DNA of 39,458 nucleotides from Muribaculaceae bacterium (GTDB lineage Bacteria; Bacteroidota; Bacteroidia; Bacteroidales; Muribaculaceae): assembly GCA_029060625.1 (NCBI GenBank), contig JAIDTO010000319.1, positions 1 to 39,458 of the forward strand, in the 5' to 3' direction. Numbering within the stretch: the stretch's first letter is position 1; the number at the start of each line of letters is the position of its first letter. The notes beneath the pieces were generated by a model. The model did not search any database. It was not told the origin of the DNA and worked only from the letters and a program-made list of their open reading frames with translations. The translations under genes were made by a program, and so were the position numbers. Positions 1 to 39,458 of this stretch are shown in pieces.

Positions 1-2534
1 ATCTGCTGCTTCTGAATGGGAGTCAGGCCGAGAATGGCTGAAATATCATCGTAGCGGTCCTTGAACTTCGACTGGTCGAGAAGTATCTTGACATCTGAGT
101 TATTGATGATCGCCTCCTTGACAATGGGTGAGTCAATCACATCATTCAATTCTTGCGTGACGACACCGGCAATTCCGTGAAACTTGCGGACGGTCTTATA
201 CAAAAATTTGATATACTCAGCCATCGTGGGGGATGCTATGGCTTTCCACGCCTCTTCGATAATCAGGGCCTTACGTCCTTTCTTAATTCGCATCTTCTGT
301 AAGAAGACATCCATAATTATCAGCACGACAATAGGGAAAAGAACCGGGTCATCCTTTATCTTATCAATCTCGAAGACGATGAAACGCTCGTCAAACAGGT
401 TTGCATCGAGGTCTGAATTGAGGGTCATCTCCAGCTCACCACCACGGTAGAACTGTTTGAGAATTGCCGCGAAGTCTCGTATGTCGAAATGTACCTTTTC
501 AAGAGAGGTTATCTGTGGGATTCGTTCAAGGGCAAATTCATAATAGCTGTTGAAAGACAACTCCGCGACTTTGAGGCGACGTTTCTGGTCCTCGATATGG
601 TCTATCTGCTTGTCAATCTTTATCAGCATGGAATTTTCGTGCAGCTCCTTCTTGTAGCGTTCCAGCATGACGGCAGCTTTCTCCTTCTCCGCCTCGGTCG
701 CTGCCGCGTCAGCAAGCATGGCCCGGAATGTCCGGCACTGTCGGAGTATCTTGTACCTGCGTTCCTCTGCCGGGATAATGAGCGCGTGGCTCTCTATTTT
801 CGGAGGCTCGCGGTTTATCTGTTCCTCTATGTCCTCCATGTCGTGCGCATACTGGTCGTAATCATCTTCCATCTTTGCGTCCACAAGTAATTTACGCCGT
901 AGTCCCTCACGTTCATCATCTGTGAATTTGTCGAATGGATGGAAATACGCCTCGTAGTATTCCACGATGGTCTGGTTCACGAGCATATCCTCAATCTTTG
1001 AGGGGGCTTCGTTACCTTTGAAGATCAGAAATATCAGGGATTTAAGGAAGTTCTTTTTTTCTCCGAAATTAAGGTCATATTCCTCTTTAGTCACCTTAAA
1101 GGGGTTCATCGAGATAGGCTTTTCCTTGGAGTATGAAATGTAAGTACCACCGAAATAGCCGCAGATACCCTCGTAGGAGTCGCCGGTATCGACCATAACA
1201 ACGTCAGTATTCTGTTCAAGCAACTGACGCACAACGCTGTTCATGTGGAACGATTTGCCACTTCCGGACGGACCGATGCAGAAGAAATTTGCGTTGTCGG
1301 TCATCTTCACCTTACCCTCTTTTCCAGTGATGTCAATGCACACCGGTAGACCCTGCCGGTCTGTATAGAATGTGGTGAGCGGAGTGTCCTCACACCCTTT
1401 CAGATGTTCCTTGAAGAATAAGCAAAGGGCGGCGTCTGACAACGTGAGGAAAAGATCGTAGTCGGGATTGATGCCGTAGGCGTTGCCGGGGAAGGAGTTT
1501 ACGAAAAGTTCAAGCTGGTTGTATGCGGTGCGCGACGGCATTATGCCACACTCATACAGCTTTGTCTCCAGAAAAGATGTGACAGGTGTCAACTTGTCGG
1601 GGGGACAGCTCACAATGATATTGAAGCTGGTGTTTACCAGAAGGGAGGAATCGACGGCAAGTATATTCAGGACTTCCTCGATGTCTGCCTTGGCTATCTT
1701 GTTCGATGGGTCGGGCATCGAGCCGTGGCGCTTTGCTTTCCCCTGAAGTTTGCGTAGGAGTTTCCGCTGTCCCGGAATCTGCACCACCTGATTGTAGACC
1801 ACACAATCGGCGTGGGGCACTTCGGCCAGGAATGAAAACAGGTCGGTCGCTATCGGATAGCCGTTGACACTCATTTCGGTGAACGGCTTTATTACGGAAG
1901 GGAGGTTTATCTCGTCAATATCTACGAGTGGATAAGAGCGGATTATCCTGTTTCCGGTACGCAGGTATTCATCGGAGGAGCGGAAGTTGCTCATCGAGAA
2001 GGGGCCGTGACGGAACTGAAACGCCATGAAGCGGTGTATGTACTCGTTCACCTCCGGTTTGGTAAGTTTCCGGTGCCTGATGTTTTTCTCTGTAAGGATA
2101 TCGTCTACCTTTGAGACCTTTGAATGGAAGTCGAGCCACTTCTTGGGGTCATACTGGACGAACTGGCCTCTCTGAGCCTCCTGTGTTATTATAAGGTAGG
2201 TGGTGATTTCGGTGAACTCCCTCCCGTCGAAATACCGGAAGTAGCTTTGAGTCAGGAACTCGGCTGATTCGGGAACTTCCCGGTGGTATTTCTGACGGCA
2301 GAAAATGTCCTGCTTCTGGAGTGCATACCCCTCGCCGAGTGTCTGGACTATATTGGCGAGCACGTCCTGAAATAGTAGATACTGCTCCGAGTCGGTGCAG
2401 AGACGTAGCACCGGGTTTGTCATCTCGAATATTACGGAGGGGGCGCCCTTGGCGTCGAACAGCACGACATTGCCGTCTGTCTCCTCCAGCTGTGCGAAGA
2501 TGCCGTCAAATATTTTCTTATGCGGTTTTGCCAT
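1..2534 (-). CDS. traG: TraG-family conjugation ATPase (VirB4-like), 3' end cut by the window edge
   Basis: Manual reverse-strand translation is open from ATG at 2534 to position 1 (MAKPHKKIFDGIFAQLEETDGNVVLFD...), with Walker A GPSGSGKSFHMNS and downstream ALIIEEAWKAI...; absent from the ORF track because it has no stop in the window. Confidence 0.93.
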   Translation of the reverse strand, partial: MAKPHKKIFDGIFAQLEETDGNVVLFDAKGAPSVIFEMTNPVLRLCTDSEQYLLFQDVLANIVQTLGEGYALQKQDIFCRQKYHREVPESAEFLTQSYFRYFDGREFTEITTYLIITQEAQRGQFVQYDPKKWLDFHSKVSKVDDILTEKNIRHRKLTKPEVNEYIHRFMAFQFRHGPFSMSNFRSSDEYLRTGNRIIRSYPLVDIDEINLPSVIKPFTEMSVNGYPIATDLFSFLAEVPHADCVVYNQVVQIPGQRKLLRKLQGKAKRHGSMPDPSNKIAKADIEEVLNILAVDSSLLVNTSFNIIVSCPPDKLTPVTSFLETKLYECGIMPSRTAYNQLELFVNSFPGNAYGINPDYDLFLTLSDAALCLFFKEHLKGCEDTPLTTFYTDRQGLPVCIDITGKEGKVKMTDNANFFCIGPSGSGKSFHMNSVVRQLLEQNTDVVMVDTGDSYEGICGYFGGTYISYSKEKPISMNPFKVTKEEYDLNFGEKKNFLKSLIFLIFKGNEAPSKIEDMLVNQTIVEYYEAYFHPFDKFTDDEREGLRRKLLVDAKMEDDYDQYAHDMEDIEEQINREPPKIESHALIIPAEERRYKILRQCRTFRAMLADAAATEAEKEKAAVMLERYKKELHENSMLIKIDKQIDHIEDQKRRLKVAELSFNSYYEFALERIPQITSLEKVHFDIRDFAAILKQFYRGGELEMTLNSDLDANLFDERFIVFEIDKIKDDPVLFPIVVLIIMDVFLQKMRIKKGRKALIIEEAWKAIASPTMAEYIKFLYKTVRKFHGIAGVVTQELNDVIDSPIVKEAIINNSDVKILLDQSKFKDRYDDISAILGLTPIQKQQ

Positions 2535-2537
2535 GTG

Positions 2538-2825
2538 TCAGCGTTTGAACAGGTTGTGATAGATGTAGATTCCACGGTTGCGTTGCTTGTTGTGAAGTCC
2601 GCCGCGCTGCTTGACATATATTGTCACCAGACCGATGGCCGCCATTACAAGCATGGCGATAAACCCGGAGAGCTTCCCTAACGCGATGGAGAACACTATG
2701 AAGCCGACGAAGGACACTCCTATGGCCGCTGCCGCGAGTGTCAGGAAACGTCCCCTTATTCCCATGAACTCCAGAGGTTTCTGTAACCCTTTGAAAACCG
2801 GATAGCCGTCGTTGTATATCGCCAT
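2538..2825 (-). CDS. traF: Conjugative transposon protein TraF (DUF4133-like), two TM segments
   Basis: 95 aa MAIYNDGYPVFKGLQKPLEFMGIRGRF..., directly upstream of traG in the expected order. Confidence 0.8.
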   Translation of the reverse strand: MAIYNDGYPVFKGLQKPLEFMGIRGRFLTLAAAAIGVSFVGFIVFSIALGKLSGFIAMLVMAAIGLVTIYVKQRGGLHNKQRNRGIYIYHNLFKR

Positions 2826-2846
2826 GACTGTACTGGTTTTGCTGCG

Positions 2847-3203
2847 TCAGTTGAAGAATAGCGGTAGAGCCTCGGACAGAGCGATGAAGGCGATACAGCC
2901 ACCGATGGTGAGCATGATGGTCTTCTTGACATCCTGATCACCGTTCTGCATCTTGAAGTAGACGTTAAATGCTCCTACCAAGACAATTACGGCGGCGATG
3001 GCCTTCATGAGATTGGAAACGGGGGTCTGATATGAGCTGACCTCCTGGGTGGCTTTTGTGAAACCTGCGGCGCCTTTGCTGGCGGCCATTGCGTCGCCGG
3101 CGGCGACTGTGATTGCGGCTGCCGCGAGGAGTCCCTTGCGGACGGGTGCCGAGTTGCGTAGGCGTGCGACTGCACGCAGACATTTTGTTTTAATCTTCTG
3201 CAT
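2847..3203 (-). CDS. traE: Conjugative transposon protein TraE (DUF4134-like)
   Basis: Signal-like N-terminus followed by two TM segments (GAAGFTKATQEVSSYQTPVSNLMKAIAAVIVLVGAFNVYFKMQNGDQDVKK); start chosen at internal Met MQKIKTK. Confidence 0.8.
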   Translation of the reverse strand: MQKIKTKCLRAVARLRNSAPVRKGLLAAAAITVAAGDAMAASKGAAGFTKATQEVSSYQTPVSNLMKAIAAVIVLVGAFNVYFKMQNGDQDVKKTIMLTIGGCIAFIALSEALPLFFN

Positions 3204-3346
3204 ATGCGTTTGATCTTTTGTTGGAATTGAAAAAATCGGGCTGTAAAGGCAATGCAGGGCGTTAAAGGCAACTTCGGGCGATAAAGTCAAACGTCGTTCA
3301 GTAAAGGAATTTATTAGTAATGAATGTTTCTGTTCTACAAATTATG

Positions 3347-3712
3347 TCAGGCGGCTTTCTCACATTTTGCTACGATGGCTCCGAGACCTTCAAGCTCAGC
3401 GTCTTCGGTGTTGGGAAGGTTCTGTACCTGTGCCACAAGTTTCTCCACGGGAAGCCCGTTTGTCATGAGCGGACGCCTGACCTTGGGGGTTTCAGCCGTC
3501 TTGGGTACGTTGGGCTTTGGGGCCTTCATGTCACGTGTTATCTCGGTTGTCCTGAAACCGGCGGCCTCTTCCGTGATGTCGATTTCTGTCTCCTCGTTCT
3601 CCTTGGCGTTTTCAGCCGATGCAGGTTTTATCAGTAAATCCATCGCGATCGCCACGGCATAATATATAAGGAGCAGGACTACAAGGACGAGGAATATATC
3701 TCCGAATACCAT
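3347..3712 (-). CDS. TraD-like conjugative transposon protein, N-terminal TM segment plus acidic tail
   Basis: 121 aa MVFGDIFLVLVVLLLIYYAVAIAMDLL...; position between ParA/TraB-like genes and traE. Confidence 0.5.
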   Translation of the reverse strand: MVFGDIFLVLVVLLLIYYAVAIAMDLLIKPASAENAKENEETEIDITEEAAGFRTTEITRDMKAPKPNVPKTAETPKVRRPLMTNGLPVEKLVAQVQNLPNTEDAELEGLGAIVAKCEKAA

Positions 3713-3716
3713 ATTG

Positions 3717-4316
3717 TCATATTACTTGTGTTATAAACTCCGGCTCCGTTTCTATGTATGGCCGGAAGTCAAGGCCGAGCCTTATGCCGTTTGACTCCCT
3801 CACCGGGCTTCGCTTCAGTTCCGCTGTGTAGAATATCACGTTGCTTCCCTGAACCACCGTGTAACCGGCTTTCTTCAGGCGATGCTTCAGATTGATGCGG
3901 TGGACGTTGCTCACCACTTTCATATTCGATATGGGCGGCAGTCCGAAGCGGATGCGGCGTCTCTCCCGTTGTATAAGCTCAGTCCTGCGGCGTGAGATCA
4001 GCCGGGAGGCATCCTCTCGGTTGCGCTCCAGCCCCAGTTCCGCCACTATCCTCTGCACGGTGCGTTTGGATACGTTGGCAAGACGGGCGAGTTCGGGATA
4101 TGATTTCTCCTCGTAGTTCTCGATGATGATGCGGACTGCATCGGAACGGTTCTGAAGAGTGTTCTTTTCAAGCCCCAGTTCCCTCGCCTTTACCGCAACA
4201 CAGCGTCGGCATATTCCGAGGGATTCCGCTATGGAGGCATTGCTCTCATCGGGGAAGCGTTCTTTGAGGAAACAGATCATTTCCTCCGTCCAGTGAATCT
4301 TGCTCATAATTATCAT
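3717..4316 (-). CDS. Helix-turn-helix DNA-binding protein in the tra operon
   Basis: 199 aa with two HTH-like segments (NASIAESLGICRRCVAVKARELGL; SYPELARLANVSKRTVQRIVAELGL); overlaps the upstream gene by 4 nt. Confidence 0.55.
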   Translation of the reverse strand: MIIMSKIHWTEEMICFLKERFPDESNASIAESLGICRRCVAVKARELGLEKNTLQNRSDAVRIIIENYEEKSYPELARLANVSKRTVQRIVAELGLERNREDASRLISRRRTELIQRERRRIRFGLPPISNMKVVSNVHRINLKHRLKKAGYTVVQGSNVIFYTAELKRSPVRESNGIRLGLDFRPYIETEPEFITQVI

Positions 4317-4693
4317 GTTTGTGGTGTGTCAAGCAGGGACCGGTTGCATTTCCTGTATTGCCGGAGCCTCGGTAGATAGCGGTTGATGAATGTGCGGACA
4401 ATCGCGTTCACTATGTCGGAACGGCACTTGCGGTCGAAGTCGCAGTCGTCGAGCGAGTCGGCAAGGTCGCGGTCGAGCTTGCATATCATCCTGTCGTCCT
4501 TTCTTTCCCGGAAAGCATAAAGGGCGAGGTTCTTCTGGAACTGCACCCAGTCGTCATCATCTGCCGACGAGGCATTGCCGGGTGTGTCTATCGGAGCCTG
4601 GTCCCCTGTCTCCGGCGGAATGTCGGGCGGAGCGAGATTGCTCAGTCCGCCGAGAAGCCCGTTGATGTCGGGGTACTTTGATTCTGTTTTCAT
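4313..4693 (-). CDS. DUF3408-like / TraB-like conjugative element protein
   Basis: 126 aa with basic C-terminal region; adjacent to and overlapping ParA by 4 nt, as in Bacteroides tra operons. Confidence 0.5.
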   Translation of the reverse strand: MKTESKYPDINGLLGGLSNLAPPDIPPETGDQAPIDTPGNASSADDDDWVQFQKNLALYAFRERKDDRMICKLDRDLADSLDDCDFDRKCRSDIVNAIVRTFINRYLPRLRQYRKCNRSLLDTPQT

Positions 4694-5385
4694 CGTTCTG
4701 GTTTTTTGGTTGCAACTAATTCTTCATATATCGCATCAAAAGCAGGGGTGACAAGAAGCATCTGCTCGTCCATCTCGGACATGGTGCTGAACCGTTCCAT
4801 CTTCTTGCGTCTTGTCACATAGGGCGTGACGGTGACTAACTTTGAAAATTGCAGTTCGGCTTCCTCCCACCTCTCTTTTTCCTCGGCTGTCCCGGCGCCG
4901 ATTACATGAAAGTTGGGAATCAGGAAATGGCGTGCTGTCATTTCGGGACCCATCTTTTTGCGCAGGGTCACTATCAATGCTACGGTTTCCGCTGTGGGAG
5001 GTATGTTCAGGTCATCGTAGTGAAAAGGAGTGATCACATAGTCCGAGTTCACAAACAGGGCGACAAGTCCCTGGTCGGTGAGACTGCCTACCGAGTCGAA
5101 CAGCACAAAGTCAAAATGCGTGCTGCCACGTATATTCTCTATAAGGGAAAGGAGTGCGGGCTCGCTGCTCAGTCTGAACGAATATACGGCATACGGTACC
5201 GGACACCCGGCATATACCTCCATGTCGGAGGCCCGTTTCTTTGCGATGGACTGCTGTGGGTCAGTGTCGAATATCGCCACGCTATGCCCCTTGCCGGTGA
5301 GATAGGTGGCGAACATGGCGCAGAGGGTGGATTTGCCTACGCCTCCTTTCTGATTGGCGAATGTTATTATCCCGGTATCGTTCAT
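4690..5385 (-). CDS. traA: ParA-family ATPase (TraA of Bacteroides conjugative elements)
   Basis: Deviant Walker A ANQKGGVGKSTLCAMFATYL; VAIFDTDPQQS; DFVLFDSVGSL. Confidence 0.87.
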   Translation of the reverse strand: MNDTGIITFANQKGGVGKSTLCAMFATYLTGKGHSVAIFDTDPQQSIAKKRASDMEVYAGCPVPYAVYSFRLSSEPALLSLIENIRGSTHFDFVLFDSVGSLTDQGLVALFVNSDYVITPFHYDDLNIPPTAETVALIVTLRKKMGPEMTARHFLIPNFHVIGAGTAEEKERWEEAELQFSKLVTVTPYVTRRKKMERFSTMSEMDEQMLLVTPAFDAIYEELVATKKPER

Positions 5386-5554
5386 CTTTCCTTTTAGTTT
5401 TTTCCGATGGCAAAATTATCACCGGGTGATTGCTAAATTTGAAATTCCGAACATTTTTCATTATCTGATAATCAAACTTTCACATAATTTCTTAATGATA
5501 TGGTCTGAAACCACGGTTACATGCACACCGTGTCACCGGATACATATTGCAGGT

Positions 5555-7114
5555 CTATCTTTTGAGATTGCTTTCATCGTCTATGCGGTCGTAGTCTCCT
5601 TTATATCCAACCTCCCATTCCCGGTTCTCGCCACGTCCGGCTCCGGCATCTCTCAATGACCGTATAGACTTAGGTTTAATTGCAGATGTCCTGTCATTCT
5701 TACGGTTGTACCTGCTCCTGTCATATATGAGTCGTGACGTGTCGAATCCCTCGGCGTTCAGGTTTATCATCACATGGCTTCGGAAGTCAACGGCATACAG
5801 GCTGCCGTCGATGTCGGTTATCCTGAAGCCTGCGTTCCTGAACGTCTGCCTCGGAATATAGCCTTTGCCGGGATTTGAGCTGAAGATGTCCTGAAGGTCT
5901 GAGAGTCTGTTGTGGTATGTGTTCGTCCTTGCAGGCGACAGGCTCACGAGGCCGGGTGTTGGTATCTTTCCGATACGGCACAGGAAATCCCTTTCAGCCA
6001 CAGTGGTCGGATGGAAGGATTCAACCCATGAAATACGGTTGTTGCGCTTCAATGTCTCCCACATATGTGATTTAAGTGGTCTGGAGTCTCCGGCACGGTG
6101 TATCTCGCCGGCTTTGACGTAAGCCTTGAACTGACGCGACAGTATGGCGTTGAGCTGCCCGATGTTCATTTTCGGATCTGATGTCAGCAGGGAGTCTATG
6201 AGTGCGTCGATACGTGAAAACCGTTCATCGGGCGTGGCGAAGTCAAGTAGCTCCTTTATCGGAAGGATCTTCCCTCCGTTCATCACCGATTTGGTGTTGT
6301 GGTCGATTATCATGTAGCCATACGGTGAGTCACTGCGTCCGAAGAAAACGAGGTTTATACCGAATTTGCGCTTCATGATGGCGGCAAGTTCGCCACGGTC
6401 TGCCGAAGTGTCCCTGTATTTTTTCAGGATAGCCCTGAGCTGACGGCGCCGTTGCTTGTCAAAGGTACGTTCCTGATATTTTCCGGCAATCTCGGCCAGA
6501 GGCACTTTCTTCAGCACGGTGCCCCCTTTCTTAATCGACACGGTTCCGTCTTTCTCGTAGCACTCGTAACCCATCGAGTTCATCAGTGCCTTGAACTGCG
6601 TAAGGGAGGTGAACTTGTAGGAACATGCTTCCTTGAAGTCGAGTTCCGTCTGTTTGCTGCGGTTGTTTCCAAGTAGCCGGTCTATGACCTGCTGTGAGCG
6701 TACCCTCTCGTGGTTGTGGTCTATCTTCCTCCCGTCAGGTGCCACTCTCGACGTCACTATATGTATATGTGTGTTGGCAGTGTCGGTGTGCGCATATATA
6801 AGCATGGGCTGTCCCGGCTCTCCGTAACCCATCTCCCTCATATATTCATGCGCGAAGTCGAGCAGTTCCTCTTCCGTCTTCTCATGCCCCCTGCATGATA
6901 TGGCGACATGAAACTGAGCTTTCTTTATTCTCTTGTTCCTCATGGAGTATTTCTGAAGATACTCCGTGAGGTCGGCGGCGGTCGGTCGGGAAATCTTTTC
7001 CACCGGCCCGAAATTCTTTATCTCCAGAAGGTGCGCCACTCCTTTTGATACCTTATGCTCGTTGTATCCTACAGCGTGGAATGACGTGCTCGATGGAAGT
7101 ATTGTCGCTATCAT
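5555..7114 (-). CDS. mobB: Relaxase/mobilization nuclease, MobB type
   Basis: 519 aa; HUH-type motif HTDTANTHIHIVTSRV and N-terminal GYNEHKVSKGVAHLL; follows mobA on the same strand. Confidence 0.87.
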   Translation of the reverse strand: MIATILPSSTSFHAVGYNEHKVSKGVAHLLEIKNFGPVEKISRPTAADLTEYLQKYSMRNKRIKKAQFHVAISCRGHEKTEEELLDFAHEYMREMGYGEPGQPMLIYAHTDTANTHIHIVTSRVAPDGRKIDHNHERVRSQQVIDRLLGNNRSKQTELDFKEACSYKFTSLTQFKALMNSMGYECYEKDGTVSIKKGGTVLKKVPLAEIAGKYQERTFDKQRRRQLRAILKKYRDTSADRGELAAIMKRKFGINLVFFGRSDSPYGYMIIDHNTKSVMNGGKILPIKELLDFATPDERFSRIDALIDSLLTSDPKMNIGQLNAILSRQFKAYVKAGEIHRAGDSRPLKSHMWETLKRNNRISWVESFHPTTVAERDFLCRIGKIPTPGLVSLSPARTNTYHNRLSDLQDIFSSNPGKGYIPRQTFRNAGFRITDIDGSLYAVDFRSHVMINLNAEGFDTSRLIYDRSRYNRKNDRTSAIKPKSIRSLRDAGAGRGENREWEVGYKGDYDRIDDESNLKR

Positions 7115-7276
7115 CGGATTATCGTATTATCGTATGGTCTTATTGTCTGATGCTGATATATTCATTGTATCGGATATTGATTATCGCGGACACATTGATA
7201 AATCATGTAAGTAGAAATGCTATTATTCTTTAGTAGGGTAAGCAGTCATCTTACTATCTTCACACCTTATTATAAT

Positions 7277-7324
7277 TATATGGTTATGTGATGATATGCT
7301 TATATGATTGTATGACTATATGGT
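7277..7324. repeat. Octamer-register degenerate array (tatatggt/tatgtgat/gatatgct/tatatgat/tgtatgac/tatatggt)
   Basis: Six consecutive 8-mers in register; the last overlaps the mobA stop codon. Confidence 0.5.
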
Positions 7325-7714
7325 ACGAATACCGTCCCTTATTATCTTGTCGAGAGCATCCCTTTGTATGGTCTGCATATTACCCAATACTCTCTTTATC
7401 TCATTTATTGATGGAAGCACCACATCATTATAATATCTCCCGGTGAGCAGTCCTGCCACTGCCAGCTCATTCGCTCGTTTCATCGCCTGATTGAGATTGC
7501 CCCCGGCCCATGCAAGTTCGTCACTCAGTTTTCGGCTCAGTTCTGCCATATTCTCCACTGCTTCCATCTTTCCCTTGGCGTCGGTACCGGAAAACTCCCT
7601 AAGCGCGGATCTGATGTAGCAGCTAACGCTACCGAAGTCCGCCGCCTTTGTGCGCAGTGCCGCCAGTTCTTCATCGGTCAGCAGGATTTCTATTCTGTTG
7701 GTTCTTCGTTGCAT
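7316..7714 (-). CDS. mobA: Plasmid mobilization relaxosome protein, MobA type
   Basis: 132 aa MQRRTNRIEILLTDEELAALRTKAADFGSVSCYIRSAL...GNLNQAMKRANE, upstream of mobB. Confidence 0.8.
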   Translation of the reverse strand: MQRRTNRIEILLTDEELAALRTKAADFGSVSCYIRSALREFSGTDAKGKMEAVENMAELSRKLSDELAWAGGNLNQAMKRANELAVAGLLTGRYYNDVVLPSINEIKRVLGNMQTIQRDALDKIIRDGIRTI

Positions 7715-7742
7715 ACGATACGGTGGTTATCAGTGATTTCAA

Positions 7743-7840
7743 ATCGGCGAGTTCCGAGCTGATTTGCCCCGGCTGTCAAGACGGCAAGTTACTTTTCCAT
7801 CGGCAAAACGCAGTTTTATCCGGGGAAAAGTACAACTTGC
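7743..7840. other. Candidate oriT / mob regulatory region with imperfect stem-loop
   Basis: Just upstream of mobA; arms GCAAGTT-ACTTTTCC (7784-7798) and GGAAAAGT-AC-AACTTGC (7824-7840), inner AAAAC/GTTTT; 7743-7832 recurs at 18462-18551 (88/90). Confidence 0.45.
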
Positions 7841-8223
7841 TTATCAAAACATGTAAGCCCCGGCTTCACCCGTTTTCCCTGCCAGTACGCGAAGTTACCG
7901 GCTGCCGCTCGATGCGGAAGAAATTCCGAACATAATAATTGCGAGTGTTCATCACATATTGCGTTATTCTCTGCATCTGATGCTGTGATAACCTGATATT
8001 CCGGTCTAACCGTATCATCTTGTCCTCATATTCGCATTACCTTATAATCGGTGTGTCCCGTCATAGAATAGATGATAATGTAATTATTGGATTATCGGAT
8101 AGTTCAATAATGCGATAATATTGATATTTCTTAATAAATTAATGCCTTAAAAAATTGCTTATTTCACTGATTTTTAGTATATTTACATACTGAAAGCACC
8201 TTATTCAGCGATAATCCGATATT

Positions 8224-8451
8224 GTGACTGCACGATGTCGGGAGTATATGAACATCTTAATATCTGTTGCTATGTTTTATCTTCTTCTGGCTATATATCT
8301 GTTGCCTGTCGTGATAGTGCTTTGTATCCTGCTTCGCATTATCAGATGGTCGCTTCGTATGATACTGCGATTATCATATATACTGATACGGCGGTTATTC
8401 AAGTATGCGGTATCTATGATTGTCGGACTATGGCATATCGTGATGAACTGA
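8224..8451 (+). CDS. Small hydrophobic protein, possible membrane peptide divergent from mobA
   Basis: 75-aa ORF ...MNILISVAMFYLLLAIYLLPVVIVLCILLRIIRWSLRMILRLSYILIRRLFKYAV...; C-terminal part recurs at 18552-18640 with conservative substitutions and an in-frame 18-nt deletion. Confidence 0.4.
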   Translation: MTARCREYMNILISVAMFYLLLAIYLLPVVIVLCILLRIIRWSLRMILRLSYILIRRLFKYAVSMIVGLWHIVMN

Positions 8452-8592
8452 TATTGCCTTTATCCTTTGTCCCGGTGTTCCGGATTGACTGAAGGGAGAA
8501 TGAGGCGTTGGCTAATATGGGTGGTTTGTTCCCTGCAGTCGGATTTGTCGGAAGGCTGGCGATGATGACGGTCTCGGATATGAAATAGCGAT

Positions 8593-8733
8593 CTTTTACG
8601 CCACTGTCTCCGACGCTATTCCAGCCACTTTCACCGACACCTATCCCGACAATGTTTCCGCCACTGCTCGGGACACCTCTGGGGACACTCCTTCCGACAC
8701 CTTTGGGGACACTTTTGGGGACACCTTTTTCAT
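8593..8733 (-). repeat. 12-bp periodic repeat GTGTCNNNNNNN reading as V-S-x-x tetrapeptides
   Basis: Minus strand ATG AAA AAG, then GTGTCCCCAAAA GTGTCCCCAAAG GTGTCGGAAGGA GTGTCCCCAGAG GTGTCCCGAGCA GTGGCGGAAACA TTGTCGGGATAG GTGTCGGTGAAA GTGGCTGGAATA GCGTCGGAGACA GTGGCGTAAAAG, in strict register. Confidence 0.75.
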
Positions 8734-9198
8734 ATTACCCGAAACTAAGGATTAAGAAGTTACCCTATGCCAGTCGGTAGAAGTGTCCGATATTTCGGAC
8801 ATCTTTGCCGTCACCGATACCGCCACTTTTTCGCCACCTTTTCATACAAAGAGAGACAGACCTTCCCCCTCTCTTTCCAGGGCTTCGGAATGACTGAAAT
8901 ATTGCCTGTATTGCCTCCTAAAAATGTGACCCCACTTCCCCAATTCAAGCGGCTCTACAAGAGCGTATCAAGGCAAAATCCACATTTCGGAAGTGTTAAA
9001 AATTGTATAAATGGCATTTATTTGATTAAAAAGACTTAAATTTGCAGTAGAAATTAACCGATCCAAGAGAACATTGATTTGCTGACGATTTTTGAGCCTT
9101 GAATGTGGTACAATCTTGTGGTACATTCAACCTCAATCATCATTTATAAGTTACTCACTTTTAATATGATACATCAACAAAACGATGCCTTCGCGGAT

Positions 9199-9245
9199 CA
9201 CGATGAAAGGGAGATGAATTTTGAATTCATCTCCCTTTCATCGTG
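9199..9245. other. Perfect 22-bp inverted repeat with 3-nt loop
   Basis: CACGATGAAAGGGAGATGAATT-ttg-AATTCATCTCCCTTTCATCGTG. Confidence 0.85.
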
Positions 9246-9405
9246 ATAAGTAATAAATATTGAACAAGTAAGTAATAAGTGTTGAACAAGGTATTCACCG
9301 GTATGTGACAGTTTCTTCATAAACTTAATGATTTAAGCATGGCTTCTGCGCTTAAGGTCGTTTATGTTAAATGCGTATGGGCCAAAGAGACTGAACTAAG
9401 GAAAT

Positions 9406-9451
9406 AAAAAAAGGCACTCAGACGTGTCACCAGTTTGCCGGTCTGAGTGCC
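9406..9451 (-). terminator. Rho-independent-type terminator on the minus strand
   Basis: 11-bp perfect stem GGCACTCAGAC / GTCTGAGTGCC preceded on + by A7 (U7 in the minus-strand transcript). Confidence 0.6.
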
Positions 9452-9457
9452 TGGAAG

Positions 9458-9485
9458 ACGTTTTACGTTGGACGTTGGACGTTTT
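9458..9485. repeat. Heptamer array acgtttt-acgttgg-acgttgg-acgtttt
   Basis: Four 7-mers in register. Confidence 0.6.
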
Positions 9486-9590
9486 CCGAGGGGGTCCCGG
9501 ACGCGATGCCGGGGGTGTATAGAGCCATGGATACGGTCATGCCATGGCTGTCAGGGTCGATACACCGTTCCAACGAAGCAGCGCAGCTGC

Positions 9591-9660
9591 GAGTATTGAG
9601 TATTGAACAATAAACATTAATGGACAAACAATGAGTATTGAACAATAAACAATGAGTGCA
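9591..9660. repeat. Ten-unit degenerate heptamer array (gagtatt, gaacaat, aaacaat...)
   Basis: gagtatt gagtatt gaacaat aaacatt aatggac aaacaat gagtatt gaacaat aaacaat gagtgca. Confidence 0.7.
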
Positions 9661-10374
9661 GAGTCGCAGGCTGGACTTGCTTTTGCTTGGGCGAAGCCAA
9701 AGCCTGCTTTCCATGTTCGTGGGGGTGGTGAATGGAGTGGGCGCGTTTGGGCCTCGGTCCTGCCGAATCACCACTTCCCATATATCGTTGAATGGCGCTT
9801 ATACCCCATGCGCCGACGGGTTGTTGCAGACTTGTAAACCTTATTCTGACTCAGGGAAAGCCACCGGTCACGCCTTGGTGAGCGGCGTGGGGCAATCCCA
9901 GGACAGCACATGCCGGGCTCGTTTGGGCCTCTGTTCACACATGAGGAACTTCCGCCCAGCGGTAGATGACCTTTCACCTGCGACAGACACGTCTGTCTAT
10001 TCCTTTGCATTGGGCAATCTTGTCTGTGGGGATGAAGCGGACGGGGTTCTTTCAACGATAAATTATTAACGATAAACGATCATTGTGGGGTGGCTACTTA
10101 GGAGGGTTCCCTTAGTCCAACGATTAACTATTAACGATAAACTATCAACTAATAGCCATTAACCAATGAATAAGGGCTCTTATTCGCCTGGAATCGCGTA
10201 TACTTGCTTGCCATAGACATGATTGCCGCGAGCGTCGGCAACCGGCTGGATTTCGTTTCCGAGTGCAAAGATAATGCATGATTTGGGGAGGAGAGCCTTA
10301 TCGCCGTAAAAAGGGAACCAACCTTAGGTAAATCAAACAAGAGGGAGAACTTGTATTCCGGTATCACATTTCCA

Positions 10375-10500
10375 GACACCTTTGGGGACACTCTTTCGGT
10401 CACATTCCGTGACACTTTTGGGGACACTCTTTCGGTCACATTCCGTGACACTTTTGGGGACACTCTTTCGGTCACATTCCGTGACACTTTTGGGGACACA
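10375..10500 (-). repeat. 36-bp tandem repeat, 3.5 copies (three 12-bp submodules; VSPK-VSRN-VTER on the minus strand)
   Basis: Units at 10375-10410, 10411-10446, 10447-10482, half unit 10483-10500; forms the N-terminus of ORF 10149..10499 (-). Confidence 0.9.
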
Positions 10501-10597
10501 ATAATATATAAAGAATAATATAAATATTCTTCTTTCCCACCCGTAACCTGCGAGAAAAAATTATTATTACTAAATTGACCTAACCCACTGGCGATTA

Positions 10598-10628
10598 TTG
10601 CACTACTGGATAATTTTTATTAACTTTG
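10598..10628 (+). promoter_or_regulatory. Putative Bacteroidetes-type promoter for the PHP-ATPase gene
   Basis: TTG (10598-10600), 20-nt spacer, TAACTTTG (10621-10628); 49 nt before the ATG. Confidence 0.55.
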
Positions 10629-10677
10629 CATACCGAATGGCAAAAATGATTTTAACTCTATAAATTATTAATATAAC

Positions 10678-13293
10678 ATGACCAGTGATTTTTTTAGCAA
10701 TGGAATGAAATGGCTTCGCATAGACTTCCATCTACATACAAAAGCGGATAAAGAATTTCATTATTCTGAGGAAGAATCAAAATTCAACGGTCTTTATATT
10801 GATCAGCTTGCTGCTGAAGGCATATCCATTGGTGTTATAACCAACCATAATAAGTTTGATAGGGAGGAGTATAGATCGTTAAGAAAAGCTGCATGGAAAA
10901 GAAACATTTGGTTACTGCCTGGTGTTGAATTGTCCGTGAATGATGGCAAGAATGGAGTGCATTGCTTAATCGTATTTGACAAGGATAGTTGGTTAGGAAC
11001 GGATGACGATTTTATAAACCAATTTCTTATATCAGTTTTTGAGGGTGTGCCTAATAGGGAAAATGAGAACACTTCTTGCAATGATAATTTAGAGAAGGTT
11101 CTTGGTAAATTAGATGATCACAGAAAGCATGGTAGAGATTCTTTTGTGATTCTAGCTCATGTAAATCAATCAAAAGGCTTTTTTAATGAATTAGATGGAG
11201 GTAGAATAAAAATAATAGCAAATAAAGATCTGTTTAGGCAAAGCGTATTAGGTTTTCAAAAACTAATAGATCGAGATACTGAGCGAAATTTTAAGACTTG
11301 GTTAAATGGGTGGATGCCTGCAAAAGTACATGGATCTGATTGTAAATCAATTGATACAGTCGGCAAAGCTCATGTTACAGGAGATTCAGAGTTAAAAACC
11401 TATATAAAGATAGGAGATTACAATTTTGAGGCACTAAAATACGCATTGTTAGATAAGGAATATAGAGTAACCGATTGTCCCCCAACTATTACTAAATCTT
11501 ATCTAAAATCTGTATCTTTCAGCGGTGGTAAACTTAATGGTAAAACTATTATGCTATCTCCTGATTTGAATAGTTTTATTGGCATTCGTGGTAGTGGAAA
11601 ATCTTCAATAATTGAACTTATACGTTATGCTCTTGGAATAGACCTCAATCAAGCCGCAGCCGATAAGGATTACAAAGATGGTCTAATTAAGTATATATTA
11701 GGAAGTGGAGGAAAAGTTATATTAGAATTCCACGGAATAGACAATAAAGACTATAGAATAGAAAAAATTGCAGGGCAAGCTTCATCCTTATATTCTGTTG
11801 AGGGGAAGTTAATGGATTGCTCTTTAAATGTTGTTTTAGATAATCCAATGTATTTTGGACAAAAAGATTTATCCAACAAGAAAGATACATTTGAAATGGA
11901 ACTTATTGAACGTATGATAGGTTCTCATTTTGAGCAACAAAGACAAGTTATTAAAGATAAGGAACAACAAGTAAAAATATGTCTTGATGAACTGCGTAAG
12001 GTTAAATCTGCATCCGACCAGATATCTGAACTTGAAAAAGTTATAAAGGATGCCAAACAAAAACTTAAAATATTCAAAGATAATGGTGTCGAAGAAAAAT
12101 TGCGGCTCCAAACACAATATGAGAATGATATCAATAGATTAGCGCAAAGGATAAAAAAGATAGAGGCTCTTCAAATATTCTTAACTGATAAATTAAGTGA
12201 TACAGATATATGGAGTTCATTGGAAGGTTGTGATGCTAACAACGAAATATTTTCCTCAGTAAATGCGATTCTCAATAATGGACGAGGGATTGTTGAATCC
12301 ATTAGTAAAGAGATACTTCAATTGAACGAAACTGTTAAAAAGTTAAAGGAACAACAAGCGCTTTTAAAAGATAAGGCGGATTCCATGAAAGAGGATTTTG
12401 CCAAAATTAAACGTGAATTGAATTCTGACACTGTGAATCCTGATGATTTTCTTAAATTTAACAGAATCTTGACGGATTCAACACAAAAGATGGAAGAGCT
12501 AAAAATAGTAGAACAAAAAAGAAACGAACTTAAAATAAGGCTATTAACTTTATTAGATAACCTAAATGATGCGTGGCGTAATGAATTTATAGCTTTAGAA
12601 GACGACGTAGATCGAATTAGTAATGCTAGTACAAATCTCACTATTCAAGTAGAGTTTAAGGGTAGAAGAAACGACTTCTTAACTCATTTCAAAAACTTTG
12701 TACGTGGTACAGGTATGAGAGACACTTCGTGCCAACGTATAGTTGAGCAGTTTAAAGACTATATAGAAATATATAAAGACTGGGATAAATTCAAAGGAAT
12801 GTTGAGTGAGTCAATCAGTAGTGAAATTATACAAAGATTTGATGACAACATTGAAGATCTACTTACGTTTAAAGTTGGGAATAAGGTTGTGATTAAGTAC
12901 AAGGGTAAAGATCTTTCTCGACATTCATTGGGTCAGCGCGCATCAGCACTCATATTATTTCTACTTGCACAACAAGAAACGCACATACTAATTATAGACC
13001 AACCTGAAGATGATTTAGATAATCAGACAATCTATGATGAAGTAATTAGAGAAATTATCAATTTGAAAGCAAATATGCAATTCATATTTGCAACGCATAA
13101 CGCTAATATTCCTGTTTTAGGAGAAAGCGAAAAAGTTATAGCATGTAATTTTGAAGATGCTTCAAAAATAGACATAGTTGAAGGTTCAATTGACACCCCT
13201 TCTGTTCAAAAATCGATAGTCTCTATTATGGAGGGTGGAGAGGAAGCATTCAATAGGAGAAAGGATATTTATAACATCTGGAAGATAAAATAA
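10678..13293 (+). CDS. PHP-domain + SMC/RecF-like ATPase (Ppl/TrlF-like putative defence protein)
   Basis: N-terminal PHP motifs DFHLHT, VITNHN, PGVELSV, LAHVNQSKG; Walker A GIRGSGKSS; central coiled coil; C-terminal ILIIDQPEDDLDNQ and FATHNANIPVL. Confidence 0.88.
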   Translation: MTSDFFSNGMKWLRIDFHLHTKADKEFHYSEEESKFNGLYIDQLAAEGISIGVITNHNKFDREEYRSLRKAAWKRNIWLLPGVELSVNDGKNGVHCLIVFDKDSWLGTDDDFINQFLISVFEGVPNRENENTSCNDNLEKVLGKLDDHRKHGRDSFVILAHVNQSKGFFNELDGGRIKIIANKDLFRQSVLGFQKLIDRDTERNFKTWLNGWMPAKVHGSDCKSIDTVGKAHVTGDSELKTYIKIGDYNFEALKYALLDKEYRVTDCPPTITKSYLKSVSFSGGKLNGKTIMLSPDLNSFIGIRGSGKSSIIELIRYALGIDLNQAAADKDYKDGLIKYILGSGGKVILEFHGIDNKDYRIEKIAGQASSLYSVEGKLMDCSLNVVLDNPMYFGQKDLSNKKDTFEMELIERMIGSHFEQQRQVIKDKEQQVKICLDELRKVKSASDQISELEKVIKDAKQKLKIFKDNGVEEKLRLQTQYENDINRLAQRIKKIEALQIFLTDKLSDTDIWSSLEGCDANNEIFSSVNAILNNGRGIVESISKEILQLNETVKKLKEQQALLKDKADSMKEDFAKIKRELNSDTVNPDDFLKFNRILTDSTQKMEELKIVEQKRNELKIRLLTLLDNLNDAWRNEFIALEDDVDRISNASTNLTIQVEFKGRRNDFLTHFKNFVRGTGMRDTSCQRIVEQFKDYIEIYKDWDKFKGMLSESISSEIIQRFDDNIEDLLTFKVGNKVVIKYKGKDLSRHSLGQRASALILFLLAQQETHILIIDQPEDDLDNQTIYDEVIREIINLKANMQFIFATHNANIPVLGESEKVIACNFEDASKIDIVEGSIDTPSVQKSIVSIMEGGEEAFNRRKDIYNIWKIK

Positions 13294-13363
13294 GTATCAA
13301 AAGATAAATTACATAAATTTTTCAAACCGCAAATGCACTCTGCCTTGCGATGTATTAATAAAT

Positions 13364-13404
13364 GGGCTATTACATTAGCATATTGAAGGCTAGTATAATA
13401 GCCC
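13364..13404. terminator. Putative terminator hairpin between convergent genes
   Basis: 9-bp perfect stem GGGCTATTA / TAATAGCCC between the PHP-ATPase stop and the C5-MTase stop. Confidence 0.45.
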
Positions 13405-13413
13405 TGATATATT

Positions 13414-14331
13414 TTATTGATAGCCATTGCCATTGGCAGCGGCTATATATTCAAGAATCTTCAATCCAATGTACTCTGCCATTTTGACCGGAACAGCATT
13501 GCCTATGGCTTGTTCTATTACGCCATTATTTCCAACAAATTTAAACGATTCAGGGAAAGTCTGCATGTAACTTCTTTCCTTAGTTGTTAAAGGGCGTACC
13601 TTGGATAAATCAGATGTTTTATCAGCAGGATGAATCACATAATTACATGGTATAGGGCGATTAACACTGCGTATTGTACTACACGGCTCATCAATTGAGA
13701 ATATTCCTCGGCGTTTATAGTTTCTTGGATGCTGATATATATATTCTGTATCAATAGTGCCTTTTAAATACTTACGTATGGTCATACGTTCCTTACTCAA
13801 TCCATCAAGCAAAAGTTGGAGCATAAAATCATCTTTTGCCCCTAAACAACCTATTATGAAATATCGTTTACGCATTTGAGGGACATTCATATAAGATGCA
13901 TCCCAAACTCGTTTTGTCATACCATACCCGGCCTTTTTAAATATATCAAGGGCCTCGCTAAAGATTGGTGATCTCTCTATAGTATATACGTTTTCCATTA
14001 CAAACCATTGAGGACGAACCTTTGCAATGATAAGACTAAAGATGCGAGTTAGATTAGCCCGAGAACCAATTAAGTTTAATTTACCTGCAATAGAGAAGTC
14101 CTGACAGGGCGGACCGCCTATAATGATATCGGGAGCTAAATCAATTAGCTCATCTGTTATATCGTCAACTGCCAAATCTCGTTTATTGATTTGGTGAGTA
14201 AAATTTTGTCTATATATATCTATGGCTGGTTGCCAATTATCATAAGCCGAAATAATTTCGAAGCCCGCATTCTCAAAGCCAAGGCTCATACCTCCGCATC
14301 CGGCAAAGAGATCAACAAGTCTCATGCTCAT
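13414..14331 (-). CDS. DNA (cytosine-5-)-methyltransferase, copy 1
   Basis: Motif I DLFAGCGGMSLGF, IV GGPPCQD, VI MENV, VIII PQMRKRY, X GNAVPV. Confidence 0.93.
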   Translation of the reverse strand: MSMRLVDLFAGCGGMSLGFENAGFEIISAYDNWQPAIDIYRQNFTHQINKRDLAVDDITDELIDLAPDIIIGGPPCQDFSIAGKLNLIGSRANLTRIFSLIIAKVRPQWFVMENVYTIERSPIFSEALDIFKKAGYGMTKRVWDASYMNVPQMRKRYFIIGCLGAKDDFMLQLLLDGLSKERMTIRKYLKGTIDTEYIYQHPRNYKRRGIFSIDEPCSTIRSVNRPIPCNYVIHPADKTSDLSKVRPLTTKERSYMQTFPESFKFVGNNGVIEQAIGNAVPVKMAEYIGLKILEYIAAANGNGYQ

Positions 14332-15229
14332 TAATATATTCTTTTATGCAGTTGGCTATATACTCTCCTAATTTTACAGGTACAGCATTCCCTATCATTT
14401 GATTGATATTAGTTTTGGATCCCTCCCAAATAAAATTCTTGGGAAATGTTTGGATCCAACTTCGCTCTTGAGGTGTTAACGAACGAATATTCGAAGTAAG
14501 AGGTACTGGATCTGCAGGATGTCCCTTGTAGCCTTTAGGGACTGGCCGATCAACACCTCGAATGGTCATCGAGGGTTCATCAATGGAGTAAATCCCTCTG
14601 CGTTTATATGAAGTGGGAACTCGGAAATAATATTCAAAGTCAAGCGAATCTCCAAAATATTCACGCAAAGTCATACTATTCTCCTCCTGATTGCGAGTAA
14701 AAATAGCCTTAGCTTCATTATCTTTGCCGCCAAGAACGCCAAATGTGATATGGCGTTTGCGAATTTGAGGGACTCCACATTTACTAGCATCAAGTGTAAG
14801 TTGAGTAAGACCATAACCTGAATTCTTAAATATCTTATTAACAACTTTCAACGTCTCACTTTTTTCAATTACAGCCACATTTTCCATAAGAAAATATTTG
14901 GGGCGAATATGCTCTACAATTCGTGCATAAGATATGGAAAGAGCTGCTCTACCTCTTGCTTCATCACGATGGCCTGCAGTTGAATAGTCTTGACAAGGAG
15001 GCCCGCCAATAATAATATCTGGATTCAAAGACTCTAAATAACTTAGGTCTGATAGGTCACTAAGATCCCTTTTACATACAGGATGACTAAAATTCTTTTG
15101 ATATATGTTTAACGCCGCATCCCAATAGTCGAATGCAGCCATAATCTTAAAGCCTGCATATTGAAAACCCAAAGAGAGTCCTCCACAACCACAAAATAGG
15201 TCTATAACCTTGTATGACTTTATATTCAT
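14312..15229 (-). CDS. DNA (cytosine-5-)-methyltransferase, copy 2 (paralogue of copy 1)
   Basis: Motif I DLFCGCGGLSLGF, IV GGPPCQD, VI MENV, VIII PQIRKRH, X GNAVPV; 20-nt overlap with copy 1. Confidence 0.93.
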   Translation of the reverse strand: MNIKSYKVIDLFCGCGGLSLGFQYAGFKIMAAFDYWDAALNIYQKNFSHPVCKRDLSDLSDLSYLESLNPDIIIGGPPCQDYSTAGHRDEARGRAALSISYARIVEHIRPKYFLMENVAVIEKSETLKVVNKIFKNSGYGLTQLTLDASKCGVPQIRKRHITFGVLGGKDNEAKAIFTRNQEENSMTLREYFGDSLDFEYYFRVPTSYKRRGIYSIDEPSMTIRGVDRPVPKGYKGHPADPVPLTSNIRSLTPQERSWIQTFPKNFIWEGSKTNINQMIGNAVPVKLGEYIANCIKEYINEHETC

Positions 15230-15234
15230 TTATA

Positions 15235-18012
15235 TTAAGTGTTAAGCAATTTATTATACATTCGTAAAAGGCAAGCTATCATTTCGTCCTCTGTCATGTT
15301 TTCGCTGAATCCATATACTGCTCTTACAGCAGCATCATTCTTTAGGTGCGCAGCCCGAAGGTCATCTGGCATTGTTGCGGTATCATAAAGATCTGCTAAA
15401 GAACAATCAGGATAATTCTTGCGAGCTATTATAATACCGTATGCTGTTTTCTCTATAGTCTGTCTCTGTTTATCCGTCGGCGTTGGCCAAGGGAAATTAT
15501 TAAAGACAATATCAGTGCTATAACGAGGGCGAAAATCTTTGTAACCACATATACCTTTTGTCCATACCATGTGGACGATACTTTGCAATACTCCAAAATG
15601 ATAGTAAGTTGCATTAGGCATCAATTTTACGAGGTTACTAAACAATTTATGTTTTGAAGACTCAACGTTAACATATTCCATAGGAATGTATTTTCTCTCC
15701 TCTGAAGATACCTCTGGAATAACAATAAAATTGCTTTCTGGTAAATTTGTCACATGGAATTTTGTTGGAAAATTTGCTAATTTGCGCGTTCCAGCATCAG
15801 TGCTTTTAGCTCTAAACTCGCAAACTTTTTTAATGAGTTCTCGACACATTGGCATCTTTTTAAGTTCTGCAGGACTACATTTAGCAAGCCAAAGGAAATG
15901 GCGTTTTTTGCCTTTTATTAGTTCCTCAGCACCATACCATTCCATAAAATATTTTTCAGATTCGGGTTCATGTAGTACAAACTCATCCTTTTGATCTGGC
16001 TTGAACAAAAAATATGAGTTATCTATAGGCTTATTACCTATCCCTGTTTCCGGAACATCACATAGTGGATGATTGCGTGAGAATACTAATACTGTCTCCT
16101 CATCCCGTAGATAAGGACTTATATTATTAGCCAATTGTGGATGTTCTGCCTCAGAATAAATGATTTTTTTATTGGATGATTTACAAGAGAAGCCTATTAT
16201 GGTACAATGAACCTGAGCTTTTTTTTTCGATTCACTATTCCACACAAACGGGAGATAAGCATAGTTAATGTTAATTTTATACTTATTAATTAGCGCATCC
16301 CATAATAATGAGACCTGCTCTCCACGAGTTATGTTAATCGTTGTCACAAAAGAAACACCGATAGATGTATTTTGTATATAGCGGGCAGCTTTATAGAACC
16401 ATCCACTTACAAAATCCATATTGCCGGGTCTTATACTATCATCTCCTATGACTTTCAGCAAGTCTCTTTTTTGGTTGTCTTCACGGCTCTTCTTCCCTTT
16501 AAAGGGAGGGTTACCTATGATGAACGAGAGGATATTTTTATCAATTAGTTCATTCCAATTCTTCGTCAACGCATTGCCACATTCTATATGTGAATAACTC
16601 TTTAACGGCAAGAATTCCAAATCTCGTGAAACTATATGTTCCGTTTCGGCCATCATCTGTGCTTCAGCAATCCATAGAGCAGCTTTAGCCACGGTAACTG
16701 CAAAATCATTAATCTCAATACCGTAGAAATTCTCAATAGATACCTTTATTGGACTGAACTCGTTTGATAAATAACGTATTCCCGCTTCAGTTAACAATTC
16801 AATTACTTGATTTTCCAGCCTTCGTAAAGACAGATAAGTTTCAGTAAGGAAATTCCCAGAGCCGCAAGCTGGATCCAGAAATGTAAGTGATGCAATCTTA
16901 TCTTGGAAATCAAGCAACTTTTGTCTACGTCTTTTTTCCACTCTTTCTTTTAATATTGTGTTGAACTCATCATTCAATTCGTTCAAGAAAAGTGGGTCTA
17001 TAACACGATGAATATTATCTACGGATGTATAGTGCATGCAACCAATCTCACGTGTATCAGGGTTCATTGTATCCTCAAACAAGGCACCAAAAATTGTAGG
17101 AGATATACCACTCCAATCGAAACCAGCGCTACATTCATTAAGTAGGAGATTGGCAATTTCAGAATTAAATTTTGGAATCTCAATATCCATTGCTGCAAAT
17201 AGTCCACCATTAACATACGGAAAAATATTTAATTCTTCCTCATATTTATCGCGTTTGTCTAGCGGCGTATTAAGCACCTCGAATAGTGCCAATAATGCCT
17301 TCCGCATCTGAGAAGGTTTAAAGGAATTCATGTAATTATAGAATGCCCCATGATTGTCTCCAAATAAGCCACTGTCTTCTGCAAATAAACAGAATACTAA
17401 TCGCACACAAAGAATGTTTAGGGAGCGTAAGGTCTCTGGTGCATTTGGATTAATATACCTTTTATGAAATTCATCATAAAGCTTTCCTATTAGAGCCCCA
17501 GCCTTAATTGAAATCTCCTTTTCTCGGCGGAGGGTAATCTCAGAGTCGTCCACTAAAAAACGAAGAAGGTAGTATTCTTGTGCTAAATTCTCTAACTTTA
17601 TCTCAAAGGGTTCAGCATAGGGCCTTTCCATGTCATAGATAAGAAAAGACTTGAAATTACAAGTCACAATCCATCGTGGACGTTCTGAATACTTCATTCC
17701 TGTGGAGTAACGTAAAGCCTGTTCATAAGGAGTTAGTTCCTCTTTATCACTTTGCCTTTTCGCTTTGCGTAAATCTTCAGTTGAGGATTTTTGTTCTATG
17801 AGGACTCTAGTGGAATGAATATAAGCATCAACAAATTTCGCATTCTTTAGACGCACTGGCAACTCAAACGTCACAAAGTTTGCTGGCGTTTCTATTCCAA
17901 ATATATCGTGTAGTAGCTGATACCAAAATGATTGGCTTTCACTTCGTTCATGTCCGCGGCCAGTCCATGTCTTAACGAATCTTCTTGCGGCTTCTTTGTA
18001 TATATTAATCAT
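15235..18012 (-). CDS. MmeI-like (type IIL/IIG) restriction-modification fusion protein
   Basis: 925 aa; N-terminal PD-(D/E)XK-like VDAYIHSTRVLIEQKSS; SAM motif LDPACGSGNFL; catalytic IIGNPPFKG. Confidence 0.87.
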   Translation of the reverse strand: MINIYKEAARRFVKTWTGRGHERSESQSFWYQLLHDIFGIETPANFVTFELPVRLKNAKFVDAYIHSTRVLIEQKSSTEDLRKAKRQSDKEELTPYEQALRYSTGMKYSERPRWIVTCNFKSFLIYDMERPYAEPFEIKLENLAQEYYLLRFLVDDSEITLRREKEISIKAGALIGKLYDEFHKRYINPNAPETLRSLNILCVRLVFCLFAEDSGLFGDNHGAFYNYMNSFKPSQMRKALLALFEVLNTPLDKRDKYEEELNIFPYVNGGLFAAMDIEIPKFNSEIANLLLNECSAGFDWSGISPTIFGALFEDTMNPDTREIGCMHYTSVDNIHRVIDPLFLNELNDEFNTILKERVEKRRRQKLLDFQDKIASLTFLDPACGSGNFLTETYLSLRRLENQVIELLTEAGIRYLSNEFSPIKVSIENFYGIEINDFAVTVAKAALWIAEAQMMAETEHIVSRDLEFLPLKSYSHIECGNALTKNWNELIDKNILSFIIGNPPFKGKKSREDNQKRDLLKVIGDDSIRPGNMDFVSGWFYKAARYIQNTSIGVSFVTTINITRGEQVSLLWDALINKYKININYAYLPFVWNSESKKKAQVHCTIIGFSCKSSNKKIIYSEAEHPQLANNISPYLRDEETVLVFSRNHPLCDVPETGIGNKPIDNSYFLFKPDQKDEFVLHEPESEKYFMEWYGAEELIKGKKRHFLWLAKCSPAELKKMPMCRELIKKVCEFRAKSTDAGTRKLANFPTKFHVTNLPESNFIVIPEVSSEERKYIPMEYVNVESSKHKLFSNLVKLMPNATYYHFGVLQSIVHMVWTKGICGYKDFRPRYSTDIVFNNFPWPTPTDKQRQTIEKTAYGIIIARKNYPDCSLADLYDTATMPDDLRAAHLKNDAAVRAVYGFSENMTEDEMIACLLRMYNKLLNT

Positions 18013-18066
18013 TATTCCAACGTCTACTTAATTCATATCATACAAAATATAGTAAATGAGTGAGTT

Positions 18067-18303
18067 TCAGCCAAGGTAATCAATTGACGTTTTTTGTTCC
18101 TTGATATCTCTTTTCAAATCCGTATAATTACACTTTAAAACTTCTGCTATTTTAAAAATCATTTCAAGTGATGGCTGGGAGGTATTAGTAACCCACTTTG
18201 AAACCGTAGCAGGATCCTTGTCAACTTGTTTAGCCAACCATTTGTTCGTACAGTTGCGTTCTGCCAGCATTACTTTGATTCGATTTAAGTTCTTAGTAGC
18301 CAT
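18067..18303 (-). CDS. XRE-family HTH regulator, possible controller of the RM operon
   Basis: MATKNLNRIKVMLAERNCTNKWLAKQVDKDPATVSKWVTNTSQPSLEMIFKIAEVLKCNYTDL; first gene of the leftward operon; the track start 18330 lies inside the promoter called below. Confidence 0.85.
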   Translation of the reverse strand: MATKNLNRIKVMLAERNCTNKWLAKQVDKDPATVSKWVTNTSQPSLEMIFKIAEVLKCNYTDLKRDIKEQKTSIDYLG

Positions 18304-18327
18304 GTTAAATACACTCTTAAGGGGATA

Positions 18328-18358
18328 CAAAGATATGAAATGAAATCTAAAGAAACAA
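18328..18358 (-). promoter_or_regulatory. Putative promoter of the XRE-RM operon
   Basis: Minus strand TTG (18358-18356), 20-nt spacer, TATCTTTG (18335-18328), about 25 nt before the ATG at 18303. Confidence 0.6.
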
Positions 18359-18461
18359 GAATTAATCGTAAATATAACGAGATAAACTTCAATTATATTG
18401 CGAAATTTTCATTCTATATGATATAAAGAGGGCAAATATAGGGTATTTTTATGTGTTCTAC

Positions 18462-18640
18462 ATCGGCGAGTTCCGAGCTGATTTGCTCCGGCTGTCAAGA
18501 CGGCAAGTTACTTTTCCATCGGCAAAACGCAATTTTATCCGGGGAAAAGTATTCGCATTGTCAGATGGTCGCTTCGTATGATGTTCCGATTATCATATAT
18601 ATTGATACCCCGGTTAACCAAGGTCGGATTATGGATATTA
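18462..18640 (+). repeat. Partial, internally deleted copy of the candidate oriT / small-ORF region
   Basis: 18462-18551 matches 7743-7832 (88/90); then joins directly to 18552-18622, matching 8333-8403 (62/71). Confidence 0.9.
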
Positions 18641-18775
18641 TAAAGCCTCAATTAAATATCCTGTACGTGACTTACAATTGTTATTAAAATAGAGATGTTA
18701 GCTGGGACGCTGTTGAAGTAGCTTATGCATAGATAACGGTTTCAGGATTAAGAAATATGTATAATTGAAAATGAT

Positions 18776-19495
18776 ATGGCGCATATAAAGATTCCGCAAG
18801 TTGATGTTGACTTATGGAATAAATATAAAGTTAAGTTTACTCCACATACAGATGTCAACATTATCGTAGGCATAAATGGAAGTGGAAAGACTACTCTTCT
18901 TTCTGAGATCGAGAAGACTCTCCCGAAAGGAGCCCACATCTATATCCCATCTATTGACAATCTCATTACGCGTGATAAGCGTAAGAAGGAGACTGCCCTC
19001 ACACAAGATCTTGATTCATTTATCTACGATATGAAGACAGGACCCTCCCTAATGTATTACCGTATGTCGATGCTTGATGCACCTATTGATAAGCAGGCTA
19101 AAGTCAGAGAGCGACTCGCTGCATTCTGCGACGTTGTCAATAGTCTTTTCAAAGACACGGGAAAACAAATAGAAATAGAAGGTAATAAATTCATAATTAA
19201 CGCAAACGGAACTCTTCTAACTTCCAACGATCTTTCTTCTGGAGAAAAGCTAATACTTCTCCTTATGCTGAGAGTTTTCTTGTTGGATGAGAAAGAATCG
19301 GTTGTATTGATTGACGAGCCGGAAAACTCTCTTGATATCAGTTGGCAGTATAAGCTGATTGATATATTGACGTGTCTTAATCCGAATGCACAGTTCTTTA
19401 TTACTACGCATTCTCCCAGTATCTTTGGCAATGGCTGGGGAAACAAGATCATTTATATGGAAGATGTCACCACTAAGATTGATAAAGACGTATGA
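18776..19495 (+). CDS. AAA/ABC-type ATPase (short RecF/OLD-like)
   Basis: Walker A GINGSGKTT; LSSGEKLILLLML; Walker B VVLIDEPENSLD; FITTHSP. Confidence 0.85.
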   Translation: MAHIKIPQVDVDLWNKYKVKFTPHTDVNIIVGINGSGKTTLLSEIEKTLPKGAHIYIPSIDNLITRDKRKKETALTQDLDSFIYDMKTGPSLMYYRMSMLDAPIDKQAKVRERLAAFCDVVNSLFKDTGKQIEIEGNKFIINANGTLLTSNDLSSGEKLILLLMLRVFLLDEKESVVLIDEPENSLDISWQYKLIDILTCLNPNAQFFITTHSPSIFGNGWGNKIIYMEDVTTKIDKDV

Positions 19496-19552
19496 GCTAC
19501 ATAAAGTTAGCGATAATCTGCAATCTTTATTTGTTTTTATTAAAAATGAGCT

Positions 19553-19696
19553 ATGACAAAATATCATGAGGAATCAATAGCCAAGAAAAAGGCATCAATA
19601 GAGTGTTGGAAGAAGCAACCGCTGAAGCCCGAAGAATATCGCTCGCAATTCAAGAGGTTGCGGGAACAACGTCTTGCAAGGGAGTCCAAATCCTGA
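19553..19696 (+). CDS. Small basic ORF, unknown
   Basis: MTKYHEESIAKKKASIECWKKQPLKPEEYRSQFKRLREQRLARESKS*, between the ATPase and RhuM. Confidence 0.25.
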   Translation: MTKYHEESIAKKKASIECWKKQPLKPEEYRSQFKRLREQRLARESKS

Positions 19697-19805
19697 GTAA
19701 CCGTTCATTCACACTGATCGTCAAGCATCAATTGAGGAAATAGCCAGGTCATTAACCCTCATGGCGTTTATTCCAATGATTGACGGATATACTTTCTTTT
19801 TTCCT

Positions 19806-19836
19806 TTTGTGAAGACAAATATTTTTACTAAATTTG
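19806..19836 (+). promoter_or_regulatory. Putative promoter of the rhuM-like gene
   Basis: TTTG (19806-19809), 19-nt spacer, TAAATTTG (19829-19836), ending 4 nt before the ATG. Confidence 0.6.
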
Positions 19837-19840
19837 CATC

Positions 19841-20716
19841 ATGGAAGCAGAAAATGAAATAATTCTATATCAGCCGGATTCTACATTCTCTTTAGATGTA
19901 AGGGTTGAAAAAGATACTGTCTGGCTTACACAGCCTCAGATTGCTGAATTGTTTGGTACACAACGTCCGGCAATTACAAAACACTTATCAAATATATTCA
20001 AATGTGGTGAGTTAGAAGAAAAATCAGTATGTTCCATTTTGGAACATACTGCTTCGGACGGCAAAAATTATAGTACCAAATTTTACAATTTGGATGCTAT
20101 TCTATCTGTTGGTTATAGAGTCAACAGTGTTAATGCAACAAAATTCCGGCAGTGGGCTAATAAAGTCCTAAAAGATTATTTGCTCCGCGGATATAGCATC
20201 AACCAGTGTTTATTGAATATGGAAAGAAGGATAGATGACAGGCTTCTTGACCATGATAAAAGATTGGACTCTCTTACTGACAAGGTCGATTTCATTGTCA
20301 GGACTTCTCTTCCTCCTATTGAAGGTATCTTCTTTGAAGATCGTATATTTGATGCCTATGCTTTAGTGTGCGACTTGATTCAGAGTGCAAAGAAAAGGAT
20401 TGTGCTTATCGATAACTATGCTGACTATTCGGTGCTACAGCAACTTGACAAACGAGTTGCTGGGGTTTCAGCCTTAATTTATACTTCCGATAAAAATGAG
20501 ACAATTAAGAACGACTTAAAACGCCATAATAAACAATATCCTCCCATTGAACTAAAAATCTATAAGAAGGCTCATGACAGATTCCTGATTATAGACAATA
20601 TTATCTACCATATAGGAGCATCCTTGAAGGATCTAGGTAAGAAACTTTTTGCTTTCTCCCGGATGGAAGAGATGACAGCCGATGAACTGCTTTCCCGCAT
20701 CACATCCAAAGCATAA
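19841..20716 (+). CDS. RhuM-family protein with PLD-like C-terminal region
   Basis: N-terminal EIILYQPDSTFSLDVRVEKDTVWLTQPQIAELFGTQRPAITKHLSNIF; C-terminal HDRFLIIDNIIYHIGASLKDLGKKLFAFSRM. Confidence 0.85.
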   Translation: MEAENEIILYQPDSTFSLDVRVEKDTVWLTQPQIAELFGTQRPAITKHLSNIFKCGELEEKSVCSILEHTASDGKNYSTKFYNLDAILSVGYRVNSVNATKFRQWANKVLKDYLLRGYSINQCLLNMERRIDDRLLDHDKRLDSLTDKVDFIVRTSLPPIEGIFFEDRIFDAYALVCDLIQSAKKRIVLIDNYADYSVLQQLDKRVAGVSALIYTSDKNETIKNDLKRHNKQYPPIELKIYKKAHDRFLIIDNIIYHIGASLKDLGKKLFAFSRMEEMTADELLSRITSKA

Positions 20717-20929
20717 CACAAAAGTATACGAAGACGATTCTCATCTTTAAGAAATATATCCCTTAATTGATGTCTACCAATTGGTCCCAACCGGCAGGAA
20801 GTAAATAAAACGACCCCCACATTTGAGCATTGTTAAGAGGCTTGGGGGCTAGTGTTGCAAAGTTAGTGAATTTTTTTATTTCGCCAAATATATACAAAAT
20901 CTTTGTGATTTTCACAATAAAATTATCAT

Positions 20930-21676
20930 GTGGAAAGAGTAATCGATAGTATTCTTTGTCAAAAAAGAAAAAATTTAAAATACAAATATAGCTCAAAAAT
21001 AACTCCTGATCGCTCTATAAGTGTCGAAGCAATCAAGGAGGCGAAGAAACTGAAAGCAAGAAGATACAGAAACCGACGTCTCGGTGATTTTCTAAAGGAA
21101 CTTGGACTTACAGAAGGTCGTGCCACAGGTATTCCTACCATCCAAAAGCATCTTAGGCTTAATGGTAATGCTCCGGCTACCATTGAAACAGATGATGATC
21201 GCACCTATTTCCTTATGACTATTCCATGCCGAGAAGATATGATCGGACAAAATGATATAGATCCGGCTAATCAAGTTGAAGACTTTCAGCAGAATGACGC
21301 CCGACTTGAACAGATACTTGGACAATCATTTGTAAAAGTTCAAAACATTGTATACCAATCATCTATAATAGATAAGCGGCAACTTTTACAGATACTTGAA
21401 CAGTTATCTGTAAAAGTCTGGAATAAGTCAAAAAAACCGATTGACAAAGAAGTCTTGAGCCGATTGACTATTGAGATGATAGAATTTTTAAGGATTAATC
21501 CCTCTACCATCAAACAACTATTGGAATTTCTTAACTATTCAAATAGTCCTGAATTTCGGAGAAAAATTCTCAACCCAATGATTGAGTTAGGCTTCATTGT
21601 AATGAAGAATCCGGATAAACCCACCAGTTCAAAACAGCAGTATCTATTAACTGATAAGGCTCTTGAACTTTTTTGA
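20930..21676 (+). pseudogene. 5'-truncated AlbA_2/RecG-like ATP-binding transcriptional regulator fragment
   Basis: Homologous-looking part begins mid-protein (TPDRSISVEAIKEAKKLKARRYRNRRLGDFLKELGLTEGRATGIPTIQKHL); no N-terminal domain in any frame upstream. Confidence 0.65.
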
Positions 21677-22020
21677 TAATTTTATTCTTTTCAGATACAA
21701 CTTGTAAATAACGATTTATAAGTCTATCATATTGATAATTTGAATCTTAACATACTTGTAAATAAACTTGTAAATCAAATTTCGCAAGTCTATTTACAGG
21801 TCGTATAGCTTGCAGATACTATTTCTTTCCGAAATTCGTTATATTTACACCGACAAGTGAGAGAACTTGAACGCGATTACGACTTATCAGTTTACGCAAT
21901 ACGATGCAGAACGCAGCAGTTGGATTAAGTAGCAAATGTTGGCGTAGTAATATTTAGTAATGCAAATTATTGGTATTCAAGATATAGTTTTGGTGGGGTT
22001 TCCCCAACCGGATCACATAG

Positions 22021-22056
22021 AAAGGGAGATGGATTCTTTTAACCATCTCCCTTTTA
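22021..22056. terminator. Hairpin/terminator AAAGGGAGATGG...CCATCTCCCTTTta
   Basis: 12-bp stem, 10-nt loop; related in sequence to the palindrome at 9199-9245. Confidence 0.55.
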
Positions 22057-22150
22057 AAGTACAATCTATAAATTATAAAGGATCTGAGTAGTGCGAGGTG
22101 TCGGCTGTTGGGACTCAGTATTTAGTAGCGGTGAGGAGCGATGTTTCGCT

Positions 22151-23038
22151 TTATTTTTGGATTGGGGTGACTGTGTAGCCGGCTTTTTTTAGACCTTCGA
22201 TTAATCCCTTGTCGCCTGCAAGATGCAATGCTCCTACTGCTACAAATGTGGGACCTTGTTCAAATATGGCTGGCAGTGTTGAGAGCCAGTCGGTGTTTCT
22301 CCTGTCGAGCACGGCTTCCATGAATTCAGGATGTGAGTCATCCTTCATGCTGAGGTCATACATGGTTTTGAGATCTTGTTTGATGTAGGCGTCAGAAAGA
22401 GTCTTTGTCTGTTCCATGGCATCTTCTGGATCCTTAAGTAAATCGACAAGCGCTTCGGCTTGTACTGAAATAGGAGTGAAGTCGTAGAGCAATACTGCTT
22501 GCTGTTCGGCTGTCTCGAGCGGTATGATCGTCTTGCCCGCAGCCTTACCCGTAGTCTGAAACCATGAGTCGAGTTGTGCCTGAGGGTCGAAGCCCGGCAT
22601 TGATTCAGCACACATTCCCACTACTGCCATTGCACTTACTACCATTGGTTTCATTCCTTCAAGCATGCTGAGTTCCATTCCCGGCATAGGAGCCCACTTC
22701 TTGAACTCAACACTTATCACTTTCATGTCTTCAGGGCTTATCACCTTTGATAGTGTACTGTCTGCCGGAGCCATCATGTGAGGTCGCAGAGCCAGTGCAA
22801 GCGCCATTTGGTCTTGCGTCATATCTATCTCGCCAACAATCTGAGTCGCGGCATTAAATGGCTCGATGGCACCGAATTGCTCTGCCACGGATAAAGGAGC
22901 CACATGGTGGGTTCCAAAAACGTATGAAGGAGATTTCAGTCCATTCCCTTCAATCTTGTAGAGTATCTGACCGGATACGGAACCGGCAGAAACAATCACC
23001 ATTCCGGTGAGCATTGCTTTAAGAAAAATCTTTTTCAT
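22151..23038 (-). CDS. TraB/GumN-family protein
   Basis: Signal peptide, ILYKIEGNGLKSPSYVFGTHH near the N-terminus, VAVGALHLAGDKGLIEGLKKAGYTVTPI at the C-terminus. Confidence 0.9.
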   Translation of the reverse strand: MKKIFLKAMLTGMVIVSAGSVSGQILYKIEGNGLKSPSYVFGTHHVAPLSVAEQFGAIEPFNAATQIVGEIDMTQDQMALALALRPHMMAPADSTLSKVISPEDMKVISVEFKKWAPMPGMELSMLEGMKPMVVSAMAVVGMCAESMPGFDPQAQLDSWFQTTGKAAGKTIIPLETAEQQAVLLYDFTPISVQAEALVDLLKDPEDAMEQTKTLSDAYIKQDLKTMYDLSMKDDSHPEFMEAVLDRRNTDWLSTLPAIFEQGPTFVAVGALHLAGDKGLIEGLKKAGYTVTPIQK

Positions 23039-23171
23039 GTCTAATATGTTACGTTTTATTTTTCATTAGACGCGCCTTAGGCTCTAAAAATTACACTTAT
23101 CTCAATTCTTTCAAAAAAATATTTCTATTTTGGGGAGCTAATGATGCTGATAATAATCACGTCTATATCAT

Positions 23172-23277
23172 GAAGCGCCTCTCCGAGGCTGCTGAGCCTT
23201 TGGTTGGGTAGCCCCGGACTGAAGTCCGGGGTTTTGGCATGTTGGCAGCTCTCCGAGCTGTCAAGTTTGTGACAAAC
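23172..23277. repeat. REP/BIME-like cluster of palindromes with a 5' GTAG
   Basis: GTAG + CCCCGGACT-ga-AGTCCGGGG (23208-23231), flanked by GCCTC-tcc-GAGGC and CAGCTC-tcc-GAGCTG hairpins with the same loop, then GTTTG-tga-CAAAC. Confidence 0.7.
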
Positions 23278-23406
23278 CTGGTGTGCGAATGGTGGGGGAG
23301 ATAAATAAAGTGTCATCGTTGGTATTCAAATTATTTTGGAGTATTGGTTGTGGTAAAACAAGATTGAGGGGGTAGGTGTTATAAATTAAAAGTGATAAGT
23401 AGGAAT

Positions 23407-23434
23407 GCATAATTCATAATGCATAATGCATAAT
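23407..23434. repeat. Heptamer array gcataat-tcataat-gcataat-gcataat
   Basis: Four 7-mers in register upstream of rnr. Confidence 0.6.
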
Positions 23435-23560
23435 TGTTAGACTCTGAAATTCAGATGATAAAACATTTATGATATTATACTTTTAATTTGTCAAACTACT
23501 TAATGCTTTGGGTAACTGATTTTTCAGCTTATCTCCAATCTAATATCTAATACTCATATT

Positions 23561-25786
23561 ATGAAAAAGAATTCCACTGCAAAGCCTTCGAAACGTATGA
23601 GAAAGGCTGAACTTCAAAATAAAATATTGGCTTTCCTTGAGAAGGAAAACCGTCAGTCGTTTAATTATAAACAGATTGCCTTTGCCATCGATGCCCAAGA
23701 TTTTAAGATGGATGTCATAAATCTTCTTGATGAACTGGCGGCCAACGATGTCATACAGGAAATAGGTCTTGGCAAGTACAAGGCTCCGGCAAACCGTGGC
23801 TCTGAAAATGTAGGTGTTTTCATCCGTAGATCAAATGGTAAAAACGCTGTCTCTATCGACGACGAGCAAATAATGGTGGCGGAACGCAATTCTATGCATG
23901 CTCTCAATGGCGACAAGGTGCGCGTCATGATTTCAGCCGCACGCAAGGGTGTAGAGCCGGAAGCTCAGGTGCTTGAAATCATAGAGGCTAAAGACCAGGT
24001 TTTCATCGGCGAACTAATTGTGGACAAGAACGGAGCGCGACTCGTGCCTGACTCAAAGTTTCTTGCTGCCGATATCATCCTTAACCGAAATAAGTTGAAA
24101 GGTGGCAAGAATGGTGATAAGGCAATAGCACGCATCACAATGTGGAAAGACGAAGAAATGTGTCCTCGTGGCGAGATAGTGGATATCCTTGGTAAGAAAG
24201 GTGAAAACAACGCTGAGATGCATGCTATTCTTGCCGAATTTGGTCTTCCTTATAAGTATCCGGAAAATGTAGAGAAAGCTGCCGACAAGATTGGAGCGGG
24301 AATCACTCCTGAGGAAGTCGCCAAACGCGAAGATTTCCGTAGCATAACCACCTTCACAATTGATCCTCGCGATGCGAAAGACTTTGACGATGCTCTCTCT
24401 ATCCGTACGCTTGCCAACGGCAACTATGAGGTAGGCGTGCACATAGCAGATGTCACTCACTACGTAACTCCCGGCAGCATCATCGACAAGGAGGCTCAGA
24501 AACGTGCTACTTCAGTTTACTTGGTAGACCGTACAATCCCAATGCTCCCCGAGCATCTGAGCAACGGTATTTGCTCGCTTCGTCCTGATGAGGAGAAACT
24601 TACTTTCTCAGCTATCTTTGAGATGGACAAAAATGCCAATGTCATCAATAGCCGTATAGGTCGCACCGTAATCAAGAGCGACCGTCGATTCACTTACGAA
24701 GAGGCTCAGGAAAGGATTGAGACCAAGCAAGGTGACTATTCAACAGAGATAAATATACTCAATGATCTTGCCCAACAGCTTCGCAAGCGTAGGTATGAAA
24801 ACGGAGCTTTGGAATTCGACCGCGCTGAGGTGCGTTTCGACATTGACAAGGACGGAAAGCCAATCAGTGTCTATTTTAAAGAGTCGAAGGAAGCCAACAA
24901 ACTCATCGAAGAGTTCATGCTTCTCGCCAACATTGCTGTTGCTGAGAAAATTGGCAAGGTGCCAAAGGGAAAGAAGGCAAAGACATTCGTATATCGGGTG
25001 CATGATAAACCGGATGAAGAAAAACTTGCTAACCTCAGTAGCATAGCTGCCCGCTTCGGTTTCAAGATCAATGCTGACGGTAGGGCTACTCAAGTCAACA
25101 AGAGCCTAAATCGAATGCTCAAGGATGTAAAAGGGCGAGGAGAGGAGAATATGCTCTCGATGCTTGCCATACGTTCTATGGCAAAGGCTATCTATACTAC
25201 AGACAATGTCGGTCACTACGGTTTGGCTGTACCTTACTACACTCACTTCACTTCCCCAATCCGTCGCTTCCCTGACATGATGGTGCATCGACTTCTCGAA
25301 CGTTATGCCGACGGAGGAAGGTCAGTTGATAAGGTCAAACTCGAAGATCAGTGTAAGCATTCTTCTGACATGGAGCAGTTGGCAGCCAATGCTGAACGCG
25401 CTTCAATACGCTATAAGCAAGTGGAATATATGCGTGATCGTCTTGGAGAAGTCTACGAAGGGGTAATCTCCGGAGTCACCGAATGGGGCGTCTATGTCGA
25501 ACTCGACGAGAATATGTGCGAAGGATTGGTTCCGGTGCGCGATCTTGCCGATGATTATTATGACTACGACGAGAAAAACTATTGTCTCACAGGACGAAAG
25601 ACCCACAAGAAATACACTCTTGGCGATCGAGTGAAAGTACAAGTTGCTCGAGCCGACCTTGACAAGAAGCAGCTTGATTTCGCCCTTCTTTCCGATGACG
25701 GAAATCCCAACAAGCCATTGAAGGAGAAAAATAAGAAGCACGGCCGTAACCAGCCAAAATCTGGAAGTCGCTCAAAGAAAAAATAA
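23561..25786 (+). CDS. rnr: Ribonuclease R
   Basis: 741 aa; RNB signature TIDPRDAKDFDDALS, HIADVTHYV, YYTHFTSPIRRFPDMMVHR; C-terminal S1 domain and basic tail. Confidence 0.97.
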   Translation: MKKNSTAKPSKRMRKAELQNKILAFLEKENRQSFNYKQIAFAIDAQDFKMDVINLLDELAANDVIQEIGLGKYKAPANRGSENVGVFIRRSNGKNAVSIDDEQIMVAERNSMHALNGDKVRVMISAARKGVEPEAQVLEIIEAKDQVFIGELIVDKNGARLVPDSKFLAADIILNRNKLKGGKNGDKAIARITMWKDEEMCPRGEIVDILGKKGENNAEMHAILAEFGLPYKYPENVEKAADKIGAGITPEEVAKREDFRSITTFTIDPRDAKDFDDALSIRTLANGNYEVGVHIADVTHYVTPGSIIDKEAQKRATSVYLVDRTIPMLPEHLSNGICSLRPDEEKLTFSAIFEMDKNANVINSRIGRTVIKSDRRFTYEEAQERIETKQGDYSTEINILNDLAQQLRKRRYENGALEFDRAEVRFDIDKDGKPISVYFKESKEANKLIEEFMLLANIAVAEKIGKVPKGKKAKTFVYRVHDKPDEEKLANLSSIAARFGFKINADGRATQVNKSLNRMLKDVKGRGEENMLSMLAIRSMAKAIYTTDNVGHYGLAVPYYTHFTSPIRRFPDMMVHRLLERYADGGRSVDKVKLEDQCKHSSDMEQLAANAERASIRYKQVEYMRDRLGEVYEGVISGVTEWGVYVELDENMCEGLVPVRDLADDYYDYDEKNYCLTGRKTHKKYTLGDRVKVQVARADLDKKQLDFALLSDDGNPNKPLKEKNKKHGRNQPKSGSRSKKK

Positions 25787-25860
25787 AGTATTAGTTTTTA
25801 GAGGCGAACGGTTCGTGCAACCCAAATATGAATCATTTTAAAAATTTTTAAGGAAAAATA

Positions 25861-25892
25861 TTTGGCAGATTCCGTAAAAAGCAGTAATTTTG
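25861..25892 (+). promoter_or_regulatory. Putative promoter of the tRNA gene
   Basis: TTTG (25861-25864), 20-nt spacer, TAATTTTG (25885-25892). Confidence 0.5.
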
Positions 25893-25996
25893 CACTCGGA
25901 TGAGCCCTCCACGACCAGCTCCCCGTAAATCCCCCAGATCTTGACCGAAGCAAGGGTAGCGGGTTGAGCGGTGCGATGAAGTAAGTTCATCCACCT

Positions 25997-26070
25997 GCCT
26001 CTTTAGCTCAGTTGGCCAGAGCACGTGATTTGTAATCTCGGGGTCGTTGGTTCGAATCCGACAAGAGGCT
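25997..26070 (+). tRNA. tRNA-Thr (anticodon TGT)
   Basis: Acceptor GCCTCTT/AAGAGGC, D-arm GCTCAGTTGGCCAGAGC, anticodon loop tTGTaa, T-loop TTCGAAT. Confidence 0.93.
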
Positions 26071-26192
26071 CCCCCAAGAAGGCGAGACGGCAATAGCCGG
26101 CTCGCTTTCTTTTTAACTATGAATGATAAATTATACATCACTTCAAAAAATTCTAAATTCCAAATTCCCGATTCTAAATTCTATATTAAAAA

Positions 26193-26510
26193 ATGTATAT
26201 ATTCAATATCACATACGTCATCCCATCCAAACGCAAGGATTCATTCATCGAATGGGCCAAGGGCGAGGCACGCCTCGTGGCTTCATCAGAAAAACTACGA
26301 GACTATAAGGTCTTAACGGTTGCCGCAATCCCCGGCGACAAGGATTTTGCCAAGCAAGACGAAAAGAACTTCTCGGTGCAGCTTTACTTTGACTCCATAT
26401 CCGACTGCCGCCAATGGAACGAGCACACCTTCCACTCCCTCATGGAAGCCTACGCCAAATGGCACGGCCCCAATCCCCTCTTCTTCGCCACAATACTAAA
26501 AGAGTTCTAA
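26193..26510 (+). CDS. DUF4286-family protein
   Basis: 105 aa MYIFNITYVIPSKRKDSFIEWAKGEARLVAS...; next to ruvC. Confidence 0.75.
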   Translation: MYIFNITYVIPSKRKDSFIEWAKGEARLVASSEKLRDYKVLTVAAIPGDKDFAKQDEKNFSVQLYFDSISDCRQWNEHTFHSLMEAYAKWHGPNPLFFATILKEF

Positions 26511-26540
26511 TCAGCTAACGATAATTATGCATTTTGCATT

Positions 26541-27131
26541 ATGAATTATGAATTAAACCTAAAGGATTACGACCGCATAATAATGGGCATTGACCCCGGC
26601 ACAAACGTGATGGGCTATGGAGTTTTGGGCATTATCGGCAAAAAAGCCGAGGTTATCGTAATGGGGGTAATCCAGCTAAACCGCTTCGAAACCCACTATC
26701 TCCGCCTTGGCCGTATCTATGAGCGGGTCAGCGGACTTGTGCAGCAGTATCTCCCCGACGAACTTGCCATCGAAGCCCCGTTTTTCGGCAAAAACGTACA
26801 GTCAATGCTCAAACTCGGGCGTGCCCAGGGTGTAGCTATGGCTGCGGCGCTTGCCCGCGACATACCTATCACCGAATACCCTCCTCTCAATGTGAAGAAA
26901 GCCGTCACAGGTAACGGCCAAGCCTCAAAAGAACAGGTAGCCAATATGCTGAAGCATCTCCTCTCCATTCCTGAAGAGAAGATGCCCGATGCTCTTGATG
27001 CCACCGACGCCTTAGCCGTGGCGCTATGCCATATGTATGAATCTCAAAAGCCTGCCATCGCCAAGGGTCCCAAATCCTGGAAAGACTTCCTCGCCAAAAA
27101 CCCCGACCGCATAGCCCCGAGACTCAAATGA
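26541..27131 (+). CDS. ruvC: Crossover junction endodeoxyribonuclease RuvC
   Basis: [62 protein letters not shown]. Confidence 0.95.
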
Positions 27132-27140
27132 ACTCTATGC

Positions 27141-27210
27141 TTAAGCATGATGAATTATAGCAAATCATGATTGATCATGTTAAATCATGATGCAACATGA
27201 CTCATCATGA
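27141..27210. repeat. Decamer-register array around CATGA
   Basis: CATGA/CATGT recurs at 10-bp steps: ttaagCATGA tgaattatag caaatCATGA ttgatCATGT taaatCATGA tgcaaCATGA ctcatCATGA. Confidence 0.65.
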
Positions 27211-27218
27211 ATCTCACT

Positions 27219-28199
27219 CTATTGCTTAAACAAATCTTTTATTGACCCGAGCGAAGACAGCACCGAAGTAGCCTCATAAGGCATATAGACAGTCTTGTTG
27301 TCCTGGCCCTCAGCCATGCTCTTAAGCGTCTCGATATATTTCTGGGCAAGCATATAGGCTGCCGGATCCGTTTGCGACTGAGCCACTGCATCCGCAACAT
27401 TCCGGATAGCGTCCGCCTCTGCCTGAGCGCGAAGCACCTGTGCTCTCGCCTCACCCTCAGCCTTAAGTATGGCTGCCTGCTTCTCCGCCTCTGCCTTATT
27501 GATCTGCGACATCTTCTGTCCCTCCGAACGAAGTATCAGCGACTGCTTCTCCCCTTCTGCATTAAGGATCTCAGCACGGCGGTTGCGCTCTGCCTGCATC
27601 TGCTTCTCCATAGCCACACGCACACTTTCGGGCGGAGTGATATCCTGAAGCTCTACGCGGTTCACCTTCACGCCCCATTTGTTGGTGGCATCGTCAAGGA
27701 TCGACTGAAGTTTTGCATTGATGGTGTCGCGGGAAGTCAAGGTCTCATCAAGTTCCAATTCGCCTATCACATTGCGAAGCGAAGTCTGCGTCAGTTTCTC
27801 GATGGCATTTGGAAGATTATCTATCTCATATACCGACTTCTTCGGGTCTACAATCTGAAAATAGAGAAGTGCATTGATCTCTGTTGTCACATTATCACGA
27901 GTGATCACCTGCTGAGAAGGAAAGTCATACACCTGTTCCCTCAAGTCGATCACTGTCGTAGTGATCATCCTCAAGCCTCCACGTCCGAAAGCACCGCTCG
28001 GCTCAATCTTACGCGTATAGATCACCTTTGGCTTATCTATAAAAGGAATGATGAAATTAAGACCCGGCTGAAGCACTGAATGAAACTTCCCGAGTCGCTC
28101 CACCACCTTCGTTTCAGACTGGGGCACCACTTTCACCCCCGCCATAATCACCACCACTACCAGCAGCAATATCACCGCAGCTACAATAATCGTCGTCAT
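27219..28199 (-). CDS. SPFH/stomatin-like (slipin, QmcA-type) membrane protein
   Basis: N-terminal TM, VPQSETKVVERLGKFHSVLQPGLNFIIPFIDK; coiled AEAEKQAAILKAEGEARAQVLRAQAEADA. Confidence 0.93.
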   Translation of the reverse strand: MTTIIVAAVILLLVVVVIMAGVKVVPQSETKVVERLGKFHSVLQPGLNFIIPFIDKPKVIYTRKIEPSGAFGRGGLRMITTTVIDLREQVYDFPSQQVITRDNVTTEINALLYFQIVDPKKSVYEIDNLPNAIEKLTQTSLRNVIGELELDETLTSRDTINAKLQSILDDATNKWGVKVNRVELQDITPPESVRVAMEKQMQAERNRRAEILNAEGEKQSLILRSEGQKMSQINKAEAEKQAAILKAEGEARAQVLRAQAEADAIRNVADAVAQSQTDPAAYMLAQKYIETLKSMAEGQDNKTVYMPYEATSVLSSLGSIKDLFKQ

Positions 28200-28281
28200 A
28201 CTTCTATTTATTTTTTATTCTAATACTTCACTTTCTCCCAATTCCCCACCCAATTTATAGACAATCGTTGATCATTGATCA

Positions 28282-28728
28282 TTAATCGTTACCCCCCGCT
28301 TTCTCCACCGCAAGGATGATCGACTCATAGCCCACGACCCTGACTTCCTCCCCGGGAAAGATCTGCATGTCACGCTTTGCAGACCTCACCTGCCACACAT
28401 CCCCGTCTATCCGCATACGAAGGCAATCCGGAGCCTCGAAGACTGTCCCGGTTCGCCCGATCAGCGCATCCATTCCCGTAGCCCCATGCTCTGATCCTTT
28501 ATTCAAAGCCTTCACAAGACGATGCCGCCAGCGATAGGTAGAGACATACAGCAATCCTGTAAAAGCCACAAATGTCACGATTGTCTCAAGCCATTCTCCC
28601 CCAAGAAAAGCCGCCACCATAGCGGCAAGCGCCCCGCTCCCCACATACAGGCATGTAGTGGACATCGTCAGCAACTCCGCGATCAAGAATCCCACCCCTA
28701 AAATCAACCAAAAGCTCCAAAGTCCCAT
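28282..28728 (-). CDS. NfeD-family protein
   Basis: 148 aa; TM helices then OB-fold-like LIGRTGTVFEAPDCLRMRIDGDVWQVRS...GEEVRVVGYESIILAVE; upstream of the SPFH gene on the same strand. Confidence 0.88.
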   Translation of the reverse strand: MGLWSFWLILGVGFLIAELLTMSTTCLYVGSGALAAMVAAFLGGEWLETIVTFVAFTGLLYVSTYRWRHRLVKALNKGSEHGATGMDALIGRTGTVFEAPDCLRMRIDGDVWQVRSAKRDMQIFPGEEVRVVGYESIILAVEKAGGND

Positions 28729-29033
28729 AAATACTTCATTTTTGTGTTTGTCTCACAAAGATAAGAAAATTCCCTCACATATGCAAAAACTCTGTGCAAT
28801 TTTATCCCCATGTTCCCACGGCTCTTGCATCATAATGGACTCTCATATTCGCGACGCGAAGCCAAATTCGCAAAACGCAAAACGCACAACGGAAAACACA
28901 AATCCAATACACAAAGTCAATCAAAAAATCCCACATTTTTTATATTTCATTACCAATTTAGCGAAAATTTTATTAACTTTGCATATCGGGAGATGAATTG
29001 GGGCTTTTTGAACTAAACCTAAAAATTAAGACA

Positions 29034-29825
29034 ATGGTTAATTTCTCACTTGAGGGTAAAGTTGCCCTCGTCACCGGTGGCGTCTACGGCATCGGTTTCG
29101 CTATCGCAAAAGCCTTCCACGAGGCTGGCGCACGCATCGTCTTCAACAGCAACACACAGTCAGGTGTAGATATGGGTTATGCCAACTATAAGGAAGCCGG
29201 CATCGACGCAAAAGGCTACCTCTGCGACGTCACTAAAGAAGAAGAAGTCCAGGCTATGGTGGCTGACATTGAAAAGAACATCGGCACTATCGATATCCTC
29301 GTGAATAACGCCGGCATCATCAAGCGCATCCCAATGACTGAAATGGACGTGAAGGATTTCCGCCAGGTTGTAGACATCGACCTCATCGGCCCGTTCATTT
29401 GCGCTAAGGCTGTCATCCCTGCCATGATCAAGAAAGGACACGGCAAGATCATCAACATCTGCTCGATGATGAGCGAACTCGGCCGCGAGACGGTAAGCGC
29501 ATACGCCGCTGCCAAGGGTGGACTCAAGATGCTCACCCGCAACATTTGCTCCGAATATGGAGAATACAACATCCAGTGCAACGCTATTGGCCCGGGCTAC
29601 ATCGCTACCCCACAGACTGCTCCTCTTCGTGAGAAACAGCCCGACGGAAGCCGCCACCCATTCGATCAGTTCATCATCGCCAAGACTCCGGCAGCACGCT
29701 GGGGTACTCCCGAAGACCTCATGGGTCCGGCTGTATTCCTCGCATCCGATGCTTCTGATTTCGTAAACGGTCACGTACTCTACGTCGACGGCGGCATCCT
29801 CGCATACATTGGCAAGCAGCCTTGA
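29034..29825 (+). CDS. SDR-family oxidoreductase, gluconate 5-dehydrogenase-like
   Basis: MVNFSLEGKVALVTGGVYGIGFAIAKAF; LVNNAGIIKRIPM; YAAAKGGLKMLTRN; start after TAACTTTG promoter-like motif at 28974. Confidence 0.9.
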   Translation: MVNFSLEGKVALVTGGVYGIGFAIAKAFHEAGARIVFNSNTQSGVDMGYANYKEAGIDAKGYLCDVTKEEEVQAMVADIEKNIGTIDILVNNAGIIKRIPMTEMDVKDFRQVVDIDLIGPFICAKAVIPAMIKKGHGKIINICSMMSELGRETVSAYAAAKGGLKMLTRNICSEYGEYNIQCNAIGPGYIATPQTAPLREKQPDGSRHPFDQFIIAKTPAARWGTPEDLMGPAVFLASDASDFVNGHVLYVDGGILAYIGKQP

Positions 29826-29826
29826 A

Positions 29827-31137
29827 ATGAACGAAGAATTTAAAGAAGTAGCTGAAAGCTACACCCTCCCGCAAGCCATCAAGGAAGCCCAAAGATGCCT
29901 CCACTGCAAGGTGCCGGGGTGCAAAAAGGGATGCCCTATAAGCAATGACATCCCTGACTGGATCGGAGAATTGGCCCACGGCAACTTCGGCAATGCTATA
30001 GAAATCATTCACAATCGCAGCAACCTTCCGGCTGTCTGCGGTCGTGTTTGTGCCCACGAACGCCAATGCGAAGGCAACTGCGTCCTCGCAAAGAAAGGGG
30101 AAGCTATACATATCGGCAAACTCGAACGCTTCGTGGCAGACTTCGACAGCGAGGCCGGCTGGAGCCACGAAAACATCCCTGAGAAGACTCGTGGACGCGT
30201 AGCCGTAATCGGTTCAGGACCGGCCGGACTGACAATCGCCGGCGATCTGTCTCGTCAGGGTTTCCATGTGGAAATTTTCGAGATGGGAATCGAGCCGGGC
30301 GGTGTCCTCATGTTCGGCATTCCGGAATACCGACTGCCGAAAGAAGTGGTGCGCCGTGAAATCAGGAAGATAGAGAATCTCGGAGTAAAGATCCACAACC
30401 GTACCACGATAGGACAAAACTACACCATCGACCGACTCTTCGATGAAGGATTCGACGCCATTTTTATGGGCACCGGCACAAGCCGTCCGAAAACACTCCA
30501 GATAGAAGGAGGCTCACATCCCGGAGTGCGCCAGGCTGTATGGTTTCTACGCCGTGTGAGCCTGTTCAATCAAGGTTTCATCTCGAAAGATGAAGTGGTG
30601 ATCGGAGATGGCGACAAAATTGCAGTGATCGGATGCGGCAACACCGCCATGGATGCTGCCAGATCCGCCCTACGGATGGGAGCCGCCGAAGTGTCAGTCA
30701 TCTACCACCGCGACATCGACCATATGTCGGCACTCCGCGCTGAGTATGATGAGGCTGTGGAAGAAGGCGTAAAGTTTTTGTGGAACACCAACGTCACTAA
30801 GGTGAATGGAGCCGAAGGGCTGCGCCTTGAGTCAATCGTGATCAATCAGGATGGTGAAGAGCGCGTGATGCCCGTCGACCGCGTCATAATGGCAGTCGGA
30901 TCAGCCCCGGCATCCAGGATAGTGGATTCCACCGAAGGCATTGAAGTCGATAGCCGAGGATATGTGTTGACCCGCGACAATCCCTACGGCATGACGACAC
31001 GCAAGGGGGTCTTCGCCGGAGGCGATGTCACCAACCGTCCTGCCACAGTGGTCCACGCTATGCAAGACGCCAAGAGAGTTGCGGAAAGCATAGCTCGCTA
31101 TATCGATGCCATCAAACTGATAGAATCTATAAGCTGA
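29827..31137 (+). CDS. NADPH-dependent glutamate synthase small subunit-like (GltD/GltA) oxidoreductase
   Basis: N-terminal Cys clusters CLHCKVPGCKKGCPI and CGRVCAHERQCEGNC; VAVIGSGPAGLTIAGDL; VAVIGCGNTAMDAARSALRMGA-type second Rossmann (IAVIGCGNTAMDAARSA). Confidence 0.93.
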   Translation: MNEEFKEVAESYTLPQAIKEAQRCLHCKVPGCKKGCPISNDIPDWIGELAHGNFGNAIEIIHNRSNLPAVCGRVCAHERQCEGNCVLAKKGEAIHIGKLERFVADFDSEAGWSHENIPEKTRGRVAVIGSGPAGLTIAGDLSRQGFHVEIFEMGIEPGGVLMFGIPEYRLPKEVVRREIRKIENLGVKIHNRTTIGQNYTIDRLFDEGFDAIFMGTGTSRPKTLQIEGGSHPGVRQAVWFLRRVSLFNQGFISKDEVVIGDGDKIAVIGCGNTAMDAARSALRMGAAEVSVIYHRDIDHMSALRAEYDEAVEEGVKFLWNTNVTKVNGAEGLRLESIVINQDGEERVMPVDRVIMAVGSAPASRIVDSTEGIEVDSRGYVLTRDNPYGMTTRKGVFAGGDVTNRPATVVHAMQDAKRVAESIARYIDAIKLIESIS

Positions 31138-31172
31138 AAAAAAGAAAGAGGCTCTCGCCTCTTTCTTTTTTT
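31137..31172. terminator. Bidirectional rho-independent terminator between convergent genes
   Basis: Perfect 16-bp stem AAAAAAAGAAAGAGGC-tctc-GCCTCTTTCTTTTTTT. Confidence 0.9.
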
Positions 31173-32073
31173 ACATAAGTTCTTTGTAATTGTCGAGCGT
31201 ACCGCGTAGTCTCTCGATGAGCATCACCTGAAGCTCCCTCGGCGATATCACCACCACATCCGGACCCATCGCCATCAGCTCGCTCACCAGCTCATAGTTA
31301 AGCTTCAACTCGTAGCGGAAGATCGAATAGAAGTCGTGCACCTCCTCTTTCTGTGTCCGGTGCAATGGAAGCGCTCGCAGATACTTTGCCCGCGTTGACG
31401 TGGTCTGTATCACTACCTCCCGCACCCCGGCACGCGAAGACGTCACTCCCACAATATTGCCGAAATAATCATCCATCCTTATTCCCGATGGCATCAGGAA
31501 CTCATTGTCTGTCACTTCCATCTCCGTGACGCGATCGAGGGCATACGTGCGGAGGCCTCCCCCGTTCTTCTTCCCGAACATATACCATCTCTGCTTATAG
31601 AGCTTCAGGAAATAAGGAGAGAACAGGATCCCCACCTCCGGCCGCGACCTTGCAAACCCGGCATAGGTAAACACAATCTTATGGTTCTGGCTCATTGCTG
31701 ACGAGACGATGGGAAGAAACTCCCTCGCTGAGGGAATTTCTTCTATCTCCACACGTCCCGAAGATGAGCCCAATTCTTGGATCGCACTCGTGGCGGCTGA
31801 ATTATTGAGTGTCCATTTGGCAAACTGCTTGACATAAGGTGATCCATCCGAATCAATCCAATAGTAGCCATCGGTAGTGCAGGATATCTCGATTCCGAAT
31901 GTCTCCTCTACGGCACGCCGCAACTTGTAGAACGTCCGGTCTGCCATCGGATTTCCACCGGAATATACGGTTTTCTTCTTCCAGAGATTATTCAGGTCTT
32001 TCTTTGATATCTTACCGTGTTTCAGGATCGTATCGACGATCCATATATAGATCGCTACTTTATCTTTTGCCAT
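31171..32073 (-). CDS. WYL-domain transcriptional regulator
   Basis: LKLYKQRWYMFGKKNGGGLRTYALDRVTEMEVTD; winged HTH-like N-terminus. Confidence 0.85.
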   Translation of the reverse strand: MAKDKVAIYIWIVDTILKHGKISKKDLNNLWKKKTVYSGGNPMADRTFYKLRRAVEETFGIEISCTTDGYYWIDSDGSPYVKQFAKWTLNNSAATSAIQELGSSSGRVEIEEIPSAREFLPIVSSAMSQNHKIVFTYAGFARSRPEVGILFSPYFLKLYKQRWYMFGKKNGGGLRTYALDRVTEMEVTDNEFLMPSGIRMDDYFGNIVGVTSSRAGVREVVIQTTSTRAKYLRALPLHRTQKEEVHDFYSIFRYELKLNYELVSELMAMGPDVVVISPRELQVMLIERLRGTLDNYKELM

Positions 32074-32079
32074 TGCGCA

Positions 32080-34794
32080 TCAAATGAATATTTTGACAGG
32101 CTTCATGCCCTTCACCGAAATGATGTATACTCCCTTGGATAAGGTGAAGCCTACGCTGCCTGCCACCGGAGCCTCTGAATGTACCAGACGCCCTGAAAGG
32201 TCGTAGACATTCACTCCTTGCTTTCCGTCAAGCCCGTTGACTGTCACTGCATCCCCGTTGACCTCAACGTCGGGTGCAGCCAAGCCGCTGATTTCTTCTA
32301 CCGCGTCCGGATTGGCATCCACATATTGTTCTATCAGGATGTCATGGAAGTTTATGCCCTTGTCGTTGATGGAAGCCCTGTCTATGCGGATATTGCAGAG
32401 ATCATTGCCTTCATATACATGCGTGAACTTATAGGTCTTCTTCTCCGCCGACTTGAATTTTAAAGTAGCCAAGTCATCATCCTCATTTATGATTCCATCT
32501 CCGTTTACGTCTGTTCCCGTGCTCAGCTTCACCGACTGTGAGCTCTTGTCGGAATTGCCGCAATAAAGCGTGATTTTCCAAGGACCCTGAATATCGTCAA
32601 TCTGAATGTAGCATGTGCCTACTTTTCCTTGCTTTCCGATGAATCCCACTGCATTCTTGGAGGCTCCGTTGTCTTCCGACGAGTATACGGCATATGGCGA
32701 AAGATTACCGAACGCCACAAGGCGTCCGCCATCGGTTCCAAGCTTCATGTTGTCAAATTCCACTTCATCCTTTACCCCTTTCATAATATCGGCCTGGTTG
32801 CCTGAGATGATTGTGCCCCATTCGGAAGAGCCGAACGATGCCGGGGTAGTATGGAAATCTGTATAGAAGAGCGTGCCGCCACTGACGGTCTGGAAGCTCC
32901 ACACCTCTCCTTCAGTGACACCGGTATTATTGACGGCATCCACTCGCCAGTAGTATGTGGCGTTTGCCTCCAGAGACTCCGGGGTGAACTCCGGTTCTAT
33001 CAGGTCAGACGCCACTTCTTCCATGGCATCAGCGGATGTTCCCAAATAGACATTGTAGGATAACGAGCCGAAATAGTCTTTCGTCGGATTATTCCATTTC
33101 AGCACCACATCGAGCACTTTCTCTTCAGATCCTTCCTTCGGGGCTACCAATACTGATTGCTCCGGACTGAATGGCTCGGATGTCATCGTCTGGAGTGCCG
33201 GAGACTCTACCGATCTCATGCCGTTCTCACCCGAGGCATACACCCTGAAATAATATTGCTTATTCTCCTCGAGTCCGGCGATCCTGCAAGAAGTCTCCCC
33301 GGCTGCCGCCAGGCCTGCTTCTTCATATGAATTGCCGTCAGTCGACATCTCCACCACGAAGCCGGTCTCATCATCCGAATTATCTGTCCAGGCGAGGGTG
33401 ATTGCATCCTTTTCATTCTTGATTGCCTTAAGGTCGGTCGGATTTTTTATATATGGATATGCAGCCTCAATGCTGAAAACATAATTCTCTATATTCGCAT
33501 ATCCGTTTTCTGCGATAGCGGCAGCGTCAGACGCATCCTTTGGATCAAGTCCGTTGGCGGTCTCCCATTCATCAGGTATTCCGTCCCCGTCCGTGTCAAG
33601 GGGTTTGTATCCTCCGAAAAGTCTGCCTGTCCCTTTATGTGGGAGTGACTTCTCTGTAGTGATGCCGCCTGTAGTCCCGAAGCTGCCGAATGAAGACAGT
33701 TCATCAATCAGGTACTGATCCACTTCGTCTCTGACAGGAAGGGATGCGCCACCATATGACAGTACATACTCAAGTGCCTCCGGAGCCGTCATCTTTCCGG
33801 CTATCTCCGGCACGCCTTTGGGAGCACCGCGGCTTACGAGATCTGCCTTGGCATTCACTCTTGCACCTCCCGACTTGGCGTACTCCTCGTCAGACATTTC
33901 ATGTCCGTCAAGCACCCCGTCTATATTGGAATCATACCAGTTTCCCTCTGCAAAATACTTGAAGTTGCCGTTACCTCCTACGAGAGGATACGCCGCCTGC
34001 TTCCACGGACCGGTAATCCAATAATTGCCGGAAATCTCTGCCCAGGAATCTCCTGCGCTGTCGCCACCCATATTGTAGGCGGCTTCCTTTCCCCAGTTAT
34101 AGGAAACGTTATTTACAAACTGATTCAGCCCCTTCACCTTGGGATTGCGCGTAGCGTTCTCGATATAAAGATTTCTGAAAAGCGTCACTCCGTTATCTGT
34201 CTGAATCAGTCCGCCGCAGGAATGAGGTTGCAGACCTTGCCCGATGATTGAATTCTGGATGGTGACATTCGAAGGGCCGTTCCCCTTGTCATTGCTGCTG
34301 ACTGAGAAATTCTCGTCACGCCCCCAGAGCACAGACATATGGTCGAAAATCATGTCATGTCCTGAAGCCACGCCGGCAGCATCCTTTCCGCTGTCGCCGT
34401 TCACGCCCATTCGTACACGCAGATAGCGCACTATGATATTGTTGGCATTTGAGAATGAGACTCCATTGCCATACACTTGGATTCCTTCCCCCGGGGCTGT
34501 CTGTCCAAGGATAGTAAGATTGTTCTTAAAGACCAGGCGGCTTTTCAGATTGATCACACCCGAAACGTCAAACACCACAATCCTGTTTGGTTTCGACACA
34601 GCGTCACGAAGCGAACCCGTCCCGCTGTCATTAAGGTTGGTGACATGATAGATCTCGCCACCGCGACCCCCCGTGGCAAAGCGCCCGAAGCCCTCCGCGC
34701 CTGGAAAAGCGAGCAGGGCATCCTGTGCGCTCATAGAGGCAGCAGTAAGCAGCATTCCTCCTATTCCAATGTATCTTAGCAAATTATTCTTCAT
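32080..34794 (-). CDS. Secreted pectate lyase (PL1-like) with Fn3 modules and C-terminal Por-type sorting signal
   Basis: AFPGAEGFGRFATGGRGGEIYHVTNLNDSGTGSLRDAV; NNIIVRYLRVRMG; DTDGDGIPDEWETANGLDP; C-terminal VNVYDLSGRLVHSE...LSKGVYIISVKGMKPVKIFI. Confidence 0.9.
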   Translation of the reverse strand: MKNNLLRYIGIGGMLLTAASMSAQDALLAFPGAEGFGRFATGGRGGEIYHVTNLNDSGTGSLRDAVSKPNRIVVFDVSGVINLKSRLVFKNNLTILGQTAPGEGIQVYGNGVSFSNANNIIVRYLRVRMGVNGDSGKDAAGVASGHDMIFDHMSVLWGRDENFSVSSNDKGNGPSNVTIQNSIIGQGLQPHSCGGLIQTDNGVTLFRNLYIENATRNPKVKGLNQFVNNVSYNWGKEAAYNMGGDSAGDSWAEISGNYWITGPWKQAAYPLVGGNGNFKYFAEGNWYDSNIDGVLDGHEMSDEEYAKSGGARVNAKADLVSRGAPKGVPEIAGKMTAPEALEYVLSYGGASLPVRDEVDQYLIDELSSFGSFGTTGGITTEKSLPHKGTGRLFGGYKPLDTDGDGIPDEWETANGLDPKDASDAAAIAENGYANIENYVFSIEAAYPYIKNPTDLKAIKNEKDAITLAWTDNSDDETGFVVEMSTDGNSYEEAGLAAAGETSCRIAGLEENKQYYFRVYASGENGMRSVESPALQTMTSEPFSPEQSVLVAPKEGSEEKVLDVVLKWNNPTKDYFGSLSYNVYLGTSADAMEEVASDLIEPEFTPESLEANATYYWRVDAVNNTGVTEGEVWSFQTVSGGTLFYTDFHTTPASFGSSEWGTIISGNQADIMKGVKDEVEFDNMKLGTDGGRLVAFGNLSPYAVYSSEDNGASKNAVGFIGKQGKVGTCYIQIDDIQGPWKITLYCGNSDKSSQSVKLSTGTDVNGDGIINEDDDLATLKFKSAEKKTYKFTHVYEGNDLCNIRIDRASINDKGINFHDILIEQYVDANPDAVEEISGLAAPDVEVNGDAVTVNGLDGKQGVNVYDLSGRLVHSEAPVAGSVGFTLSKGVYIISVKGMKPVKIFI

Positions 34795-34830
34795 GATGCA
34801 AAATATATTAAGTATATTTAAGAGTTAGAA

Positions 34831-35040
34831 ATTCATCGTTAATGGCCGATCGCTAATCATTGATAGTTAATCATTTATCATTTATCATTTATCATTGATC
34901 ATTGATCGTTGCCCGTTGATCATTAATCATTTATCATTTATCATTTATCATTAATCATTGATCATTAATCATTGATCGTTGCCCGTTGATCATTTATCAT
35001 TTATCATTTATCATTTATCATTAATCATTGATCGTCGCCC
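34831..35040. repeat. 30-unit heptamer array, consensus RTTDATC
   Basis: Unbroken 7-bp register (attcatc gttaatg gccgatc gctaatc attgata gttaatc atttatc x3 attgatc x2 gttgccc gttgatc attaatc atttatc x3 ...); attgatcgttgcccgttgat recurs at 34901 and 34971 (70 bp). Confidence 0.9.
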
Positions 35041-35764
35041 TTTGGTACCAAAACTGTGGAGTGAGCATCAAGTCAGCAAACTCCGCCAGACCCATCCCCT
35101 CCGGCACATTCCTTTCCCCCTCCGGAAGCAACGCGTCACACTCCTTGGCTATCTCCTCCAGCGGAAGATATGAAAACGAATCCGGATACATCTCTAGCTG
35201 CTGGGCAATGGTCATGGCTGCCTTTTCATCTCCAAACAATGCTCCTCGAAGAAGCATGTCCTCCCCTCGCTTCGAGTCGTATGGAAGCCCCCGACCCATC
35301 AGCATTGCTGTCCCTGCGAGTGATGATGCCTTTGCCATCGTCTTCCTGTCCGGCAATGCATCCCCGAGCACTTCATCCTTATCATTAAGAATCAGTTCCA
35401 TGTAATTAAGGGCAGCCGCCGGCAATCCTTGATCAGCGGCACGTTCATACCATCGGAAAGCCCCTTTGACATCCTTTTCTGCAAACTCTCCATGCTGCAT
35501 AAGCCAACCTATATTGTTCGCCGCCTTGGCATCTCCTTCCCATGCGGCAGACATCATCATGTCATAGCCTCGCTGACGATCGTCGGGCAAAGAATCGCGC
35601 ATAAAAAGCATATATCCCTCCATCGCCGACTCCGCCACTTCCTCCGGTGAAGATGCCCATGATCTTCCGATGCAGCCAAGGACTATTCCTAATATTAGCA
35701 ATCTTATCATTTTCATACTGCAAATATAATGAATTTTATCCTTATGACCAACTGATTTTCTCAA
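35021..35764 (-). CDS. Sel1/TPR-repeat secreted protein
   Basis: RQRGYDMMMSAAWEGDAKAANNIGWLMQHGEFAEKDVKGAFRWYERAADQGLPAAALNYM. Confidence 0.85.
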   Translation of the reverse strand: MRKSVGHKDKIHYICSMKMIRLLILGIVLGCIGRSWASSPEEVAESAMEGYMLFMRDSLPDDRQRGYDMMMSAAWEGDAKAANNIGWLMQHGEFAEKDVKGAFRWYERAADQGLPAAALNYMELILNDKDEVLGDALPDRKTMAKASSLAGTAMLMGRGLPYDSKRGEDMLLRGALFGDEKAAMTIAQQLEMYPDSFSYLPLEEIAKECDALLPEGERNVPEGMGLAEFADLMLTPQFWYQRATIND

Positions 35765-35779
35765 CCATCAAGCTTTAAA

Positions 35780-38700
35780 TCAAAAAATCCACCATCTTTT
35801 TTTCTTCTTTTTATCCTTTTTCTTATCTCCTGACCCTTTAACGGAAGCTCTACGGTCGTTGCTATTGACTCCGGATCCTTCGCCGACGGCATTCGGTTGA
35901 AGCACCCCTTCCTTTATCAGCCGGAGCGAATCCTCTGCGCTTAATCCCGCTTCCGGAAGCGCATCAAAACCCGCGGGCATCGCTATCTGCAACTTTGCAA
36001 ACTGAGAATTTCTCACTCCTCTCTTGAATACGTTTTCTATCTGGTCTACAAGGTTTATTCGTGCATTATTCACAATGTCGGTGCTCTCGACTACAGTATT
36101 TTCATTGAATTTTGCACCCCCGAAACGCACCTTGTATTTCTTGGGATTTCCCTTTACCGTAATGCCGAATTTGAAAGGTATCGGCGATTTCAACACCGAC
36201 AGATGATAGTCAAAATCCATGTCAAGGTTATTGTAGCCGTAGATCCCCAGACGATAGCGGTCTATGTCGAATGCGAAGGGGTAGACGCGCATCAGCCCGT
36301 CGGCTACGGTCATCTCCACATTCAGGCTATGTATCGTATTGTCTGCTTTGTTTTTGAATCCAAGCCATTTGCCCAATGTCCGGTACTTTTCCGGGTCTAT
36401 GAAGGCAAGATTGTCGCCCGTGATCTTTATGGCTGCATTTAGGGAAGGAAGGGAGATGTTCATTCCGGAATCTATGCGGCAGGTTGCAGCGATATCTGCT
36501 CCGATATAGCCGGAAAAGTCATGCATCAAGGGTGTGATGGAATCTATGGCAGGCACGAGCTTCACAAACTTTGCGATATTGAAATCCTTGACGTCCAATC
36601 CGAATCCGAAACGCATGTCAGTTGCCTTGGGAGCTGAATAAAGGGCTGAAAGCGACAGGTTGCCGACATCGGAATTTGTTTTCATGTCATGTATGCTTAC
36701 GCCACCGTCGTAAATGAGGAAATCCCCACCCATATTGAGCAAATCGACATCGCTATATAGCAGGTGTCGTGCATCGAGCCGCAGATTGGCATCTATATTG
36801 ACAGGGATAAGGACGGGAGATGACCGTCCCGGACCTTTCTTCGAAAGTGCATTCAGCTTTGACTGCAACGTGGCATCATCGTCGGCGGTCAATTTCTTAA
36901 TCTTCCCATGTTTCCTGTCTGACACATAGGAAGCTCCCGTGAATACTGAGGCTGCAAGCTCATTGATGTCTATAGTGTCACTCAGCAATGACAAATTCCC
37001 CTTGAGGTCATTCTTGACTCCGGCTGTGAGAGCGCGACGCACATTTGATATTAGCCCCGACATTGTGATGTCCGACCGCCCTGCCTCAACTGAAATATTG
37101 GATATATTGACAGAGTCATTGTCAAATGTCAGAGCCACTCTCGATATTCTGGTATGCAGTGGGAAAATGGGTGTGAGGAGGCTGGCATTGCTTGTGTTGA
37201 CAGAGCCCCCGATTTTCCACTCGTTGAGGAAACGCCTGAATTGAGGGGTGAGATTCCAAACAAGCACTTCCTCATCCTGAGCACCGACGTCGCCATATAC
37301 TCTTCGGGTGCGCTTCCGGTGTTTCCGCGTGTAGTAGACGTATTTATATACATCTTTCGGAGCTATGTAAGAATATTCCCTATGGGCTGCTCTCTTCTTC
37401 TTTACCGCTTGCTTGGTTTTTGCTGCAGCCGACGTTTTATATAAGGAGGCGTTCACCTTTGTGTCTCGCAAGATCACCCTGTCGGAAAGGCTTCCTGCAG
37501 AGACATTTCCGATATTGAGGCTGGCGATGATTTCAGGAATGTTTCCGCTCCTTTTTGTCCCCTTTAAGCTGACCGTGCCTCCGATATTGCGTATCTTTGC
37601 CCCTGCACTGTCTGTGATGGAGATGATATTGAACCGCCCCACTTTCAGGTCGCCGGATATAGGCACCATGCGGGCGCTGTCTCCCCTGTTTCGCCCCGAA
37701 GTGTCCATTCCCGCATCCAGGCTTATGCTTCCTAAAGCCAAATCCACTCCGCTTACGAGGATCGTGGCAGTGTCCACCGCTACCTTTGTCTTAAGCAACG
37801 GCATGTTATCGACAATCCGCTTTGAGTCAAGGTCAATCCTGGCATTCCCTATCTCCACCATCTTGCTCGTGTCGGCTGATAAGAAATAAACGTCTTTTGC
37901 AGTCACGGAGCCATCGGCAACGAGCCTGTGAAGGTGCTCCGGCTTGAACATCGACACGCTCCCTTTGGCATTCAGGTCAGCCGTGACCACTCCGGAAAGA
38001 TATCCGGCTATCTTTTCCAGCACTATAGGAGGAAGATCTCTGAAATCAACTTTCCCTTCAATATTCGCGTCAAATGAGGGGTCGGATATGGGCGTGGCTA
38101 CGAAAGCTGACGCTTTCAGCTGTGTTCCCGGTCCGGCTACCGTAAGTTGCTGCAAATCTACAGTCGTTTTGTCCGGAAGGTTAATCTCAGTATTGATGGC
38201 TGCCTCTAAAGTTATATCTTTCAGATGAGCTTTGCCATAATTTAATGCTGATGTGGGGATGGCGATATTGATCTTTGCTGCCGGCAGTGTGTCCATGGCA
38301 AGATTCATCGGTTGCAGAAGTTCAAGCCGTCCCCCTATGGTGGCATCCGTCGAGAAATATGGATCATAAAGCCCGTGTTCCCGGCGGATTGAATCAGGAA
38401 GTATGGTAAGCAGATCTGAAATGGCCACCGGTTTCAGTTCCACACTCCCTTTCCTTATGATCGGGCTTTCTGTCAAGTCTATTTCCCCTGCTACGACTGC
38501 ACGTATGAAGGCACCCCGGAGCTCCATCTCGTCCATTGCCACTACACCCGGCTCCGATGGATTCCAATATACCTTGCCGTTGACTCCGAAACTTATCTTG
38601 TCAAGATTTGTAATCAAAGTCGCTTTTGGAGAAGTTACGTTCCCGTTGATTTTCAGACGGTACGTTGGTTGCTCGTTCCCGTCTAATGCCGCATCTGTCA

Positions 38701-39322
38701 GCAATAGCACAGAAGCTGAAGTGGCATCCGCAGCATTATAAAACCTTATCTCCTTCGGATGTTCAAGGGCAAAACGGTTGATGCGGAATCCCGGCATCTT
38801 TTTCTTGGGGGTGTCAGCCGTGTCGGCATGAAGAGCGATAATGTCATAATTGGCTTTGCCGTTTTGTGCTATGACAAGGTTCACGCCCAGCCCTCGCAAC
38901 ACTACATCATGAAGCGACAGTTCATTGCCCACGATCAGCCGTTTTATATCCACCGATCCTTCCAAATAGTCGAGCGTGAGGAGGGAATCGGCATAATTGG
39001 GCAATAGTCCGCGCTTATCGGCTGGCAACGAGTCAAAAGCATGCGATATGACCGACAGGTTCTCTATCTCCACACCGAGTATCGGGAAGTGAGGATGGAA
39101 ACCGAGTTTGATTTTGCCTAATTTCACTTGCCCGTCTACATAATCATTCGCTATCTCCTCAATCATTGGGGCAAGACGGTCGGATTCTATGAACTTTACG
39201 GCACAAAACAGCAAGATGCACCCGATAGCCACGACAGAAAACACTGTCCAGCCGCACACTTTGATTATCTTTGCAAAAAGATTTCCTTTCTTGCTTTCGT
39301 TCTTGCCGTCGCTCTCGTCCAT
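35780..39322 (-). CDS. AsmA-family (DUF748/AsmA-like) large membrane-anchored protein
   Basis: 1180 aa; N-terminal TM, VDGQVKLGKIKLGFHPHFPILGVEIENLSV; repeated beta-rich segments; C-terminal AsmA_2-like FGITVKGNPKKYKVRFGGAKF and Lys-rich tail. Confidence 0.85.
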   Translation of the reverse strand: MDESDGKNESKKGNLFAKIIKVCGWTVFSVVAIGCILLFCAVKFIESDRLAPMIEEIANDYVDGQVKLGKIKLGFHPHFPILGVEIENLSVISHAFDSLPADKRGLLPNYADSLLTLDYLEGSVDIKRLIVGNELSLHDVVLRGLGVNLVIAQNGKANYDIIALHADTADTPKKKMPGFRINRFALEHPKEIRFYNAADATSASVLLLTDAALDGNEQPTYRLKINGNVTSPKATLITNLDKISFGVNGKVYWNPSEPGVVAMDEMELRGAFIRAVVAGEIDLTESPIIRKGSVELKPVAISDLLTILPDSIRREHGLYDPYFSTDATIGGRLELLQPMNLAMDTLPAAKINIAIPTSALNYGKAHLKDITLEAAINTEINLPDKTTVDLQQLTVAGPGTQLKASAFVATPISDPSFDANIEGKVDFRDLPPIVLEKIAGYLSGVVTADLNAKGSVSMFKPEHLHRLVADGSVTAKDVYFLSADTSKMVEIGNARIDLDSKRIVDNMPLLKTKVAVDTATILVSGVDLALGSISLDAGMDTSGRNRGDSARMVPISGDLKVGRFNIISITDSAGAKIRNIGGTVSLKGTKRSGNIPEIIASLNIGNVSAGSLSDRVILRDTKVNASLYKTSAAAKTKQAVKKKRAAHREYSYIAPKDVYKYVYYTRKHRKRTRRVYGDVGAQDEEVLVWNLTPQFRRFLNEWKIGGSVNTSNASLLTPIFPLHTRISRVALTFDNDSVNISNISVEAGRSDITMSGLISNVRRALTAGVKNDLKGNLSLLSDTIDINELAASVFTGASYVSDRKHGKIKKLTADDDATLQSKLNALSKKGPGRSSPVLIPVNIDANLRLDARHLLYSDVDLLNMGGDFLIYDGGVSIHDMKTNSDVGNLSLSALYSAPKATDMRFGFGLDVKDFNIAKFVKLVPAIDSITPLMHDFSGYIGADIAATCRIDSGMNISLPSLNAAIKITGDNLAFIDPEKYRTLGKWLGFKNKADNTIHSLNVEMTVADGLMRVYPFAFDIDRYRLGIYGYNNLDMDFDYHLSVLKSPIPFKFGITVKGNPKKYKVRFGGAKFNENTVVESTDIVNNARINLVDQIENVFKRGVRNSQFAKLQIAMPAGFDALPEAGLSAEDSLRLIKEGVLQPNAVGEGSGVNSNDRRASVKGSGDKKKDKKKKKRWWIF

Positions 39323-39458
39323 AGCTAATTTTCTCTATAAGAAGTTGTTTCGACTTATTTTTTTATTAAGATTTCGTCAGGTTTGCGAGCAGATTTCGCT
39401 TCATGAAGAAGGAGCGATGCGGGCATCGTGACTGATGAATGAAGCGGAAGATGCCGCA

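Follow-up and report, generated by a model that had tools for sequence, protein, structure and literature searches.

The locus lies in the window, by which we mean the whole 39,458-nucleotide stretch of DNA that was analyzed, from an uncultured gut member of the Muribaculaceae. Four genes, all encoded on the minus strand, follow one another here and code for an 1180-amino-acid protein, a Sel1-like repeat protein, a 904-amino-acid fn3-domain protein and a WYL-domain regulator (Table 1). A heptamer array separates the Sel1-like gene from the fn3 gene. Read in the sense of the genes, it begins at the last Sel1-like codons, the stop codon (35021-35023) falling within the array, and 36 bp separate its other end from the fn3 gene. 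Relatives sharing this gene order are mostly metagenome genomes of Muribaculaceae or Porphyromonadaceae.

Table 1. The heptamer array, its parts and the surrounding genes (window coordinates).
Feature	Position	Strand	Remarks
WYL-domain regulator gene	31171..32073	-	6 bp after fn3 gene
fn3-domain protein gene, 904 aa	32080..34794	-	downstream of array; 36 bp between start codon and array edge
Degenerate edge units	34831..34865		ATTCATC GTTAATG GCCGATC GCTAATC ATTGATA; in register, weak
Array proper, heptamers	about 34854-35035		unit ATCATTN on + strand; AATGATN in sense of both flanking genes
Super-repeat 1	34866..34921		GTTAATC (ATTTATC)3 (ATTGATC)2 GTTGCCC GTTGATC
Super-repeat 2	34922..34991		70 bp; final units GTTGCCC GTTGATC
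Super-repeat 3, truncated	34992..35040		final unit GTCGCCC, 56 bp past preceding GTTGCCC
Sel1-like repeat protein gene	35021..35764	-	Sel1 PF08238, E 1.5e-6, slightly below curated cut-off
Gene for 1180-aa protein	35780..39322	-	no Pfam match; first gene of conserved gene order

Splitting positions 34831-35040 into 7-mers gives 30 slots without a single indel, and 22 of the 30 units match RTTDATC exactly. The other eight comprise three GTTGCCC or GTCGCCC units and the five degenerate units at 34831-34865; since these first five are weak, we took the array proper as about 34854-35035. For this part Tandem Repeats Finder (TRF) reports period 7, 85% matches, 0% indels and a score of 181. The sequence is A+T-rich and contains no G-runs. 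The unbroken 7-bp register described in the initial annotation is thus confirmed, with the reservation that the five edge units are weak. The word code of the array is aTTTGG#g / ATTTAGAG#g / TTTTAG#, with # for GTTGCCC or GTCGCCC. These marks define the super-repeat ends and are spaced by 10 and 8 units, i.e., 70 and 56 bp. The higher-order periods of this size that had been claimed are borne out by the lag identity within the array, which is 0.90 at 70 and 0.87 at 56, compared to 0.69-0.84 at other multiples of 7.

The source genome is a fragmented draft metagenome assembly (3.09 Mb, 333 contigs, 79% complete), of which 1.0 Mb, about one third, was scanned for tandem repeats (the window and contigs 1-120, with no more than 20 kb taken from any contig). 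In this sample TRF found 82 period-7 arrays with a score of at least 40, whereas first-order Markov resampling of the same amount of sequence gave 0; no other short period approaches period 7, and the array at 34854-35035 has the top score among all sampled period-7 arrays. By proportion, the whole assembly should contain about 250 of them. With open reading frames called mechanically, only 18 of 98 merged arrays lie mostly within a reading frame, although about 85% of the DNA is reading frame by the same calling. Spacers between tandem, convergent and divergent genes carry arrays roughly in proportion to the frequency of such gene pairs, and no strand preference relative to the flanking genes was found for the word families ATTATGM (14 same, 13 opposite) and ACYCTTN (11 and 8). 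Tandem heptamers in cyanobacterial genomes are known as STRRs, and the initial annotation mentioned them beside the array. The array is indeed STRR-like and belongs to a genome-wide class of period-7 arrays; the scan, covering about a third of the genome, speaks against both a unique locus and a random origin. Shorter heptamer arrays with other words are present in the same window at 9457-9483, 10054-10163, 23404-23434, 26148-26187, 26524-26555, 28264-28287 and 28869-28902. At 10364-10499 lies a repeat of 36 bp with 96% matches, whose 12-bp subunits read GACACTTTTGGG; a degenerate relative is situated 1.7 kb off at 8656-8728. Read off the tables, same-genus genomes with many heptamer arrays seem to exceed the rest of the genus in size and fragmentation.

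Words were counted in 1.24 Mb that had been chosen partly for ATTATGM, and the families were defined on the same data, giving 49 loci for ATTATGM, 27 for ACYCTTN, 22 for ACGTMMA, 21 for AAGACTN and three for ATCATTN; AACTGAN arrays are also present in the source genome. In ATTATGM, position 7 occurs as both A and C at 46 of the 49 loci, and at positions 1, 2, 3, 5 and 6 each alternative base is seen at three loci at most. Exact ATTATGM runs cluster at 32-33 bp and have a preferred start and end phase. Numbers of runs with exactly three, exactly four and at least five units, derived from the counts of 3-, 4- and 5-unit windows, are 12/28/4 (G014), 36/34/3 (G107), 15/24/7 (G086), 30/25/4 (G123) and, for a genome of another family, 26/24/0 (G306), but 10/1/3 in G022 and 9/7/6 in G115. 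Since runs mostly halt at four units in several of these genomes, ATTATGM is there a short element of defined length and not an open-ended array. Four consecutive ATTATGM units were detected in 24 of 393 sampled Bacteroidales genomes, belonging to 20 genera, compared to none for the reversed pattern; three ATCATTN units were detected in 32 of the 393, likewise scattered over genera. Within the source genus, four ACYCTTN units occur in 14 and four ATTATGN units in 24 of 111 genomes.

Some further properties of ATTATGM were observed. The dispersed element of approximately 33 bp can be written AATTATGM ATTATGM ATTATGM ATTATGM ATTA (L242:1435-1540, L251:16240-16390 and others), and it is also present, with preferred ends, in G086, G014, G107 and G306. 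Its free base tends to alternate between A and C (78 AC and CA steps, 47 expected; 18 AA and CC steps, 49 expected). At times the elements form inverted pairs about 30-120 bp apart, as at G000:C128:1440-/1506+ and G000:C232:16245-/16358+ and in G086:C15, G014:C47, G107:C41 and G306:C2 and C4.

The spacer between the Sel1-like and fn3 genes was compared with that of ten related Muribaculaceae, with orthology taken from best match and gene order. Including the source, eight of the 11 species show heptamer periodicity here (lag-7 identity 0.63-0.82); G117, G109 and G108 have no array (0.33-0.41). The genes lie 80 bp apart in G109 and 27 bp apart in G117, in the same order, and in G108 the spacer is about 530 bp long and apparently contains another gene. 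The array is thus dispensable for the gene order. The words at the orthologous spacer differ: AATGATN in the source, AACGATM in G107, TTAATGA in G005, AAAGATT in G110, AGATWAA plus AAGACTN in G012, a GATTAAA start followed by ATTATGC in G123, AATGCAT in G125 and ATTATGM in G126. In at least five species AANGATN words carry on the codons that end the Sel1-like protein (I-N/K-D-stop). In our reading a single array was born locally; its word probably drifted and was homogenized, and in G126 this word appears to have been replaced outright. Two further spacers were compared. At L067:4957-5085, G108 (91% nucleotide identity in the gene) has near-identical outer flanks, and its ACYCTTN units differ in number and order. 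This spacer has other words in G125, G109 and G126 and none in G117, G123 and G005. At L120:17761-17823 the array of G108 is shorter and contains 6-bp units, i.e., a broken register, and G107, G109 and G117 have none. Unit content and number both differ between species; the best pair departs by 30 bp in total length, which is no multiple of 7, one edge having changed as well. The spacer between the fn3 and WYL genes is 6 bp long in the source. In two relatives heptamers (an ATTATGM element or an AAGACTN array) occupy it along with a hairpin repeat, GTAGGGACGCACGGCTCGTGCGTCCG, at L155:6716-6830 and L148:5920-6030.

The resemblance of the array words to the Sel1-like 3' end (AANGATN) suggests local birth by slippage, followed by turnover through gain and loss of whole units. 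The array is, in our view, probably an intergenic heptanucleotide minisatellite that arose at the Sel1-like gene end, grew by slippage or unequal recombination, underwent turnover of its words and has little effect on its neighbors. Birth would have taken place where the last codons, ...ATT AAN GAT TAA, already form an imperfect 7-bp repeat, a step we infer from the resemblance seen in several species. Growth by replication slippage or unequal recombination may have added one 7-bp unit at a time as well as whole blocks of 8-10 units, and such blocks would leave the 56- and 70-bp periods that are observed. The same exchange could spread variant words along the array, and substitutions would then survive, the register would be kept and the dominant word would shift between species. 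The effect on neighboring genes is probably small, consisting of a longer spacer in what appears to be a Sel1-fn3-WYL operon and of a stop codon for the upstream gene. Taken together, these observations point to rapidly evolving spacer DNA of a familiar type and not to a switch for neighboring genes.

Constrained slippage or selection on spacing had initially been suggested for the register. Re-running TRF with a lower indel penalty produced indels in 10 of 44 arrays, mostly paired gaps replacing mismatches, and phase shifts were therefore counted directly. In five word families, interruptions between neighboring runs kept the phase 36 times and shifted it four times, a ratio close to what an ordinary excess of substitutions over indels would produce; a tenfold excess would suffice without selection. 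Substitutions fall at two positions per array in 172 of 199 cases (128 expected), a figure inflated by the copying of variants within arrays, so that the count by loci given above is fairer. Whole-heptamer slippage fits the comparative data, and to this extent the suggestion is supported. Selection on spacing is not supported: besides the phase counts, the 6-bp units in the G108 array at L120 speak against it, and so do relatives of identical gene order in which the corresponding spacer lacks the array, its word or the two together.

Other explanations were weighed against a locally grown minisatellite. That the heptamers are putative binding sites of a DNA- or RNA-binding protein, for example of the cold-shock type, which would control the fn3 and WYL genes, we regard as unlikely. 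The short distance to the fn3 start (36 bp) is in keeping with it, variation limited to fixed word positions would fit the tolerated bases of a binding site, and a heptamer-binding protein of this type has been proposed for the TAACTGA repeats (PMC4679880). However, the word is not conserved, G109 and G117 lack the array despite the same gene order, arrays of the class have no strand preference and also lie between convergent genes, and an Rfam search with the array returned no match. A phase-variation switch, in which copy number shifts the reading frame or promoter spacing of the neighbors, could draw on a unit length that is not a multiple of 3 and on the overlap with the Sel1-like 3' end. 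Nearly every unit in gene sense (AATGATN) contains TGA, though, which ends any entering frame after a few units and limits possible changes to the final Sel1-like residues. Such a switch is very improbable. An assembly artefact is hardly credible: the draft is fragmented and arrays are somewhat enriched near contig ends (nine within 100 bp, 3.6 expected), but the array sits in a 39-kb contig with unique sequence to its left and right, and independent genomes carry heptamers at the same spacer.

Slippage alone does not explain the small vocabulary of words recurring at many loci, the variation at fixed word positions across independent loci (46 of 49 for ATTATGM) or the halt of most ATTATGM runs at four units, seen in several genomes. 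These features call for a further factor, either dissemination of ready-made arrays or a preference for certain words. Ready-made strings might be inserted, or synthesized by a hypothetical RT-like enzyme or recombinase, and the locus might have received one. Words are shared over loci and throughout the order (ATTATGM, 24 of 393 genomes; none reversed), ATTATGM elements of about 33 bp have fixed ends, and in G306 runs stop abruptly at four units. Against such an origin, the ATCATTN and ACYCTTN arrays, that at 34854-35035 included, vary widely in length, the word found here agrees with the local gene end, and inspection by eye revealed no conserved flank. For this locus we consider such an origin quite unlikely. 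As one form of it, telomerase-like templated synthesis by a hypothetical enzyme would fit the fixed ends and free base of ATTATGM; we give it little weight. A broader proposal is speculative and rather unlikely: a dedicated process would propagate a Bacteroidales-wide heptamer vocabulary, with ATTATGM as its dispersed element of about 33 bp (four heptamers, fixed ends, one free base per unit) and longer arrays as locally grown products whose words are replaced at orthologous spacers.

In prokaryotes heptanucleotides are the commonest repeat class between 5 and 11 nt, and polymerase slippage was proposed as their origin (Mrazek et al., 2007, as cited in PMC4679880); our literature search found no later test of this proposal for the seven-base preference. 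A genus with array-rich and array-free species, in which the same spacers are differently worded, is a natural test series, and it could separate a polymerase property, the spread of an element and selection as causes of this preference.

The array belongs to a known kind of repeat, the heptanucleotide simple repeats, and the statement in the initial annotation that heptamer repeats are known holds for Bacteroidetes too (PMC4679880; PMC4060949). In a 2014 survey the 7n3 class stands at 0.75 in Bacteroidetes and the other simple-repeat rows, 4n4 to 11n2, at zero (PMC4060949). A search of the literature by sequence string and for heptamers of Prevotella, Muribaculaceae and Bacteroides retrieved no description of the present words. 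With the heptanucleotide long simple sequence repeats (Mrazek et al., 2007; PMC4060949) the array shares head-to-tail 7-nt units beyond chance, the intergenic position and a genome-wide period-7 excess that lies mainly in spacers. The survey, however, describes tandem repeats of one oligomer, whereas the present units vary at fixed positions and one and the same spacer carries different words in different species. Heptamer spacers have been described in Gramella forsetii and A. sublithincola, and the corresponding spacers of their relatives are shorter and free of repeats (MacGregor, 2015; PMC4679880), a precedent that supports the explanation by spacer turnover. The TAACTGA repeats of Beggiatoaceae, cyanobacteria and a few Bacteroidetes (PMC4679880) are likewise intergenic and sometimes long, are absent from the shorter spacers of close relatives, and contigs break in them. 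Their unit differs from the ATCATTN of the array, and they mostly stand just before start codons in one orientation, whereas the larger word families here have no orientation preference. The GGGAATC and GGGGAYT heptamers of Xanthomonas and Nostoc (PMC4692102, which also mentions Calothrix heptanucleotides) are similarly heterogeneous, flanked by the same genes and variable in length and sequence between relatives, but they are G-rich and quadruplex-forming, while the present array is A+T-rich and lacks the run of three or four G in each unit. Newer in comparison with these systems are the replacement of units at orthologous spacers and the dispersed elements of four heptamers, approximately 33 bp long, with fixed ends.
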